Shown here piece by piece: positions 1 to 64,000 of a DNA stretch of 64,000 nt. A program made the translations under genes and the position numbers. The stretch comes from Solirubrobacterales bacterium (GTDB lineage Bacteria; Actinomycetota; Thermoleophilia; Solirubrobacterales; Solirubrobacteraceae): the NCBI GenBank assembly GCA_019240115.1, contig JAFAYV010000082.1:1-64000 (forward strand), read 5' to 3'. Every line of letters starts with the position of its first letter. Within the stretch, counting starts at the first letter, position 1. The notes below the pieces were generated by a model. It did no database searches, was not told the origin of the DNA, and saw nothing but the letters and a program-made list of their open reading frames with translations.

Positions 1-144
1 CTCGGGAGTGATGAACTGCGCCGCCATCGTCAGATCGCCCTCGTTCTCCCGATCAGGATCGTCGCAGACGACCACCATCCGGCCCTGCCGAATGTCCTCC
101 AGCGCCTCCTCGATCGTCGCAAACGACGGCCGCGTGGAACTCAT
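1..144 (-). CDS. ribB: 3,4-dihydroxy-2-butanone 4-phosphate synthase, N-terminal part (RibB or RibBA)
   Basis: The 48 codons present read from an ATG at 144 off the left edge of the window. The segment [11 protein letters not shown] near residues 28-38 is the acidic substrate- and metal-binding loop of the DHBP synthase family, which converts ribulose 5-phosphate to 3,4-dihydroxy-2-butanone 4-phosphate and formate for riboflavin synthesis in the cytoplasm. The start is fixed by an ATGA overlap with the stop of a riboflavin-synthase remnant just upstream, a normal rib-operon arrangement. Whether a GTP cyclohydrolase II domain follows (RibBA fusion) cannot be seen. No FMN riboswitch was recognised in the 350 bp upstream. 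The family call is secure. Confidence 0.9.
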
Positions 145-245
145 CGCACCCCCGCCAACAATCGCTCGACGTACTTCGCCAACACATCCACCTCCAGATT
201 GCGTGAGAGCCATTGCTGGCCTCCGATGTCCGTGTTGTTGGTCAG
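141..245 (-). pseudogene. ribE: C-terminal remnant of riboflavin synthase alpha chain (ribE)
   Basis: The last 34 codons before the ribB start read [12 protein letters not shown] then [19 protein letters not shown] and a stop. [15 protein letters not shown] is the conserved C-terminal end of actinobacterial riboflavin synthase, and the stop overlaps the ribB ATG as expected for an intact ribE-ribB pair. Upstream of about 245 the same frame stays open only to a stop at 336-338 and shows no riboflavin-synthase sequence, so roughly the first 160-170 residues of the usual ~200 are missing. The rest of the spacer up to 492 holds no gene I can support, no inverted terminal repeat and no transposase. 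Deletion or rearrangement is inferred; a working ribE would have to lie elsewhere. Confidence 0.7.
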
Positions 246-492
246 CGGTGCACGGCTAAGGCGCGCTCCGCGGCTCCCGGGAGCAGGTCGCCGGTCGGGA
301 GTGGACGGTGACCGTAGAGCGGTCGTGGCCGTGGGTCATGACCGGATCTGACTCACTTGTCGCCGTCGGCGGGCGACCCGCCGTCCGGCGAACGTAGTCA
401 GGAATGACTAACGCATGGGGTCGCTGCGATCCGGGCAGCGTCGTCCAGCTCAGCGGGCCCTCGCTCCGAGACCGCGGGGGTCGCCGGTCGGG

Positions 493-750
493 TCAGACCG
501 CCGTGTCGGCGTAGATCTGGTCGACCTCGACGACGACGTCGGCGGGTACGTTGGCGCGTCGTGCGGCGGCCACGATGGCGTCCGCCGAGGGCGCCTCATA
601 GAGGCAGTAGGTCTTGCGCTTATCGGCGGTGAGAAACGAGAACACCCAGCGCACGCCCTCGTCGGCGTTGACCGACTCGATCGTCCTGACGTCCTCGCCG
701 GTGAGGTCGAGCTGATCCGCGAAGCTGCGTTCGATGACGTAGAGCGGCAT
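493..750 (-). CDS. DUF4242 domain small protein
   Basis: An 85-residue protein beginning MPLYVIERSF and containing SVNADEGVRWVFSFL and KTYCLYEAPS, the pattern of the DUF4242 (SCO4226-like) family of ferredoxin-fold dimers. One Streptomyces member has been described as nickel-binding. The protein spans the whole family domain with no signal peptide or membrane segment. The start is an ATG (cat at 748-750). It lies 43 bp downstream of the LuxR-type regulator gene on the same strand, so co-transcription is plausible. A longer overlapping frame reaching 1158 is a shadow inside the regulator gene. Function is unknown beyond the family. Confidence 0.75.
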   Translation of the reverse strand: MPLYVIERSFADQLDLTGEDVRTIESVNADEGVRWVFSFLTADKRKTYCLYEAPSADAIVAAARRANVPADVVVEVDQIYADTAV

Positions 751-793
751 CGCACATCGGATCGTATCCGAGTCTCGGGCAGAGCGCGAGCAA

Positions 794-3763
794 TTATCGC
801 TCCACGACACGGTGGCGGTAGGCGTAGGCGGCGGCCTCGGCCCGGTTGGCACACCCCGTCTTGCGCAGGATGCTGCGGACGTGGTTGGCGGCGGTGTGCT
901 CGCTGATGACGAGCGTACGGCCGATCTCGCGGTTGCGCAGGCCCTGGGCGACGAGTCGCAGCACCGCGGCCTCCCGCGGCGAGAGGTCGTCCGGGAGCTG
1001 CGACGCGCTCGGCGCAACGGCCGCAAGTCGCTCGATCCTGGTCGCCAGCGTACGCATCCCGATCGTCCGCGCCGCGCGCTTGGCCTCGGCCAGCAGCGCG
1101 GTCGCTCGCGGTTCGTCGTCGTTTCCGGCGCGCCCGCGTAGCATCGATGCGTAGTCATAGCGAGTGTGGGCGAGCCACAGGTCGGCGCCCATGCGCTGGT
1201 TGAGCTGCAGCGCAGCCTCGAAATGGCGCTCGGCGGCGTCCCACTCGCCGAGCGTCGCCGCGAGGGCGCCGAGATAGCGGTCGGCGGCTCCGTAGCAGGC
1301 CACGAGGTGGCCGATGACGATCGGGCGGCCTTCGAGCGCGGCCAGGCGCGGGTAGAGCAGTGCGGCGGCCTCGATCTCTGAGAGGGCGACGGTCGCGTCG
1401 GCCAGGAACGTCAGGCCGGCGACGTCGAGCGCGTCCTGGGCCAACTGAGGTAGGCCTTGCTCACACGCACGGCGCAGCTCTCGCCGGGCCTCCTGCTCCA
1501 TGCCGAGCTCGGCGAGCAGCGCGACCAGCCCCGGCCGCCAGGACACGGCCTGGCGCATGTCGTCGGCGAGCAACCGTACGACGGGAGCAAGCTCTCCCAG
1601 TCGGCCCTGCTCACGACGAATGTTGAAGAGCTGCATCCCGTAGGTGGCGCTGGCGTCGGGGCCGCGCAGCACCCCCGCGTATTTTCCTGCGCGCTCGGCC
1701 ATCGCCTCGGCCTCGTCGAGGCGGCCCTCGCACAGCGCCAGCGCCGACGCTCCGGTGGCGATCGAGTGCCCGATGAACGGCTGCCCGGTCCGCTCCGCGG
1801 CCGCGCGGACGAGCTCGAGCTCGGCGCGCGCCGAGTCGAGATCGGCGAGCTGGACGAACGTGATCACGCGCCATGCCCCGGCTTCCGCGCGCTGGGTAAC
1901 GTCTCCCAGCTTGACCGCCTCGGCGAGCATGTCGAGCACCTCCGAGAGCGGGTTGGACCCACGGGCCCAGTAGCCACCGATCAGCGCCGCGGCGAGGGCC
2001 TGCCGGTCGTCGAGCCGGCGCGCCAGGTCGACGGCCTCGGCGCGGACCAGCGCGGCCTCGTCGCGCTGGCCGAGCAGGGCCAGCGCCCGGCTGAGGCCGC
2101 TGAGCAGGCGCACTCGCAACGACGGGTCGCCGCCGGCGAGGGCGCGAAGCGCTTCTCGGAGCAGCTCGTCGGCGCCGCGGTCGATGATTCCCGGCCGCCA
2201 GCATGCATCCTCGACACCGATCGCTGCGCGGGCGAGCAGCTCCGGCTCGTCGATCCGGCGGGCGATCGCCGCGACCCGGCCGAGAGCGTCCAGCGCTTCC
2301 AGCGATCTGCCGGCGCGGTGCAGCGCGGTGCCCAGCTCCAGCTCGATCGTCGCGCGTTCGCGCTCGTCCTCGACGCCGATGGACAGCGCCACCTGCAGGC
2401 GATCTGCGGCGTCCTCGTGGGCGACCGCGCCCACCGCCGCCCGTGCTGCACGGACGTTGTAGTCGACCGCAAGCTGCGCGTCGGCGATCGGCACCGCGGC
2501 GGCGAAGTGGTGCGCGAGCTCTGGCAGGAATCGCTTCGGCTCGCTGGTGTGCGCCCGCTCGAAGGCCTGCCCCGCGCGCAGGTGCAGCTCGGCCCGCCGA
2601 GGACCCGACAGGCCATCCGACAGCGCGCGGCGCACCAGCTCATGCGTGAACCGGTAGGCCGTCCCCACCGGCGCGACCTCCTCAATCATGCCGCTATGGA
2701 CCGCCTCGACGAGCGCCGCCGCGAGCCCTGACTCGTCGAGCTTTGCCGTCTCGGCGAGCACGCGCAGCTCGAACTCAGCGCCCATCACCGAACCCTGCTC
2801 GAGCAGCTCGCGCGTCGTAGACCCGAGCCGCGCGACGCGGCCGCCGACGAGGTCGCGCACGCTCGCCGGGCTGGCCAACTCGGCGATCGGTGAGACGATC
2901 GCGAGTCGCCCGGCCTCGATCGACAGCGCCTCGGTCTCGACCAGCATCCGCCACAGCTCGCAGAGCAGGAACGGGTTGCCCGCGGTCAGCTCGGTGATCG
3001 TCTCGACCGGCCCCCCGAGGTCGTCGAACACCTCGCCCGCGGTGGCCAGGCGGACGAACTCCGAGACCTCCTCTCGGCTCAAGCCCCCGACCGACAGCCG
3101 CGCGACGCCCTCGGCCCGAGCGAGATCGGCCAGCGTCTCAGACAGCAGGCCGAGCTCGGGATCCCCGGCGCGAAGTGTGATCACCAGCAACAGCCGCGCA
3201 TTCGTCGAGGCGCGCACCAAGTGCCGCAGCAGGTGCAGCGTCGACGCGTCAGCCCAGTGCACGTCCTCGATCACGAGCAGCACCGGCCCGCGCTGACCGA
3301 CGGCCGTCAACAGGTTCGCGACCGCCATGTGCAGCCGGTAGCGCTCGGTGTCGGGCTCGGCCGCCAACGGAGCGCCCAGCTCGCCCACCAGCGCCGGCAG
3401 GTGGGGCAACAGGCGGGTCAGCTCACGTCCGGTGGCGCCCAGATCGACGCGCAGCTGCTCGGGATCGACCGCCTCCACGAGCTGGGAGAGCGACTCCACA
3501 AACGGCTCATACGGCGTGGTGAGCACCGAGTCGCACGACCCGTAGAACGCGCGGACCTCGCCCTGCGCGGCTTCACGGGCGAGCTCGCGCACCAGCCGGC
3601 TCTTGCCGCTGCCCGGCTCGCCGGAGACCAGCGCGACTCGCCGCATCTCCCCGGTGGCGGTGGGGATCAGCGCGCGCAGCGCAGCAAGCTCGGCCGCGCG
3701 CCCGACGAAGGGCAGAGACGGAGGGAGCGGCAGCTTGGTCCAGGGCTGGCTCACGTGCGCCAT
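794..3763 (-). CDS. Large LuxR-family transcriptional regulator with AAA ATPase and TPR-like domain (LAL/MalT type)
   Basis: A protein of 989 residues. The Walker A motif GEPGSGKSRL lies at about residues 48-57 and a Walker B region LLVIEDVHWAD near 160-170, both in an N-terminal AAA domain. A long alpha-helical, TPR-like middle follows. The C-terminus is a LuxR helix-turn-helix with LSPREAAVLRLVAQGLRNREI. Length and layout match the LAL regulators, where ATP and an inducer control DNA binding. The ATG is at 3763. The divergent flavin oxidoreductase across a 143-bp spacer is a natural target, and a 6-bp inverted repeat sits directly before this gene. Inducer and targets are not evident. Confidence 0.88.
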   Translation of the reverse strand: MAHVSQPWTKLPLPPSLPFVGRAAELAALRALIPTATGEMRRVALVSGEPGSGKSRLVRELAREAAQGEVRAFYGSCDSVLTTPYEPFVESLSQLVEAVDPEQLRVDLGATGRELTRLLPHLPALVGELGAPLAAEPDTERYRLHMAVANLLTAVGQRGPVLLVIEDVHWADASTLHLLRHLVRASTNARLLLVITLRAGDPELGLLSETLADLARAEGVARLSVGGLSREEVSEFVRLATAGEVFDDLGGPVETITELTAGNPFLLCELWRMLVETEALSIEAGRLAIVSPIAELASPASVRDLVGGRVARLGSTTRELLEQGSVMGAEFELRVLAETAKLDESGLAAALVEAVHSGMIEEVAPVGTAYRFTHELVRRALSDGLSGPRRAELHLRAGQAFERAHTSEPKRFLPELAHHFAAAVPIADAQLAVDYNVRAARAAVGAVAHEDAADRLQVALSIGVEDERERATIELELGTALHRAGRSLEALDALGRVAAIARRIDEPELLARAAIGVEDACWRPGIIDRGADELLREALRALAGGDPSLRVRLLSGLSRALALLGQRDEAALVRAEAVDLARRLDDRQALAAALIGGYWARGSNPLSEVLDMLAEAVKLGDVTQRAEAGAWRVITFVQLADLDSARAELELVRAAAERTGQPFIGHSIATGASALALCEGRLDEAEAMAERAGKYAGVLRGPDASATYGMQLFNIRREQGRLGELAPVVRLLADDMRQAVSWRPGLVALLAELGMEQEARRELRRACEQGLPQLAQDALDVAGLTFLADATVALSEIEAAALLYPRLAALEGRPIVIGHLVACYGAADRYLGALAATLGEWDAAERHFEAALQLNQRMGADLWLAHTRYDYASMLRGRAGNDDEPRATALLAEAKRAARTIGMRTLATRIERLAAVAPSASQLPDDLSPREAAVLRLVAQGLRNREIGRTLVISEHTAANHVRSILRKTGCANRAEAAAYAYRHRVVER

Positions 3764-3906
3764 GGCAATAGTCAGAACGGACTATCGCGGAGACGGCGGC
3801 CCCCTGCAAGTCCGGCGGAAGAAGTTGGTCAGAGCGGGTCATGACGGCGGCTGCGCCGGGGCGTACGTTGACGTCGTCAGCTTCACCTCCACCCAAGGAG
3901 CAATCG
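3764..3906. promoter_or_regulatory. Divergent promoter region between LuxR-type regulator and flavin oxidoreductase
   Basis: This spacer contains a perfect inverted repeat, ATAGTC-N6-GACTAT (3768-3785), directly upstream of the regulator ATG, where it could serve for autoregulation. A second dyad is GGTCATGAC at about 3837-3845; a related perfect palindrome GGTCATGACC lies at 334-343. A good ribosome binding site, AAGGAG, precedes the oxidoreductase start by 7 bases. Binding by the adjacent regulator is inference only. Confidence 0.4.
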
Positions 3907-5298
3907 ATGAGCATCCTCAAACGCAGATCCACGCTCGACGCCGACCTGAGCGCGGGCTTCGACGGCCAGGTCATCGGGCCGGCCGACGCGCTCTACGACG
4001 AGGCGCGGCCGGTGTACAACGCCATGATCGACCGCCGCCCCGCGCTTCTGGCGCGGTGCCGCACCGTCACCGACGTCGCCAAGGCAGTGAGCTTCGGGCG
4101 CGACAAGGACCTTGAGATCGCCGTCCGCGGAGGCGGCCACAACGGCGCCGGGTTCGGCACCGTCGACAACGGGCTGGTCATCGACCTCTCGGCCCTCGAC
4201 CAGGTACAGGTCGACCCCGCCGCGCGCCGGGCGACCGTCGGCGGCGGCGCCCTGCTGTCAGACCTGGACCGCGAGACGCACAAGTTCGGGCTGGCCACGC
4301 CCGCCGGGATCATCTCGACCACGGGCGTCGGAGGCCTGACCCTCGGCGGCGGCCACGGCTACCTGACCCGCAAGCACGGGCTGACGATCGACAACCTGAT
4401 CGCGGCGGAGGTCGTGCTCGCCGACGGCCGCGTGGTCACCGCCTCGGAGCGCACCAACGAAGACCTCTTCTGGGCACTGCGTGGTGGCGGCGGCAACCTC
4501 GGCGTGGTCACCTCGTTCACGTTCGCCCTGCACCCGGTGAGCACGATCATCGGCGGTCCCACGCTATGGCCGCTCGAGGCCGCCGGCGACGTGCTCAGCT
4601 GGTATCAGGACTTCCAACCCAACGCGCCCGAAGACCTGTCGGGCTTCTTCGCGTTCATCACGGTTCCGCCGGTGCCGCCGTTTCCCGAGGAGCTGCACCT
4701 GCGCAAGATGTGCGCGATCGTGTGGTGCTACACCGGCCCGCCCGAGCGCGCCGAGAATGCGTTCGCGCCCGCTCTGACGGCCGCCGAGCCCGCGCTGCAC
4801 GGCGTCCATGAGATGCCCTACCCGATGCTCCAGCAGGCCTTCGACGGCCTCTACCCCGCCGGTCACCAGTGGTACTGGCGCGGCGACTTCCTGCGCGAGG
4901 TCCCCGAGGCCGCGATCGACCGCCACCTCGAGTTCGCCCAGCGGCTGCCGACGATGCAGTCCACGATGCACATCTACCCGATCGACGGCGCGGCCCACCG
5001 CGTCGGCGAGCACGAGACCGCGTTCGCCCACCGCGACGCGAACTTCTCGATGGTCATCGCCGGCGTCGACCCCGACCCCGCCAACGCCGATGCCATCCGC
5101 TCGTGGACGGTCGACTACTGGGATGCCATCCACCCCTACTCGCTCGGCGGCGCCTACGTCAACTTCATGATGGACGAAGGTCCCGACCGGGTCCGCGCCA
5201 CCTACGGCGACAACTACGAGCGCCTGACCTACGTCAAGGCCAAGTACGACCCGCACAACCTCTTTCACATCAACCAGAACATCCCCGTGGCGCGCTGA
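3907..5298 (+). CDS. FAD-binding oxidoreductase of the BBE (berberine bridge enzyme-like) family
   Basis: 463 residues if started at the ATG at 3907, which has AAGGAG ahead of it; an in-frame upstream start at 3841 has none. The N-terminal half is a PCMH-type FAD domain with RGGGHNGAGFG (the His typical of 8-alpha-histidyl FAD linkage) and GVGGLTLGGGHGYLTRKHG. The C-terminal end, YGDNYERLTYVKAKYDPHN followed by FHINQNI, is the BBE signature. Family members oxidise sugars, alkaloids or other alcohols; the substrate here is unknown. No signal peptide is seen. It is divergent from a LAL-type regulator and followed by a strong hairpin, so it is probably monocistronic and may be controlled by that regulator. 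Confidence 0.88.
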   Translation: MSILKRRSTLDADLSAGFDGQVIGPADALYDEARPVYNAMIDRRPALLARCRTVTDVAKAVSFGRDKDLEIAVRGGGHNGAGFGTVDNGLVIDLSALDQVQVDPAARRATVGGGALLSDLDRETHKFGLATPAGIISTTGVGGLTLGGGHGYLTRKHGLTIDNLIAAEVVLADGRVVTASERTNEDLFWALRGGGGNLGVVTSFTFALHPVSTIIGGPTLWPLEAAGDVLSWYQDFQPNAPEDLSGFFAFITVPPVPPFPEELHLRKMCAIVWCYTGPPERAENAFAPALTAAEPALHGVHEMPYPMLQQAFDGLYPAGHQWYWRGDFLREVPEAAIDRHLEFAQRLPTMQSTMHIYPIDGAAHRVGEHETAFAHRDANFSMVIAGVDPDPANADAIRSWTVDYWDAIHPYSLGGAYVNFMMDEGPDRVRATYGDNYERLTYVKAKYDPHNLFHINQNIPVAR

Positions 5299-5331
5299 CA
5301 TACATCGCTGTCGCGCTGCACGGCCCTCCAC

Positions 5332-5371
5332 GCGCGCGCCCCCTCGAAAGCCAACGGCCCGGGGCGCGCGC
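5332..5371 (+). terminator. Strong hairpin, probable terminator of the flavin oxidoreductase gene
   Basis: A perfect 11-bp stem, GCGCGCGCCCC (5332-5342) with GGGGCGCGCGC (5361-5371), and an 18-nt loop lie 33 bp after the stop codon. There is no T-run, which is common in high-GC actinobacteria. Confidence 0.6.
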
Positions 5372-5468
5372 CGACGGGCCCGCGGATCTTGAACCTCGAG
5401 GGTGAGAACGGAGTACGCCGGATGGGGGATCGCGGTGTGGCGGCTCGCGTGGGATGACGTAGCTGGCG

Positions 5469-5474
5469 TAGAGT
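5469..5474 (+). promoter_or_regulatory. Candidate -10 element for the YciI-like gene
   Basis: TAGAGT ends 7 bases before the ATG at 5482, which would give a leaderless or nearly leaderless transcript. No Shine-Dalgarno and no convincing -35 are present. Confidence 0.35.
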
Positions 5475-5481
5475 CCGCCGC

Positions 5482-5781
5482 ATGCCCGCGTTCGTCCTGC
5501 GTCTCATTGCTCCGCGCCCGAACTTCGCCGAGACCATGACCGACGCGGAGCGGGAGATCATGAACCGTCATGCAGCGCACTGGCGCCCGTACCTCGAGCG
5601 TGGCGACCTGGTCGTGTTCGGACCGGTCCTCACCGGCGAGGACTCGTACGGGCTCGCGGTGGTCGACACGGACGATGAGCAGACGCTGCGCGAGTTCGCT
5701 GCGCAGGACCCTGTTGTGACGACTGAAACCGCGGCCTTCGAGTTCGGGCGGATGGCCGCGGGTCATGTTCGCGCGCGCTGA
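5482..5781 (+). CDS. YciI-family protein
   Basis: 99 residues with the YCII-related ferredoxin-like fold. An FVLRLIAPRPNF opening strand is followed by a conserved His in RHAAHWRPYLERGDLVVFGPV, then GLAVVDTDDEQTLREFAAQDP. Members are small cytoplasmic proteins, some with proposed hydrolase or lyase roles through the His/Asp pair; no reaction can be assigned. The ATG at 5482 is favoured because a -10-like hexamer lies just before it. The gene is single and convergent with the BNR-repeat gene, with nothing recognisable in the 157 bp between them. Confidence 0.75.
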   Translation: MPAFVLRLIAPRPNFAETMTDAEREIMNRHAAHWRPYLERGDLVVFGPVLTGEDSYGLAVVDTDDEQTLREFAAQDPVVTTETAAFEFGRMAAGHVRAR

Positions 5782-5938
5782 GCGGTAGCCGAGCCGCCGC
5801 ACACAGCCGCTGGCTCACTGCACACACTTTGCCCGCGCCGAGACCTCCATGTGAACAGTGGTGAACGAGACCCCTGCCCACCTGCGCACGCGCCACCCCG
5901 AGTCGGGCCTGGCGCTGAACGCCGCGCGCGGGTGAAGC

Positions 5939-6907
5939 TCAGGCCGCCTCAAGTGCGCTGAGCGCGAGGATCGCGTCGGCGCGGACGGGCGCGAGTTCCC
6001 AGCTGTCGCCGCCGTCGCGCGAGCGCAGGATGCGCCCGTCGCCCAGACCGGCGACGAGCTGCCCACCCGCCGTGGCGCTGAGCGCGTAGGGCAGGGCGCT
6101 CAGCGGCTCGGGCGTCAGCCGCCGCCACGGCCCCTCGCCCTGCCAGCAATACAGCGCGGCATCGGCGCGCTCGCCGCCGTGAGCGCGGCCCGGGCCCGGC
6201 GCGGCGGAGACAAACCACCGATCGGGATCGGCGGGATCGACCGCCAGTGCCCACACGTAGTGCAGCTCCCGGCCTTCGTCAGCGGCCCGCCAGCTCGCGC
6301 CGCCGTCGCGACTCCAGGCCGCCCCGCCGCCGGCGGCCTCATACGCCCGGCCGGCAACGCTCGGGTGCCACGCCAGTGCGTGCACGTCGGGCTGCGCGCC
6401 CGGACGGTGGTCGGTGAAGGTCGCGCCGTCGTCCTCGCTGCACATCAGCCCGCCGAGCTCGATGCCGACCAGCAGGCGCGCGCCGTCGTGCGGATCGGGG
6501 GCGATCCAGCGCACGTGCGACGTCCACGGCCGCGGCGGAAAGCTCCAGCGCGGCCGAGACGGGATGTCCTGCAGCGCGGTCAGCTCCTCAAAACGGGAGA
6601 CGCCGTCGCGGCTGCGAAACAGCCGGCTGGGCTCGGTGCCCGCATAGACGGCGCCGTCGGCCGGCGACACGGCGACCGAAAAGACGTCGCGCTCGGGCAG
6701 GTCAAGCTCCTCCCAGCTCTCGCCCCCGTCGCGGGTGCGCACCAGTCCGCCACCGCGACAGCCCACGTAAACCGTCTCGGCGTCACCGGGATCGACCGCC
6801 AGGCACTGCGCCCCGGCGCCGTCCAGCGCCCAGGCCGGCGCTGGGTCGATGTCGAGATCCGCCACGCGGCCGAATCGAACGCCAGTGGCCAGATACACAC
6901 GGGTCAT
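5939..6907 (-). CDS. BNR/Asp-box repeat protein (sialidase/VPS10-like beta-propeller)
   Basis: About 322 residues from the ATG at 6907. Asp-box motifs of the form S/T-x-D-x-G-x-x-W recur: TRDGGESW, SRDGGASW and SRDGGDSW, with weaker copies SEDDGATF and SRDGVSRF, spaced as in a beta-propeller. Related proteins are often annotated as exo-sialidase-like or glycosyl-hydrolase BNR proteins, but no catalytic residues can be assigned, so function is unknown. The frame continues upstream to ATGs at 7009 and 7048 and there encodes SRREFLK, a twin-arginine motif, without a proper hydrophobic stretch. I prefer 6907 because MTRVYLATG starts the first propeller strand, but 7009 has a possible GAGGGG ribosome binding site. 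Confidence 0.7.
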   Translation of the reverse strand: MTRVYLATGVRFGRVADLDIDPAPAWALDGAGAQCLAVDPGDAETVYVGCRGGGLVRTRDGGESWEELDLPERDVFSVAVSPADGAVYAGTEPSRLFRSRDGVSRFEELTALQDIPSRPRWSFPPRPWTSHVRWIAPDPHDGARLLVGIELGGLMCSEDDGATFTDHRPGAQPDVHALAWHPSVAGRAYEAAGGGAAWSRDGGASWRAADEGRELHYVWALAVDPADPDRWFVSAAPGPGRAHGGERADAALYCWQGEGPWRRLTPEPLSALPYALSATAGGQLVAGLGDGRILRSRDGGDSWELAPVRADAILALSALEAA

Positions 6908-7112
6908 GCGGCATCGACAGTAGTGGATCATTTGCGCCAACCAGCCCCGCCCAGCAGCACCAACCCCCTTCAAGAACTCCCGGCGTGACGGACTTCTCCG
7001 GCTGCTCATGACAAGGCATCCCCTCGCGGGACCCAGCGGCAAAGTCACCAGGGAGCACCCCGGACTTTCGCTCGCCGCACCCCGGAGGTTTGTCCCCGCC
7101 AGCGCGAACGGC

Positions 7113-9902
7113 TCAGTCAGTGGAGCTCAGGGCGGCGGGCAGTTGGGTGCGGCTGTGGATTGCGAGCTTCTCGTAGGCTCGGGAGAGCTGCCATTCGACG
7201 GTCTTGGTCGACACGAACAGCGCCTCGGCAATATCGCGGTTGCTCAGCCCTTGGGCGGCCATCCGCGCGACGCGCAGCTCGGCGGGCGTGAGCGCGTCCG
7301 GCCCGCGCAGCGACATCCGGCGCGGGCGCGCCCCGGTGGCCACCAGTTCTGCCCGGGCGCGGTCGCCAAGCGCCACCGCACCACAGCGATGAGCCCGGTC
7401 GGCCCCCTGGGCAAGCGCACGGCGGGCCGCCTCGCGCTGCCCGCGCTGGCGCAGCCCGACCCCGAGGTTGACCAGCGCGCGGGCATGCTCCAGCCGGGCC
7501 GGGGAGCGCTCCAGCACGCTGACCGCCTCACCCAGCCGCTCAAGCCCGCGGTCGCCGAGGTCCAGCAGCCCGCCAGTTGCCAATGCCATCCCGAGCCGCC
7601 GGGCCGCGCCGAATGCCCGCGCGGCCGCGAGCTCACGCTCGGCCAGAGCAGTCGCGTCGTCGTGGCGGCCGAGCTGCTCGAGCGCGCTCGCGGCGGTCGG
7701 GACCCAGTCGCTGAGCACGGAGAGGTCACAGTCCCCGGCGCTCATCCGGCGGTCGGCGTCAAACAGGTCGGCGAGACCCGCCTGGGTGTCGCCTTGGGCG
7801 ATCCGGACCCGTCCGCGGTTGACCAGACCCAGCACCCCCTGCCAGGCGCCAAGCTCGGCCTCGGTGAGGGTCACCGAGGACACGAGATCGGCGGCCTCCT
7901 CGAGCCGGGCGCGCTCGAGCAGCACCGGGACCAAGAACATGGCGGCTAGATGCTCGGCGCCAAGCTCGCGCGCCAGCTCCTGGACCGGCCGGAGCTGGCC
8001 CTCGGCCACGGCGAGCTCTCCCGCTCGCAACGCGGTGTCAGCGCGAAAGCACGAGACGAGCAGGAACAGCGGCGCCGATCCGATCCGCTGCGCCTCGGCG
8101 ATCACGGCATCGGTCACCTCGATGGCCGGCTCGAACTGATCCACCCAGGCCAAGGAGGCCGAAGCACCGTTGTAGGCCACGGCGAACGCACGCAGCCGCT
8201 CATCCTCAAGCGCGCGCCGGGCCAGCTGCGCCACCCGGGCGGCCGGCAGCCCGGCGACGCCGAAGCATTGCGCGAGCGCTACCAGCATCACGGGATTGGT
8301 GACCATGCCCTGCTCGGCGCGCTGAAGATGACCCCGGCCGCGCTCGCGAACGCGTGGCGCTGCCGACAGGCACGGTCCTGCCGACCCGAGCAGCACCGCC
8401 TCGAGCTGCTCGGTCACCCCCGGCGGCAGCTCGTCGCCAAAGGCAAGGACATCCTCGAGCACGGCGACCGCCTCGCAGAAGCGCCCGATCGCCACCAGGA
8501 CACCGACCAGCTCAAGCGCGAGCTCTGCGCGCTGGACCGGATCCTCCGCGAGCGTGACCGCTTGGCGCAGCGCCGCGAAATCGTGGTTGGCCGGCAGCAG
8601 CGCCTCCGCGCGCCCCAGCTCGATCAGCAGCTCGAAACGCTGCCCGGGCGCGGGCGGCTCGGCGAGCGCCCGACGCAGATACGCGGCCGCTGCCTCCGGT
8701 GCCCCCTGTCCCAGCGCCTGACGCGCCGCCCGCCGCAGCGCATCCACCACCCACCCCGCGCCAAACGATTCGGCCGAGAGCAGATGAGCGGCCACCCGGT
8801 CGCTCGCTGCGTCCTCGGCCAGCAGCATTCGCGCCGCGGTCAGGTGTAATGCGGCGCGATGCGAGGGCGAGAGCTGTGACGCCACGGCCTCGCGCACGAT
8901 CGGGTGCACGAACGACAACGGGTCTCCCGCGTCCAGCAGCTCCACGGTCCGCAGTCGGTCGGCCGCCACCCCGGCGCGCACGGGGTCAAGACCCGCCAGC
9001 GCCGCCCCATGGCGCAACGGGGAGCCGGGGGCCAGCACCGCCACCGCGCCCGCCAGCCGCTCACAATCACAGCCCAACCGCGCCAGGCGCACGATCACGC
9101 CCTGAGCGATCGCGGCCGCGCCCAACTCCCGCACCCGTCCCGCAGGGTCGACCGACAGCGGGAGGCGCTCAGCCCCGAGCGCCACGGCCAGCTCGCGCAG
9201 ATAAAACGGGTTTCCGCCCGTCGCCTGATGACACGCCCGACAGAACTCCTCATCCGCCCGGGCGCCCAGGCGCCCGCGCACCACCTCCCGCGACGACCCC
9301 TCGCTCAGCGTCGCGGGCACCAACACGGCCGAGGTGACCTCTGAGAGCAGCGCCGCCGAACCGCCCGGATCAGGTTCCTCACCGGGCCGGATCGCGACCG
9401 CCAGCAGCACCGGCAGCGACTCCACCCGCCGCGCCAGATAGATCACGAACCGAGTGGATGCCGCATCGAGCCACTGCGCATCATCGACGACTAAGGCAAG
9501 CGGGGCCCGGTCGGCCAGATTGGCCACAAGCCAATACAGGCCATGCAACACCGCGGCGACACGATCAGGCTCCACGCGCTCCCCCGCGCTCGGCGCGAAC
9601 ACCGGCGCCGCCAGCCGCGCCGCCCCATGAAGCAGCCCGCCGTCATCCTCACGGTGAGCGCGCGCAAACAGCTCGCGCACCGCCGAAAACGACGACTCCA
9701 TCGCCAACTCATCACCCCGCACCCCGAACGTCGCCATCGCCCGGCCGGAGGCGCCCTCCGCGCACGCCGCCAGCAACGACGTCTTCCCGATACCAGCAGG
9801 ACCCGAGATCAAGAGCAGACCACCCGTCCCACCCCGAGCGGCATCGAGCAACCGGTCGATCTGCGCCAGCTCCTCCGTGCGCTCCAGCAAAGCTCCCGAC
9901 AT
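7113..9902 (-). CDS. Large LuxR-family transcriptional regulator with AAA ATPase domain (LAL type)
   Basis: 929 residues. Walker A SGPAGIGKTSLL lies at about residues 33-44 and Walker B LALVVDDAQWLD near 145-156. A long helical repeat region follows, then a C-terminal LuxR helix-turn-helix (LTPAELRVARMAAQGLSNRD followed by IAEALFVSTKTVEWQLS). It has the same architecture as the regulator at 794-3763 but belongs to the DUF2791/CyaE-like LAL group with the 'TKTVEWQLSRAYEKL' recognition helix. ATG at 9902. The nearest downstream gene in the same direction is the BNR-repeat gene, 205 bp after its stop. No inducer or operator can be named. Confidence 0.88.
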   Translation of the reverse strand: MSGALLERTEELAQIDRLLDAARGGTGGLLLISGPAGIGKTSLLAACAEGASGRAMATFGVRGDELAMESSFSAVRELFARAHREDDGGLLHGAARLAAPVFAPSAGERVEPDRVAAVLHGLYWLVANLADRAPLALVVDDAQWLDAASTRFVIYLARRVESLPVLLAVAIRPGEEPDPGGSAALLSEVTSAVLVPATLSEGSSREVVRGRLGARADEEFCRACHQATGGNPFYLRELAVALGAERLPLSVDPAGRVRELGAAAIAQGVIVRLARLGCDCERLAGAVAVLAPGSPLRHGAALAGLDPVRAGVAADRLRTVELLDAGDPLSFVHPIVREAVASQLSPSHRAALHLTAARMLLAEDAASDRVAAHLLSAESFGAGWVVDALRRAARQALGQGAPEAAAAYLRRALAEPPAPGQRFELLIELGRAEALLPANHDFAALRQAVTLAEDPVQRAELALELVGVLVAIGRFCEAVAVLEDVLAFGDELPPGVTEQLEAVLLGSAGPCLSAAPRVRERGRGHLQRAEQGMVTNPVMLVALAQCFGVAGLPAARVAQLARRALEDERLRAFAVAYNGASASLAWVDQFEPAIEVTDAVIAEAQRIGSAPLFLLVSCFRADTALRAGELAVAEGQLRPVQELARELGAEHLAAMFLVPVLLERARLEEAADLVSSVTLTEAELGAWQGVLGLVNRGRVRIAQGDTQAGLADLFDADRRMSAGDCDLSVLSDWVPTAASALEQLGRHDDATALAERELAAARAFGAARRLGMALATGGLLDLGDRGLERLGEAVSVLERSPARLEHARALVNLGVGLRQRGQREAARRALAQGADRAHRCGAVALGDRARAELVATGARPRRMSLRGPDALTPAELRVARMAAQGLSNRDIAEALFVSTKTVEWQLSRAYEKLAIHSRTQLPAALSSTD

Positions 9903-10069
9903 ACAGGCTCAGCCCCACCCGGTAGGCGCGTCCTCCATGGCCCTGGTAACCGTTCCTCGCACATTATTCCCGGATCTAGACCATCCGGCCGGAACGCCGG
10001 GCCTCGCGCGCCACCGCACCTCGCCGCGGCGCCCGAGGTTCGGTGAGAAACGTCCGGGCTGGGCGAAGT

Positions 10070-10261
10070 TCACTTCGCGCGACGCAGCGACAGCCACAGC
10101 AGGCCGGCGGCGCCGACGGGCATCAGCCACCAGGCGGGGAGCTCGAGCGCGGCGAGTGCGGCGGTGACGCCGATTGCCGCCGCGACGCCGAGTGCGATCA
10201 GCCAGTCGTCGCCGACGACGAACTCCCATACCGCGGCGATCGCGCGCGTGAGCAGGCTCAC
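10070..10261 (-). CDS. Small two-helix membrane protein coupled to COG4280 protein
   Basis: 63 residues from a GTG at 10261 that overlaps the stop of the preceding COG4280 gene (GTGA), so translation is coupled. It has two hydrophobic segments, LIALGVAAAIGVTAALAALE and WWLMPVGAAGLLWLSL, ending in RRAK. No Pfam family is recognised by eye. Its position suggests an accessory subunit of the COG4280 membrane protein. Confidence 0.65.
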   Translation of the reverse strand: MSLLTRAIAAVWEFVVGDDWLIALGVAAAIGVTAALAALELPAWWLMPVGAAGLLWLSLRRAK

Positions 10262-10995
10262 GCCGGTTCTCCCGGGCGCAGGCCGGCCACCATCGCGAGC
10301 GCGGCGAGCGCCAGGCCGGGCACGATGACCAGCAACGCCGCATCGCCGCCCGGCCAGTGACCGCCGACGCCCTCGGTCGACCAGAAGACGCCGAATGCGC
10401 ACAGCAGGACCCCGACGCAGAACTTCAGCGTGTTCTCCGGCACGCGCGCCAGCGGCGCTCGCGTCAGCGCCCCCGCGGCGACGACCAGGACGACGGCGAG
10501 CCCTGCCGCGGCCGCCCCGACGCCGACGTGCCGTTGGTTGGCGCCGAACGTGATCACGATGAAGACGACCTCGAGGCCCTCGAGCAGGACCCCTTTGAAG
10601 GCGACCGTCAACGCATAGCCGTCCAAGCCGGCCCGCCGCCGTGTCGCCGTCGCCGCGCGGGCCTGCTCGGCCTCACGCGCGTAGATCGACGTCTCATCGT
10701 GGAGGGCCTTGCGCCCCGCGGCGCGCAGGATCGCCTTGCGCAGCCACCCCAGGCCGAAGATCAGCAGCAGCCCGCCCACGACGACGCGCAGCCCGCCGAT
10801 CGGCAGCGCGCTGACCGACGGCCCGAGGATGGCGACGAGGAGCGCGAGACAGGCGATCGCCGCCCCGGTTCCCCACATCGCCGAGCGCCAGCTGCGTTGC
10901 AAGCCGACCGCCAGCACGATCGTCAGTGCTTCGACCGCCTCGACCGCGCAGGCGAGGAACACCGAGACCGCGAGACCGACCTCCGAACCGCTCAT
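10258..10995 (-). CDS. COG4280 family integral membrane protein
   Basis: 245 residues with about seven hydrophobic segments, starting MSGSEVGLAVSVFLACAVEA (ATG at 10995). Two acidic motifs lie within membrane helices, AVEAVEALTIVLAVG near residue 16 and LLEGLEVVFIVITFG near residue 125. They resemble each other, as expected for an internally duplicated transporter, and EGLE recalls the REGLE motif of FTR1-type iron permeases. COG4280 has no established function. The gene follows a two-component system on the same strand by 94 bp and is coupled to a 63-residue membrane protein, so expression under that system is likely. Metal transport is inference. Confidence 0.75.
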   Translation of the reverse strand: MSGSEVGLAVSVFLACAVEAVEALTIVLAVGLQRSWRSAMWGTGAAIACLALLVAILGPSVSALPIGGLRVVVGGLLLIFGLGWLRKAILRAAGRKALHDETSIYAREAEQARAATATRRRAGLDGYALTVAFKGVLLEGLEVVFIVITFGANQRHVGVGAAAAGLAVVLVVAAGALTRAPLARVPENTLKFCVGVLLCAFGVFWSTEGVGGHWPGGDAALLVIVPGLALAALAMVAGLRPGEPA

Positions 10996-11089
10996 CGCGC
11001 GATCGTAGATGGGCGCACCGCGCGCGGCGTCATGCGAGGGACTGCCTGGCTGCGGCGACGAGGCGCCGCAGCAACGGCTCGGGTCACGG

Positions 11090-12565
11090 TCACGCCCTGA
11101 CGGTGTCCGGGGTGACGGTCGTCGCCGGCACCTCGATCCAGACCCAGGCGCCGCCACCGGGGAGGTTGACCGCCTGGGCTCGGCCACCGTGTGCGCGAGC
11201 GATCATGCGCACGACGGCCAGTCCGAGTCCCACCCCGCCGCGGGCCCGCGCCGGATCGGCCCGCGTGAAGCGATCAAACGCGTGCGGCAGCAGTTCCTCG
11301 GCGAACCCGGGTCCCGCGTCTGAGACGTGCAGGCGGACGCGGTCGCCGTGGGCGGTGGCGGCGAGCGTGATCGGGCCGTCCCCGTAGCGCAGCGAGTTGT
11401 CGATCAGGTTCGAGATCGCCTGCTCGAGCCGATTGGGATCACCGTGTGCGGTGAGCCCTTCGGGCACCGCCCCCAGGTCGATCCGGAGCGCGCGCCCGGC
11501 CTCGGCGACGACCGGGTCAAACCGGGCCGCCAGATCGACGAGCAGCTCCGAGACGGCGACGTCGCGGCCGTCAATCGGCAGCGTCGCGTCGTCGGCGCGC
11601 GCGAGCAGCAGCAACTCCTCGGCGAGCTTGACGATCCGGTCGGTCTCCTCGATCGCCGAGCCGATCGCCGCTCGTAGCTGCGGGCCGTCGTCGCGTTCGC
11701 GCAGCGCGACCTCGAGCTCGGCGCGTAACACGGTCAGCGGCATGCGCAGCTCGTGGCTGGCGCTGGCAGCGAACAGGCGCTCCCGCTGCAGGCCCTCCTC
11801 CAGGCGGTCGAGCATCGCGTTGAGGGTGACCCCGAGCCGGCGGACCTCGTCCTGCGTGGGTGGCAGCGGCAGCCGAGCACCGAGGTCATCGCTGGTGATG
11901 GTGGCCGCGCGCCGGCGCATCCGCTCGACCGGCCCAAGCGCCGCCGCGGCGAGCGCGTACGCGGCGAGGGTGGCGAGCGCGAGCGCCGGCGGCACGCCGA
12001 TCGCGAGGCTGTCGTCGAGCTTGTCCAGCGCCGCGTCGCGCTCGGCGAGGTCGACGCCCGCGACGACGATCCGCCGCTCGCGGGGCAGCGACAGCGCGTA
12101 CAGGCGGAAGCGCTCGCCGCGCGAGATCAGCCGCGGGGCCCGCAGGACGCCGCCGAGCTCGGAGGTGCGCAGCAGCGGCGGCTCCCCGATCCCCGCGCTC
12201 TCCCCGACGACGGTGCCCGAGTCATCGAGCACCTGCACGATGTTCCCGCTCGAGGCGGGCAGGCGCCGCAGCGCGCCGCGCGTGGCCGCGGGCGGCTGCT
12301 CGCGCACGAGCCCGGCGACGTCCTGGGCGCGGGCGCGCAGCGACTGATCGATGTTGTAGTCGAGGTCGGAGCGGAAGTGCAGGTACAGGAAGGCGATCAG
12401 CGCGGCGAGCAGCGCCGCCATCACCGCGGCGAAGGTGACCGTCAACCGCCAGCGGATCGGCAGCCGGCGCAGCCAGCGCTGCAGATCGGCGGGTCCGTAG
12501 TCGGGGACGATCCCATGGCGCATCCGCGCGTGCGGGACGCGCTCGACGGCTAGGTCTCGTCGCAT
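11090..12565 (-). CDS. Sensor histidine kinase
   Basis: Up to 491 residues. A transmembrane helix (LTVTFAAVMAALLAALIAFL) is followed by an extracytoplasmic sensor of about 130 residues, a second helix (VPPALALATLAAYALAAAAL) and HAMP. The HisKA phosphoacceptor motif is SASHELRMPLTVLR, and the HATPase domain has N box NLIDNSLRYGD, G1 DAGPGF and G2 GVGLGLAVV. It is a membrane kinase that phosphorylates the response regulator encoded immediately upstream. The ATG at 12565 overlaps that gene by 16 bp; an internal ATG at 12523 (after a 26-bp gap) is equally possible, and neither has a clear ribosome binding site. The signal sensed is unknown. Confidence 0.9.
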   Translation of the reverse strand: MRRDLAVERVPHARMRHGIVPDYGPADLQRWLRRLPIRWRLTVTFAAVMAALLAALIAFLYLHFRSDLDYNIDQSLRARAQDVAGLVREQPPAATRGALRRLPASSGNIVQVLDDSGTVVGESAGIGEPPLLRTSELGGVLRAPRLISRGERFRLYALSLPRERRIVVAGVDLAERDAALDKLDDSLAIGVPPALALATLAAYALAAAALGPVERMRRRAATITSDDLGARLPLPPTQDEVRRLGVTLNAMLDRLEEGLQRERLFAASASHELRMPLTVLRAELEVALRERDDGPQLRAAIGSAIEETDRIVKLAEELLLLARADDATLPIDGRDVAVSELLVDLAARFDPVVAEAGRALRIDLGAVPEGLTAHGDPNRLEQAISNLIDNSLRYGDGPITLAATAHGDRVRLHVSDAGPGFAEELLPHAFDRFTRADPARARGGVGLGLAVVRMIARAHGGRAQAVNLPGGGAWVWIEVPATTVTPDTVRA

Positions 12566-13224
12566 ATCCGATAGCCGACGCCGCGCACCGTCTGCAGGCT
12601 GTGGCGGTGAAACGGCCGGTCGATCTTCTGGCGCAGGTAGCGGATGTACACCTCGATGACGTTGGAGCGGTTCTCGTACTCGTAGCCCCACACCTGCTCG
12701 AGCAGGTCAAAGCGCGAGAGGACCGCGCCCGGTTCGCGCATCAGCGCCTGCAACAGCGCGAACTGCTTGCGCGAGAGCTCGATCGGCGTCTCGCCGCGCC
12801 ACACCTGGTGGCGCGCCGGGTCCAGGCGCAGGTCGCCGACCTCGAGCACCGGGGGGCGCTGGATCCCGCCCCGGCGCGTCAACGCGCGCACGCGGGCGAG
12901 CAGCTCCGCGAACGAGAACGGCTTGACGAGGTAGTCGTCGGCGCCGCTGTCCAGGCCGACGATCCGATCGGCGATCGCGTCGCGCGCGGTCAGCATCAGC
13001 ACCGGGGCCTGGATCGCCTGCTCGCGCAGCCGCCGGCAGACCTCGAACCCGTCGAGGTCGGGCAGCATCACGTCGAGGACGATCGCGCCGTACGCGGTCG
13101 CGTCGGCGCGCACGATCGCCGCCTCGCCCGTCGGCACCAGATCGGCGGCGATCGCGTCGGTCGCAAAGCCCCGGACGAGCACCGGGCCGAGCTTGGGGTC
13201 GTCCTCGACGATCAGCACGCGCAC
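12550..13224 (-). CDS. OmpR/PhoB-family response regulator
   Basis: 224 residues. The receiver domain has acidic pocket EDD at 7-9, phosphoacceptor Asp in IVLDVMLPDLDGFE (about residue 51) and Lys in LVKPFSF. A winged-helix DNA-binding domain follows, with ELSRKQFALLQALMREPGAV and the terminal TVRGVGYRICDET. It starts at the ATG at 13224 and leads the operon response regulator - histidine kinase - COG4280 protein - small membrane protein. The likely role is phosphorylation-dependent control of the downstream membrane genes, inferred from position. Confidence 0.92.
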   Translation of the reverse strand: MRVLIVEDDPKLGPVLVRGFATDAIAADLVPTGEAAIVRADATAYGAIVLDVMLPDLDGFEVCRRLREQAIQAPVLMLTARDAIADRIVGLDSGADDYLVKPFSFAELLARVRALTRRGGIQRPPVLEVGDLRLDPARHQVWRGETPIELSRKQFALLQALMREPGAVLSRFDLLEQVWGYEYENRSNVIEVYIRYLRQKIDRPFHRHSLQTVRGVGYRICDET

Positions 13225-13290
13225 CGGGCAAGGATCGCGGATGCAGATGAGATCAGCGTGAAACGCCGGATCAGCGCTTCGTCGGTTCGA

Positions 13291-13980
13291 TCAATCCGGT
13301 CTGGTCACCAGCGCGTCGATGAGCGCTCCGAGATCCTCGCGGTAGGTGTCGCGTTCGTAGGCCGCCGTCCACGCGGCGGCGGCCGCCGTCAGCATCGGGT
13401 AGCGCTTGGGATCGGGGGCTCGGCGAAGCTCCCGCTGTTGGCTTGGCTCCTCGGAGCTCGTGCCGGCGCGCACGAGCAGCGAGCCAAGCGTGAAGTTCCA
13501 CATCAGACGGTACGCGCGCACCGCCGCCTGGATCGGCAGCCCCGCGTCGCGCAGGGCCGCGTGGATCTCCTCGATCGCGTCGAGCACCGACGGCGCCATC
13601 ATCCGGCGGCGCGCCAGCACCTCAGGGACCCAGGGGTGCTCGACGAGGCTGTCGTAGATCGTCGACCACAGCACGAGCATCGCGCCCTTGGGGTCGGGGG
13701 GACGCGGCGGATAGGCGAACCGGGCGGCGAGGCGGTCGAGGAGCACCATGAGCAGCTCGTCCTTGCTGCCCACGTGCCGGTAGGGCGCCATCGCGGACAC
13801 GCCGAGCTCGGTCGCGAGCCGGCGCATCGTCAGCGCCTCGACGCCCTGGGCGTCGAGCAGGCGGATCGCGGTCTCGAGCACGGCTTCGCGATCGATCGTC
13901 GGCGGGCGCCCGCGGCGGCGCCCGGACGTACCCCCCGATGATCGGTGCGAGGAGGGTCCCGTGGGCGATCTTGACGACAT
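13291..13980 (-). CDS. TetR-family transcriptional regulator
   Basis: 229 residues from the ATG at 13980. The N-terminal helix-turn-helix (IDREAVLETAIRLLDAQGVE, then MRRLATELGVSAMAPYRHVG) lies at about residues 29-75. The rest is a helical ligand-binding domain of the TetR_C type with RRRMMAPSVLDAIEEIHAAL. The gene is divergent from a VOC-family gene across only 25 bp, and the -35 element of that gene falls within these first codons. Binding of the repressor there would block both genes, the common TetR arrangement. The ligand is unknown; the neighbour suggests a small reactive or aromatic molecule. Confidence 0.88.
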   Translation of the reverse strand: MSSRSPTGPSSHRSSGGTSGRRRGRPPTIDREAVLETAIRLLDAQGVEALTMRRLATELGVSAMAPYRHVGSKDELLMVLLDRLAARFAYPPRPPDPKGAMLVLWSTIYDSLVEHPWVPEVLARRRMMAPSVLDAIEEIHAALRDAGLPIQAAVRAYRLMWNFTLGSLLVRAGTSSEEPSQQRELRRAPDPKRYPMLTAAAAAWTAAYERDTYREDLGALIDALVTRPD

Positions 13981-13998
13981 TTGATTTACGCGTATACT
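13971..13998 (+). promoter_or_regulatory. Sigma-70-like promoter of the double-VOC gene with overlapping TetR operator
   Basis: TTGACG (13971-13976) and TATACT (13993-13998) are separated by 16 bp, and the ATG at 14006 follows the -10 by 7 bases, so the mRNA should be leaderless. The spacer contains the dyads ACGCGT and GTATAC (13988-13997), suitable for a TetR dimer. On the other strand the same AT-rich patch can provide a -10 for tetR. Confidence 0.65.
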
Positions 13999-14005
13999 AA
14001 TCGAC

Positions 14006-14812
14006 ATGGCGCATGGAACCCCCACGCTCGCGACCGGCAAGATCTGCTACCTGGAGATTCCCGCAGTCGACGTCGAGCGCTCCTCGCGCTTCTACCGCGA
14101 CGCGTTCGGCTGGGAGCTGCGCAGTCGCGGCGACGGCGCGATCGCGTTTGACGATGCGGTCAAGGAGGTCAGCGGATCGTGGGTCACGGGCCGTCCGCCG
14201 TCGGCGCAGCCCGGGATCATGGTCCACATCATGGTCGCAGAGCTCGAGGCGGCGCTCGCGGCGGTCCGCGCTGCCGGCGGCGAGGTGATCGACGAACGGA
14301 CGCCAGCCGGCGAGCGCGTGGGACACGTGCGTGATCCGGCCGGCAACGTGATCGGGATCTATCAGCAGCCCGGACTGGCGCAGCGCGAGAGGACGCCCAC
14401 ACCGGTGCCCGAGCATCTTCACACGGTCACGCCGCGGCTCGCGCTCAGCGATGCCGCGGCCGGGATCGACTTCTACCGGGCCGCGTTCGATGCCAGGGAG
14501 CTCGGCGAGCGCTACCACATGCCCGACGGGACGCTCGTCCACGCGGAGCTGCTGATCGGCGACTCGGTCGTGATGGTCAAAGACGCCCAGGACGACCGGT
14601 TCAACGCACTGCTGTGCACCTACTGGCCCGATGTCGACGCCGCGTGGGATCGCGCCGTGCGCGCCGGCGCCGAGATCATCTACCCGCTCGCCGACCAGTT
14701 CTACGGCGAACGCGGCGGCCGCCTCGGCGACCCGTTCGGCAACCAGTGGATGCTGGCCGCACGGATCGAGACCCTCACGCCGGCCGAGCTCGCGGCGCGG
14801 GGGCCAGGCTGA
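14006..14812 (+). CDS. Tandem VOC (glyoxalase/PhnB-like) protein
   Basis: 268 residues made of two vicinal-oxygen-chelate modules. The first, about residues 10-118, contains YLEIPAVDVERSSRFYRDAF and ends in DPAGNVIGIYQQPG. The second, about 135-260, is PhnB-like (LALSDAAAGIDFYRAAFDA and DPFGNQWMLA). VOC proteins include glyoxalase I, dioxygenases and antibiotic-sequestering proteins; which applies cannot be told. The start at 14006 is supported by the promoter and leaderless spacing. Control by the divergent TetR is likely. A detoxification role is inference. Confidence 0.82.
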   Translation: MAHGTPTLATGKICYLEIPAVDVERSSRFYRDAFGWELRSRGDGAIAFDDAVKEVSGSWVTGRPPSAQPGIMVHIMVAELEAALAAVRAAGGEVIDERTPAGERVGHVRDPAGNVIGIYQQPGLAQRERTPTPVPEHLHTVTPRLALSDAAAGIDFYRAAFDARELGERYHMPDGTLVHAELLIGDSVVMVKDAQDDRFNALLCTYWPDVDAAWDRAVRAGAEIIYPLADQFYGERGGRLGDPFGNQWMLAARIETLTPAELAARGPG

Positions 14813-14895
14813 CGAGACCCCGACGCGGATCTCAGCTTGCCTTAATCCAGACCCCTAGGCTCTTCCCCGGACAACGATGCGGAGGCGCCTGCTAC

Positions 14896-15813
14896 GTGAA
14901 ACCTGAGATCCATCGGCGGAAGTCTGCGGCTCGATCCGCCGCAGTAGATCGGCGTGCGGACGGGCAGCTGCCCGTCATCGGGCGCGTCTTTCCGGCGCCC
15001 GTCGCCTCCAAGGTTCCGGAGATCCTCTTCGTCTTCTGGGTGGTCAAGATCCTGACCACGGCCGGAGGGGAAGTCACCTCCGACTACCTCAAGAACTATG
15101 GGAATTTCGGGGGTGGCGGAATCGAGGTCGCGCTGTTCGTGACCGCGCTGCTCCTGCAGTTCACGACCCGCCGGTACCGAGCCTTCGCCTACTGGTATCT
15201 GGCGTACGCCATCGCCATCGCCGGTACCGGCCTCGCGGACTTCCTCCATCTCGACGTCCACATCTCCTACGCGGGCACGACCACCCTGTGGGCGGTCATC
15301 CTCGCGGTCCTGTTCTGGGTCTGGCAGCGCAGCGAGGGAACGCTGTCGATCCACAGCATCACCATGCAGCGACGCGAAGCCTTCTACTGGGCCGTCGTGT
15401 TCGCGACCTTCGCCCTCGGCACCGCGCTCGGGGACTTCACCGCATCCTCACTCGGCATGGGCTACCTGGCCTCGGGAGTCTTCTTCTTCGCGGTCATCCT
15501 GCTCCCGGCGCTCGGTTGGTGGCGACTGCGCCTGAACAGCATCGCGGCGTTCTGGATGGCCTACGTGGTGACGCGGCCTCTCGGCGCGTCCTTCGCCGAC
15601 TACATCAGCAAGCCCCACAGCATCACCGGCATCGGCTTCGGCAACGGACGAACCGCGATCGTGTTCGCCGTGGCCGTCTTCGTGGTGGTGGCGTACCTGG
15701 CGATCGCTGCACCCGACATCCAGCCGTCCCTCGAAGCCTCCGCCGACAGCCGGCGGACGATGCGTCCGGGGCCCGACCACCCGACGGGCGCGCTCGGACT
15801 CGACGTCGAATAG
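14896..15813 (+). CDS. COG4705-type membrane protein
   Basis: About 305 residues from a GTG at 14896 with GGAGG ten bases upstream. Eight or so hydrophobic segments are organised around a repeated pattern: SKVPEILFVFWVVKILTTAG with GEVTSDYL, and later YWAVVFATFALGTALGDF and LGASFADYI. This repeated 'G-x-x-x-x-D-Y/F' motif is typical of COG4705 uncharacterised membrane-anchored proteins. The C-terminal 45 residues are polar. No enzymatic motif is seen. It stands alone between the VOC gene (83 bp upstream) and the convergent MpsC-like gene. Function is unknown. Confidence 0.72.
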   Translation: MKPEIHRRKSAARSAAVDRRADGQLPVIGRVFPAPVASKVPEILFVFWVVKILTTAGGEVTSDYLKNYGNFGGGGIEVALFVTALLLQFTTRRYRAFAYWYLAYAIAIAGTGLADFLHLDVHISYAGTTTLWAVILAVLFWVWQRSEGTLSIHSITMQRREAFYWAVVFATFALGTALGDFTASSLGMGYLASGVFFFAVILLPALGWWRLRLNSIAAFWMAYVVTRPLGASFADYISKPHSITGIGFGNGRTAIVFAVAVFVVVAYLAIAAPDIQPSLEASADSRRTMRPGPDHPTGALGLDVE

Positions 15814-15934
15814 CACCGGAAACCCGGCCGACCCGCGCTGGCGCCCAGGTCGCAGGAGCGATCGTACCCGCCGTCTGCGCGTCGCGAAGAGCGCCCGCGG
15901 CCCACCGCGAGCGACCGGCCGCGTCGCCAGCCGT

Positions 15935-16309
15935 CTATGCCCCGTCGGGCTCGGGTGAGGCGAGTACGAACAGCTCGACCTCGAGATCGGGACCGACGTG
16001 ATGGTTGGAGATGAACGCGACCACGCGCCGGCCGCTGAGCCCCTGCACTGCGTCGATGAAGCGGTCCTGCATCGCGCTCTGAAACGCGCTGCGGGTCTCC
16101 TGCACCGTCGTGGAGAGCTGCAGCTCGATCAGCGTCTTCTCGACGTCGGTGTAGACGCCCGCCATCACGCACGCCAGCAGGTCGCTGCCCATCATCAGCG
16201 ACTTGGCGGTGGCCGGACGGCGGCCGTGGTAGCGCTCGTGCAGCGCGACCATGGCCTCGGTCACCGCGGCGAGCAGCGGCTCGTCGTGCAGCCCGTTCGA
16301 TGCAGCCAA
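15935..16309 (-). CDS. MpsC/DUF2294 family protein A
   Basis: 124 residues when started at the TTG at 16309, chosen because AGGAG lies 6 bases upstream and the family domain begins shortly after. Longer in-frame starts (ATG at 16393 or 16444) would run into the promoter region of the divergent gene. The domain reads EAMVALHERYHGRRPATAKS, then DLLACVMAGVYTDVEKTLIE, and ends with RRVVAFISNHHVGPDLEVEL, which matches PF10057 (DUF2294, MpsC). Pfam links this family to a Na+-translocating membrane-potential system, but its action is poorly defined and no membrane helix is present here. It is divergent from a paralogue. Confidence 0.75.
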   Translation of the reverse strand: MAASNGLHDEPLLAAVTEAMVALHERYHGRRPATAKSLMMGSDLLACVMAGVYTDVEKTLIELQLSTTVQETRSAFQSAMQDRFIDAVQGLSGRRVVAFISNHHVGPDLEVELFVLASPEPDGA

Positions 16310-16407
16310 AGTTGGCTCCTCGCTTGTCTCTCTGTCAAAGGTCGCGCGCGAGGCCGAGAGACAAGAAGCACCAGACGAACGAACTCGCAGCATAGCCGAC
16401 GGCGACG

Positions 16408-16413
16408 TAGAAT
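16408..16413 (+). promoter_or_regulatory. Candidate -10 element for MpsC-like gene B
   Basis: TAGAAT ends 8 bases before the GTG at 16422. The gene lacks a Shine-Dalgarno, so a leaderless transcript is likely. No convincing -35 is seen. Confidence 0.4.
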
Positions 16414-16421
16414 CCTGCGGC

Positions 16422-16841
16422 GTGCCCCCGCCCAGCGAACGCACCGCTGCGCACGAGGCTCACGGCGAGGTCGTGACGGCGATCTCCGATGGGATCGTCA
16501 AGCTGCTCAAGGACTACTACGGCAAGGGTCCGACCCAGGCCAAGACCTATTACCAGGACGACCTCGTCGTCTGCCTGCTGCGCGGCGGGTTCACCTCGGT
16601 CGAGCAGACCCTGCTCGAAGGTGGTCGGGGCGCGGCGGTGATCGAGCAGCGCATGGCCTTCCAGGAGGTGATGCGGGCCCGGTTTGAGAGCGTCATCGAG
16701 CGCGCCACGAGTCGCCGGGTGGTCGGCTTCATGTCGGGGAATCAGCAGCAGCCCGACATGATCTGCGAGGTCTTCGTTCTCGCGCCCACCAGCCTGTTCA
16801 AGGAGGCTGAGCTGCGTGAGTTCGGTCGCGGCGATCTTTGA
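16422..16841 (+). CDS. MpsC/DUF2294 family protein B
   Basis: 139 residues from a GTG at 16422. Domain sequence includes ISDGIVKLLKDYYGKGPTQA, DLVVCLLRGGFTSVEQTLLE and TSRRVVGFMSGNQQQPDMIC, which aligns along its length with protein A encoded divergently at 15935-16309. Both belong to PF10057. The start is chosen because a TAGAAT hexamer sits 8 bases before it and the upstream extension (to 16251) overlaps gene A antisense. The two paralogues share a 112-bp spacer and are probably co-regulated. Cellular role unknown. Confidence 0.75.
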   Translation: MPPPSERTAAHEAHGEVVTAISDGIVKLLKDYYGKGPTQAKTYYQDDLVVCLLRGGFTSVEQTLLEGGRGAAVIEQRMAFQEVMRARFESVIERATSRRVVGFMSGNQQQPDMICEVFVLAPTSLFKEAELREFGRGDL

Positions 16842-16979
16842 CCGACTGACGGGCACTGGCTCTTCAGACCATCGACCGACGATGCTAGAGTCGCCCGCGG
16901 AGGGCACGTCCTTGAAGTCGATCGCGGATCGGCGGCACGCTCTGACTTCCAAGAAAGGCTTCGCTCTTGGAGGTTGACG

Positions 16980-17855
16980 TTGAATCGCTCTACTGGCGGA
17001 TCCACGCCGTTCGACGAATATCAGACGGTCCTGCAGTCGACCGAAGGTGAGCGCTCGGCCGCAGCGGACGGCGCCACATCGAACGGCGACGGGCGCCGAC
17101 GCTGGCCCGCCGCCCGCCCGCGGCCAGGGGGCGTCGCATGCCTGCTCGATCATCTTCCCGATCTCGGCGATGACCTGCCCGACGCCCAGGTCGCGACCGC
17201 TCGCCGCGTGCTGACGGTGCCCGTGATCGTCCTGGACACCGGGCGCTACGATCTCGACGTCGGCCGCGAGGACCCACGCGTCACCGGCCGGCTGTTCGGG
17301 ATCCTCGTCATCCGCGGTCTTCTCGTCCGCGAGATCCACATCGCCGGACAGGCGTCGATCCACCTGTGTGGCCCCGGAGATCTTCTCGGCCACCAGCAGG
17401 ACGTCGCGAGCTCGCTGCCGACCGACGCGACGCTGACCTGCCCGGACTCAGCGGGCGTGGCCATGCTCGACGACCGCGCCGTGACCGCGATGCGTCACTG
17501 GCCGAGCATCACGTACCGCCTCTTCGAGCTGATGATGCAGCAGCTCGATCAGTCGCAGACCAGCACCGCCATCTCCGGCCTCAGCAGCGTTGAGGCCCGC
17601 CTGCTCGCGCTCTTCTGGCACCTGGCCGACCGGTGGGGGCGCCGACGAGCCGACGCCGTCACCATCGATCTTCCCCTGACCCACGAAGCCGTCGGGCAGC
17701 TCATCGGGGCTCGGCGGCCCACCGTCAGCCTCGGACTGCGCGCCCTCGACGACGAGAACCTCCTGCACCGCGACGCCGATGGCACGTGGCTGCTCGATCC
17801 CGGCTCATTGCAACGCCTCAGCGTCTGGCAGCGCAGCTGTCTATCGCGACGATGA
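16980..17855 (+). CDS. Crp/Fnr-family transcriptional regulator
   Basis: 291 residues from a TTG at 16980, which has GGAGG 6 bases upstream; a TTG at 16974 is too close to that site. The central region (about 90-190) is a cyclic-nucleotide-binding-like beta-roll with ASIHLCGPGDLLG. The C-terminus carries a Crp-type winged helix, with LPLTHEAVGQLIGARRPTVS followed by LGLRALDDENLL. The N-terminal FNR cysteine cluster is absent, so an oxygen-sensing Fe-S cluster is unlikely. The gene is followed by a repeat-rich spacer. No Crp-type operator (TGTGA-N6-TCACA) was recognised nearby, and the effector is unknown. Confidence 0.85.
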   Translation: MNRSTGGSTPFDEYQTVLQSTEGERSAAADGATSNGDGRRRWPAARPRPGGVACLLDHLPDLGDDLPDAQVATARRVLTVPVIVLDTGRYDLDVGREDPRVTGRLFGILVIRGLLVREIHIAGQASIHLCGPGDLLGHQQDVASSLPTDATLTCPDSAGVAMLDDRAVTAMRHWPSITYRLFELMMQQLDQSQTSTAISGLSSVEARLLALFWHLADRWGRRRADAVTIDLPLTHEAVGQLIGARRPTVSLGLRALDDENLLHRDADGTWLLDPGSLQRLSVWQRSCLSRR

Positions 17856-17866
17856 CAGCATCCCCC

Positions 17867-17964
17867 GGGCCGTCGACTTGACCGCGGGCCGTCGACTTGA
17901 CCGCGGGCCGTCGACGCGGCCCGAGGCGTTGACCGTACGTGGTCGGGGCGTTCACCGTACGAGG
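17867..17964. repeat. Two adjacent short tandem-repeat arrays in a convergent spacer
   Basis: The 318-bp spacer 17856-18173 holds no gene. It contains GGGCCGTCGACTTGACCGC (19 bp) twice plus an 11-bp third copy at 17867-17915, each with a GTCGAC dyad. A 22-bp unit beginning GCGTTGACCGTACG then occurs 1.8 times at 17926-17964, copies offset exactly 22 bp. They lie between two converging stop codons. Beyond 17965 nothing is recognisable. Confidence 0.75.
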
Positions 17965-18173
17965 ATGTGACCGATCAGGACACCGCGCTCCTGACCGTGT
18001 CGCTTGGCGTTCGCCCTGCCCTCCGCCTGCAGACCATCGAGCGCCGGACACCCACGCACACGGCTACCCCGTCGCTCCCGAGGCTCACTCGCGCGATCGC
18101 CGCGCATCGGTACGGGCCGGCGTACCGCCCGGTGGCATGCCGCCGACTCGCCCCGAGCGCCGCGGCGATCCGT

Positions 18174-19856
18174 CTAGCCGGTGACCGCCGCGCGCGAGGG
18201 CTCGCGCCGTCCCGGCAGGCCCCCGTCCGGTGCCAGCGCCGGCGCCACGCCGGGCTTCGCCAGGCGCGGCTCGGGGACCGGCAGCGGGTGGCACGTCTTG
18301 TCCCACTCCGCGTTGGGCCTTCGCGCCGGGAGGGTGCCGACGGCGAGGTAGGCGGCGATCGTGCCATCGACGCATCGGTCGCCCGAGAGCGAGTCGGCGT
18401 GGGTGGTGCCGCCGGGTTCGGCGAGCAGCACCGAGCGGGGAAACAGCCGGCGCACCTCAAGGCTGCCCTCGAACGGCGTGGCGGCGTCGAGCGTCTCGTC
18501 GATCAGCAGCGCGTTGGCGATCCCGCCGCCGTTGATCTGCACGGGCGTCGACGACGGCGGACGCCAGTAGCTGCACGGGCCGTTGAACCACGCGTTCGCC
18601 CAGGTGATGAACGGAGCGGAGCGGTTGACCCGCGTGTTGTCGGCGAGAACCGTGCCGATCGAGTGCGGCCACGGGGCGTCCGAGCACTGCACGGCGAGGT
18701 ACGCGGCGAGCGAGTTGTCATCGCTCGGGCTGTCGGTCGCCCGATACGCCGCCACGAGAGCGTTGCCGGTCCTGACGCCCGGGTGGTGCACCCAGCCGGC
18801 GAACAGCGCGCCGAGGCCGAGCCAGGTCTGCTCGTAGTAGCCCGCCTGCAGGAAGATGTCGGTCCACTCGTCGGGACCCACCTGTCCCCGGATCGGCTTG
18901 GCGGCGAGAGCCGCCTTGACGGCGTAGAACCGGCGCGAGACCGCGGCGCGCGTCGCGCCGAGGCGGTAGAAGCGGTGGTGCTTGGCCAGCCAGGCGAACC
19001 AGATGTTGACGTTGCGCTCGAACGCCGGGTCCTGGGCGAGATTGGACCCGTACCAGACCCCGCGCGGATCGACGTTGCTGTCGAGGATCAGTCGCCTGAC
19101 GTTCGCCGGGAACAGCGTCGCGTACACCTGGCCGAGGTAGGTGCCGTAGGAGAAGCCGTAGTAGGTGATCTCAGGGACGCCGAGCGCGGCGCGGATCGCG
19201 TCCATGTCGCGCGCCGAGTCGATCGTCGTGTCGTTGTCGAGGATCGCGGTCTGCTGGGCGCCGTGGCTGACGCACGCCCTGGCGTAGGCGTCCGAACGCG
19301 ACAGCCAGTAGTGCAGCAGGCTCTTGGTGCGCGGGGTGTAGTCGCGGCGGTCCGGGCCCTGGAAGTTGCGCTGACAGCGCACCGGCTCGCTCGACCCGGT
19401 GCCGCGCGGGTCGAAGCCGATCCAGTCGTAGTCGGCGGCGGCGGCGTCGTAGCGCTCGTGCGTCAGCGTGGCCGCGAGCTCGGCACTGAGGTCGAGTCCC
19501 GAGGCGCCCGGGCCGCCCGGATTGGTGAGGACGACGCCCTGGTAGTCGGCGGCCGCGGAGCTGTGCGCGAGCACCGAGACGGCGAGCGAGATGTGCGGGC
19601 CGGTCGGATCGGCGTAGTCGATCGGCACCGACACCGTGCCGCACTGCGCGCCGAGCCGCTTCAGGATCGCGTCCTTGCACGGGCCCCACGGGATCGTGCC
19701 CGTCCCGGGGAGCACGACGTGGGGGCGCTGGGCCGCCGCTGGTGGCACCGCCCGAGCCCGCCGCGGCGGAGCGTGGCGGTTGGCGGCCCCGGCGGTCGAG
19801 GTCATCAGCGCCAGCGCAGCGGCGATGGCGCCGAGAACGCCGATCACGCGATTCAT
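18174..19856 (-). CDS. Secreted alpha/beta-hydrolase, TAP-like tripeptidyl aminopeptidase family
   Basis: 560 residues with a Sec signal peptide (MNRVIGVLGAIAAALALMTS, cleavage after TAGA near residue 24). Oxyanion region NPGGPGASG lies near 112-120 and nucleophile Ser236 in YYGFSYGTYLG. The TAP-like C-terminal domain has Asp in IDETLDAATPFEG and His in GGTTHADSLSG. Relatives are the Streptomyces SlpD/SlpE and tripeptidyl aminopeptidases, which trim peptides outside the cell; others are esterases. Length is usual for the family. The ATG at 19856 precedes the signal sequence directly. The ohr gene lies 29 bp upstream on the same strand, so read-through is possible. Confidence 0.88.
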   Translation of the reverse strand: MNRVIGVLGAIAAALALMTSTAGAANRHAPPRRARAVPPAAAQRPHVVLPGTGTIPWGPCKDAILKRLGAQCGTVSVPIDYADPTGPHISLAVSVLAHSSAAADYQGVVLTNPGGPGASGLDLSAELAATLTHERYDAAAADYDWIGFDPRGTGSSEPVRCQRNFQGPDRRDYTPRTKSLLHYWLSRSDAYARACVSHGAQQTAILDNDTTIDSARDMDAIRAALGVPEITYYGFSYGTYLGQVYATLFPANVRRLILDSNVDPRGVWYGSNLAQDPAFERNVNIWFAWLAKHHRFYRLGATRAAVSRRFYAVKAALAAKPIRGQVGPDEWTDIFLQAGYYEQTWLGLGALFAGWVHHPGVRTGNALVAAYRATDSPSDDNSLAAYLAVQCSDAPWPHSIGTVLADNTRVNRSAPFITWANAWFNGPCSYWRPPSSTPVQINGGGIANALLIDETLDAATPFEGSLEVRRLFPRSVLLAEPGGTTHADSLSGDRCVDGTIAAYLAVGTLPARRPNAEWDKTCHPLPVPEPRLAKPGVAPALAPDGGLPGRREPSRAAVTG

Positions 19857-19885
19857 AAGTCGGGCCGGCGGCTCGAGCCGTGCCC

Positions 19886-20317
19886 TTAGTCGAGGGACTG
19901 GCCGTTGGCGGTGAGCGCGACCTCGATGTTGCCGCGCGTGGCGTTGGAATAGGGGCAGACCTGGTGGGCCGACCGGACGAGCGCCACCGCCTGGTCGCCC
20001 TCGAGCGAGGGCAGCGTGACGTCGAGCTTCACCGCGAGCCGGAACGCCTTGCCCTCGGGCACCAGCGACACCGCCGAGTCGACCTCGGCGTCGGCGGCCT
20101 CCACCCGCTCGCGTGCAGCGACGAGGTTCAGGGCGCCCTCGAAGCAGGCGGCGTAGCCGACCGCGAACAGCTGCTCGGGATTGGTGCCGTTGCCGTCGCC
20201 GCCCATCTCGTTGGGCAGCCCGAGATCGACCTCGAGCTTGCCGTCGCTCGAGCGACCGTGGCCGCCGTCGCGTCCTCCGGTGACATGGGCCTGCGCGGTG
20301 TAGGTGGGATCGGCCAC
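19886..20317 (-). CDS. ohr: Organic hydroperoxide resistance protein (Ohr/OsmC family)
   Basis: 143 residues from a GTG at 20317 with GAGGAG 7 bases upstream. Both redox cysteines are present, Cys58 in GYAACFEGALN and Cys121 in HQVCPYSNATRGN. The latter context is the Ohr rather than OsmC signature. Ohr is a cytoplasmic thiol peroxidase that reduces fatty-acid and other organic hydroperoxides using lipoylated partners. No OhrR repressor gene is adjacent. The longer frame starting at 20362 is less likely because it lacks a ribosome binding site. Confidence 0.92.
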   Translation of the reverse strand: MADPTYTAQAHVTGGRDGGHGRSSDGKLEVDLGLPNEMGGDGNGTNPEQLFAVGYAACFEGALNLVAARERVEAADAEVDSAVSLVPEGKAFRLAVKLDVTLPSLEGDQAVALVRSAHQVCPYSNATRGNIEVALTANGQSLD

Positions 20318-20684
20318 GGGTTCTCCTCGGTTCGGCGGCGGGACGGGCGACAGCTTATCCACGTCGGTCCGGTGAGCGTTGCGTCACATGAGAAGGCCCG
20401 GCGGGGCAGTGGTGATCCGCCGGCGCCGCGCCGCGCTCACCGACCGGGTAGGGCATGCCTCCTGCCAAAGCTCGGCGGACTTCTGCACGGAGGCGAGAGA
20501 CTGCGAACCACGATCCGTAGCATCACGCGAAAGGTCTCTACCAGCGACCTGAGAGATCATCATCCCGCGCCGACACACAGAGCCGCACCCGTCCGACACC
20601 TCCGAGCCGGAGGTAACGCAAACCTTTGCAGGCGGAGAGCCTGGTGTCGGCGACTGGGACGAGCGGTACGCCGGCACCGAACAG
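20318..20684. other. Spacer between ohr and the methyltransferase
   Basis: 367 bp without a complete gene. The part from 20553 onward is open in the methyltransferase frame and from about 20649 clearly encodes its conserved N-terminus, but contains no ATG, GTG or TTG in that frame. No riboswitch could be identified; a CTGAGA near 20549 lacks the rest of a TPP element. Confidence 0.6.
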
Positions 20685-21257
20685 GTGTGGAGCGGTCAAC
20701 CGAATGCGGTGCTCGTCGCCGAAGCGGGCGTCCTCTCGCCGCGTCGGGTGCTGGATGTCGGCTGCGGCGAAGGAGCAGACGCGATCTGGCTCGCCAGCCG
20801 AGGCTGGCAGGTCACCGCGCTCGACGTATCGAGGGTGGCATTGCAGCGGGCCGAGGCAGCCGCTCGACAGGCGGGTGTGGAAGTGGAATGGATGCACACC
20901 GGCCTGCTTGAGGCGCCGCTGCCGAAAGGCGCCTTTGATCTGGTGTCCGCGCAATACCCGGCGCTGCGGCGTACCCCGACCCGCGAGGCCGAACGTTCGC
21001 TGCTGGCCGCCGTCGCCCCCGCAGGACGCCTTCTCGTGGTGCACCACCTACTCACCGACGCGGCGATGGAGCGCGCCAAAGCTCATGGGTTCAACCCGGG
21101 CGACTACGTCAGCCCCAGCGATGTCGCTTCTCTCCTTGACGAACACTGGCAGGTCCAGTCCGCCGGACAGCGTCCTCGCGATCTCAGCGCAGGCGCGGGC
21201 GTCCACCACACTCACGACGTCGTCCTACACGCCCAGCGCCTGCTGAGTAGCCCCTGA
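20685..21257 (+). CDS. Class I SAM-dependent methyltransferase, start unclear
   Basis: 190 residues counted from a GTG at 20685. SAM motif I is RVLDVGCGEGADAIWLA, with motif II VTALDVS and an HHLLTDAAMERAKAHGFNPG region, as in the tellurite-resistance/thiopurine-like methyltransferase group. The GTG is almost certainly internal. Directly upstream, in frame, the sequence reads GDWDERYAGTEQ, the conserved N-terminal motif of this family, yet between the stop at 20550-20552 and 20685 there is no ATG, GTG or TTG. Either a non-canonical start (an ATC run at about 20556) is used, or the 5' end has been damaged and the gene is a recent pseudogene. The substrate is not identifiable. Confidence 0.7.
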   Translation: MWSGQPNAVLVAEAGVLSPRRVLDVGCGEGADAIWLASRGWQVTALDVSRVALQRAEAAARQAGVEVEWMHTGLLEAPLPKGAFDLVSAQYPALRRTPTREAERSLLAAVAPAGRLLVVHHLLTDAAMERAKAHGFNPGDYVSPSDVASLLDEHWQVQSAGQRPRDLSAGAGVHHTHDVVLHAQRLLSSP

Positions 21258-21501
21258 CGCCGAATACTCGGGGTCCCGACCGCGAACCCCAGAGCGCCCA
21301 ACGTCTCGTCGGCGTCTCCTCGACATACCACTCCTGGATGAGCTGTCCTGCGCAGCATCCCAGCCGATCCCAGACCAGCTGCGCGCCTGGAACCGCACCC
21401 TCCATCCAGCATGTGGCCGGGCGAGGCAGGACAGCGCCCAGCAGCGCGAGAAGGATGACCGCGACAACGGCCCACGGACCGTGCTCTTCGCGAGACCGCA
21501 T
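21184..21501 (-). CDS. Possible small membrane-anchored or secreted protein
   Basis: A 105-residue frame with a plausible export segment (WAVVAVILLALLGAVLPRPA then TC) after MRSREEHGP, and further cysteines in LGCCAG. The ATG at 21501 has a weak GAGG site 7 bases upstream. No family is recognised. Its end overlaps the methyltransferase gene antisense by 74 bp, which lowers confidence. The remaining spacer up to 21690 holds nothing else that I can support. Confidence 0.3.
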   Translation of the reverse strand: MRSREEHGPWAVVAVILLALLGAVLPRPATCWMEGAVPGAQLVWDRLGCCAGQLIQEWYVEETPTRRWALWGSRSGPRVFGVRGYSAGAGRVGRRRECGGRPRLR

Positions 21502-21689
21502 GACCGCCTCGGGGGTTACGCAAACATGACTGGACGGGCCGCCAGGGCGTCTGTCAGCCGGCGTCGGGGGGCGCCGCCGCGCGCGCGATCATCCGGCGCG
21601 GGGTGTCGCCGGCGGGCGTGTCGGCGAGCGGCCTCCTCGAGGCGCGAACGCGCCGCGGATGCCACCCGATTACAGTCGTCGATCCGACG

Positions 21690-22256
21690 ATGGCTGCGAC
21701 CCTCTACATCGACGTCGGTTCACCGTTCGTCTATCTGGCGTTGGAGCGGCTTGACCGCTTCGACTTCGGCGAGATCGCGCTGCGGCCGGTCTCGCTCGGG
21801 GCGCTGTTCAAGTACGCCGGGCGCTCGTCGTGGGGTCTGAGCGCACGCCGAGAGGTGGGGATGGCCGAGGTGCAGGCGCGGGCACGCGTCTACGGCCTGC
21901 CGCCCGTACGGTGGCCCGACGGCTGGCCGAGCAACTACCTGCATGCCAATCGTGCGGCCGTGACCGCCGAGCAGTTGGGAAGGCTCGAGGCGTTCGTCGT
22001 CACCGCGCTGCGGGCCGGGTTCGTCGACGGTGCGGATCTCGGCGAGGACGAGACCGTGCTCGATGTCGCCGAGCGCGCCGGCCTCGACCGCGCCACGGTG
22101 CAACGGCTCATCGACGAGCCGGCGGTGAAGGACCGTCTGCGCGAGTACACCGACGCCGCCTTCGCTGCCGGTGTGCGGGGCGTTCCGACGCTTGCGATCG
22201 GCGGCCACCTGTTCTGGGGAGACGATCAGCTCGAGATCGCGGCGGCCAACACGTAA
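21690..22256 (+). CDS. DsbA-family / 2-hydroxychromene-2-carboxylate isomerase-like protein
   Basis: 188 residues starting MAATLYIDVGSPFVYLALER (ATG at 21690, preceded by a TACAGT hexamer at 21671). The thioredoxin-like fold with a helical insertion and the C-terminal GVRGVPTLAIGGHLFWGDDQ (cis-Pro in GVPT) identify the DsbA/HCCA-isomerase family. The CxxC of true DsbA is replaced by SPF, as in the glutathione-using isomerase branch and in FrnE-like proteins of uncertain role. It is cytoplasmic, with no signal peptide. An in-frame GTG at 21603 would add 29 unlike residues and is rejected. The substrate is unknown. Confidence 0.8.
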   Translation: MAATLYIDVGSPFVYLALERLDRFDFGEIALRPVSLGALFKYAGRSSWGLSARREVGMAEVQARARVYGLPPVRWPDGWPSNYLHANRAAVTAEQLGRLEAFVVTALRAGFVDGADLGEDETVLDVAERAGLDRATVQRLIDEPAVKDRLREYTDAAFAAGVRGVPTLAIGGHLFWGDDQLEIAAANT

Positions 22257-22507
22257 GCCGCTGGCTCCGCCGTCAGGGCGCATGACGCCGACCCCAGCCG
22301 GGCCGGAGCCGCGCGCCGCTCTCAAGGAGCACGTCTCGCAGCGCGCCGCGCGGGCGGACCGACAGAGACCCCGCGGATCACCCCCGGCAGCCGCTCGTCA
22401 TCGATCTCTCTGACCGACCGATCGCGTCGTCGACGTCCTACGTGAGTGAGGGGAAGCGTCGCCGGCGATGTCACGCGCGCTGAACCGCTGCGCACGCCGT
22501 CGTGCAT

Positions 22508-24823
22508 CTACGCGGCCTGCCGGGCGGGAGTGCTCGGCAGCGGGTGCGCGATCATCTCCAATTCGTCGGCCGGCTTGGCCCTGCTGATCAGGTAGCCCTG
22601 CACCAGGTCGCACTCGAGGCTGGTGAGCAGGCGGAGGCAATGATCGTCCTCGACACCTTCGGCCACCACCCGCAGACCGAGTGCGTGCGCGAGCTCCACG
22701 GTCGCGCGCACCAGCGCCAGGTCACGGCCGCCCCGGTTCTCGGCCAGGTGGGTGATGAAGCTGCGGTCCAGCTTCAGCTCGCCGACGGCAAGGCTGCCGA
22801 GGTAGGCCAGCGAGGTGAACCCAGCGCCGAAGTCGTCGACCGAGACCACCAGCCCGAGGTCATGAAGGCGCTGGATCGCGCGCTGGCAGAGCTCGAAGTC
22901 GGCGATCGCCGTCGTTTCGGTGATCTCCACGACCAGGGCATCGGGCGTGAGCGCGTGGCGGCGCAGCAGGGCGGCGACGCGGTCCGGCAGGCCGGGATCG
23001 AGAAGGTCGGAGGTCGAGATGTTCACCGAGACGTTGATCCGGTGCCCGTCGGTACGCCAGGCGGCACACTGGGCCAGAGCCTGGTCGAGCACGAGTGTGG
23101 TCAGCGCGCTCATCAGTCCAGCCTCCTCCGCCAAGGCGATGAACTCCAGCGGGGGGACGAACCCCAGGCGGGGGTGGATCCAGCGCACCAGCGCCTCGAC
23201 CGAGCCGACCGTCCCGTCGGTGAGGTCGACCTGGGGCTGATAGTGCAGCTGCAGGTCGCGTCGCTCGATGGCGTCGCGCAGTTCCTGGACCAGTCGCATC
23301 CGGTTGGCGGCGCCGTCAAGATCTTCCTGGTAGATGGCAAACCGCTTGCCCTCGGTCTTGGCGCGGTACATCGCCAGATCGGCGCAGCGCACCAGATCGT
23401 CGGCGTCGGCGGCGTCGTCGGGCAGCACCGCGATGCCGATGCTGGCGCCGATATGGACCCGGATCGCGTCGAGCACGAACGGCTCCTCGATCCGCCCCGT
23501 GAGCCGGCCGGCGACGGTGGCGGCATAGTCGGCACCGGCGTCCGGCAGCGCCACCGCGAACTCGTCGCCACCCAGCCGAACGACCAGGTCCGAGGTGCGC
23601 AGCGAGCTCTGTAACCGGCTGCCCAGCTGGCGGAGCAGCTCGTCGCCGATCGGATGGCCGAAGGAGTCGTTGACCTCCTTGAAGCGGTCAAGATCGACGA
23701 ACAGGAAGGCCAGGCTGCGCGCCACGGCGTCCGGATCGGCCTGCTCGTCGATGAACGCGTCGAGCAGCGCCACGAGCGCGCGGCGGTTGCCCAGCCCGGT
23801 CAGCTGGTCGGTGATCGCTTCACGCCGGCGCTGCTCGGTCAGAGTCCGCAGGCCCAGCAGCGACAGCGCCGAGCGTGTGCCGGCGACGACCAGCGTGGCG
23901 CCGGCCAGCGCCAGCGACACGCGGCCGACGTGGTGCAGCGAACCCACGAACAGGATGGCCAGTGCCGCGGCGGCGGCCAACGCCGGGAGCATGAACCCGG
24001 GGGGCTCCGGCACCAGCGCCGGGCGGACGGGCGGGGTTCTGACCCAGACCGCGATCGACACCACCAGAATCGACAGCGGCCACGCGACCGCGTTGAACAC
24101 CGTGCCCACGAAGGCGGTCGAGCCGATCACGTTGAACAGGTCGCCGACGGCGATGAGCGCATACCCCGCCGACAGCAGCAGCCAAGGCAGCTTGCGCGTG
24201 CCGGAGACGACGGCGGCGCCCCCGACGACGAGACCGAGCAGCAGGACATCACCGATCGGGTAGGCGAGGTTGACGGCTACCCCGGCCACGTTGCCGTCCG
24301 CGTGGTGCAACGCGGTCGAAAAGGCGAACGTCGCGAACAGCGCTCCCGCCCCCAGCCCGGCGACCGCGCCGTCCAGCCAGCTGGCGAGGCTCAGCCGTCT
24401 GACCTGGCGGCGCAGCAGAAGCATCAACGCGGCGTAGGTGATTGGATAGAAGGTCAGATAGAACGCATCGGCGACCGACGGTGACGGCGGCGTGGCGCCT
24501 CCCAGCGACAGCACGGTCAGCGCGGTGTCACCGGCCGCCCAGCTGAGCAGCCCGGCGCCGAGCAGCACCGGCACGGCCCGGTTGCGCCGCTGGGTGACGG
24601 CCCGCAGCAGGCACATCACGCCGGCGACCGCCTCGAAGCCGTCCACGCCCCACCCGGTGAGCCACGGCCAGGCGACCCCGGCCAGCTCCACGCCCACATA
24701 GCCGACCGCCAGCGCTGCAAGCACGCCGTAGACGGGCCACACGAAGGCCGGAGCGCGATCCTCCGCGCGCCGGCGCCGCGCCCCAACGCCCGACACCGGG
24801 CGCCTGGTGTCCCCGCCGATCAT
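22508..24823 (-). CDS. Membrane-bound GGDEF-EAL protein (diguanylate cyclase/phosphodiesterase)
   Basis: 771 residues from the ATG at 24823. The first ~300 residues carry about eight hydrophobic helices forming a membrane sensor. GGDEF domain: RLGGDEFAVAL with an RTSD inhibitory site five residues before GGDEF, and FVDLDRFKEVNDSFGH. EAL domain: VEALVRW, NVSVNIS, EITET, DDFGAGFTSLAYL, KLDRSF, AEGVEDD and QGY are all present, so both synthesis and hydrolysis of cyclic di-GMP look possible. The frame remains open to 25075, but that extension is low-complexity and overlaps tandem repeats. The gene is single; the signal is unknown. Confidence 0.9.
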   Translation of the reverse strand: MIGGDTRRPVSGVGARRRRAEDRAPAFVWPVYGVLAALAVGYVGVELAGVAWPWLTGWGVDGFEAVAGVMCLLRAVTQRRNRAVPVLLGAGLLSWAAGDTALTVLSLGGATPPSPSVADAFYLTFYPITYAALMLLLRRQVRRLSLASWLDGAVAGLGAGALFATFAFSTALHHADGNVAGVAVNLAYPIGDVLLLGLVVGGAAVVSGTRKLPWLLLSAGYALIAVGDLFNVIGSTAFVGTVFNAVAWPLSILVVSIAVWVRTPPVRPALVPEPPGFMLPALAAAAALAILFVGSLHHVGRVSLALAGATLVVAGTRSALSLLGLRTLTEQRRREAITDQLTGLGNRRALVALLDAFIDEQADPDAVARSLAFLFVDLDRFKEVNDSFGHPIGDELLRQLGSRLQSSLRTSDLVVRLGGDEFAVALPDAGADYAATVAGRLTGRIEEPFVLDAIRVHIGASIGIAVLPDDAADADDLVRCADLAMYRAKTEGKRFAIYQEDLDGAANRMRLVQELRDAIERRDLQLHYQPQVDLTDGTVGSVEALVRWIHPRLGFVPPLEFIALAEEAGLMSALTTLVLDQALAQCAAWRTDGHRINVSVNISTSDLLDPGLPDRVAALLRRHALTPDALVVEITETTAIADFELCQRAIQRLHDLGLVVSVDDFGAGFTSLAYLGSLAVGELKLDRSFITHLAENRGGRDLALVRATVELAHALGLRVVAEGVEDDHCLRLLTSLECDLVQGYLISRAKPADELEMIAHPLPSTPARQAA

Positions 24824-25041
24824 CGTCTCTGGTCTCCCGCTGTCATTCCCCGACGTTGAAGATGCATCCTCGAGGCGTCGCATCGGCCGATCCGCCCGAA
24901 GACTTGCAGTCGAACATCCGCCGACTGGCCGAACGTCCGACCGCCGGTCCTCGCCGCCCCCGGTGCGACCCCCGTTGCGGGTCCCGCCACGCTCGGTGCA
25001 AGCAGGCCTCGTCACGGCCATGTTTCGGGATACGCCGTCGA

Positions 25042-25097
25042 GGCCATGGCGCTGATGCCGGCTGTCCGCGGCCATGGCCCTGATGCCGGCTGACCGG
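25042..25097. repeat. 28-bp tandem duplication
   Basis: Two copies of a 28-bp unit beginning GGCCATGGCGCTGATGCCGG, at 25042-25069 and 25070-25097, differing at a few positions. They lie upstream of the GGDEF-EAL gene. Confidence 0.8.
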
Positions 25098-25153
25098 CCT
25101 GACCCCCAACGGTCTGTCGCGGAGACCGAGCCTGCTGGCCCTGGATGATGTCG

Positions 25154-25207
25154 GTCAGCCGCGTGGCGATGCGGTCACGGGTCAGCCGCGTGGCGATGTG
25201 GTCACGG
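25154..25207. repeat. 27-bp tandem duplication
   Basis: Two copies of a 27-bp unit beginning GTCAGCCGCGTGGCGATG, at 25154-25180 and 25181-25207, with one mismatch. The second copy abuts the inverted repeat at 25206-25255. Confidence 0.8.
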
Positions 25208-25255
25208 GGTGGCCGCCGAACTGCCGCGCCTGACCGGCTTATTGGCGGCCACCCC
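25206..25255 (-). terminator. 12-bp inverted repeat downstream of the amidase operon
   Basis: GGGGTGGCCGCC (25206-25217) pairs perfectly with GGCGGCCACCCC (25244-25255) around a 26-nt loop. Its location after the amidase gene and before the GGDEF gene suits a terminator, though a protein-binding dyad is possible. Confidence 0.45.
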
Positions 25256-25285
25256 CCCGGCTGAAGACGCCGAGGCCACTGCCCG

Positions 25286-25312
25286 CGGGAGACGCCCGAG
25301 GAGCGCCTCCCG
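25286..25312 (-). terminator. Hairpin just after the amidase stop codon
   Basis: CGGGAG-A-CGC pairs with GCG-C-CTCCCG across one mismatch, with a 7-nt loop, 7 bp beyond the stop codon. This is a probable GC-rich terminator without a U-tract. Confidence 0.55.
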
Positions 25313-25319
25313 GGCCCCT

Positions 25320-26669
25320 CTAGCGCTCGAGCACCGCCTCGAGCGCCACCGCGGCCTCGAGCACGCGGGCGTCGCTGCCGCGCGGGCCCCAGATCTGGAC
25401 GCCGACCGGGAGCTGTGAGCCGTCGACTCCGGCGCGGACCACGCACGCCGGCAGACCGAGCAGGTCCTGGGGCACGGTGTAGGGCAGCAGGCAGTCGCGG
25501 ACGTCCATCCGGCGGTCGAGATGCGCGACGTGCTCCTCGTCGCCGATCTTCGGCGGCGCGACCGGGCTGATCGGAGTGATCATGAGATCGACGTCGCCGA
25601 ACAGCTCGCTCATCCGGCGGTCGAGCGCGAGCCGCGTCGTGGTCGCGTCGACGTAGTCGCCGACGTCGAGGCGCTCGGCCGACTGCAGCCGGGCGAGCAC
25701 GTCGGCGCCGTACTCCGAGCGCCGGCTCGGATAGAGGCCGGCGCGGCGGTGGGCGACCGCGGCTTCGGTGACCTGGATGACGGTGAACGCGGGCCGGATC
25801 TGCTCGGCGTCGGCGAAGCGCACCTGGCGCACGCCGGCGCTGATCCCGTTCAGCGCGGCGACGGCGGCGTCGAAGACCGGGGCGATGTCGTCGGCGAGCG
25901 GCACGAGATGCAGCTCGGGGCAGGTGCCGACCCGGGCGGCCCCGATCGCCGGTCCGGGGTCGGCGAGGCCAAGCCCCATGGCGCGCAGCGCGGGCGCGAG
26001 ATCGACCGCGGCGAGCGTCATCGCTCCGACGTGGTCGAGCGTCGGCGCGAGCGGCCAGACGCCCGCCGGCGACAGGGCGGCGAACGTCGGCTTCAGGCCC
26101 GAGGTGCCGCAGAAGCCGGCGGGGGCGCGGATCGAGCCGCCGGTGTCGGTGGCGAGCGCGAGCGGCACCTGACGGCTGGCCAGCGCCGCCGCGGAGCCGC
26201 CGCTCGAGCCGCCGGTGATGCGGCTCGGATCATGCGGATTACGCGGCGTGCCCATCCGCGGGTTGACCGAGGTGATCCCCCAGGCGAACTCGTGCGTGCT
26301 CGTTTTGCCCACGAGGACCGCGCCCGCGGCTCGCAGTCGGGCGACCGCGTCGGCGTCGGAGGCCGGGACGTGGTCGGCGAACATCGGCGAGCCGTACGTG
26401 GTGCGCACCTCGGCGGTGTCGAAGATGTCCTTGGCGGCGAACGGCAGCCCGGCGAGCGGACCGGCCTCGTCCCCGGAGCCGTAGGCGCGCTCGGCCGCGC
26501 TCGCCTCCACCCGCGCGCGCTCGAGGCACAGCGTCGTGAACGCCTGCAGCTCGCCGCCGGACGCGTCGATGCGTCCGGCGAACGCGTCGACTGCCTCGAC
26601 CGGCGAGAGCTGCCGCGTGCGGAAGGCTTCGAGCAGCGCCGCGACGCCCAGGTCGACGATCTCGGTCAT
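25320..26669 (-). CDS. Amidase signature family enzyme
   Basis: 449 residues from the ATG at 26669. The Ser-cisSer-Lys triad is complete: Lys in PFAAKDIFDT, and the glycine/serine-rich signature GGSSGGSAAALASRQVPLAL with the nucleophile serine in the following DTGGSIRAPAGFCG. Length is typical. Family members hydrolyse amides, carbamates or allophanate-type ureas; the substrate is not predictable. It lies 17 bp downstream of a GlcG/HbpS-family gene, forming a two-gene operon ended by hairpins. The extension of this frame to 27920 is a shadow. Confidence 0.9.
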   Translation of the reverse strand: MTEIVDLGVAALLEAFRTRQLSPVEAVDAFAGRIDASGGELQAFTTLCLERARVEASAAERAYGSGDEAGPLAGLPFAAKDIFDTAEVRTTYGSPMFADHVPASDADAVARLRAAGAVLVGKTSTHEFAWGITSVNPRMGTPRNPHDPSRITGGSSGGSAAALASRQVPLALATDTGGSIRAPAGFCGTSGLKPTFAALSPAGVWPLAPTLDHVGAMTLAAVDLAPALRAMGLGLADPGPAIGAARVGTCPELHLVPLADDIAPVFDAAVAALNGISAGVRQVRFADAEQIRPAFTVIQVTEAAVAHRRAGLYPSRRSEYGADVLARLQSAERLDVGDYVDATTTRLALDRRMSELFGDVDLMITPISPVAPPKIGDEEHVAHLDRRMDVRDCLLPYTVPQDLLGLPACVVRAGVDGSQLPVGVQIWGPRGSDARVLEAAVALEAVLER

Positions 26670-26686
26670 CGGCGGCGCGGCGCGGT

Positions 26687-27097
26687 TCAGCCGTGCAGCG
26701 CCGCCAGGCCGGCCTCGGCGCAGGCGCGATCCTCGTCGGGCGTGCCGCCGCTGATCCCGACGGCGCCGGTGACCGCTCCGTCGGCGTCGCGGATGACGAG
26801 CGAGCCGGCGCCCGCGATGAGCGGCAGCCGGGTCATCTGGCTGACCGTCGCGACGAACGTCGGGCGGTCCTGGGCCAGCTCGCCGATCGCGTGGCCGTCG
26901 CGATGCCAGACCGCGGCGCCCTGGGCCTTGGCCTCGGCGATCTGCGCGCTGAGCGGCGGTGCGCCGTCCATCCGGTCCAGGCCCATCAGCAGCCCGCCGT
27001 GGTCGACGACCGCCACCGTGACGAACAGCCCGAGCTCCCGCGCATGGGCCTGCGCGGCTTCGATGATCGTGCGGACGTCGACGCGGGTAGTGGACAT
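26687..27097 (-). CDS. GlcG/HbpS family (DUF336) heme-binding-like protein
   Basis: 136 residues from the ATG at 27097. The domain covers the whole protein: IIEAAQAHARELGLFVTVAV, then VDHGGLLMGLDRMDGA, and GAVGISGGTPDEDRACAEAG near the end. This matches the GlcG/HbpS family, small oligomeric proteins that bind heme or sit beside catabolic enzymes as accessory proteins. No signal peptide is present, so unlike HbpS it should be cytoplasmic. It is first in an operon with the amidase and divergent from an SRPBCC gene across 40 bp. Confidence 0.85.
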   Translation of the reverse strand: MSTTRVDVRTIIEAAQAHARELGLFVTVAVVDHGGLLMGLDRMDGAPPLSAQIAEAKAQGAAVWHRDGHAIGELAQDRPTFVATVSQMTRLPLIAGAGSLVIRDADGAVTGAVGISGGTPDEDRACAEAGLAALHG

Positions 27098-27137
27098 CGA
27101 GCGAAGCGGATTCTATGTGCGGCGAGAGGAGACCAGC

Positions 27138-27572
27138 GTGACCACCGATTCCGAGAGCCACGAATTCGAGGTGCAGCGTCTCATCGCCGCGGCTCCCGAG
27201 CAAGTGTTCGACGGCTTCGTCGACCTGCACGGCGAGGGGCAGCCCGACTGGATCCTGGGCTCGAACCTCGACCTGCGGGTCGGCGGCGAGTGGACGGTCG
27301 AGTTCCGGCCGCCGGGGCTGGACGCGATCACCGAGGTCCGGACGATCACCGAGCTCGATCGGCCGCGCCGGCTCGCGTACTCGATGACCACGAGCAGCGA
27401 GGACCCCGGGGAGCGGCTGAGCACCGAGGTCGCGTTCAGCTTCGAGTCGCGTGACGGCGAGACGCTCGTCAAGCTCGATCAGCGAGGCTTCACGTCCAAG
27501 ACGCAGGCCGAGGGCTTCGAGCAGGCCTGGCCGCAGGTGCTCGACCTGCTCGCCGAACGGGTCGACGGCTGA
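27138..27572 (+). CDS. SRPBCC/AHSA1-like protein
   Basis: 144 residues from a GTG at 27138 with a strong GAGAGGAG site 6-7 bases upstream. The START-like fold is indicated by EVQRLIAAAPEQVFDGFVD at the front, the central strand VGGEWTVEFRPPG and the final helix EGFEQAWPQVLDLLAERVDG. This is the AHSA1/CalC branch, which binds hydrophobic ligands or acts in resistance and folding; no specific role can be read. The much longer open frame upstream is antisense to the amidase operon. Confidence 0.82.
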   Translation: MTTDSESHEFEVQRLIAAAPEQVFDGFVDLHGEGQPDWILGSNLDLRVGGEWTVEFRPPGLDAITEVRTITELDRPRRLAYSMTTSSEDPGERLSTEVAFSFESRDGETLVKLDQRGFTSKTQAEGFEQAWPQVLDLLAERVDG

Positions 27573-27575
27573 TCG

Positions 27576-27698
27576 CAGCGGCGCAGCGGCGCAGCGGCGG
27601 CCGGCGAGCGGACGAGCGGCGGCGCCGGAGTCGCGCTCCGGTGCCGCGCGCGAGCGGCGGCCGGCGGAGTCGCGCTCAGGCGCCGCGCGCGAGCAGCG
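27576..27698. repeat. Low-complexity spacer with 8-bp and 39-bp tandem repeats
   Basis: CAGCGGCG occurs three times in tandem at 27576-27599. A 39-bp unit beginning GGAGTCGCGCTC occurs at 27627-27665 and again, with a few changes and truncated, at 27666-27698. The second copy forms the last codons of the membrane-protein gene ending at 27676. Confidence 0.7.
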
Positions 27699-28242
27699 CG
27701 TCGACGATGAGCAGCGACGCCTCGGCGGCGAGGTTGAGGCCGCCGAGCACGTTGACCGCGCGCTTGAGCGTCGCCGCGCGCGGCGGCGTCTCGGCCGCGG
27801 GCTCGCTGCCCGAGTCCATCGGGACCGCGCCCTCGGGCGCCTGCTGGGAGAAGCCCACGCCCGAGACGGCCGAGGCCAGGCCGGTGACCGCGACGGCCCC
27901 GACGGCGACATCCTTGGCACGGATCAGCCGCCGGCGCCGGCGGCTCGTGCGCAGACGCCCGTGCTCGGCGTCGCGGCAGGCCAGCCAGCCGCCGACGAGG
28001 GCCACGAGCGAGAGCGAGTTGACGTTGCCGTAGCGACGCCAGGCGCGGTTGAGCACCTTGCCGCGCTCGGCCTTGTCGCCGACGTCGGCGAGCGCCGGAT
28101 GCATGGCGATGCGGCCGAACAGATTGCCCCCGAGCAGCGCCGCCAGCGCGGCGTCCTGCGCGATCTGCCCGACGAGGGGCCGCGCCCCGGCCGACGGGAC
28201 GAGGTCTGCGGAGTCGGGGATCAGATCCTGGGGGCGCGGCAT
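27676..28242 (-). CDS. Hypothetical membrane protein next to the encapsulin operon
   Basis: 188 residues, ATG at 28242. Four moderately hydrophobic stretches are visible (AALAALLGGNLFGRIAM, LSLVALVGGWLACRDA, VAVGAVAVTGLASAVSGVG, LNLAAEASLLIVDALLA). A basic RTSRRRRRLIRAKD segment lies between the second and third. No known family is recognised. It is on the same strand as, and 72 bp after, the encapsulin gene, but a hairpin lies in between, so it may be a separate unit or a weakly expressed third member. The C-terminus is encoded in a duplicated sequence. Confidence 0.6.
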   Translation of the reverse strand: MPRPQDLIPDSADLVPSAGARPLVGQIAQDAALAALLGGNLFGRIAMHPALADVGDKAERGKVLNRAWRRYGNVNSLSLVALVGGWLACRDAEHGRLRTSRRRRRLIRAKDVAVGAVAVTGLASAVSGVGFSQQAPEGAVPMDSGSEPAAETPPRAATLKRAVNVLGGLNLAAEASLLIVDALLARGA

Positions 28243-28270
28243 CCTCGGACTGCGCTACCCCGGGAATGCG

Positions 28271-28291
28271 CGCGGCCAAACTTCAGCCGCG
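28271..28291 (-). terminator. Hairpin between encapsulin and the downstream membrane gene
   Basis: A 6-bp stem, CGCGGC with GCCGCG, and a 9-nt loop lie 24 bp after the encapsulin stop. It is flanked by CCCGGG on both sides, which could extend the structure. Probably a terminator or attenuator. Confidence 0.45.
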
Positions 28292-28314
28292 GCCATCCTC
28301 CCCGGGCGCCGGAA

Positions 28315-29121
28315 TCAGCTGGCCAGCGGCACCGCCGCCTCGGGCGTCGCGACGTGGAAGCTGAAGCTCTGCTCGAGGTAGAACCTGACCTCGTCGCGAT
28401 CGTGCTCGAGATAGCCGATCGAGAGGTCCTGTCCCGACTCGAACAGGAAGTCGTCGCCTCGGAGGCTGAGCACGACTCCGCCCGAGACCCCGGGCGCCCA
28501 CACGATCTCGCCGCCGAGGATCTTGTGCAGGTGGTCGCGCAGCGGATAGCCGCCGTGCTCGGCGGTCTCGGCGACGAGCTTGTACTCCTCGCTGCCCAGC
28601 GCGAGCCCATATGGGCCGTCGACCCCGGCCTGCAGCAGCGCCAGCACCGCGCTGGCCACCGGCCGCGGCCAGCCGTCGGGATCGTTGCCGAGGGTCAGCC
28701 CCTGATGCGGCGAGGCCTCGGAGATCCCGACCATGTCGACCTCCGGCCAGCCGTGGAACACCGCCTTGTTCTCGGCGACGGCCATCCGGTGCGCGGCGAG
28801 GTCGAGCGGCTCGAGATCGGCGTCCTGCGCCCCGCGGTCGTCGTCGCGTAGCTCCGCGCGCGAGATCGCGAACTCGGCGCGCACCTCGGCGAGCGGCAGC
28901 ACGCGGCGCCGCATCCCGGTCACGTTGGGGCACGGGGCGGTGGAGACCGCCTCGACGCGCCCGAGGTTGGTGGACGAGTATTGCCAGCCGAACGGGCCGA
29001 GGAAGTCGATGAGCTTGCGCGCGCCCAGGGCGGCGGCGAGCCGCTCGCGCGCCTCCTCGTCGAGCAGCTTCCAGTTGCCGTCGCTGATCGGCGCGTGCGA
29101 GCGCAGCAGATGGTTGCTCAT
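28315..29121 (-). CDS. enc: Encapsulin nanocompartment shell protein (family 1, linocin M18-like)
   Basis: 268 residues beginning MSNHLLRSHAPISDGNWKLL, the N-terminal pattern of encapsulin shells, followed by RKLIDFLGPFGWQYSSTNLG, GWPEVDMVGI, GPYGLALGSEEYKLVAET and the C-terminal DDFLFESGQDLSIGYLEHDR. Family 1 encapsulins have an HK97 phage-capsid fold and usually form ~24-nm (T=1) cages in the cytoplasm around a cargo enzyme. The ATG at 29121 overlaps the stop of the ferritin-like cargo gene (ATGA), so cargo and shell are translationally coupled. With that cargo the compartment should store iron. Family and operon context are unambiguous. Confidence 0.95.
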   Translation of the reverse strand: MSNHLLRSHAPISDGNWKLLDEEARERLAAALGARKLIDFLGPFGWQYSSTNLGRVEAVSTAPCPNVTGMRRRVLPLAEVRAEFAISRAELRDDDRGAQDADLEPLDLAAHRMAVAENKAVFHGWPEVDMVGISEASPHQGLTLGNDPDGWPRPVASAVLALLQAGVDGPYGLALGSEEYKLVAETAEHGGYPLRDHLHKILGGEIVWAPGVSGGVVLSLRGDDFLFESGQDLSIGYLEHDRDEVRFYLEQSFSFHVATPEAAVPLAS

Positions 29122-29519
29122 CGGCTGGCCCCCTTCAGGCTCCCGAGCCCGAGCGAGCCGGAGCCGTCGGCGCCCGAGCTGCCCGGGTCGACGCTGGCGG
29201 CGTCGTCGTCCGCGGCCTCCTCGGCGGCCTCGCCCTGCTGCACGATGTCGCCGCCCTGGAACAGGATCCCCTGCGCGATCTCGCGCCAGGCCGGCGTCCG
29301 GCGCAGGAGGAACTCGAGGTCCATGCTGAAGTGCTTGAACTCCTCACCGACGGCGTTGCGCATGACGGCGAGCGCCTGCGGATCTGACTCGAGCGCGATC
29401 CGCTGCTCGTACCAGCCGATCGCCTCCGCCTCCTCGGTCAACGACGCGCACAGGCGCGCGAACGTCCTGGTCTCCTCCGGAAGCTCCTCCGGGGGCTCGT
29501 GGTACTGATCGAAACCCAT
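29118..29519 (-). CDS. Encapsulated ferritin-like protein with cargo-loading peptide
   Basis: 133 residues from the ATG at 29519, with AGGAG 8 bases upstream. The helical core has the EncFtn metal-site pattern: Glu in CASLTEEAEAIGWYEQRIAL and the EEFKHFSMDLEFLLRRTP helix. Two such helices dimerise to build the ferroxidase centre. A flexible acidic Gly/Ser linker leads to the C-terminal GSGSLGLGSLKGASR, in which SLGLGSLKG fits the encapsulin cargo-loading peptide. Known relatives oxidise Fe(II) inside the encapsulin shell. It is first in the cargo-shell operon and divergent from a small membrane-protein gene. Confidence 0.93.
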   Translation of the reverse strand: MGFDQYHEPPEELPEETRTFARLCASLTEEAEAIGWYEQRIALESDPQALAVMRNAVGEEFKHFSMDLEFLLRRTPAWREIAQGILFQGGDIVQQGEAAEEAADDDAASVDPGSSGADGSGSLGLGSLKGASR

Positions 29520-29586
29520 CTCATTCTCCTGGTCGGTGTGGCTCTGGTGCCAACGCTACCCGTCGGCGCTGTGCCACCATCGCCCC

Positions 29587-29934
29587 ATGTCCCGACTGCA
29601 GCGCACTCGCACGGCGCCGCTGGCGGCCTTCGGCCTGATCGCCGGCTACGCGGTCGCGGTCGGCACCGGCTCGCGACCTCTCGGCGGACTCGTGCTGGCG
29701 GCCTGCGGGCTGACGTGCGTCGCCGTCTGGTGGCGCCGCGACGGGCGCGCGACGACCGTCCGGCTGACGGTCGCCGGCCTGCTTGCGTTCGCCCTCTCGC
29801 ACGTCCTCGGCCTCGTCATCGGCGCCTGGCCGGCGGTGCTCGTCGTCGCGGCCGCAACCGCGGCGCTGTGCTTCAGGTTGTCGGACTCGCGCCGGGGCTC
29901 GCCGGCGCTTGGTTCGCAAGCCGCAGCTCGCTGA
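29587..29934 (+). CDS. Small multi-helix membrane protein
   Basis: 115 residues starting MSRLQRTRTAPLAAFGLIAG (ATG at 29587). Three to four hydrophobic segments (AAFGLIAGYAVAVGTG, GGLVLAACGLTCVAVWW, LTVAGLLAFALSHVLGLVIG, WPAVLVVAAATAALCF) span most of the protein. No family is recognised. It is divergent from the encapsulin cargo gene across 67 bp, so the promoters overlap. Its 3' end overlaps the frameshifted VOC gene antisense by about 60 bp. Confidence 0.6.
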   Translation: MSRLQRTRTAPLAAFGLIAGYAVAVGTGSRPLGGLVLAACGLTCVAVWWRRDGRATTVRLTVAGLLAFALSHVLGLVIGAWPAVLVVAAATAALCFRLSDSRRGSPALGSQAAAR

Positions 29935-30728
29935 CCGAGAACGTCGCGCCGTCGGGCGCGGCGAGGACCGAGCGACGAAACGGCGGCGCGTCGTGCGGGG
30001 GCTCGATCACGCTGCCGCCGAGCTCGGTCGCGCGCGCGGCCACCGCGTCGGCGTCGGCGATCCAGAAGTCGACGTCCCAGCGCGCGGGCTCGTCGTCGTC
30101 GCCGGCCGCCGCCATCGCCGCGACGACGTCGCGGGGCACCGGCTGCTCGGGCTCGCCGCCGACGTAGCCGGGCAGGCGGAACCGCGACAGACCGGGCGCG
30201 GCCTGCGAGAACTCCTCGGCGCGCCAACCGAACACGCGCGCGTAGAACGCGCCGGCGCCCGCCGGGTCGGGCGTGATCAGCGCGCTCATCGCGTACGCCG
30301 AGGGGGCGTTGACGATCTGGGCGCCGTGGCGATCGCCGGCCTGCCAGAGGCCGAAGACCGCGCCCGCCGGGGTCGGCGACGATCGCCGTCCGTCCCGCGG
30401 GGAGGACGTCGAAGGGCTCCGTGACGATGCGCCCGCCGGCCGCCCGCGCCTGCGCCGCCGCCTCGTCGGCGCTCGCGACGGCGACGTAGGTCGTCCAGGC
30501 GCAGGGCGGCGACGGAAGCCCGCCGCCGACGCTGCCCACGCCGGCCACGTCGAGCCCGGCGGCGCGCGCCACCCAATACTCGCCCGGCGGGTCGCCGGGC
30601 ATCGGACCGGTGCCGGCGAACTCCCAGCCGAACACCCCGCCGTAGAACCGGCGGGCGGCGGCCAGGTCCGGCGTGATCGTGTCGACCAAGCAGGGAACGC
30701 CTGGGGGATAGGTGTGCAATCGAGCCAT
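29873..30728 (-). pseudogene. Double-VOC (glyoxalase-like) protein gene with a frameshift
   Basis: From the ATG at 30728 the protein reads MARLHTYPPGVPCLVDTITP through a normal first VOC module ending TAIVADPGG. The continuation expected in this family, GAVFGLWQAGDRHGAQIVNA, appears in another frame and carries the whole second module (YAMSALITPDPAGAGAFYAR and on) to the stop at 29873. Removing one base from the GGG run on the coding strand (CCC at 30363-30365) would restore a single ~284-residue protein. This is therefore a one-base insertion, either genuine (recent pseudogene) or an assembly error. Relatives are two-domain VOC proteins such as the CFP32/hydroxylase types. Confidence 0.82.
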
Positions 30729-30822
30729 GCCTGCTGTGACCGGGACGCGCGGCGAAAGTCATCGCCGGGCGGGCTCACGAAACTCCGACGAACCCTTAAC
30801 CTGAACTCGCGGCGACGGTGAC

Positions 30823-30828
30823 TAGTCT
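30823..30828 (+). promoter_or_regulatory. Candidate -10 element for the gene at 30838
   Basis: TAGTCT ends 9 bases before the ATG at 30838. No Shine-Dalgarno is evident. Confidence 0.3.
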
Positions 30829-30837
30829 CGATGAGTG

Positions 30838-31296
30838 ATGGCGTACACGACCGCTGAAGGCAGGGAGAAGGTCCTCGGTGACCTGTCGGTGGCGATCCGT
30901 CAGATCGCCGTGTCGCTCGCCGCGCTCGGCGAGGCCTACGAGCAGCTCGACGAGCGGCTCGCCGACACGCTCGAGGAGCAGCTGTTCCGCCCGGTGCAGT
31001 CCGCCTACGGCCGGGCGCGCCGGACCCATGCCGAGTTCGCGGCGCGCAGCGGCCTGCGAGCGGCGGCGTTCGGACCGGTGCTGCCGGGAGCCCCGTCGCA
31101 GTCGGTCCAGTCGCTGATCGAGCGCGCCGTGGAGTCCGCGCAGGACGCCGACCAGGCGATCGCCGAGCTGCAGGATTCGATGCTCCCCGTCGAGGTCGGC
31201 GACACCGAGCTGCGCGCCGGCCTGTCGCAGGTCCGCGAGACGCTCTCGGCGGTCCCCCTGCGGGCGCGCGAGATCGTCCGCGTCATCGGTCGCTGA
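30838..31296 (+). CDS. Hypothetical all-helical protein
   Basis: 152 residues, ATG at 30838 (a GTG directly before it is also in frame). The sequence is almost entirely amphipathic helix: KVLGDLSVAIRQIAVSLAAL, YEQLDERLADTLEEQLFRPV and later LIERAVESAQDADQAIAELQ. There are no cysteines, no membrane segment and no recognisable motif. It may be a four-helix bundle or coiled coil. It lies 49 bp upstream of the desaturase gene on the same strand and could share its transcript. I do not recognise a family. Confidence 0.65.
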   Translation: MAYTTAEGREKVLGDLSVAIRQIAVSLAALGEAYEQLDERLADTLEEQLFRPVQSAYGRARRTHAEFAARSGLRAAAFGPVLPGAPSQSVQSLIERAVESAQDADQAIAELQDSMLPVEVGDTELRAGLSQVRETLSAVPLRAREIVRVIGR

Positions 31297-31345
31297 CGCG
31301 GTTGCACCGGTCGTCGCGGCGAGGCTGTAGAGTCGCCGCTTCTCC

Positions 31346-32338
31346 ATGGGCCTCGACACCCCCAGCGCGGTCGCCGTGCCCGACAGCGAACTCATCCTCG
31401 CGCCGACGGATGCGGCCGGCGAGGTGCGCGCGGTCAAGATGCCACTTGTCGATCGTCTGGCCAGCGCCGTCGTCACCGCGGCGCCGCCGATCCTCGTGCT
31501 GCTCGGCATGTGGTTCGGCTGGAATCACGGGCTGCTCGTCTGGCAGGACCTGCTCGTGCTGGCGATCTTCTACATGGTCATCGGCACCGGGATCACGGTC
31601 GGCTTCCACCGGCTGCTGACCCATCGGTCGTTCAAGTGCGGCCGGCTGCTGCGCGCGGGGCTCGCCGCGCTCGGCTCGGCCGCCGCCGAGGGCCCGGTGA
31701 TCGACTGGGTGGCCACGCATCGCAAGCACCACCAGTTCTCCGACGAGACCGGCGACCCGCACAGCCCGCACCTCGATGATCGGCACGGCTGGCGCGGCGA
31801 GCTGTGGGGCTTCTGGCACGCCCACGTCGGCTGGGTGTTCTCCGACATGGAGGTCGCCGATGAGCGGCGGTATGCCAAGGACCTGCTCGCCGACCCGTGG
31901 ATCCGCTTCGTCGATCGCACGTTCGTGCTCTGGGTGGTGCTCGGCCTCGTCGCCGTGTTCGGGCTCGGGGTGGCGCTCACCGGCACGGTCGCCGGAGGCC
32001 TGACCGCGATGCTGTGGGGCGGAGCGGCGCGGATCTTCTTCATGCACCACGCGACCTTCAGCATCAACTCGGTCTGTCACTACTTCGGCAGGCAGGCCTA
32101 CGACACCGGCGACGAGTCGCGCAACGTCTTCTGGCTGTCGATCCCGACCTGGGGCGAGGCCTGGCACAACAACCATCACGCGTTCCCGACCTCGTATCGC
32201 CACGGCCTCGGCCGCTGGCAGCTCGATCCCTCCGCGGCGATCATCCGCCTGCTCGAGATGACCGGGCTGGCGTGGGACGTCGTCCGGGTCGACCCCGCCA
32301 AGCGCGCCCGCAAGCTCGCCGCGACGTCGGGCGCGTAA
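31346..32338 (+). CDS. Membrane fatty-acid desaturase (acyl-CoA delta-9 type)
   Basis: 330 residues with all three histidine boxes of the stearoyl-CoA-type desaturases: HRLLTHRSF near residue 90, HRKHHQF near 128 and HNNHHAF near 275. Four membrane segments hold the di-iron site at the cytoplasmic face. The enzyme introduces a cis double bond into a saturated acyl chain with O2 and electrons from ferredoxin or an oxidoreductase. ATG at 31346; a TAGAGT hexamer lies 12 bases before it. The next gene, 48 bp downstream, is a cyclopropane-fatty-acid-synthase-like methyltransferase that would use its product. Confidence 0.93.
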   Translation: MGLDTPSAVAVPDSELILAPTDAAGEVRAVKMPLVDRLASAVVTAAPPILVLLGMWFGWNHGLLVWQDLLVLAIFYMVIGTGITVGFHRLLTHRSFKCGRLLRAGLAALGSAAAEGPVIDWVATHRKHHQFSDETGDPHSPHLDDRHGWRGELWGFWHAHVGWVFSDMEVADERRYAKDLLADPWIRFVDRTFVLWVVLGLVAVFGLGVALTGTVAGGLTAMLWGGAARIFFMHHATFSINSVCHYFGRQAYDTGDESRNVFWLSIPTWGEAWHNNHHAFPTSYRHGLGRWQLDPSAAIIRLLEMTGLAWDVVRVDPAKRARKLAATSGA

Positions 32339-32371
32339 GGGTCCACGACTAAACCCAGGAGAGGCGGACAC

Positions 32372-32377
32372 TAGGCT
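32372..32377 (+). promoter_or_regulatory. Candidate -10 element for the cyclopropane synthase gene
   Basis: TAGGCT ends 9 bases before the ATG at 32387, suggesting an extra leaderless promoter inside the desaturase-synthase pair. Confidence 0.35.
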
Positions 32378-32386
32378 GAGGGCGCG

Positions 32387-33601
32387 ATGGCGCTCTCGGA
32401 CACGACCCTCCTGCGCGAGCAGCTGCAGCGCGCGCTGCCCCGGCGTCCCTTCGCGATCAGCTTCTGGGACGGCACGACGGTGCCCGCCACCGAGCCCCAC
32501 GCGCCCACGTTCTCCTTGCGATCGCCCGTCGCGTTGGCGCATTGCCTGCGGGCTCCCGGTGAGCTGGGCCTCGGCCGCGCGTTCGTCCTCGGCCTGCTCG
32601 ACGCCGACAGCATCGAGGGGGCGCTCGGAGTCGTCGACACGTTTGCGCCGCCAAAGCTGACCCCGCGGGAGATCGCCGGCCTCGCCCTCGGCGCGCTGCG
32701 GGCGTGCGGCATCCAGCGGTGGCCGCGCCCGCCCGCCTCCGAGCTGCGCCTGAAGGGCGAGCGGCACACGATCGGCCGCGACCGCCAAGCGGTCGGCTAC
32801 CACTACGACGCGGGCAACGAGTTCTTCCAGCTGTTTCTCGACCCGACGATGACCTACAGCTGCGCGTACTTCCGCAACGGCGCGGAGACGCTGCAGGACG
32901 CCCAGCGCGCCAAGCTCGATCTCGTGTGCGCCAAGCTCGGCCTCCGCGCGGGCGAGCGCGTGCTCGACGTCGGCTGCGGCTGGGGAAGCTTCGCGATCCA
33001 CGCCGCGAGCACCTACGGGGTCACGGTCCTCGGGGTCACCCTCTCCCAGGAGCAGGTCAACCTCGGACGCGAGCGCGTCGCGGCCGCCGGGCTCTCCGAT
33101 CGCGTCGAGCTGCGGCTCGCCGACTACCGCGAGCTGGACTCCGAGCGCTTCGACGCGATCTCGAGCATCGGCATGGTCGAGCACGTCGGCAGGGAGCGGA
33201 TCGACCTCTACATGCGCACGCTGTTCGGCCTGTTGCCCGCGGGAGGCCGGCTGCTCAACCACGGGATCGCCCGTCTCGAGCCCCAGTACGCCGCCGACGA
33301 AGGGCCGTTCTCCGAGCGGTTCGTGTTCCCCGACGGGGTCCCGCTTCCGCTGTCGCGGATCGAGCTCGCGCTCGAGCGCGCCGGCTTCGCCACGCGCCAC
33401 GTCGAGGGCTTTCCCGAGGATTACGCCCGCACGCTCACCTACTGGATCGAGAGCTTCGAGCGGCGCTACGACGAGGCGGTGCGCCTCGCCGGCGCTGAGC
33501 GCGCGCGGGTGTGGCGCGTGTACCTGCGCGCCGCCCGCGCCGGCTTCACCACCGGCTGGGCATCAGTCTATCAGGTGATGGCCACGCGCCCCGCGGCCTG
33601 A
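32387..33601 (+). CDS. cfa: Cyclopropane-fatty-acyl-phospholipid synthase family methyltransferase
   Basis: 404 residues. An N-terminal lipid-binding region of about 100 residues is followed by the CFA catalytic domain: AVGYHYDAGNEFFQLFLDP with MTYSCAYFRNGAETLQDAQ, SAM motif VLDVGCGWGSFAIHAA, VTLSQEQVNLGRER and SSIGMVEHVGRERIDLYMR. The family transfers methylene or methyl from SAM to double bonds of membrane phospholipids, giving cyclopropane or 10-methyl fatty acids. Pairing with the desaturase immediately upstream suggests a desaturate-then-methylate route. Its stop is 3 bp from that of the convergent doxX gene. Confidence 0.92.
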   Translation: MALSDTTLLREQLQRALPRRPFAISFWDGTTVPATEPHAPTFSLRSPVALAHCLRAPGELGLGRAFVLGLLDADSIEGALGVVDTFAPPKLTPREIAGLALGALRACGIQRWPRPPASELRLKGERHTIGRDRQAVGYHYDAGNEFFQLFLDPTMTYSCAYFRNGAETLQDAQRAKLDLVCAKLGLRAGERVLDVGCGWGSFAIHAASTYGVTVLGVTLSQEQVNLGRERVAAAGLSDRVELRLADYRELDSERFDAISSIGMVEHVGRERIDLYMRTLFGLLPAGGRLLNHGIARLEPQYAADEGPFSERFVFPDGVPLPLSRIELALERAGFATRHVEGFPEDYARTLTYWIESFERRYDEAVRLAGAERARVWRVYLRAARAGFTTGWASVYQVMATRPAA

Positions 33602-33604
33602 GGC

Positions 33605-34234
33605 TCACGCGTTGGGCGCCGGGGCGGGCGGCTCCGGTGTCTGCGGCGGCGCGTCGGGCGCGTTGGGCGCGGCGGCGATGGGCTCGGGCGCCGGTGCAGG
33701 CGCCGACGAGGCCGGCGTGCCCGCCGGCGGCGCGGGCTCGGCCGGCGACGTGCCCCGCTCGGCGATCAGATGCGCGCCGGCGGCGCCGGCGACGCCCCCC
33801 GCGAGCGCGAGCAGCGCCCACAGCGGACCGTACATCTCGCTGCCGCTGGCGACGTCGACCGACGGCGCCCCCGGCCCGGTCTCGGCCAGCGCGAGCGCGG
33901 CGGCGATCAGCACGACGTTGTACTCATAGCCGCCGTTGGTCGCCCACGGACCGTTCTTGACATGGACCCGGTTGATCGCGGTCAGCATCGTCGCGATCAG
34001 GATCGAGGCGGCCAGCGGGGTCGCCGCCCCGGCGACGAGCATCGCCCCACCGCTGGTCTCGGCGGCGCCCGCCGCGGCGGCATGCGCCTTGCCCGGCCGC
34101 AGGCCGAGGCTTTCGAACATCTGGGAGGTCCCGTCGAGGCCGTGGCCCCCGAACCAGCCGAAGAGCTTCTGGGTGCCGTGGCCGACGAAGAATCCGCCGA
34201 CGACGGCGCGAAGGATGAGGCGTCCGAGTTTCAT
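33605..34234 (-). CDS. DoxX-family membrane protein with Pro/Ala-rich tail
   Basis: 209 residues from the ATG at 34234. The DoxX four-helix core is clear (RLILRAVVGGFFVGHGTQKL, LFGWFGGHGLDG, ETSGGAMLVAGAATPLAAS and INRVHVKNGPWATNGGYEYN). The last ~60 residues are a proline/alanine-rich, probably disordered tail. DoxX proteins are associated with quinone- or thiol-linked redox systems in the membrane, but most are undefined. The region upstream of the gene holds a 22-bp tandem array that may affect its promoter. It is convergent with the cfa gene. Confidence 0.85.
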   Translation of the reverse strand: MKLGRLILRAVVGGFFVGHGTQKLFGWFGGHGLDGTSQMFESLGLRPGKAHAAAAGAAETSGGAMLVAGAATPLAASILIATMLTAINRVHVKNGPWATNGGYEYNVVLIAAALALAETGPGAPSVDVASGSEMYGPLWALLALAGGVAGAAGAHLIAERGTSPAEPAPPAGTPASSAPAPAPEPIAAAPNAPDAPPQTPEPPAPAPNA

Positions 34235-34259
34235 GGGCCCGACCCTAGCAAGGATGCTT

Positions 34260-34401
34260 GCGTCCGCAACCGACCGGAAGGGCGTGCGCAACCGACCGGA
34301 AGGGCGTGCGCAACCGACCGGAAGGGCGTCCGCAACCGACCGGAAGGGCGTCCGCAACCGACCGGAAGGGCGTCCGCAACCGACCGGAAGGTCGTGCAAC
34401 C
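34260..34401. repeat. 22-bp tandem (iteron-like) array, six copies plus a partial seventh
   Basis: The unit GCGTCCGCAACCGACCGGAA plus GG is repeated at 34260, 34282, 34304, 34326, 34348 and 34370. The copies are identical except for C/G at position 5, and a degraded half-copy follows at 34392. The exact 22-bp period (about two helical turns) puts every copy on the same DNA face. The array lies in the 322-bp spacer between the divergent doxX gene and the molybdenum hydroxylase operon. The period is not a multiple of three and no spacers are present, so it is neither a coding repeat nor CRISPR. Between the array and the operon lie the dyads GCCTAGGC (34406-34413) and CGCCTAGGCG (34449-34458). 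Confidence 0.9.
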
Positions 34402-34474
34402 TTTTGCCTAGGCATGCCCGGGAGCAGCGCCGGCACGTTCGCGAGCGGCGCCTAGGCGGCGGCCGCAACCCGTG

Positions 34475-34498
34475 AAACCGCTGCAGACTCGGCGGTTT
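34475..34498 (+). promoter_or_regulatory. Inverted repeat upstream of the molybdenum hydroxylase operon
   Basis: AAACCGC (34475-34481) and GCGGTTT (34492-34498) form a perfect 7-bp dyad with a 10-bp centre, 58 bp before the start codon of the first gene. The geometry fits a dimeric repressor site or an mRNA hairpin. Confidence 0.45.
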
Positions 34499-34556
34499 GC
34501 GGCCTCCGCGCAAGGAGTATCGTCACGCGCCAGCGCAGCGACCTAGGAGGAGATCA

Positions 34557-35038
<482 letters not shown>

Positions 35039-35042
<4 letters not shown>

Positions 35043-37399
35043 GCGTCGCTGAGCAGCCGTCGGGCAACGTCGGCAAGGTGATGCGGCGCAAGGAGGATCC
35101 GCCGCTGATCACCGGCAAGGGCCGCTACGTCGACGACATCACGCTGCCCGGCATGCTCTGGGCCTCCTTCGTGCGCTCACCCGAGGCCCACGCGACGATC
35201 ACCTCGATCGACACCTCGGCCGCGGCGGCTCGCGAGGGCATCACCGCGGTGTTCACCGGCGCGGACATGACCGACGTCCCCGCCCCGCTGCCGATGGCCT
35301 GGGCGCCGCCCGGCGTGCAGGTCAACAACCCCGAGCACTGGGCGCTGGCCAAGGACGCGGTCAAGCACGTCGGCGATCCGGTGGCGGTCGTCATCGGCGA
35401 GGACCGCTACGCCGTCCAGGACGCCGTCGAGGACGTGTTCGTCGACTACGAACCGCTCCCCGTCGTCGTCGATCCCGAGCAGGCGATCGCCGGCGAGCCC
35501 TTCGTGCACGACTCGCTGGGGACCAACCGGGTCCACGAGTGGTCGCTGGCCGGCGGCGACGTTGAGGCGGGCTTCGCGGAGGCCGACGTCGTCGTCGAAC
35601 GCCGGGTGGTCAACCACCGGATCGCTGGGGCGCCGATCGAGTGCCGCGGCGTCATCGCGGAGTACCGGCCGGGACAGCTGACCCTGTACAGCGCCACCCA
35701 GGTGCCGCACTTCGTGCGCCTGTTCATGGCGCTGCTGCTCGGCATCGGCGAGGACCGCGTGCGCGTCATCGCGCCCGACGTCGGCGGCGGCTTCGGCCAG
35801 AAGCTCCAGGTCTACGGCGAGGAGCTCGTCGCCTGCTGGGCCTCGCGCCGGCTCGGCGTGCCCGTCAAGTGGACCGAGACCCGCTCGGAGAACATGTCGG
35901 TCGCCCACCAGGGCCGCGACCAGATCTCCCGGGTCAGGATGGGCGCCAAGCGCGACGGGACGATCACGGCGTTCCACGTCAAGATCCTCGCCGACTTCGG
36001 CGCCTACAACATGATCCTGACGCCGCTCATCCCGTCGCTCGGCGCGTTCGTGATGGGCGGCTGCTACAAGATCCCCAACGTCCAGACCGACATCGTCGGG
36101 GTGTTCACGAACAAGTGCCCGACCGACGCCATCCGCGGCGCCGGCCGGCCCGAGGCGACGCAGATGATCGAGGTGACGCTCGACCAGGTGGCGCACGAGC
36201 TCGACATGGACCCGGTGGAGATCCGGCGGCGGAACTTCATCCCCGCCGAGGACTTCCCGGCGGCGACCGCGACCGGCGTCGTCTATGACTCGGGCAACTA
36301 CGACGGCACGCTGGACAAGCTGCTCGAGCACGTCGACGTCCCGGCGTTCCGCGCCGAGCAGGAGAAGCTGCGCTCCGAGGGCGTCTACCGCGGCCTGGGC
36401 TTCTGCACCTGGACCGAGATCTGCGGCCTGGCGCCGTCCCGGGTGACCGGTCCGGCCGGCGTCGGCGTGCAGGCGGGCCTGTGGGAGTCGGCGATGATCC
36501 GCGTGCACAACACCGGCGCGGTCACCGTCTACACCGGCACCTCGCCGCACGGGCAGGGCCTGGACACCGCGTTCGCGCAGATCGTGGCCGACAAGCTCGG
36601 CGTCGATCCCGCGGTCGTCGAGGTCGTCCACGGCGACACGGCGATCGGTCCAGAGGGGCGCAACACCTACGGCTCGCGATCGTTGGCCACCGGCGGCGAG
36701 GCGGTCTGCAAGGCCACCGACAAGGTGGTCGAGAAGGTCAAGCAGATCGTCGCCGCCGAGCTCGAGGCCGCGCCCGAGGACATCGAGGTCGCCGGCGGCA
36801 AGTTCTCGGTCAAGGGCTCGCCCGACAAGGGCATGGCGCTCGCCGACGTGGCCGGAGTCGCCTACATCGGCGCGGTGCCCGAGGGCATGGAGCCGGGGCT
36901 CGAGGAGACCAACTTCTACGACCCCGAGAACTTCGTGTTCCCGTTCGGCGCCCACGCCTGCATCGTCGACGTCGATGCCGAGACGGGCAAGGTCAAGGTG
37001 CTGCGCTACGTCGCCGTCGACGACTGCGGCAATCCGGTCAACCCGCTGCTCATCGACGGTCAGATCCACGGCGGCGTCGTGCACGGCATCGGGCAGGCCC
37101 TGTACGAGCGCGTGCACTACGACGCCGACGGCCAGCTCGTCACCGGCACGTTCGTCGACTACGCGCTGGCGACCGCCGCCGAGCTGCCGAACTTCGAGAC
37201 CGACCGCACGATCACCCCGTCGCCGGTCAACTCGATGGGGGTCAAGGGGGTGGGAGAGGCGGGCACGATCGCCGCCTCGGCCGCGGTCACCAACGCCGTC
37301 ATCGATGCGCTGCGGCCGCTGGGGGTCGACTACATCAACATGCCGCTCACCCCGATGCGGGTGTGGGAGGCGATCAACGAGGGGAGCGCGGCATCATGA
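35039..37399 (+). CDS. Molybdenum hydroxylase large (molybdopterin-binding) subunit, form II-like
   Basis: 786 residues. [20 protein letters not shown] marks the N-terminal domain. Mo-pterin loops are [21 protein letters not shown] and [16 protein letters not shown]; the last contains the catalytic Glu near residue 738. The active-site loop reads [13 protein letters not shown] (A364-R370). True form I CO dehydrogenases have the Cys-containing AYxCSFR loop and form II enzymes AYRGAGR; here Ile replaces Tyr. The enzyme is thus a xanthine-oxidase-family hydroxylase for an organic substrate (aldehyde, N-heterocycle or similar), not a proven CO oxidiser. Start and stop overlap both neighbours. Confidence 0.92.
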
Positions 37400-38238
37400 T
37401 TCCGGCTGAGTTTCACTACACCGCGCCCGAGTCGCTGGAGGATGCCATTCAGGCGCTCGTCGACGGCGGCGAGGACGCCAAGCTGCTCGCCGGCGGACAT
37501 TCGCTGATCCCGCTGATGAAGCTGCGCCTCGCCGCGCCGTCGCTGCTCGTCGACCTGCGCAAGGTGCCCGGCCTGCACGGCATCGAGCGCCAGGACGGCG
37601 CCTTCAGGGTCGGCGCGCTGACCCCGCATCGCAAGCTCGAGTTCTCGCCCGAGCTGGGGATCGTCGCCAAGGTCGCGGCGGTGATCGCCGATCCCCAGGT
37701 CCGCCACCGCGGGACGATCGGCGGCTCGCTGGCCCACGGCGATTCCGCCTCCGATCTGCCGGCGGCGATGCTCATCACGGAGGCCGAGGTGACGCTTCAG
37801 GGACCCGACGGCCAGCGCTCGGTCACGGCGGCCGACCTGTTCCTCGACTACATGACGACCGCGGTCGGCGAGCAGGAGGTGCTGACCGAGATCCGGCTCC
37901 CGGCGCTGGACGGCTGGGGCTCCTCGTACCACAAGTTCAACCGCCGCTCCGAGGACTGGGCGATGGTCGCGGCCTGCGCCGTGGTCAAGGCCAATGGCTC
38001 GACCTGCGAGGACGTGCGCATCGGGCTGACGAACATGGCCGCGGTGCCGCTGCGCGCCACCGCGGCCGAGGACGCGCTGCGCGGGCAGGAGCTGAGCCCC
38101 GAGAACATCGCCAAGGCCGCCGAGCTGGCCGCGGAGGGCACCGATCCACCGTCGGACCTCAACGCGAGCACCGAGTACAAGAAGCATCTGGCTCGCGTGA
38201 TGGCGCGGCGGGCGATCGCCGATTCGCTCGCCGCCTGA
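37396..38238 (+). CDS. Molybdenum hydroxylase medium (FAD-binding) subunit
   Basis: 280 residues from the ATG at 37396, which overlaps the large-subunit stop. The FAD pyrophosphate loops LLAGGHSLIPLMKLRL (near residue 32) and RGTIGGSLAHGDSASDLPAA (near 108) match the CoxM/PCMH flavoprotein signature, and the CO-dehydrogenase flavoprotein C-terminal domain follows. It passes electrons from the Fe-S subunit to an external acceptor. The order S-L-M is conserved in many actinobacterial operons. Confidence 0.93.
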   Translation: MIPAEFHYTAPESLEDAIQALVDGGEDAKLLAGGHSLIPLMKLRLAAPSLLVDLRKVPGLHGIERQDGAFRVGALTPHRKLEFSPELGIVAKVAAVIADPQVRHRGTIGGSLAHGDSASDLPAAMLITEAEVTLQGPDGQRSVTAADLFLDYMTTAVGEQEVLTEIRLPALDGWGSSYHKFNRRSEDWAMVAACAVVKANGSTCEDVRIGLTNMAAVPLRATAAEDALRGQELSPENIAKAAELAAEGTDPPSDLNASTEYKKHLARVMARRAIADSLAA

Positions 38239-38263
38239 CGTCGGTCGCCCGCCGCGCGTCGCC

Positions 38264-38269
38264 TAAGAT
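38264..38269 (+). promoter_or_regulatory. Candidate internal -10 before the MoxR ATPase gene
   Basis: TAAGAT ends 10 bases before the ATG at 38280 in the only real gap (41 bp) of the molybdenum hydroxylase operon. It could uncouple maturation genes from the structural genes. Confidence 0.3.
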
Positions 38270-38279
38270 CGGCGGTCGG

Positions 38280-39137
38280 ATGTCGCTCGCGCAGCTCCAG
38301 ACGGTCGGCGCCGCGAGCGAGGCCCTCGCGGCGCAGGGATACCTGGCCGATCGTCAGCTCGCGCTGGCGGTCAGGCTCGCCGTGGCGCTCGAGCAGCCGC
38401 TCCTGCTCGAGGGCGAGGCCGGCGTGGGCAAGACCGAGGTGGCGCGCGCGCTGGCGGCGGCCGCGCGGGCGCGGCTGATCCGGCTGCAGTGCCACGAGGG
38501 CATCGACCTGCACCACGCGGTCTACGACTGGGACTACTCGCGGCAGCTGCTCGCGCTGCGGGCCGCCGAGGGCGGCGTCGACGAGGGCGAGCTGTTCGCC
38601 CGCCGCTTCCTGCTGCGCCGACCGCTGCTCGAGGCGCTCGAGGCCGACCCCGAGCGCCCGGTGGTGCTGCTGATCGACGAGATCGACCGCGCGGACGACG
38701 AGTTCGAGGCGTTCCTGCTCGAGTTCCTGTCGGACTTCGCGGTCACGATCCCCGAGCTCGGGACGGTGACCGCGCGCCGACGCCCGATCGTCGTGCTCAC
38801 CTCCAACCGCACCCGCGAGCTGCACGACGCGCTCAAGCGCCGCTGCCTGTATCACTGGATCGACTACCCGACGCCCGAGCGCGAGCGGGCGATCGTCCAG
38901 GCGCGGCTGCCCGGGGTGCCCGAAGCGATCGCCGCGCGGGTCGTCGACGCGGTGGCCAAGCTCCGCGAGCAGGGCGACCTGTACAAGCTGCCGGGCGTCG
39001 GCGAGACGATCGTCTGGGCGCAGGCGCTGCTGGCTCTCGGCGAGGACGCCGATCTGCTCGAGACGCTCGGCGCGGCGTTGAAGGTGCACGAGGATCTGCA
39101 GCGGGTGCTCGAGCGAGGCGTCCTGGAAGGGGTGTGA
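38280..39137 (+). CDS. MoxR-family AAA+ ATPase (CoxD-like)
   Basis: 285 residues. Walker A LLEGEAGVGKTEVARALA lies near residues 43-60, Walker B PVVLLIDEIDRADDEFEAF near 125, with sensor LTSNRTRELHDALKRRC. CoxD-type MoxR proteins are chaperone-like ATPases needed to assemble the sulfurated Mo site in CO dehydrogenase and relatives. The adjacent VWA gene (1 bp gap) is its usual partner. ATG at 38280. Confidence 0.9.
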   Translation: MSLAQLQTVGAASEALAAQGYLADRQLALAVRLAVALEQPLLLEGEAGVGKTEVARALAAAARARLIRLQCHEGIDLHHAVYDWDYSRQLLALRAAEGGVDEGELFARRFLLRRPLLEALEADPERPVVLLIDEIDRADDEFEAFLLEFLSDFAVTIPELGTVTARRRPIVVLTSNRTRELHDALKRRCLYHWIDYPTPERERAIVQARLPGVPEAIAARVVDAVAKLREQGDLYKLPGVGETIVWAQALLALGEDADLLETLGAALKVHEDLQRVLERGVLEGV

Positions 39138-39138
39138 C

Positions 39139-40266
39139 GTGAGCGATCCGGGCGCTGCGCTGGTGGATCGCCTCGGCGAGCTGGCGCGGGCGTTGCGCGT
39201 GCGGGGCGCGCGGGTCGGAGTGGGGGAGGTGCTGTCGGCGACCCGCTGCCTGGAGGCGGTCGATCCGGCCTGCCGCGAGGACGTGCGGCTCGCGCTACGG
39301 ACCGTCCTGTGCTCGCAGCGCGCCGACCTGCCGCGCTTCGACGAGGCGTTCCTCGCGGTGTTCGGCGACGGGCGCCCGGACGGCTTCCCCGACTCGCCGC
39401 TCTCCGAGCTGGGTGCGATCGAGAAGGCCGCGCTGCCCCGGGGCGGGATGGCCGATCCCGGCGAGGACAAGCCCCAGCCGGGAGCCGAGCCGGTCCCGGC
39501 GGCGTGGAGCGAGATCGAGCTGCTCGCGACCAAGGACTTCGCGCACTACACGCCCGCCGAGTCGGCCCTGGCCCGGGAGCTCATCGCGCGCCTGGCGCGC
39601 CGGCATCCCACGCGGCTGTCGCGCCGGACCCGCCCGACGCGCCGGCGCAGCCATATACCCGACCTGCGCCAGACCGTGCACGCCTCCCTGCGCACCGGCG
39701 GCGAGCCGCTGCACCGCCGCTGGCGCGCCCCGACCTCGCGGCCTCGCCCGCTCGTGCTCGTCTGCGACGTGTCGGGCTCGATGGCCCCCTACGCGCGGAT
39801 GCTGATGCAGTACATGCACGCGTGCGTCGCCGCCCGGCGCCGCGTCGAGGCGTTCGCGTTCGGCACCCGGCTGACCCGGGTGACCCACGAGCTCGCGGGT
39901 CGCGATCACGACAGGGCGCTCGATCGCGCCGCCGCGGTCGTCACCGACTTCTCCGGGGGCACCCGGATCGGCGCCGCGCTCGCCGATCTCAACCGGACCC
40001 ACGGCCGCCGGGTCGGTCGCGGGGCGGTCGTGGTCATCCTCTCCGACGGCTGGGACCGCGGCGACCCCGAACAGCTGAGCGCCGAGATGGGCCGCCTGCG
40101 CCGCGCCTCCCATCAGGTCGTGTGGCTCAATCCGCTGGCCGCCCACCCCGACTACGAGCCGCTGACGCGGGGCATGCAGGCCGCGGTGCCGCACACCGAC
40201 CGGCTGCTGGCGGGCAACTCGCTCGCCTCGCTGCAGCAGCTGGCTGACATCCTGGAGGCGATGTGA
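39139..40266 (+). CDS. VWA-domain protein (CoxE-like)
   Basis: 375 residues from a GTG at 39139. The C-terminal von Willebrand A domain has a complete MIDAS: DVSGSMAPY near residue 213, the Thr in SGGTRIGAAL and Asp in ILSDGWDRGD. The N-terminal half is the COG3552 helical region. CoxE works with the MoxR ATPase in maturation of the molybdenum hydroxylase. The stop overlaps the next gene's GTG. Confidence 0.9.
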   Translation: MSDPGAALVDRLGELARALRVRGARVGVGEVLSATRCLEAVDPACREDVRLALRTVLCSQRADLPRFDEAFLAVFGDGRPDGFPDSPLSELGAIEKAALPRGGMADPGEDKPQPGAEPVPAAWSEIELLATKDFAHYTPAESALARELIARLARRHPTRLSRRTRPTRRRSHIPDLRQTVHASLRTGGEPLHRRWRAPTSRPRPLVLVCDVSGSMAPYARMLMQYMHACVAARRRVEAFAFGTRLTRVTHELAGRDHDRALDRAAAVVTDFSGGTRIGAALADLNRTHGRRVGRGAVVVILSDGWDRGDPEQLSAEMGRLRRASHQVVWLNPLAAHPDYEPLTRGMQAAVPHTDRLLAGNSLASLQQLADILEAM

Positions 40267-40862
40267 TCGAGCTCACCGAGGAGCAGCTGGCGTGGGAGCG
40301 CGAGTCCAAGGTCGCGGGCCCGGCGTTCGAGGTCGGCGGGCACGCGCCGCGGCTGATGATCTTCGGGGCGGTGCCGCTGTCGGCGGCGCTGTGCCGCGCG
40401 GCGCGCGCCGTGCACTGGATTCCCCATGTCATCGATCCGCGCGCGCGCTTCGCGCGCCCCGAGGCCTTCCCGGACGCCGAGCGCGTCGTCGTCGCCTGGC
40501 CGGCGGAGGCGGTGGCGGAGCTGGGCGGGATCGACGAGGCGACCGCGGTCGCGCTGCTCACCCACGCGGCCGAGCTCGACGATCCCGCGCTGATCATCGC
40601 GCTGCGCTCTCCGGCCTTCTACGTCGGGGCGATGGGCTCGCGCAACACCCAGCGACGCCGGCGCGACCGGATGGCCGCGGCGGGGCTGACCGAGGACGAG
40701 CTGGCCCGCCTGTCGGGCCCCGCGGGTCTCGATCTCGGCGGCCGTACAGCGGCCGAGACCGCGGTGGCGATCCTCGCCGAGGCGATCGCCGCGCGGCACG
40801 GGCGCGAGGGCGGGCGCCTGACGGCGTCGGAGCACGCCATCCACGTGGCCGGGCGGCCGTGA
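40263..40862 (+). CDS. XdhC-family maturation protein (Rossmann-domain form)
   Basis: 199 residues from a GTG at 40263 (GTGA overlap). The XdhC Rossmann region is visible: PRLMIFGAVPLSAALCRAAR, YVGAMGSRNTQRRRRDRM and LSGPAGLDLGGRTAAETAVA. Only this domain is present; the N-terminal XdhC/CoxI domain of longer members is missing. XdhC proteins bind molybdenum cofactor and promote its sulfuration before insertion into the large subunit. Immediately followed, again with a GTGA overlap, by a MobA-like transferase gene. Confidence 0.85.
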   Translation: MIELTEEQLAWERESKVAGPAFEVGGHAPRLMIFGAVPLSAALCRAARAVHWIPHVIDPRARFARPEAFPDAERVVVAWPAEAVAELGGIDEATAVALLTHAAELDDPALIIALRSPAFYVGAMGSRNTQRRRRDRMAAAGLTEDELARLSGPAGLDLGGRTAAETAVAILAEAIAARHGREGGRLTASEHAIHVAGRP

Positions 40863-41431
40863 TCGGCGGCCTCGTGCTCGCCGCGGGCGCAGGCACCCGC
40901 TTCGGCCGGGCGCCCAAGCAGCTGGCGCAGCTCGAGGGTCGGACGTTGCTCGAGGCCGCCGCCGGCGCCCAGTGCGCCGTCGCCGAGCTCGATCCGATCG
41001 TGGTCGTGCTCGGGGCGCGCGCCGAGGAGATCCTGGCGCGCGTCGACCTCGGCCGCGCTCGGCCGGTCATCTGCGTCGAGTGGGACGACGGCCAGGCGGC
41101 CTCGCTGCGCCGGGGCCTGCGCGAGCTTGCGGGCTGCGACAAGGTCGTGGTCACGCTCGGCGACGCGCCGCTGGTCACCGCCGAGGTGATCCGTCGCTTC
41201 GTCGACGCGGCGCCGCGCACCCGCGCGCTCTACAACGGCCGTCCCGGTCATCCGGTCGTCCTCGGCGGCGCGGAGATGCGCGCGCTGGGCTCGCTCGCCG
41301 GCGATCGCGGCGCCCGGGAGCTGTTGCGCGGCGGCCCGACGATCGAGGTCGGGCACCTCGGCAGCGGCCGGGATGTGGACACCCCTGACGATCTGGAGGA
41401 GATACGAGATGAGGCTCGAGCAGTCATTTGA
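40859..41431 (+). CDS. MobA-like nucleotidyltransferase (MocA/CoxI-associated type)
   Basis: 190 residues starting VIGGLVLAAGAGTRFG with the nucleotide-binding loop and PKQLAQLEGRTLLE, as in MocA/MobA. VTLGDAPLVTAEVI carries the metal-binding Asp. MocA-type enzymes transfer CMP to molybdopterin to make the cytosine dinucleotide cofactor used by xanthine-oxidase-family enzymes. This fits the operon, although the exact nucleotide cannot be read. The GTG at 40859 overlaps the XdhC stop; the 3' end overlaps the next gene by 23 bp. Confidence 0.87.
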   Translation: MIGGLVLAAGAGTRFGRAPKQLAQLEGRTLLEAAAGAQCAVAELDPIVVVLGARAEEILARVDLGRARPVICVEWDDGQAASLRRGLRELAGCDKVVVTLGDAPLVTAEVIRRFVDAAPRTRALYNGRPGHPVVLGGAEMRALGSLAGDRGARELLRGGPTIEVGHLGSGRDVDTPDDLEEIRDEARAVI

Positions 41432-42242
41432 GGTCCAGGCGCCCCTGCAGACGGTCTGGGAGGCGCTGATCGACGTCGAGCGCGTCGCGCCCTGCCTCCC
41501 GGGTGCCTCGGTCACCTCGCGCAACGAGGACGGCAGCTACAACGGTGAGTTCAAGGTGAAGATCGGCCCCACCTCGGCCGCCTACAGCGGCAAGCTGTCG
41601 ATGGAGAACGTCGACGAGGCGACCCACTCGGCGACGATGCAGGCCAACGGAACCGACAAGCGCGGGCAGGGAGGCGCCAAGGCGACGATCGCCTCCTCGG
41701 TCTCGGAGGGATCGGGCGGCGCGACCACGGTCGATGTCGCCACCGACTACTCGATCACCGGGCGTCTGGCGCGCTTCGGGCGCGGCGGGATGATCGAGCA
41801 GATCTCGGGTCGCCTGCTGCGCGAGTTCGCCGCCAACCTGCAGCAGATGCTCGCCGGTGACGGCGCCGCGCCGGCGGCCGCCGCCGAGTCGGCGACCCCG
41901 GAACCCGCGCAGACCGCCGCCGCCGAGCCCGCCGAGCCCGCGCAGACCGCCGCCGCCGAGCCCGCCGCGTCCGCGGCTGCGCCATCCGCCTCCGAGGTTC
42001 CCGACGTGGCGCCCCAGCCCGCCCCGGCGGGCTCGAGCTCGGCCCCCGCGACCCCGACGCCGCCGCCCGCCGAGCCCGCGCCGACGATCCCGCCGCCGTC
42101 CTCGTCGGGGAGCGAGCCGCTCGACGGGCTGGCGCTGGTGCGCTCGCTGATCGTCGCTCGGGCCAAGGGCGCCGCGGTGCCGCTCGGGGCGGCCGTGATC
42201 GGCCTCTTGATCGCGCTCGGGGTGCTGCGCCGCCGCGGCTGA
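41409..42242 (+). CDS. CoxG-like SRPBCC protein with C-terminal membrane anchor
   Basis: 277 residues from the ATG at 41409 with GGAGGAG upstream. Residues 1-150 are a CoxG (COG3427) START-like domain: MRLEQSFEVQAPLQTVWEAL, VAPCLPGASV and ISGRLLREFAANLQQML. About 85 residues of Pro/Ala linker contain an exact internal duplication (PAQTAAAEPAE/PAQTAAAEPAA), followed by a C-terminal helix, AAVPLGAAVIGLLIALGVL, ending in RRRG. CoxG proteins recruit the molybdenum hydroxylase to the cytoplasmic membrane so that electrons can enter the respiratory chain. Last gene of the operon. Confidence 0.88.
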   Translation: MRLEQSFEVQAPLQTVWEALIDVERVAPCLPGASVTSRNEDGSYNGEFKVKIGPTSAAYSGKLSMENVDEATHSATMQANGTDKRGQGGAKATIASSVSEGSGGATTVDVATDYSITGRLARFGRGGMIEQISGRLLREFAANLQQMLAGDGAAPAAAAESATPEPAQTAAAEPAEPAQTAAAEPAASAAAPSASEVPDVAPQPAPAGSSSAPATPTPPPAEPAPTIPPPSSSGSEPLDGLALVRSLIVARAKGAAVPLGAAVIGLLIALGVLRRRG

Positions 42243-42253
42243 GGGCGGCCGGC

Positions 42254-43201
42254 TCAGCCGAGGTGCTCGCGCCTCGGCGGCTCCTCGAAGTCGCCCGCGG
42301 GCCTGACGGCGACGATCCCCGAGGGGTTGATCATCGGGTGGGTGCCGTAGTAGTGGGCGCGGATCTCGTCGAAGTCGACGGTCTCGGCGACGCCCGGCCA
42401 CTGGTACAGGTCGCGCGTGTAGGGCCACAGGTGCTCGTACTCGCTCAGCTTGCGCACCGAGCACTTGAAATGGATCTGGTAGACGGCGTCGAACCGGACG
42501 AGCGTGGTGAACAGCCGCCAGTCGGTCTCCAGGGGCGCCGGGCCGAGCAGGAAGCGCCGCTCCCGCAGGCGTCCGTCGAGCTCGTCGAGGCTGGCGAACA
42601 GCGCGTGGACCGCGCGCTCGTAGGCGTCCTGGCGGCGGGCGAACCCCGCCTGGTAGACGGCGTTGTTCACCGTGTCGTAGATCCGCTCGTTCAGAGCGTC
42701 GATGTTGGCCCGTTCGGCCTCCGGGTAGAGGTCTGTGGGATGCTCGGCGAGCGGCGCGAAGACCGTCTCAAGCATTCGCAGGATGTCCGCGGACTCGTTG
42801 TTGACGATCGTGGCACGCCGCGTGTCCCAGAGCACCGGGACGCTGACCCGGGCGTCGTAGTCGGGATCGGAGGCGGCGTAGGCCTCGCTGAGGTAGCGAA
42901 AGCCGTTGATCGGATCGGCATGGTCGCCGCCGGTGAACTCCCAGCCGCGGTCGTCGCGCTGCGGGCTGACGAACGACACGCCGATCGCGTCCTGCAGGCC
43001 CATCAGCCGGCGGGCGATGAGCGTCCGGTGCGCCCACGGGCACGCCCGGGCGACGTAGAGGTGGTACCGGCCGCTCTCCAGCGGGAAGCCGCTGCGCCCG
43101 TCGGCGGTGACGCGATGCCGGAACGCGCTCTCCTGCCGGTGAAACGACCCATCGTCAGATCCCTCGCGTCCGAGCGAGAACACGTGCGTTGCCTCGGGCA
43201 C
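42254..43201 (-). CDS. Glutathionyl-hydroquinone reductase-like / xi-class GST (YqjG/ECM4)
   Basis: 315 residues from a GTG at 43201; an earlier frame start at 43276 would overlap the divergent MFS gene. The xi-class catalytic motif is ARACPWAHRTLIARRL, with Cys near residue 58, then VPVLWDTRRATIVNNESADI and the C-terminal helical domain with TLVRFDAVYQIHFKC. These enzymes reduce S-glutathionyl- (or, in actinobacteria, perhaps mycothiolyl-) hydroquinones, recycling products of quinone detoxification. It is divergent from an MFS exporter across 73 bp, a reasonable detoxification pairing. Confidence 0.88.
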   Translation of the reverse strand: MPEATHVFSLGREGSDDGSFHRQESAFRHRVTADGRSGFPLESGRYHLYVARACPWAHRTLIARRLMGLQDAIGVSFVSPQRDDRGWEFTGGDHADPINGFRYLSEAYAASDPDYDARVSVPVLWDTRRATIVNNESADILRMLETVFAPLAEHPTDLYPEAERANIDALNERIYDTVNNAVYQAGFARRQDAYERAVHALFASLDELDGRLRERRFLLGPAPLETDWRLFTTLVRFDAVYQIHFKCSVRKLSEYEHLWPYTRDLYQWPGVAETVDFDEIRAHYYGTHPMINPSGIVAVRPAGDFEEPPRREHLG

Positions 43202-43274
43202 GCCGTCGAGCCTAGCGGGCCGGCGTCGTCTGGACGGCGCATGACGGCTGCGCACTCGGGGACCGGCGGCTGAC

Positions 43275-44522
43275 ATGAGCGCGGTCCTGCGCCTGTCCGC
43301 ATTCCGTCGGCTGCTCGCCGCCTACGTGCTCAACGAGCTCGCGTGGTCGGTGGGGACGCTCGCGCTGTCGCTGCTCGTCTACCGCCGCACCGGCTCGGCG
43401 ATCGGCTCGACGGGCTTCTTCCTGTGCTCGCAGGTCGCGCCGGCGGTCGTCTCGCCACCGCTCGTCGCAAGGCTCGATCCCCTCGCGCCCAACCGCCTGC
43501 TGCCGACGCTCTATCTGCTCGAAGCGGTCCTGTTCGGCATCCTCGCCTGGATGACGAGCCGCTTCGCGCTCGCGCCGGTGCTCGCGCTCGCGCTCCTCGA
43601 CGGCGTGGTGGCGATCGTCGCCCGGGCGATGGCGGCGGCGGTGCGCGCCCAGGTGCTCAAGCCGCTGGATCTCGTGCCCGAGGGCAACGCCGTCTCCAAC
43701 GCCGCGTTCGCGATCTGCTTCATGGCCGGCCCGCTGCTCGGCGGGGCGGTCGTCGTCGCGGGCGGCACCGTCGCGGCGCTGCTCGCCAACTGCGGCCTGT
43801 TCGCCGTCATGAGCCTCGTCCTCGCCGGCGCCGGGCTGCCAGGCAGCGCCGCGATCGCCGGCGAGCGGTCCAACCGTCTGCGGGGCGCGATCGGCTACGC
43901 CCGCGGCGATCCCGCGCTGCGCGCGCTGCTCATCCTGCAGGGGTTCGGGCTGGCCTGCTTCACGATCTCGGTGCCCGTCGAGGTGGTCTACGCCCGGCAT
44001 GCCCTGCACGCCGGCGCCGGCGGCTACGGAGGCCTGCTGTCGGCCTGGGGCGGCGGGGCGATCGTCGGGAGCATCGTCGTCGGGCGCTGGCGCCGCGGCG
44101 CCCCGGCGGCGCTGATCGGCGGCAGCGGGCTCGCGCTCGCCCTCGGCTTCGGGGTGATGGCCGCCGCCCCGTCGCTGACTGTCGGACTGCTCGGCGCCGC
44201 CGTGGCGGGAATCGGCAACGGGATCGGGTCGACCGCCGTCCAGACCGCCGTCCAGGAGCGCGCGCCGGCGGAGTGGATGGCGCTGATCATGAGCCTCAAT
44301 CAGTCGATCTCGCAGCTCGCCCCGGGGGTGGGGATTCTCGCCGGCGGCGTGCTCGCCGCCCTCACCTCGTCGCGGGTGGCGCTCGCGGTCGCCGGCGCCG
44401 GCTCGTTCGCGTTCGCGGTCGCGGTCGCGATCGCACTGCGTCCGGCGGTGATGCGCCGGGCCCGCCCGGTCATCGTCGAGGGCGCCGGGCGGCGCCGGAC
44501 GGGCGAGAGCAGCGCGGCGTAA
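43275..44522 (+). CDS. MFS transporter
   Basis: 415 residues, ATG at 43275. About 12 hydrophobic helices. The opening RLSAFRRLLAAYVLNELAWS with GTLALSLLVYRRTGSA is that of the DHA3-like drug/siderophore exporters (EntS/MFS_3), and the central loop ERSNRLRGAIGYARGDPALR separates the two halves. Substrate unknown. Its TAA stop is one base before the TTG of the Ppx/GppA gene, so these are co-transcribed. Confidence 0.85.
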   Translation: MSAVLRLSAFRRLLAAYVLNELAWSVGTLALSLLVYRRTGSAIGSTGFFLCSQVAPAVVSPPLVARLDPLAPNRLLPTLYLLEAVLFGILAWMTSRFALAPVLALALLDGVVAIVARAMAAAVRAQVLKPLDLVPEGNAVSNAAFAICFMAGPLLGGAVVVAGGTVAALLANCGLFAVMSLVLAGAGLPGSAAIAGERSNRLRGAIGYARGDPALRALLILQGFGLACFTISVPVEVVYARHALHAGAGGYGGLLSAWGGGAIVGSIVVGRWRRGAPAALIGGSGLALALGFGVMAAAPSLTVGLLGAAVAGIGNGIGSTAVQTAVQERAPAEWMALIMSLNQSISQLAPGVGILAGGVLAALTSSRVALAVAGAGSFAFAVAVAIALRPAVMRRARPVIVEGAGRRRTGESSAA

Positions 44523-44523
44523 G

Positions 44524-45396
44524 TTGCGGGCCGCCTGCATCGACATCGGCTCCAACACGACGCGGCTGCTCGTGGCCGACCTGCTCGGCGGCCGGCTCGT
44601 GGAGATCCGTTCCGAGCGCGCCTTCACCCTGATCGGGCAGGGTCTGGCGGCGACGGGGACCGTCACGGCGGCCAAGATCGACGAGGTCGTCGCGGTCGTC
44701 GCCGCGCAGCTGCGCTCCGCGATGGAGCTTGGCGCCGACGACATCTGCGCGGTGGCCACGGCGGCGATCCGCGCCGCGGCCAACGGCGCCGAGCTGATCG
44801 CCGCGATACACGCGGCCACCGGGCTGCGGGTGCGCGTGCTCTCCGCAGAGCAGGAGGCGCGGCTGGCCTTCAGCGGCGCGGCGCGGATGCTCGGGGACCG
44901 ACCGCCGGGCCTGCTCGGCGTGCTCGACGTCGGCGGGGGCTCGTCGGAGATCGTGCTCGGGACCGCCCCCGCGGAGGTCGCGTGGTGGAGGTCGCTGGCG
45001 ATCGGCTCGAGCACGCTGACCGACGGCTGGCTGCACGCCGATCCGCCGACCGCCGCTGAGCTCGCCGCCGCGCGCCGGGAGATCTACGCGCGGATGGAGG
45101 GGTTGCGCCCGCCGCTCCCGGCGCTCGCGGTCGCCGTCGGTGGCAGCGCCACGTCGCTGTGCCAGCTCGCCGGGCCGATCCTCGACCCCGCAGCGTTGCT
45201 GCGGTCGGTGCGGGTGCTCGCCTCCGAGCCCGCGGCGGTCGTCGCGCAGCGCTCGGGGATCGACCCCCGCCGCGCGCGCCTGCTGCCGGCCGGACTGCTC
45301 ATCCTCGAGGCGCTGACCGAGCTGCTGCGCACCCGGATCGTCATCGGGCGGGGCGGCGTCCGCGAGGGGGTGCTGCTAGAAGCATTGACCGCGTGA
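44524..45396 (+). CDS. Ppx/GppA-family phosphatase (exopolyphosphatase domain)
   Basis: 290 residues from a TTG at 44524. ACIDIGSNTTRLLVADL is the actin-like phosphate-1 loop. CAVATAAIRAAANG, LSAEQEARLAFSGAARML and GVLDVGGGSSEIVLG follow, giving a complete Ppx/GppA core. The long form of the family (about 500 residues) has a C-terminal HD-like domain; this short form lacks it, but an HD-domain gene follows immediately. Substrates are polyphosphate or pppGpp. The stop codon starts a chain of overlapping GTGA junctions leading to the HD gene. Confidence 0.87.
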   Translation: MRAACIDIGSNTTRLLVADLLGGRLVEIRSERAFTLIGQGLAATGTVTAAKIDEVVAVVAAQLRSAMELGADDICAVATAAIRAAANGAELIAAIHAATGLRVRVLSAEQEARLAFSGAARMLGDRPPGLLGVLDVGGGSSEIVLGTAPAEVAWWRSLAIGSSTLTDGWLHADPPTAAELAAARREIYARMEGLRPPLPALAVAVGGSATSLCQLAGPILDPAALLRSVRVLASEPAAVVAQRSGIDPRRARLLPAGLLILEALTELLRTRIVIGRGGVREGVLLEALTA

Positions 45397-45437
45397 CCCA
45401 CGCGCCAAGCCAATGCGTGACCCACGAGCCGACGTGA
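45393..45437 (+). other. Minicistron 1 in the Ppx-HD junction
   Basis: A 14-codon frame (MTHAPSQCVTHEPT) begins at the GTG overlapping the ppx stop (GTGA, 45393-45396), contains a second in-frame GTGACC at 45417, and ends at a TGA overlapping the next GTG (45434). It looks like a duplicated copy of the start region of the HD gene (MTREPP). Translation is not demonstrated. Confidence 0.5.
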
Positions 45438-45463
45438 CCGACGAGCCGAGCCCCACGGCGTGA
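45434..45463 (+). other. Minicistron 2 in the Ppx-HD junction
   Basis: A nine-codon frame, MTDEPSPTA, opened by a GTG that overlaps the stop of minicistron 1 and closed by a TGA (45461-45463) that overlaps the GTG of the HD gene at 45460. It shares the GTGACC-GAG-CCG pattern of both neighbours. Confidence 0.5.
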
Positions 45464-46278
45464 CCCGCGAGCCCCCGATCCCGCCCCGCGAGGCGCTCGC
45501 CGACGTCCACGTCCGCGCCCCGACGCGCGGCAACCGGCGCCTGGAGCGTCTGCTCGAGGCGGTCAACCGCGACACCCAGCTGAAGGCGTGGTGGCACGTG
45601 GCGGCGATCAACGCGAGCCGGCGCCTTCATATGTCCGACCACTCCTGGGTCCACGTCCAGATCGTCTTGAACATCGGGCTGCGACTCGCGCGGCTGCTGT
45701 TCCGCCGCGGCGTGACGCCGAGCATCGTGGCGGACTTCGCGCTGGCCGAGCGCGATGCCGAGGTCGTCGTCGCCGCCGGGTGCCTCCTGCACTGCGTCGG
45801 GATGTCGATCCACCGCGCCGATCACGAGCGCTACAGCCTGTTCTTGTCCGCCGACAAGCTCGGCGGGCTGCTCGCCGACGTCTACGAGGAGCCCGAGCGC
45901 TCGATCGTCGCCTCCGAGACGCTGCACGCGATCATCGGCCATCGCTCCGACGGGCGTCCGTTCACGGTGGAGGCGGGCATCGTCCGCGTCGCCGACGCGC
46001 TCGACATGGCGCGGGGTCGCTCGCGGGTCGGGTTCGAGGCCGGCCAGACGAGCATCCACTCGGTGTCGGCGTACGCGATCCAGGACGTCAAGATCTCGCC
46101 CGGCGAGGAGCGGGCCGTGCGCGTCGAGATCGCGATGTCCAACAGCGCCGGCATCTTCCAGGTCGACGAGCTGCTCGCCGAGAAGCTCCGCGGCTCGGGG
46201 CTGGAGGAGCACATCGAGGTGATCGCACGGATCGATGCCGAGCACGAGGAGAGCCTCGTGCACGTCTTCCGCCTGTGA
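45460..46278 (+). CDS. HD-domain metal-dependent phosphohydrolase-like protein
   Basis: 272 residues from a GTG at 45460. The helical core SDHSWVHVQIVLNIGLRLAR, LHCVGMSIHRADHERYSLFL and ETLHAIIGHRSDGRPFTVEA with IVRVADALDMARGRSR follows the HD-phosphohydrolase pattern. The diagnostic doublet, however, reads HC (LLHCVGMS, CAC TGC) where relatives have HD, so a metal ligand appears replaced by cysteine. The second metal ligands (HRADHE, VADALD) are intact. It is coupled to the Ppx gene through two minicistrons and may stand in for the HD domain missing from that short Ppx. Activity is uncertain. Confidence 0.78.
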   Translation: MTREPPIPPREALADVHVRAPTRGNRRLERLLEAVNRDTQLKAWWHVAAINASRRLHMSDHSWVHVQIVLNIGLRLARLLFRRGVTPSIVADFALAERDAEVVVAAGCLLHCVGMSIHRADHERYSLFLSADKLGGLLADVYEEPERSIVASETLHAIIGHRSDGRPFTVEAGIVRVADALDMARGRSRVGFEAGQTSIHSVSAYAIQDVKISPGEERAVRVEIAMSNSAGIFQVDELLAEKLRGSGLEEHIEVIARIDAEHEESLVHVFRL

Positions 46279-46304
46279 GGACGCTTGACCGCCGCCCGTG
46301 AGGG

Positions 46305-46583
46305 CTACCAGCCGCCGCGCCAGTCGGCGTTCGCCGCGCGCGCCTTGGCTGCGTCCTCGCGGGCGTGCCTGCGCTTGTCCAGGCGCGACTGGATGAGCGA
46401 GAACAGGAGGATGATCGCCGGGAAGAAGGCGATCGTCGCGAACATCATCATCGTGATGTCCTTGTCGTTGGTCTCGCCCCACCAGCCCTCGCCGCCGTCG
46501 TCGCGGGCGAGGGCCGCGGGAGCGAGCGCCATCGCGGCGAGCATCACCGTGGTCAAGGCGAAGGTGATCCGGGCGCGGCGCAT
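46305..46583 (-). CDS. Small exported/membrane protein
   Basis: 92 residues from the ATG at 46583. An N-terminal signal sequence (ARITFALTTVMLAAMALAPA, cleavage after ALA) is followed by a short acidic/tryptophan segment DDGGEGWWGETNDKD. One membrane helix (MMMFATIAFFPAIILLFSLI) and a basic cytoplasmic tail of about 30 residues complete the protein. No family is recognised. It overlaps the 3' end of the hydrolase gene by 31 bp on the same strand, so it is probably translated from the same message. Confidence 0.7.
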   Translation of the reverse strand: MRRARITFALTTVMLAAMALAPAALARDDGGEGWWGETNDKDITMMMFATIAFFPAIILLFSLIQSRLDKRRHAREDAAKARAANADWRGGW

Positions 46584-47455
46584 CGACCCCGAAGGCTACC
46601 GGATGCGGAGATCGCGGCGACCGCCTGGAGCAGCGCCGGATTGAACTCCTCGGCGCGCGTGGCGATGTCGAGGTGATCGAGCGCGACCTCGTGGATCGAG
46701 GCGCTCGCGGCGGCGGCGAGCTCGCGCTGCCTGTCCGGGGTCACAGCCCGATCGCGGCCGGTCAGCACGACCGCCGCCGGGACGTCGATCGCGGCCAGCC
46801 ACGGGCGCGAGTCAAACCGCCCGAGCTCGCGTCCCGCCTCGGCCATGTCGCGCGCGCTGTGGCGCTGCAGCTCGCACTGCCACCAGGTGCTGTGCGCGTC
46901 GACCGGCAGCTCCGAGCGGCGCAGCGCGCGGCGCCAGAACGTCCGCGGCGCCACGCGCATCCCCAGCCCGACGAGGCCCATCCACCGCCAGGACCCGACC
47001 GTCTCGGGGTCCTGGAAGTGCTGGCTGGTCGCACAGAGCACGATCCCGTCGACGACCTCGCGATGGTCGCGCGCCATCAGCTGGGCGACGGTCCCGCCGA
47101 GCGAGTAGCCGACGACGATCGCGCGGTCGACGTCGAGCGCCCGCAGCACCGCGGCGGCGTCCCCCGCGCAGTCGCCGAGCCGGAACCGCTCCATCGCGCG
47201 CAGGCCGCGGCCGTGGCCGCGATGGTCGAGGGCGAGGACCCGGTGTCCGGCGTCGTGCAGCGGCGCGTAGGCGGCGGACCAGTTCAGGTCCGCGCTGACC
47301 AGCCAGCCGTGTAGGAGCATGACCACCGGCCGGCCCCGGTCCTCGGGAGCGGTGTCGCGCAGGAAGAACTCGCCGCGCCCGGGCACGACGACCGTCCGCG
47401 CGGGCGGGAGCGCGACGGGTGGCAGCGGCGCGTGGGCGGGCTGACGGGCCACCAC
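46553..47455 (-). CDS. Alpha/beta-hydrolase fold protein
   Basis: 300 residues from a GTG at 47455. Oxyanion region MLLHGWLVSADLNW lies near residue 46, nucleophile Ser in VVGYSLGGTVAQLM near residue 117, acid Asp in VLTGRDRAVTP and base His in VALDHLDIATRAEEF. Alpha/beta-hydrolases of this type include haloperoxidase-like esterases and epoxide or ester hydrolases; the substrate is not evident. No signal peptide is seen. It is divergent from the ABC-F gene across 36 bp. Confidence 0.85.
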   Translation of the reverse strand: MVARQPAHAPLPPVALPPARTVVVPGRGEFFLRDTAPEDRGRPVVMLLHGWLVSADLNWSAAYAPLHDAGHRVLALDHRGHGRGLRAMERFRLGDCAGDAAAVLRALDVDRAIVVGYSLGGTVAQLMARDHREVVDGIVLCATSQHFQDPETVGSWRWMGLVGLGMRVAPRTFWRRALRRSELPVDAHSTWWQCELQRHSARDMAEAGRELGRFDSRPWLAAIDVPAAVVLTGRDRAVTPDRQRELAAAASASIHEVALDHLDIATRAEEFNPALLQAVAAISASGSLRGRCAAPGSPSP

Positions 47456-47491
47456 TCGAGCCTAATCGTCCCTCCTACCATGAGATCCGGC

Positions 47492-49417
47492 ATGGCGGTG
47501 GTCATCGCATCGGATCTGGGCAAGGACATCGCGGGCGAGCCGCTGCTCCGCGGCATCTCGTTCAAGCTCGAGCGTCGCGACCGGATGACGCTGTCGGGGC
47601 GCAACGGAGCCGGCAAGACGACGCTTCTGCGGATGCTCGCCGGCGAGGCGTCGGTCGAGGCCGGCGAGCTCGTGCTCGCCAAGGGCGCCAAGGTGGCCCT
47701 CCACGATCAGCGCCCACCGCGCGAGCGCTCGCTTTCGCTGCGCGACTACATCCTCTCCGGGGCGCCCGAGCTCGTCGCGATCGAGCGCGAGCTCGCCGAG
47801 CTCGAGCAGGCGATGGCGCGGGGGGCCCACGACGAGGCGACGCTCGACCGCTACGCAGTCGCCCAGGCGCGGCTCGAGCACGCCGGCGGCTACGACTGGC
47901 GCCAGCGCGCGCTCGCGACGCTGCACGGCCTCGGCTTCGCCGACGACGCCGACCTTGATCGGCCGCTTCAGAGCTTCTCGGGCGGCGAGCTGACCCGCGC
48001 CTCGCTCGGGCGCGCCCTGGCGGGCAGTCCCGACCTGCTCCTGCTCGACGAGCCGACCAACCACCTCGACATCTCCTCGCTCGAGTGGCTCGAGGCCCAC
48101 CTCGTCGCGCTCGACGCCGCGATCGTGCTCGTCGCCCACGACCGCTGGTTCCTCGAGGCGGTCGGCACCTCGGTGCTCGAGCTCGAGGCCGGACGGGGGA
48201 AGTTCTTCGCCGGCAGCTGGCACCAATGGCGGCGCGAGCGCGCCGCCCGCGAGCTCGCCCTCGGCCGCGCGATCGAGCGCCAGGAGGCCGAGATCGCGCG
48301 GCTCGAGCGGTTCGTGACCCGCTTTCGCGCCGGCACCCGCGCGCGCCAGGCCCAGTCGCGGGTCAAGCAGCTCGCCCGGATGGACCGGATCGAGGTCGAC
48401 GCCGCCGATGGCGCCGCGCTGCAGTTCGCGTTCAAGCCGCCCGAGCGCAGCGGCCGGGTCGTGTTCGAGCTCGAGCACGCCTCGCTGCGCGCGGGCGACA
48501 AGGAGCTGCTCGACGACGCCGAGATGTGGCTCGAGCGCGGCGAGCACGTATCGCTGGTCGGCGCCAACGGGGCCGGCAAGACGACCTTGATCGAGACGCT
48601 CGCGGGGCGCCGGGAGCTCGTGGCCGGCGCCGGCAAGCTGCGCACCGGGCACAACGTGACGATCGGCTATCTCTCCCAGCACGCGGACGAGCTCGGCCCC
48701 GGGACCGCTCGCACCGTGCTCGAGGCGGCCCAGCACGCCACCCGCCTGACCCCCGGCAAGGCGCGCGCGCTGCTCGGGCGCTTCCTGTTCTCGGGCGAGG
48801 ACGCCGAGAAGCCGCTCGACGGTCTGTCGGGCGGAGAGCGCCGCCGGCTGTCGCTGGCGATCCTCGTCACCTCCGGCGCCAACCTGCTGATCCTCGACGA
48901 GCCGACCAACCATCTCGATCTCGAGAGCCGCGAGGCGCTCGAGGCCGCGCTGCGCGAGTTCACCGGCAGCCTGCTGCTCGTCTCCCACGACCGCGCGCTG
49001 CTCGACGCCGTCGGAAGCAGGACGGTCGCGCTCGAGGACCGGGCGCTGCACAGCTACGTCGGGGGGTGGCCCGAGTACCTGCGCGTGCGCGCCGAGCGCG
49101 AGGGCAGGCCGGGAGCGCCCGCGACCAAGCGCGACAAGCGCGGCGAGGCCGCCGCCAAGCGCGGCGAGGCCGCCGCCAACCGCAACGGGAACACCAAGCG
49201 CACGCCCCCGGCGAAAACGCCCAACCCCGCTCGGGAACGCGCGCTCGAGCAGGAGATCGAGGCCGCCGAGGCCGCGCTCGCCGCGGTGCAGGACGAGCTC
49301 TCGGATCCGGCGGCCTGGGCCTCGCCGTCGGCGACGGCGCGTTCGACGGCTCGCCACGAGGCCGCCAAGCGCGCGGTCGCTGAGCTCTACGACCGCCTCG
49401 AGGCGGTCGGGGGGTAG
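47492..49417 (+). CDS. ABC-F family ATPase
   Basis: 641 residues if started at the ATG at 47492; an ATG at 47480 gives four more and overlaps a TACCAT hexamer. Two ATPase cassettes lack membrane domains. Walker A is SGRNGAGKTTLLRML and GANGAGKTTLIETL, signatures FSGGELTRASL and LSGGERRRLSL, Walker B LLLLDEPTNHLDI and LLILDEPTNHLDL. Between them is the ABC-F linker arm (RFVTRFRAGTRARQAQSRVK). The C-terminal tail is Lys/Glu-rich, with KRGEAAAKRGEAAA, and a coiled coil. Such proteins act on ribosomes (EttA/Uup-like) or in antibiotic protection. Role here unassigned. Confidence 0.92.
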   Translation: MAVVIASDLGKDIAGEPLLRGISFKLERRDRMTLSGRNGAGKTTLLRMLAGEASVEAGELVLAKGAKVALHDQRPPRERSLSLRDYILSGAPELVAIERELAELEQAMARGAHDEATLDRYAVAQARLEHAGGYDWRQRALATLHGLGFADDADLDRPLQSFSGGELTRASLGRALAGSPDLLLLDEPTNHLDISSLEWLEAHLVALDAAIVLVAHDRWFLEAVGTSVLELEAGRGKFFAGSWHQWRRERAARELALGRAIERQEAEIARLERFVTRFRAGTRARQAQSRVKQLARMDRIEVDAADGAALQFAFKPPERSGRVVFELEHASLRAGDKELLDDAEMWLERGEHVSLVGANGAGKTTLIETLAGRRELVAGAGKLRTGHNVTIGYLSQHADELGPGTARTVLEAAQHATRLTPGKARALLGRFLFSGEDAEKPLDGLSGGERRRLSLAILVTSGANLLILDEPTNHLDLESREALEAALREFTGSLLLVSHDRALLDAVGSRTVALEDRALHSYVGGWPEYLRVRAEREGRPGAPATKRDKRGEAAAKRGEAAANRNGNTKRTPPAKTPNPARERALEQEIEAAEAALAAVQDELSDPAAWASPSATARSTARHEAAKRAVAELYDRLEAVGG

Positions 49418-49462
49418 GCCGATGTCGTGGTCGGCGGCGCCTCCGGCGGCCGATGTCGTGGT
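49417..49462. repeat. 15-bp direct repeat after the ABC-F gene
   Basis: GGCCGATGTCGTGGT occurs at 49417-49431 and 49448-49462, a 31-bp period. The first copy includes the last base of the ABC-F stop codon and an ATG that opens a minicistron. Confidence 0.75.
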
Positions 49463-49496
49463 GCGGCGCGCGCAGGGCGTACCCTTGGTCGGGTGA
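49422..49496 (+). other. Possible 24-codon minicistron before the small membrane protein
   Basis: An ATG at 49422 opens MSWSAAPPAADVVVRRAQGV and closes at a TGA (49494-49496) that overlaps the GTG start at 49493 of the next gene. There is no ribosome binding site. It may be fortuitous, but it repeats the GTGA-coupled layout seen before the HD and gpmI genes. Confidence 0.3.
49480..49485 (+). promoter_or_regulatory. Candidate -10 element for the gene at 49493
   Basis: TACCCT ends 7 bases before the GTG at 49493, consistent with a leaderless mRNA. Confidence 0.35.
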
Positions 49497-49846
49497 CCGC
49501 CACCGTCCGCAACGTCGTGATCATCGCGGCGCTCGCCGCGCTCATCGACATCGTGCCCGGTGGCGGCACCGCGTCCACCGTCCTGCTGCAGGCGATCTGG
49601 CTCGCCTTCCTCGCCACGCTCGTGTGGGCGGCGTCGCTGACCTATCGCCAGCGGCGCAACGAGCTCTACTCGCTCGGCGACCGCAAGCGCGCCGCGCTGT
49701 ACGCCGCGATCGCCGCCCTGACGGTGACGCTGACCGCGACCCATCGCCTGTGGACCACGCCCGCGGGCTCGGTCGCGTGGCTCGTCGTCGTCGGCCTCTC
49801 GATCTACGTCGGCGGTGCCGTCCTCTGGTCGGCTCGCCGCTATTAG
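49493..49846 (+). CDS. Small integral membrane protein
   Basis: 117 residues from a GTG at 49493, supported by the -10-like hexamer 7 bases upstream; an in-frame GTG at 49427 would add a glycine/arginine-rich extension. Four hydrophobic segments are seen: VRNVVIIAALAALIDIVPGG, TVLLQAIWLAFLATLVWAAS, ALYAAIAALTVTLTATHRLW and SVAWLVVVGLSIYVGGAVLW. The loop YRQRRNELYSLGDRKRA is basic. No family is recognised; similar four-helix proteins are common in Thermoleophilia (general impression, not searched). Confidence 0.7.
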   Translation: MTATVRNVVIIAALAALIDIVPGGGTASTVLLQAIWLAFLATLVWAASLTYRQRRNELYSLGDRKRAALYAAIAALTVTLTATHRLWTTPAGSVAWLVVVGLSIYVGGAVLWSARRY

Positions 49847-49853
49847 CCGTCCG

Positions 49854-49905
49854 CCGTCGACCGAGGCCGTCGATCGAGGCCGTTGATCGACGCCATCGAT
49901 CGAGG
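49854..49905. repeat. 13-bp tandem repeat, four copies
   Basis: CCGTCGACCGAGG and three variants (CCGTCGATCGAGG, CCGTTGATCGACG, CCATCGATCGAGG) lie end to end at 49854-49905, in the spacer before the glutamine-synthetase-like gene. Each carries a TCGA or ATCGAT dyad. Confidence 0.8.
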
Positions 49906-49963
49906 CCGCCGCCCGGGCGCGGTGTCATGCTCACCGGGCGCCCTCCCCCGTGCGAGCGACCCG

Positions 49964-51277
49964 ATGTTCGACGACGACAGACCCCTCACCACCGTCCGCG
50001 TGCTGTTCTCCGACCTGCACGGCGTCGCGCGCGGCAAGGACGTGCCGGCGGCCCAGTTCGATCGGGTCGCCAAGTCGGGCCTGCGCTTCTGCGCGGCGGT
50101 CATGGGCACCGACCTGCGCCACAACCCGGTGGTGGGCGGGGAGGCGGGATATCCCGACATGCGCGCGATCCCCGATCTGACCACCCTGGCGCACCTGCCC
50201 TGGGAACCCGGCGTCGCGGCCTGCCTCGCCGACCTGCGCCGTCCGGGGACCGACGATCCCGAGCCGACCGACCCGCGGGCGGCGGTCCGCCGAGCCGTCG
50301 CCGAGCTCGACGCGCTCGGCTTCGCCGCGGTCGTCGGTCCCGAGCTCGAGTTCTATCTCTGCCGGGCCGGCGAGACCGACGGCACGAGGCCGACCCGCTT
50401 CCTCGACCGGCTCAGCATGGTCTACACCGTGGGGCCCCAGGCCGACCCCGACGGCATCGTCCGTCGCCTGTCCGAGCACCTGTCCCGGTTCGGCCTTGAC
50501 ACCGTCGCCGCCAACCACGAGTTCTGCAACAGCCAGTACGAGATCAACCTGCGCGAGGGACCGGCGCTGGCGGCCGCCGATCGCGCCTTCTGGCTCAAGA
50601 CGGCCGTCAAGGACGTCGCGGCGCTCAACGGCCGCGTCGCGACGTTCATGGGCAAGCCGTTCAACGATCAGAGCGGCTCGGGCTTTCACCTGCACGTCTC
50701 GCTTCAGCGCGACGGCCGCAACGCCTTCGACGACCCCGGCGATCCCGACGGCGTCAGCCCGGCCCTGCGCTCCTTCGCCGCGGGGGTGCTGCGCCACGCG
50801 CCCGCGCTCATGGCGCTGCTCAACCCGACGATCAACGCCTATCGCCGGCTCGTGCCCGACTCGCTGGCGCCCACGCACGCCAACTGGGGCTGGGACAACC
50901 GCACCACGATGGTCCGGGTTCCTCCCGAGCGCGGCCGGGGCGCCCGCCTCGAGGTGCGCGTCGGCGACGGCAGCGCCAACCCGTACCTCGCCGTCGCGGC
51001 GATCCTGTCCGCCGGCGTGCACGGTCTGCAAGAGGCGCTGGCGCTGCCCGCCGCGTTCGCCGGAGACGTGGCGGCCGCGGGGGACGCGGAACCGGGGCTT
51101 CCGCTCGTGCGCTCGCTCCCGGCCGCGCTCGACGCCCTGGAGGCCGACGACGTGCTGCGGGCTCGCCTCGCGCCCGAGCTGGTCGACACCTTCCTGGCGC
51201 TCAAGCGCCACGAGATCGTCCGCCACCGCGAGTGGGTCTCGGACTGGGAGGTCGACGAGTACCTGCGACACCTCTAG
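49964..51277 (+). CDS. Glutamine-synthetase-like amide ligase
   Basis: 437 residues, ATG at 49964. The GS catalytic domain is complete in outline: VVGPELEFYLCRAG, ANHEFCNSQYEINL, SGSGFHLHVSLQRDG, NPTINAYRRLVPDSLAPTHA, NWGWDNRTTMVRVP and RLEVRVGDGSANPYLAVAAI. The N-terminal beta-grasp domain is short. The length and the 'SGSGFHLHVS' loop place it with GlnT/gamma-glutamyl-amine ligases rather than housekeeping GlnA. In several amine- and aniline-degrading bacteria such enzymes glutamylate the amine as the first step. It heads a catabolic gene run with a dioxygenase and a dehydrogenase. Confidence 0.85.
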   Translation: MFDDDRPLTTVRVLFSDLHGVARGKDVPAAQFDRVAKSGLRFCAAVMGTDLRHNPVVGGEAGYPDMRAIPDLTTLAHLPWEPGVAACLADLRRPGTDDPEPTDPRAAVRRAVAELDALGFAAVVGPELEFYLCRAGETDGTRPTRFLDRLSMVYTVGPQADPDGIVRRLSEHLSRFGLDTVAANHEFCNSQYEINLREGPALAAADRAFWLKTAVKDVAALNGRVATFMGKPFNDQSGSGFHLHVSLQRDGRNAFDDPGDPDGVSPALRSFAAGVLRHAPALMALLNPTINAYRRLVPDSLAPTHANWGWDNRTTMVRVPPERGRGARLEVRVGDGSANPYLAVAAILSAGVHGLQEALALPAAFAGDVAAAGDAEPGLPLVRSLPAALDALEADDVLRARLAPELVDTFLALKRHEIVRHREWVSDWEVDEYLRHL

Positions 51278-51285
51278 CGAGAAGC

Positions 51286-52176
51286 ATGGATGCCACGCCC
51301 TTGAGCCGCCCCCCGCTGATCGTCGAGCACCGCCGCGTGCGCGTCGCACTGCACGATCTCGCGCGCTGGGGCCGGCTCGACGGCGACGACGTCGTGCTCG
51401 ACTGCGGCCGACGCCTGCCGGCCGACCGCGCGACGTTCCTGGCCCCCGTCGAGCCGTCGAAGATCATCGCCGTGCACCTGACCTACCGCAGCCGCCTGCG
51501 CGAGTACGGAGCCGGCGTCCCGCCGGTGCCGTCGTACTTCCTGAAGCCTCCGAGCGCGCTCAACGGCCACCGGGGGATGCTGCGCCGGCCCGCGGGCGCC
51601 CGCTTTCTCAACTACGAGGGCGAGCTCGCGGTGATCATCGGCACCCGCATGCACGGCGTCCCCGAGGATCGCGTCCTGCATCACGTGGCCGGGTACGCGC
51701 CGGCCAACGACGTCGGGCTGCACGACTTCCGCCACGCCGACCGCGGGTCGATGCTGCGCGTCAAGGGCCAGGACGGCTTCTTGCCGATCGGCCCCGAGCT
51801 CGTGCCGGCGGCGGAGTTCGACCCGACCGCGTTCGCGCTGCGCACGATCCGCAACGACGAGGTCGTCCAGGAGTCCGACGCGAGCGACATGGTGTTCGGC
51901 GTGGCCTACCAGCTGGCCGATCTGTGTCGGCTGATCACGCTCGAGCCGGGCGACGTCGTGCTGACCGGCACGCCCGCCAACTCGCGCCCGCTGGATCCCG
52001 GCGACGTCATCGAGGTCGAGATCCCGGGGCTCGGGCGGTTGACGAACACCGTGGAGTCCTGGGAGGTCGACCTCGCGGGGCCCGGCGACCGGCCGCGAAC
52101 CTCGGCCGACACCCTGCACGTGGCGCTGGCCATCCCCGAGGACGAGGCCGAGCGCAGGATGGCGCAGGGCGGATGA
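51286..52176 (+). CDS. Fumarylacetoacetate hydrolase family enzyme
   Basis: 296 residues from the ATG at 51286 (8 bp after the preceding stop). FAH-fold metal ligands are present in LNYEGELAVIIGTRMHGVPE, GYAPANDVGLHDFRHAD and the catalytic Lys region MLRVKGQDGFLPIGPELVPA. LEPGDVVLTGTPANSRPLDPG is the usual C-terminal motif. Members act as hydrolases, isomerases or decarboxylases on 2-oxo acids in aromatic ring-cleavage routes (HpcE/HpaG-like). Its partners here support a meta-cleavage role. The stop overlaps the ATG of the dioxygenase gene. Confidence 0.88.
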   Translation: MDATPLSRPPLIVEHRRVRVALHDLARWGRLDGDDVVLDCGRRLPADRATFLAPVEPSKIIAVHLTYRSRLREYGAGVPPVPSYFLKPPSALNGHRGMLRRPAGARFLNYEGELAVIIGTRMHGVPEDRVLHHVAGYAPANDVGLHDFRHADRGSMLRVKGQDGFLPIGPELVPAAEFDPTAFALRTIRNDEVVQESDASDMVFGVAYQLADLCRLITLEPGDVVLTGTPANSRPLDPGDVIEVEIPGLGRLTNTVESWEVDLAGPGDRPRTSADTLHVALAIPEDEAERRMAQGG

Positions 52177-53087
52177 TCGCGCTGCGGCGCATCGACCACG
52201 TCGCGCTGCGAGTCGCCGACGTGCCCGAGGCCGCCGCGCGGTGGGCGGTTCAGTTCGGGCTGACCGCGCGCAGCATCGCGCCCGGGCGGGCGCTGCTGAG
52301 CTGCGACGACGAGCCCTACGCGCTCGAGCTGCTCGCCGGCGCTGAGCCGGGACACGACCACACCGCGTTCGAGCTGGCGCGGACGTGCCCGCTCGAGCTG
52401 GCCGCGGCGCACCTCCGGTCTCGCGAGGTCGTCGTCGAGCAGCGCGAGGACGCGCTGTTCTGCGCCGATCCCGAGGGCAACCGGATCCAGCTCATGCCCC
52501 ACCGCGAGACGGGCGCCCCGCCGGCACACGCGCGGTCCACGAGCTCGCTGCCCGGCGACCACCCCCGCAAGCTCGGCCACGTCAACTTCCTGACGGGGCG
52601 GATCGCCGCCGGCGTCGAGTTCTACACCGAGGCGCTCGGCATGCGGCTGACCGACTGGCTCGGCGACGCGGGCGTCTGGTTTCACGTCAACTCCGACCAC
52701 CACGTCATGGCCCTCGTCGACAAGGGGCGCGCGCACTTTCACCACCTCGCGCTCGATGTCGTCGACGTCGGCCAGATGCGGTCCGCGCTCGACCATCTCG
52801 GCCGCCACGGGCGGTGGCTGGGCTGGGGCCCCGCGCGCCACGGCGTCGGCGGCAACGTCGCCAGCTACGTGCGGATCGTCGAGGAGGCGTGCTTCGTCGA
52901 GCTGTACGTTGACATGGAGCAGCTCGACGTCGATCACCGGCCCCGCCGGTGGCCCGACGACCGCTTCTCGTCCAACACCTGGGGCCCGCTGCCGCCGCGG
53001 TCCTACTTCCGCTTCGACCCGGTGGCGATCGAATACGAGCGGGAAAGCCTCGAGACGCAGGGGCGGCTCCTGCCCGACCCGACCTGA
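52173..53087 (+). CDS. Extradiol (VOC-type) ring-cleavage dioxygenase
   Basis: 304 residues, ATG at 52173 (ATGA overlap). There are two VOC modules, the first about residues 5-110 and the second about 130-255. The second holds the Fe(II) ligands in the expected places: His in KLGHVNFLTGRI, His in HFHHLALDVVD and Glu in EEACFVELYVDMEQL. This fits type I catechol 2,3-dioxygenase/homoprotocatechuate 2,3-dioxygenase. The enzyme would open a catecholic ring next to the hydroxyls. Substrate is not determined; the neighbours point to a homoprotocatechuate-like or aminophenol-like compound. Confidence 0.87.
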   Translation: MIALRRIDHVALRVADVPEAAARWAVQFGLTARSIAPGRALLSCDDEPYALELLAGAEPGHDHTAFELARTCPLELAAAHLRSREVVVEQREDALFCADPEGNRIQLMPHRETGAPPAHARSTSSLPGDHPRKLGHVNFLTGRIAAGVEFYTEALGMRLTDWLGDAGVWFHVNSDHHVMALVDKGRAHFHHLALDVVDVGQMRSALDHLGRHGRWLGWGPARHGVGGNVASYVRIVEEACFVELYVDMEQLDVDHRPRRWPDDRFSSNTWGPLPPRSYFRFDPVAIEYERESLETQGRLLPDPT

Positions 53088-53112
53088 GAACCCGATCCAT
53101 CCAAAGAGCTCC

Positions 53113-53910
53113 ATGGCGCTGCACGGCTACACGATTCCGCGCACGGGCGAGGGGCGCTCGAGCCTCGTCCCGTCCCCGCCCTGGCACTACGTCGGCACGT
53201 TCCTCGTCGTCGACTACTGGGCGGCGCCCGAGGCCGCCGCCGCGCTGCTGCCCGAGGGCCTTGCGCCCCACCCCGATCCCGGGCGCTGCGCGGCGGTCGT
53301 CGCCGACTGGCAGGGGTGCTCGGAGACCGGCGGCGAGCTCCTGGACCCCGCGCGCTCGCAGTACCGCGAGTTCTACGTCGTCGTCGGCGCGCTGCTTGCA
53401 GGCGAGGAGGTCACCACCTGCGCGTTCTGCTGGGTCGATCAGGACGTCGCGCTCGTCCGCGGCTGGATCCAGGGATTTCCGAAGAAGCTCGGATCGGTGT
53501 GGCAGACGCGCGCCTTCGGCATGGACGCCACCGCCGACCCCGGGATCCGGCCCGGCGCGGCGTACGCCGGGACGTGCTCGGCGGGTGGTCGTCGCCTCGC
53601 CGAGATGACGGTGACCCTCGAGGCGCCCTCACCGCGCGGCTCGGCGCACACCGCGCCGCCGATCGTCAACGTCCGCCACTTCCCGCGGCTGGCCGCGGGC
53701 CGCCACGACGATCCGGCGGTCCACGAGATCGTGCGCGCCCGCAGCCGCGACCGGTCGGTCTCCGAGGTGTGGGAGGGCGCGGCGACGCTCGAGCTCTTCG
53801 GCGCGCCGAGCGAGGAGCTCGACGTCCTCGCCCCGGTGCGGGTCGGGCGCGGGTATCGCTTCAGCTTCGCCTACACGGTCGACGACCTGGAGACGGTGCG
53901 CGAGCTGTGA
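53113..53910 (+). CDS. Acetoacetate decarboxylase family protein
   Basis: 265 residues from the ATG at 53113, 25 bp after the dioxygenase stop. The ADC fold is marked by WHYVGTFLVVDYWAAPEAAA, ASQ-like ARSQYREFYVVVGALLAGE and the Schiff-base region GWIQGFPKKLGSVWQTRAFG. In the last, the Lys-Lys pair corresponds to the catalytic lysines of acetoacetate decarboxylase. In a ring-cleavage cluster it could decarboxylate or otherwise process a 2-oxo acid intermediate. Family members with other reactions are known, so the step is open. The stop overlaps the next GTG. Confidence 0.82.
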   Translation: MALHGYTIPRTGEGRSSLVPSPPWHYVGTFLVVDYWAAPEAAAALLPEGLAPHPDPGRCAAVVADWQGCSETGGELLDPARSQYREFYVVVGALLAGEEVTTCAFCWVDQDVALVRGWIQGFPKKLGSVWQTRAFGMDATADPGIRPGAAYAGTCSAGGRRLAEMTVTLEAPSPRGSAHTAPPIVNVRHFPRLAAGRHDDPAVHEIVRARSRDRSVSEVWEGAATLELFGAPSEELDVLAPVRVGRGYRFSFAYTVDDLETVREL

Positions 53911-55367
53911 GCGCCGATCGCGTCGAGATCGAGGGCGTCTCGGTCGCCACCGGGCACTACATCGGCGGCGAGCGGGTGGCGAGCGCCGACCGCTTCGCCG
54001 ACCTCTCGCCGATCGACGAGCGCGTCATCGCCGAGGTCGCCCGGGGCGGCGAGGACGAGGCCGACCGGGCGGTGCGCGCCGCGCGCGCCGCCTTCCCGGG
54101 CTGGGCGGCGCTCGGTCCCGCCGGGCGCGCGCCCTACCTGCGCCGGCTGGCCGAGCTGGTCGACGCGCGGGTCGCGGATCTCGCCGCCGTCGAGTGCCGC
54201 GACATGGCGATGCTGCTGCGCTCGCTGCGCGCGCGGGTGATCAACCGCGCGGCGCGCAACTTCCGCGCCTACGCCGACCTGGCGCTCGCCCACGAGGAGC
54301 GCGACTGGCGCTCGAACGGCACCTGGAACCGGGTGCAGCGGATGCCGGCGGGCCCGGCGGTGATCATCACGCCCTGGAACGCGCCGTTCATGCTCTCGAC
54401 GTGGAAGACCGCGCCCGCGCTCGCCGCGGGCTGCCCGGTCGTCCTCAAGCCGGCCGAGTGGTCCCCGCTCTCCTGCTCGCTGCTCGCCGATCTCGCGGAC
54501 GCCGCGGGGTTCCCGCCCGGCGTGTTCAACGTCGTGCAGGGCATCGGCACCGAGGTGGGCGCCGCGCTGGTGCGCCACCCGCTCGTGCGGCGCGTCGCGC
54601 TGACCGGCTCGGTGCGCGCGGCGCGGGCGATCGGCGAGGCGGCCGCGCGCAACCTCGTCCCCTTCACCGCCGAGCTCGGCGGCAAGAACCCGCTCGTCGT
54701 GTTCGCCGACGCCGACCTGGAGGCGGCCGCGCGCACGGCCGCCGGGCAGTACGACGACGCCGGGCAGGTGTGCCTCGCGGGGACCCGGCTGCTCGTGCAG
54801 GACGCCGTCGCCGACGAGTTCCTCGAGCGCTTCCATGGCGCCGTCGACGAGCACGTGCTCGGCGACCCCCGCGACGACGCGACGACGATCTCGCCGCTCA
54901 TCCACCCGGTTCATCGCGACCGGGTGCAGGCCTACGTGGAGCGCGCCCGCGCGTCCGGCGACGCGATCCTGCGCGGCGGGCGGCGCGCGGCGCGCGGCGG
55001 GCTGTTCTATGAGCCGACGCTGATCGCTCCTCGGTCCAGCGACTCGGAGATCGCGCGCGACGAGGTCTTCGGCCCGGTGCTCTGCCTGCAGACCTTCGGC
55101 GACGAGGCCGAAGCGGTCGCGCGGGCCAACGACACCGACTACGGGCTCTCGGGCATCGTCTACACCGGCTCGATGGGACGCGCCGAGCGCGTCGGGCGCG
55201 CCATCCGGGCCGGCACCGTCTGGGTCAACACGTTCCTCGTCCGCGACCTCACCGCGCCGTTCGGCGGGATCGGCCAGTCGGGCATCGGACGCGAGGGCGG
55301 GGACTACGCGCTCGACTTCTACTCGGACCTGAAGACCCTGCAGGTCCTCGAGGGCTCGGTCGGCTGA
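53907..55367 (+). CDS. Aldehyde dehydrogenase (hydroxymuconic semialdehyde dehydrogenase-like)
   Basis: 486 residues from a GTG at 53907 (GTGA overlap). The catalytic set is complete: PAVIITPWNAPFMLSTWKTA, LKPAEWSP, Glu in FTAELGGKNPLVVF and Cys in YDDAGQVCLAGTRLL. The C-terminal PFGGIGQSGIGREGG motif is typical. The match is to HpaE/DmpC-type dehydrogenases that oxidise the ring-cleavage semialdehyde to the dicarboxylate with NAD+. It ends the catabolic gene run; hydratase and aldolase genes of a full meta pathway are not in this window. Confidence 0.9.
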   Translation: MSADRVEIEGVSVATGHYIGGERVASADRFADLSPIDERVIAEVARGGEDEADRAVRAARAAFPGWAALGPAGRAPYLRRLAELVDARVADLAAVECRDMAMLLRSLRARVINRAARNFRAYADLALAHEERDWRSNGTWNRVQRMPAGPAVIITPWNAPFMLSTWKTAPALAAGCPVVLKPAEWSPLSCSLLADLADAAGFPPGVFNVVQGIGTEVGAALVRHPLVRRVALTGSVRAARAIGEAAARNLVPFTAELGGKNPLVVFADADLEAAARTAAGQYDDAGQVCLAGTRLLVQDAVADEFLERFHGAVDEHVLGDPRDDATTISPLIHPVHRDRVQAYVERARASGDAILRGGRRAARGGLFYEPTLIAPRSSDSEIARDEVFGPVLCLQTFGDEAEAVARANDTDYGLSGIVYTGSMGRAERVGRAIRAGTVWVNTFLVRDLTAPFGGIGQSGIGREGGDYALDFYSDLKTLQVLEGSVG

Positions 55368-55371
55368 CGCC

Positions 55372-55833
55372 GTGAGCGCGGTCCGACGAGAGGCGATCGC
55401 CGACCGGCTGCTCGTCGTCGCGGCGGTGCTCCTGTTCGGCTCGCTGTTTCTCACCTGGAGCCATCAGCTGTCGGCGGCGGTTCTCGCTCGCTACGGCCAC
55501 GGCCCCGCCCTCGCCGGGGTTCCGCGCAGCCCCGACGCCTGGCAGGTCTACTCGGCCGCCGACGTGCTGCTCGCGCTGCTCGCCGCCGGGATGCTCGCGG
55601 GGGCGCTGTGGGGGGCGCGGACGCCGCGCCTCGTCCTCGCCGGCGCGTTGCTCGTCGCGGTCGCGTTCGTCGTGCACGCGCTCGGGACGCCGCCGACGAA
55701 CGGGGCGACGCTGTTCGCGCCGCCGGCGCCGGTCCGCGACGCCCCGACGGCCGGGGTGGGGGAGGCGGTCGCGCTCGCTGCTTGCCTGCTCGGCCTCGGC
55801 GGGCTGCTGCTGTCCGTGACCGTCGAGCGCTGA
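55372..55833 (+). CDS. Hypothetical four-helix membrane protein
   Basis: 153 residues from a GTG at 55372, four bases after the dehydrogenase stop. Hydrophobic segments: RLLVVAAVLLFGSLFLTW, VLLALLAAGMLAGALWGA, LVLAGALLVAVAFVVHALG and GEAVALAACLLGLGGLLLSV. A short extracytoplasmic loop WSHQLSAAVLARYGHG follows the first helix. No family is recognised. It may belong to the upstream operon by spacing, though nothing ties it to ring cleavage. Confidence 0.65.
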   Translation: MSAVRREAIADRLLVVAAVLLFGSLFLTWSHQLSAAVLARYGHGPALAGVPRSPDAWQVYSAADVLLALLAAGMLAGALWGARTPRLVLAGALLVAVAFVVHALGTPPTNGATLFAPPAPVRDAPTAGVGEAVALAACLLGLGGLLLSVTVER

Positions 55834-55872
55834 GAGCGGCGTCGGAACCCCGGCGCGACCGGTCGCCGGACC

Positions 55873-55878
55873 TAGTAT
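55873..55878 (+). promoter_or_regulatory. Candidate -10 element for uvrC
   Basis: TAGTAT ends 8 bases before the uvrC ATG at 55887. No Shine-Dalgarno is visible, so a leaderless transcript is likely. Confidence 0.45.
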
Positions 55879-55886
55879 CGACGGGG

Positions 55887-57773
55887 ATGTCCGTGTACCC
55901 GGCCGATCGCCGCCGCGAGCTCCCCGACGAGCCCGGCGTCTACCTGTTCCGCGATTCGCGCGGCCGGGTGATCTACGTCGGCAAGGCGAAGTCGATCCGC
56001 AAGCGGGTCGCCTCGCATTTCTCCAATCCGAGCACCCGGGCGGGCCGCGAGATCCTCGAGATGATCGACCAGATCGAGGCGCTCGTCGTCCACACCGAGT
56101 CAGAGGCGCTGCTCGTCGAGCAGAACTTCATCAAGCAGTACAAGCCGCGGCTGAACATCCGGCTGCGCGACGACAAGTCCTATCCGTACATCGCGATCTC
56201 GCTCGACGAGGACTTCCCCCGGGTCTACTTCACCCGCGAGCGTCATCGCCGCGACCGCGCCTACTTCGGCCCCTACAGCAACGCCAAGCGGGTGCGCTCG
56301 ACGCTCGAGGTCCTCGGCAAGGTGTTCATGTTCCGCTCCTGCGATGGGCCCGAGCCGGGCCGGCGCAGCGGCTCGCCGTGCCTGGACTACTACATCAAGC
56401 GCTGCGAGGCGCCGTGCGTCGGCTACGTGAGCCGGGAGCGGTACCGGGAGGCGATCGACGGCGTGATCGCCTTCCTGTCGGGTCGCTACCGCGAGATCGA
56501 GTCCAAGCTCGAGTACGAGATGAGGATCGCCTCCGTCGAGCAGCGCTTCGAGGACGCGGCCCGCGAGCGCAACCGGCTGCGGGCGATCCGCTCGCTGCTC
56601 GAGCGCCAGCGCGTCTCGCACGAGGGCGGCGGCTCGTTCGATGCGATCGCGGTCGCCGTCGGCGACGGCGAGGCCAACGCCCAGGTCTTCCAGGTCCGCG
56701 ACGGGGTGCTCTCCGATCGCCAGAGCTTCTACCTCGACAACGCCGCCGACGCCGAGATCGCCGACGTCGCCCAGGCGTTCGTGCTGCAGTACTACGCGAG
56801 CGCGATGTCGGTCCCGGGCCTGCTCGTCGTCCAGCGGGCGCTCGCGGATGCTTCGGAGGTGCCCGCGCTCGCCGAGGCGCTGAGCGCGCGGCGGGGCGGC
56901 CAGGTCGAGATCCGCGTCGCCGAGCGGGGCGACAAGCGTCGCATCCTCGAGCTCGCGCAGCGCAACGCCGAGCTGGCCATCGACCAGGAGAAGCTGCGCT
57001 CCGAGCGCCGCCGTCAGCAGCGCGTGGAGGCGCTCGACGGCCTCCAGCAGGCGCTCGGACTCGACGCGATCCCGCTGCGGATCGAGTGCTTCGACATCTC
57101 GACGCTGATGGGGACCAACACCGTCGCCTCGATGGTCGTCTTTGAGGGCGGAGCCCCGAAGCGGTCGGACTATCGGCGCTTCAAGGTGTTCACCGTCGGT
57201 GACCAGAGCGACGGCGACTACGGACCCGACGACTTCGCCGCGATGGAGGAGGTGCTCGGCCGGCGCTGGCGCCGGTGGGAGAGCCAGCGCGACGTCTCCC
57301 CCCACGACAAGGACTACGATCCGAGCTTCGCGACGCTGCCCAACGTCGTCGTGATCGACGGCGGCAAGGGCCAGCTGTCCGCCGGCCTGCGCGCGCTGCG
57401 GGGCTTTCGCGAGCGTGGGGTGACGGTCATCTCGCTGGCCAAGCGGATCGAGGAGGTGTTCGTCCCGGGGCGCGAGGCGCCGCTCGTGCTCGCCCACGAC
57501 ACCCCGGAGCTGCAGCTGCTGCAGCGCGTGCGCGACGAGGCCCACCGGTTCGCGATCACCCACCACCGCAGCCGCCGCGACCGCGCGATGACCGCCTCGG
57601 TGCTCGACGAGCTGCCGGGCGTCGGCCCGGCCCGCAAGCGCGCGCTGCTCGCCCACTTCGGATCCCCCGACGCGATCCTCGCCGCCAGCCGCGAGGAGCT
57701 CGCGGCGGTGCCGGGGGTGCCCGGCAAGCTCGCCCGCGACATGTATCGCGAGCTGCACAAGTCCGGGGTGTGA
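55887..57773 (+). CDS. uvrC: Excinuclease ABC subunit C
   Basis: 628 residues. The GIY-YIG nuclease domain lies at 17-95 (PGVYLFRDSRGRVIYVGKAK, catalytic Tyr/Arg/Glu present). A cysteine cluster (CDGPEP, SPCLDYYIKRCEAPC) probably binds the Fe-S cluster reported for UvrC. A UVR motif lies near 210 and an RNase H-like 5' nuclease domain (IECFDISTLMGTNTVASMVV, VVIDGGKGQLSAGL). Tandem HhH motifs lie at the end (ELPGVGPARKRALLAHFGSP, AVPGVPGKLARDMY). It makes both incisions in nucleotide excision repair. Its stop is 1 bp from the convergent GH79-like gene. Confidence 0.97.
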   Translation: MSVYPADRRRELPDEPGVYLFRDSRGRVIYVGKAKSIRKRVASHFSNPSTRAGREILEMIDQIEALVVHTESEALLVEQNFIKQYKPRLNIRLRDDKSYPYIAISLDEDFPRVYFTRERHRRDRAYFGPYSNAKRVRSTLEVLGKVFMFRSCDGPEPGRRSGSPCLDYYIKRCEAPCVGYVSRERYREAIDGVIAFLSGRYREIESKLEYEMRIASVEQRFEDAARERNRLRAIRSLLERQRVSHEGGGSFDAIAVAVGDGEANAQVFQVRDGVLSDRQSFYLDNAADAEIADVAQAFVLQYYASAMSVPGLLVVQRALADASEVPALAEALSARRGGQVEIRVAERGDKRRILELAQRNAELAIDQEKLRSERRRQQRVEALDGLQQALGLDAIPLRIECFDISTLMGTNTVASMVVFEGGAPKRSDYRRFKVFTVGDQSDGDYGPDDFAAMEEVLGRRWRRWESQRDVSPHDKDYDPSFATLPNVVVIDGGKGQLSAGLRALRGFRERGVTVISLAKRIEEVFVPGREAPLVLAHDTPELQLLQRVRDEAHRFAITHHRSRRDRAMTASVLDELPGVGPARKRALLAHFGSPDAILAASREELAAVPGVPGKLARDMYRELHKSGV

Positions 57774-57774
57774 C

Positions 57775-59310
57775 TCACCCGTGAGCGATCAGGCCGGTGC
57801 CGCCCTGGTCGCCCGAGATCGTCAGCAGGGTGGCGCTGCCGGGCGCCACCGGAACCGAGTAGACGCCGCCCGCGGGGCTGACCGGGGTGGCGGCGGGCGC
57901 CGCCGGGAGCTCGCCGGTGGCCGTCTGCACGCCGAACGTCTGACCGCCGATCGCCACCCCGCTCGTCGCGTCGAGGCTGGGCGCGGTCAGTGTCTCGAGC
58001 GAGCCCGCGGCGGTGGCCCCGGGGACGGTGAGCGCGACGTCGTGCTCGGCGGTGGCGTCCTGGTTGATCGCGACGACGCGCACGGTGTCGTCGACGCCCG
58101 CGGTCGCCCACACCTTCAGCGGGCCGGCGGGCGCGCTGACCGGCAGCAGGCGGGCGCCGGGCGGGAACGCCTGGGCGAACATCAGCAGGCCGTAGTACTC
58201 GGGATGGACGAACGCCTGCCAGGCCGGCCCGGCGCGCGAGGTCGAGAACAGCTCGTAGTGGGAGCCCGGCAGCATGTGGAAGTTGACCCCCTGGACGCCC
58301 TGCCGGGCGAAGTTGAACATCGTGTCCAGTGCCCACAGGGCCGAGGCGAAGGTGTCGCTGACGCCCGCCTTGCCCTCGCAGGAGGCGGAGTTCATCTCGT
58401 CGATGCGCAGCGGAAGGTGATGGGCGGCCGCGGCTTGGACGAATCCGCCCAGGGGCGCGGCCAGGCCCGCCGAGGCGCTGTCGGCGAGCAGGTTGGGGAT
58501 CGACGGGAAGGCCGGGTCGCTCGGGTCGGTCGTGCACGCGCGCAGCGGATAGCGGTGGTAGGTGGCGAGCGTGACCCGGCGCTCGGCGCCCAGGAAGCCC
58601 CCCAGGCCGCTCATCCAGTTCGGCCCCGAGAGGCCCGGGCCGGCGAGCGGCAGGTTGGGCAGGGCGGCGGCCCACTGCGTGAACTGCCGCGTGTACGCGC
58701 GCAGGTCGTAGTGAGGGCCGCGGCGGCGGTACACGCGGCCACGCAGGTCGCGATACCACGGGAACACCGGGTAGAGGTCGGGCTCGTTGCCGATCTCGAG
58801 CGCGTCGATGTAGCGGCTGCCGATGTTCTTGGCGAACACGCGGCCCTCGGTGGCGGCGATCGCCGGACTGCCGGCGGCGAGGTTGACCCCGAGGATGAGC
58901 TTGGCGTTCAGATCCGCGGCGAGCGCTCGGGTCGTGCGCAGCCACCCGGGCGTGAGCCGGTAGTCGATCCCGCCGGGCGGGATGACGCCGGGGATCGGCC
59001 ACCAGCTGTCGTCGCTGCTGTTGCCCCCGATCCGGATGATCGGCGACTGGCCGGGGACCAGACCGCGCAGCAGCGACAGCAGCACGGGATCGATCGCACG
59101 GGGGTCGCGGCCGGTGTACTCGTGCAGCGCCCGGTACTCGAACGAGACGCCGACGAACCCCGACGGCATCGCCGGGCCGGTGGGCGAGGTCGAGACGCTC
59201 GCGGGCACCACGTCGGCGGCGGCGGGCGCCGTCCGCAGGCCGAGCGCCGACACGAGTCCGAGCGCCGCGACCACGGCCAGGCATGCGCGGCGACCGAGCA
59301 CGGCGGGCAT
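57775..59310 (-). CDS. Secreted GH79-like glycoside hydrolase
   Basis: 511 residues with a signal peptide (RACLAVVAALGLVSALGLRT, cleavage after APAAA). The (beta/alpha)8 core has IIRIGGNSSDDSWWP, acid/base Glu in DALEIGNEPDLYPVFPW and nucleophile Glu in LPLRIDEMNSASCEGKAG. A C-terminal beta-sandwich (about 400-500) follows. These features match the GH79 beta-glucuronidase/heparanase-like group. It should act outside the cell on a glucuronide- or related sugar-containing polymer; the exact bond is not predictable. It is inserted on the opposite strand between uvrC and rapZ, which are usually adjacent. Confidence 0.83.
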   Translation of the reverse strand: MPAVLGRRACLAVVAALGLVSALGLRTAPAAADVVPASVSTSPTGPAMPSGFVGVSFEYRALHEYTGRDPRAIDPVLLSLLRGLVPGQSPIIRIGGNSSDDSWWPIPGVIPPGGIDYRLTPGWLRTTRALAADLNAKLILGVNLAAGSPAIAATEGRVFAKNIGSRYIDALEIGNEPDLYPVFPWYRDLRGRVYRRRGPHYDLRAYTRQFTQWAAALPNLPLAGPGLSGPNWMSGLGGFLGAERRVTLATYHRYPLRACTTDPSDPAFPSIPNLLADSASAGLAAPLGGFVQAAAAHHLPLRIDEMNSASCEGKAGVSDTFASALWALDTMFNFARQGVQGVNFHMLPGSHYELFSTSRAGPAWQAFVHPEYYGLLMFAQAFPPGARLLPVSAPAGPLKVWATAGVDDTVRVVAINQDATAEHDVALTVPGATAAGSLETLTAPSLDATSGVAIGGQTFGVQTATGELPAAPAATPVSPAGGVYSVPVAPGSATLLTISGDQGGTGLIAHG

Positions 59311-59363
59311 GGTGGCATACCGCGGTGCGATCGTCGCGCTCGTCCGCGTGCGGCGTCAAGCTT

Positions 59364-60254
59364 ATGAGCACGATGGAGGCCTCCGCGCTCACCGATCTGG
59401 TGGTGATCACCGGCTTCTCGGGAGCGGGGAAGTCGACCGCGATGGCGGTGTTCGAGGACGAGGGCTACTTCTGCGTCGACAACCTGCCCCCGGAGATGAT
59501 CCAGTCGCTCGTCGAGCTATTCATGCACTCGGGCTCGAAGGTCGCGCGCGCGGCGGTCGTCTCCGACGCGCGCGGGGGCAGCTACTTCGAGGGGCTGGCG
59601 GCGATGCTCGACGGGCTCCCGGGCTCGACCGTGCACCCCCGGATCCTGTTCCTCGAGGCGTCCGAGGAGGCCCTGCTGACCCGCTACAAGGAGACCCGCC
59701 GCCGCCACCCGCTGGCTCCCAGCGGCAGCGTCGCCGAGGGCATCCTCGCCGAGCGCGCGCTCCTGGCCCCGCTGCGCGCCCGCGCCGGGGTCGTGATCGA
59801 CACGACCGGGATGACCGCGGCGACGCTGCGGCGACGCCTGACCGACGGGCTGTTGGCGAGCAGGACGCCGGGGCGCCTGGCGCTCACCTTCCAGAGCTTC
59901 GGGTTCAAGTACGGGCCCAGCCGCGATGCCGACCTCATGTTCGACGTGCGCTTCCTGCCCAACCCGCACTACGACCCGACCCTGCGCCCCTTGACCGGTC
60001 GCGATCCGCGGGTGGTGGCCTTCATCGACCAGGGCGGCGACCTCGAGGCCTTCTACGAGCGGCTGCACCCGCTGCTCGACTATCTGCTGCCCCAGTATCT
60101 GACCGAGGGCAAGGCGCATCTCGTCGTCGGGGTGGGCTGCACGGGCGGGCGCCATCGCTCGGTCGCGATCGCCGAGCACCTGGCGCAGCGTTACGTCGAG
60201 GAGCCCGGCTACCTGGTCGAGGTCGTCCATCGCGACGTCGACGAGCCGGCGTGA
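59364..60254 (+). CDS. rapZ: RNase adapter / nucleotide-binding protein RapZ (YvcJ family)
   Basis: 296 residues from the ATG at 59364. Walker A is VVITGFSGAGKSTAMAVFED at about residues 13-32. Other family motifs are YFCVDNLPPEMIQSLVEL, FLEASEEALLTRYKETRRRH, SFGFKYGPSRDADLMFDVRF and VGVGCTGGRHRSVAIAEHLA near the end. In E. coli RapZ guides RNase E to GlmZ; in Gram-positives the role is less clear, but the gene is conserved beside uvrC and gap. The stop overlaps the GTG of the next gene. Confidence 0.96.
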   Translation: MSTMEASALTDLVVITGFSGAGKSTAMAVFEDEGYFCVDNLPPEMIQSLVELFMHSGSKVARAAVVSDARGGSYFEGLAAMLDGLPGSTVHPRILFLEASEEALLTRYKETRRRHPLAPSGSVAEGILAERALLAPLRARAGVVIDTTGMTAATLRRRLTDGLLASRTPGRLALTFQSFGFKYGPSRDADLMFDVRFLPNPHYDPTLRPLTGRDPRVVAFIDQGGDLEAFYERLHPLLDYLLPQYLTEGKAHLVVGVGCTGGRHRSVAIAEHLAQRYVEEPGYLVEVVHRDVDEPA

Positions 60255-60613
60255 TCGATCACGTCGGGTTCGAGGTCGCCGATCTTGACCGCAGCCGGCG
60301 GTTCTACGACGCGGTGTTCTTCGCGCTCGGCGCCCGGCGGATGTTCGAGTCAGAGCACGCGACCGCGTATGGCATCAACGGGCCGACGATCTGGTTCACG
60401 GTGCGCGGGCGGCCTCCGGGACCGGGGTACGGGCATCTCGCGCTGAGCGCCGCGGGCACGGCCGCGGTCGACGCGGCGCATGCCGCGGGGCTCGCGCACG
60501 GGGGCGCCGACGACGGCGCGCCGGGGATGCGGCCCCGCTACGGGCGTCGGTACTACGCCGGGTATCTGCGCGATCCCGACGGACTGCGACTGGAGGTCGT
60601 CTCCCACCGCTAG
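60251..60613 (+). CDS. Single-domain VOC (glyoxalase-like) protein
   Basis: 120 residues from a GTG at 60251 overlapping the rapZ stop. VIDHVGFEVADLDRSRRFYD, GYGHLALSAAGTAAVDAAHA and YAGYLRDPDGLRLEVVSHR form one complete VOC module with the paired metal-ligand positions (His, His, Glu) of the glyoxalase/bleomycin-resistance superfamily. Translational coupling to rapZ is unusual; in other actinobacteria yvcK and whiA follow rapZ. The substrate is unknown. Confidence 0.83.
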   Translation: MIDHVGFEVADLDRSRRFYDAVFFALGARRMFESEHATAYGINGPTIWFTVRGRPPGPGYGHLALSAAGTAAVDAAHAAGLAHGGADDGAPGMRPRYGRRYYAGYLRDPDGLRLEVVSHR

Positions 60614-60644
60614 CGGCCGCCCCCGCAGCTACGAGCACTGGTGA

Positions 60645-62898
<2,254 letters not shown>

Positions 62899-62902
<4 letters not shown>

Positions 62903-63657
62903 GTCGCGTGCCGCTGATCGCGGGCAACTGGAAGATGCACAAGACGATCGCCGAGGCCGAGGCGCTCATCCAGGCGCTGCTGCCGCGCGTCTCCGCGGCC
63001 GACGGCGTCGACGTGGCCATCTGCCCGCCGTTCACCACGCTGCAGGCGATGGTCGACTCCGCGCGCGGCTCGCGGGTCGCGGTGTGGGCCCAGAACATGC
63101 ACCAGGCACAGGAGGGCGCCTTCACCGGCGAGGTCTCCGCGCCGATGCTCTCAGAGCTCGACGTCGCCGGGGTGCTGCTCGGGCACTCCGAGCGTCGCGA
63201 GCTGTTCGGCGAGACCGATCGGGCGCTCGCCCAGAAGGTTCCCGCCGCCTTCGCCGCCGGACTGCTGCCGGTCCTGTGCGTCGGCGAGACCGAGGATGAG
63301 CGCGAGCGCGGCGACACCGAGCGCAAGCTCCGCCACCAGGTCCAGGAGGACCTCGCGCGGATCGACCCCGGCCAGCTCGGCGACGTCGTGATCGCCTACG
63401 AGCCGATCTGGGCGATCGGGACCGGGCAGACCGCGACCGTCGAGCAGGCCCAGGAGGCGATCGCCTTCGTGCGCGCGCTCGTCGCCGACCGCTCGCCGCA
63501 GGCCGCCGAGCGGACTCGGATCCTCTACGGCGGAAGCGTCAAGCCCGACAGCGCGGCCGAGCTGCTCGGCATGCCCGACATCGACGGCGCGCTCGTCGGC
63601 GGCGCGAGCCTCGATGCCGAGGCGATGGCGGCGATCGTCGCGGCCGCCATCCCGTGA
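62899..63657 (+). CDS. tpiA: Triosephosphate isomerase
   Basis: 252 residues from the ATG at 62899 (ATGA overlap). Active-site Lys is in [12 protein letters not shown], electrophile His in [13 protein letters not shown] and base Glu in [16 protein letters not shown]. The phosphate loop [17 protein letters not shown] is intact. It interconverts dihydroxyacetone phosphate and glyceraldehyde 3-phosphate. The stop (TGA 63655-63657) overlaps a GTG that opens an eight-codon minicistron rather than gpmI itself. Confidence 0.98.
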
Positions 63658-63680
63658 CCGAGCCGCCGACGACCCCGTGA
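63654..63680 (+). other. Minicistron between tpiA and gpmI created by a 23-bp duplication
   Basis: The segment GTGACCGAGCCGCCGA occurs at 63654 and again, identically, at 63677 (period 23). The first copy is an eight-codon frame, MTEPPTTP, whose GTG overlaps the tpiA stop and whose TGA (63678-63680) overlaps the second GTG, the gpmI start. Because 23 leaves remainder 2 on division by 3, the copied GTGA supplies the stop. Translation is inferred. Confidence 0.6.
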
Positions 63681-64000
63681 CCGAGCCGCCGAGCGAGCTA
63701 CCGGTCCCGCGCGCGGCGCTGATCATCCTCGACGGCTGGGGTCTGGCTCCCGACGGCCCCGGCAACGCCGTGTCGCTCGCGCGGACGCCGGTGTTCGACG
63801 AGCTGTGGGAGCGTTATCCGACGACGACGCTGACCGCCTGCGGACCGGCGGTGGGGCTCCCCGAGGGGCAGATGGGCAACTCCGAGGTCGGGCACCTCAA
63901 CCTCGGCGCCGGCAGCGTCGTCATGCAGGACCTGACCCGCATCGACGCCGCCGTGGCGAGCGGCGAGCTCGCCGACAACCCGGCCCTGGGCGAGGCCCTG
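63677..64000 (+). CDS. gpmI: 2,3-bisphosphoglycerate-independent phosphoglycerate mutase, N-terminal part
   Basis: The first 108 codons, running off the right edge. [20 protein letters not shown] has the metal-binding Asp of the alkaline-phosphatase-like domain, and [20 protein letters not shown] holds the catalytic Ser (QMGNSEVGH). It interconverts 3- and 2-phosphoglycerate using Mn2+. The GTG at 63677 is chosen because the equivalent start at 63654 stops after eight codons. It continues the gap-pgk-tpiA operon. Confidence 0.96.

What the first reader, a model, noticed from the sequence alone, without database searches (positions are those of the whole stretch)
45393..45463. Stop-start ladder: two GTGA-coupled minicistrons between ppx and an HD-domain gene
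The ppx TGA overlaps a GTG opening a 14-codon frame; its TGA overlaps a GTG opening a 9-codon frame; its TGA overlaps the GTG of the HD gene. The four related GTGACC starts (45393, 45417, 45434, 45460) and the similar peptides MTHAPS, MTHEPT, MTDEPS and MTREPP show repeated duplication of one start region. Three of the four spacings exist only because GTGA copies offset by 2 modulo 3 create an in-frame stop at the next copy. A terminating ribosome could step down the ladder, lowering or tuning output of the last gene.
Basis: partly seen in the sequence, partly recalled or inferred. Interest (0 to 1): 0.72.

Follow-up and report, generated by a model that had tools for sequence, protein, structure and literature searches.

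The report
Repeated stop-start ladder between genes
Between two co-translated genes of a soil actinobacterium, a short piece carrying an overlapping stop and start signal has been copied several times so that a ribosome could step down a chain of tiny reading frames, and the same genome and its relatives contain many such independently made chains, nearly all with copy lengths that keep the chain intact.

Summary
Of ten congeneric ppx-HD junctions, nine have one plain 4- or 8-nt overlap; the tenth (G027) has an in-frame 24-nt repeat expansion and an assembly gap. So the ladder is a derived tandem duplication of the junction.

It is not a singleton. The genome holds about fifteen further duplicated junctions (recC-recB, gatA-gatB, tpiA-gpmI in this window, folP, hypF); congeners hold more (recG-rsmD, deoA-deoB, lutC). 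Units differ between sites, most resembling the start of the downstream gene. Step lengths are 17, 20, 23, 26, 35, 38 or 44 nt: 2 modulo 3, the remainder that makes each copy's stop overlap the next copy's start. Lengths of 1 modulo 3 are nearly absent at such junctions, though such arrays exist elsewhere.

Best explanation: slippage duplicates coupled junctions, and selection keeps variants that preserve stop-start continuity. This implies, but does not show, that ribosomes traverse the ladders. Tuning of output is untested. Closest known: mycobacterial MIRUs, which are mobile and share one consensus.

The parts
44524..45396 (+). ppx (Ppx/GppA phosphatase), upstream gene; its TGA is in the first ladder copy
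   Evidence: ORF; PF02541 E 2.4e-37; TIGR03706 E 1.2e-47 but below its cut-off
45373..45384 (+). End of ppx coding LLEA as CTG CTA GAA GCA; most relatives read CTGGAGGC (GGAGG, Shine-Dalgarno-like) here, lost in the window through rare A-ending codons
45393..45437 (+). Minicistron 1 (14 codons, MTHAPSQCVTHEPT); GTGA overlaps the ppx stop
45417..45437 (+). In-frame second copy of the start inside minicistron 1 (6 codons, MTHEPT); first half of the 17-nt repeat pair
45434..45463 (+). Minicistron 2 (9 codons, MTDEPSPTA); GTGA overlaps the stop of minicistron 1
45460..46278 (+). HD-domain gene (272 aa); its GTG overlaps the stop of minicistron 2; the only ATG/GTG/TTG start in frame ahead of the conserved PPREALA segment
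   Evidence: PF01966 E 1.8e-5; 77-81% identical to congeners
63654..63680 (+). Second ladder in this window: tpiA stop (GTGA 63654), one 8-codon minicistron, gpmI start (GTGA 63677); 23-nt duplication GTGACCGAGCCGCCGA...

Best explanation
Ancestrally the HD gene started at a codon overlapping the ppx stop, as in nine of the ten congeneric junctions compared. In this lineage the overlap and the first codons of the HD gene were tandemly duplicated (copies 24, 17 and 26 nt apart), most simply by replication slippage. When a GTGA/ATGA overlap is duplicated with a unit of length 2 modulo 3, the frame opened by one copy stops exactly in the next copy, so stop-start continuity from gene A to gene B is kept through a chain of minicistrons. 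A unit of 0 modulo 3 only lengthens the N terminus of B; a unit of 1 modulo 3 breaks the chain for odd numbers of added units. The same event has happened independently at many coupled junctions of this genome and genus, and survivors almost always obey the rule. The most likely working is therefore termination-reinitiation: a ribosome that finishes ppx re-starts at 45393, ends at 45437, re-starts at 45434, ends at 45463 and re-starts at the HD gene. Shown: anatomy, derived state, recurrence, bias in unit length. Inferred: translation of the minicistrons and dependence of the HD gene on them. Not shown: any regulatory benefit.
For: Derived state: relatives L003-L010 and L030 have plain overlaps, and L003 reads GTGAGCGACGAGCCG, like the window copy at 45434. 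Orthologous second example: the suhB-peptidase junction is a plain 4-nt overlap in most congeners that could be read, but a 20-nt ladder in the window genome and in G016. Recurrence with different units: 17-nt arrays, 20-nt arrays, recC-recB 38+38 nt, gatA-gatB 23+23 nt and tpiA-gpmI 23 nt. Frame rule: in 1.97 Mb of this genome, duplicated RTGA junctions whose total offset is not a multiple of 3 have an unbroken stop-start path in 9 of 10 cases, against 29 of 61 for non-duplicated RTGA pairs (Fisher p 0.016). With equal effort on two periods of each class across 28 genomes, junction arrays of the 4-nt type were 14 at 17/20 nt and 0 at 16/19 nt, while non-junction arrays were 17 and 10 (p 0.0085). 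The one 16-nt junction array (L221) uses an 8-nt ATGNNTGA overlap, for which the rule requires 1 modulo 3.
Against: No expression or ribosome data exist. The class counts rest on ORF length and codon-position GC rather than curated genes, the classification was made by hand after seeing the data, and some sites were found by searching 17 and 20 nt first. Including L221 as a plain exception gives p 0.064. At glgP-amidase a copy has lost its start and the path is broken. Selection against a stray out-of-frame start running into gene B would give the same bias. The genome is a fragmented draft, so copy numbers could be mis-assembled.
Confidence: 0.7

Rival explanations
1. Selection against interference: starts duplicated with 1 modulo 3 would send ribosomes out of frame into gene B, whereas 2 modulo 3 units stop them at B's start. 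Gene B is then started independently (own ribosome-binding site in each copy), not by ribosomes handed down the ladder.
For: Some ladders carry a strong Shine-Dalgarno-like motif in every unit (folP, deoA-deoB, kinase pair: -5.5 to -10 kcal/mol), so B could initiate by itself.
Against: In the window ladder all four starts have weak motifs (+0.2, +1.1, -2.4, -2.2), as in hypF, lutC and recG-rsmD, so self-sufficient initiation there is not obvious.
Confidence: 0.15
2. Neutral by-product: tandem duplications are common in these genomes (34 of 482 co-directed gene pairs show one near the junction), and ladders merely happen to be those that hit a GTGA.
For: Arrays with and without ladder geometry occur at many periods, 22 nt included.
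Against: It does not explain why junction duplications keep the stop-start path while non-junction arrays of 16, 19 and 22 nt exist.
Confidence: 0.12
3. Tuning device: the ladder was selected to lower or buffer HD-gene output, and copy number is a dial.
For: The ladder entry lost the Shine-Dalgarno-like motif through CTA-GAA-GCA (genome frequencies 1%, 7%, 3% within their synonymous sets); its energy +0.2 lies in the weakest 5% of 216 direct junctions of this genome (median -6.0). Copy number varies between sites and between orthologous junctions.
Against: A single post hoc case; ladders sit before unrelated housekeeping genes with no shared need for lowered output; other ladders have strong motifs.
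Confidence: 0.1
4. A mobile MIRU-like element inserted at DTGA overlaps.
For: Same geometry of short ORFs coupled by -4 nt overlaps; a similar 17-nt unit occurs at folP and at ppx-HD.
Against: Units at other junctions are unrelated to one another and mostly resemble the start of their own downstream gene.
Confidence: 0.03

Closest known systems
Mycobacterial interspersed repetitive units (MIRU; Supply et al. 1997, described in review PMC12548453)
   Same: Short repetitive ORF-bearing units between co-directed genes, coupled to the neighbour by a -4 nt stop/start overlap, thought to be tolerated because coupling is preserved
   Different: MIRUs are described as mobile copies of a repeat family; here units are 17-50 nt, differ between junctions, and most match the start of their own downstream gene, pointing to duplication in place
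Translational coupling by termination-reinitiation at ATGA/GTGA overlaps (Huber et al. 2019, PMC6728339)
   Same: 4-nt overlap at each step; shown experimentally in E. coli and Haloferax for ordinary gene pairs
   Different: Chains of two to about nine overlaps through minicistrons at a single gene junction
Short upstream ORF delivering ribosomes; bicistronic expression designs (PMC12548453)
   Same: A short cistron hands ribosomes to the next gene
   Different: Natural, repeated, placed between two genes and made by duplication of the downstream start

Membership tests
Translationally coupled 4-nt overlap gene pair | Start codon of each downstream ORF overlaps the upstream stop as NTGA | tested here: met
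   45393, 45434, 45460
Translationally coupled 4-nt overlap gene pair | Translation of the downstream ORF depends on translation of the upstream ORF | not testable with these tools
   needs reporters or ribosome profiling
MIRU | Units at different junctions are copies of one sequence family | tested here: not met
   unit sequences differ between junctions; one partial exception, ppx-HD and folP units are alike
MIRU | Unit keeps the chain of overlapping stop and start codons with the neighbouring genes | tested here: met
   step lengths 17, 20, 23, 26, 35, 38, 44 nt, all 2 modulo 3
MIRU | Mobility, insertion at start codons | tested here: not met
   units match the local downstream start; orthologous junctions without the ladder are plain overlaps
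One longer coding sequence (N terminus of the HD protein) | Homologues read through the region in a single frame | tested here: not met
   stop codons in all relevant frames in the window; most relatives lack the extra units; G027 is an in-frame exception with an assembly gap

The most novel reading that the evidence does not exclude
In this bacterial group, coupled junctions are hot spots where slippage repeatedly builds stop-start ladders, and ribosomes step through up to about nine consecutive short minicistrons to reach essential genes, so ladder length is a naturally varying, heritable setting of translation output and a readout of how efficient repeated reinitiation is.
Probability: 0.3. 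Interest if true: 0.82.

Novelty: new variant of a known kind. Interest (0 to 1): 0.68.

Why it matters
How far and how often a ribosome can re-start after stopping is an open question in bacterial translation. Natural ladders with different step numbers, step lengths and Shine-Dalgarno strengths, some beside orthologous plain overlaps, are a ready-made series for measuring it. The modulo-3 bias, if it holds in a larger count, would be genome-scale evidence that 4-nt overlaps are kept because they are translated as coupled units. It also warns gene finders: starts at such junctions may be placed at the wrong copy.

Tried and rejected
Single long coding frame across the ladder: rejected, stops in every relevant frame and the HD gene has no other in-frame start before its conserved part.

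One repeat family spread over the genome: rejected, units differ between sites.

A special role of 17 nt: rejected once 20, 23, 26, 35, 38 and 44 nt ladders were found.

A variable-gap GTGA pattern over the genus was swamped by GTG-A.. codons and gave nothing usable.

A same-species relative with another copy number at ppx-HD was not found; the closest HD proteins are 81% identical. Literature searches found no description of such ladders in this group; the library lacks most subscription journals.

Full report
The finding. The window lies in a draft genome of an uncultured actinobacterium (G000; its relatives are titled Solirubrobacterales MAGs). ppx ends at 45396 and an HD-domain gene starts at 45460. 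The 67 bases between the first and last GTG hold four related GTGACC copies at 45393, 45417, 45434 and 45460, with spacings 24, 17 and 26. The first opens a 14-codon frame that stops in the third copy, the third opens a 9-codon frame that stops in the fourth, and the fourth starts the HD gene. The cluster is not chance: about 4e-4 such GTGACC clusters are expected in the window, and unit similarity exceeds all 20,000 random quartets of GTGA sites.

The junction in relatives. In congeners the HD gene follows ppx in the same way. L003 and L010 have the plain 4-nt overlap (GTGA, ATGA); L004, L005, L007, L008, L009 and L030 have 8-nt overlaps such as ATGCCTAG or GTGGCTGA; L006 reads GTGAGTAG. None of these has extra units. 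L003 begins GTGAGCGACGAGCCG, close to the window's copy at 45434. L002/L036 (G027) has a repeat expansion at the same place, but in frame (24-nt units GTGAGCCCGCCCGACCCGCTCCCC), interrupted by an assembly gap. The ladder is therefore a derived duplication of the junction, and the junction has expanded in a second species too.

A genome-wide phenomenon. A search for the 17-nt unit in the same genome found a second ladder before folP, with units MTGEPT*, MTREPT*, MTEEPT* of 6 codons each. A unit-independent pattern (RTGA, 13 bases, RTGA, 13 bases, RTGA) found more, with no hit to the reversed control: between a VirB4-like and a VirD4/TraG-like gene, between a glycogen-phosphorylase-like gene and an amidase, and a degenerate one near priA-def. 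In the genus the same pattern lies at recG-rsmD, deoA-deoB, before a uracil-DNA glycosylase, at lutC and elsewhere. A 20-nt version lies before hypF and at a suhB-like/peptidase junction. Reading about half of the genome for all periods added gatA-gatB (23+23), recC-recB (38+38), tpiA-gpmI inside this window (23), rph-rdgB and others. Gene names at these other sites rest on my reading of the translated sequences, not on profile searches. Arrays of the 17-nt kind also occur in other genera of the class, concentrated in some genomes; their junction context was not read.

Units are local. Units differ between sites, and at most full ladders the last copy is the start of the downstream gene, for example ATGATCGAGCGGGTGCGGGC before ATGATCGACTGGGTGCTGGC. 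At that suhB-peptidase junction most congeners that could be read show the bare 4-nt overlap (L254-L257, L260, L262, L264), while G000 has two extra units and G016 three, one of them degenerate. This supports duplication in place and argues against a mobile element.

The frame rule. For a 4-nt overlap, a duplicated unit of length L gives a stop in the next copy only if L is 2 modulo 3; for an 8-nt overlap L must be 1 modulo 3; a multiple of 3 extends the protein. Observed steps are 17, 20, 23, 26, 35, 38 and 44 nt, plus the in-frame 24 in the window. Two tests were made. (a) In 1.97 Mb of the genome, duplicated RTGA pairs linking two coding-like ORFs with total offset not divisible by 3 have an unbroken path in 9 of 10 cases, versus 29 of 61 for dissimilar pairs, p 0.016. 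(b) Searching 16, 17, 19 and 20 nt arrays equally in 28 genomes, 4-nt junction arrays were 14 to 0 in favour of 2 modulo 3, non-junction arrays 17 to 10, p 0.0085. The only 16-nt junction array, L221, is of the 8-nt type and obeys the rule; counting it as a plain exception gives p 0.064. Both tests are modest and partly post hoc; they need repeating by a rule fixed beforehand.

Ribosome-binding motifs. All ten relatives carry a Shine-Dalgarno-like motif inside the end of ppx (-5.9 to -9.9 kcal/mol); the window does not (+0.2 at 45393, -2.2 at 45460), because LLEA is spelled with CTA, GAA and GCA, all rare in this genome. The genome's direct 4-nt junctions have a median of -6.0, and only 5% are as weak as +0.2. 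This would make the HD gene depend more on ribosomes arriving from ppx, but it is a single case noticed afterwards. In relatives the motif may simply follow from preferred codons.

How it most likely works. Ribosomes ending ppx re-start at the overlapping GTG and pass down the chain. The anatomy and the length bias support this. Protection of the downstream gene against out-of-frame starts would explain the bias equally well, and both require that the copied starts be used. Whether the ladder lowers output is not known.

Known relatives. The nearest described thing is the MIRU of mycobacteria, coupled to the neighbouring gene by the same -4 nt overlap (PMC12548453); it differs in being mobile with a shared family sequence. 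Coupling by termination-reinitiation at such overlaps is established for ordinary pairs (PMC6728339). I found no account of in-place ladders. I file this as a new variant of a known kind.

Noticed in passing
window 63654-63680: A second, unreported ladder in the same window: tpiA to gpmI with one 8-codon minicistron made by a 23-nt duplication.
   Followed up: yes
L092 (G000:C82:30534-30690, minus strand): Long ladder of about eight 17-nt units before folP; several units carry a Shine-Dalgarno-like GGGGAG/GAGGAG 5 nt before the next start.
   Followed up: partly
L306 5395-5473 (G000:C39): Three near-identical 38-nt units at a recC-recB-like junction, giving two 13-codon minicistrons.
   Followed up: partly
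L041, L043, L059, L011, L019 and window 45460-46278: The HD-domain gene follows ppx in the genus and, in other lineages, what looks like the end of ppk1, often tightly coupled; it may have a role in polyphosphate metabolism.
   Followed up: no
window 34260-34395: Array of about six 22-nt units (GCGTCCGCAACCGACCGGAAGG, 97% match) without RTGA.
   Followed up: no
L289 8323-8500 (G000:C90): 22-nt GTGAGCGACCACTGGTCCCTGC array between genes; with length 1 modulo 3 a frame from one copy stops two copies on, a stride-two ladder.
   Followed up: no
L221 (G016:C85:13334-13385): 16-nt array with ATGTCTGA 8-nt overlaps, the one case of 1 modulo 3 at a junction and the one where the rule predicts it.
   Followed up: partly
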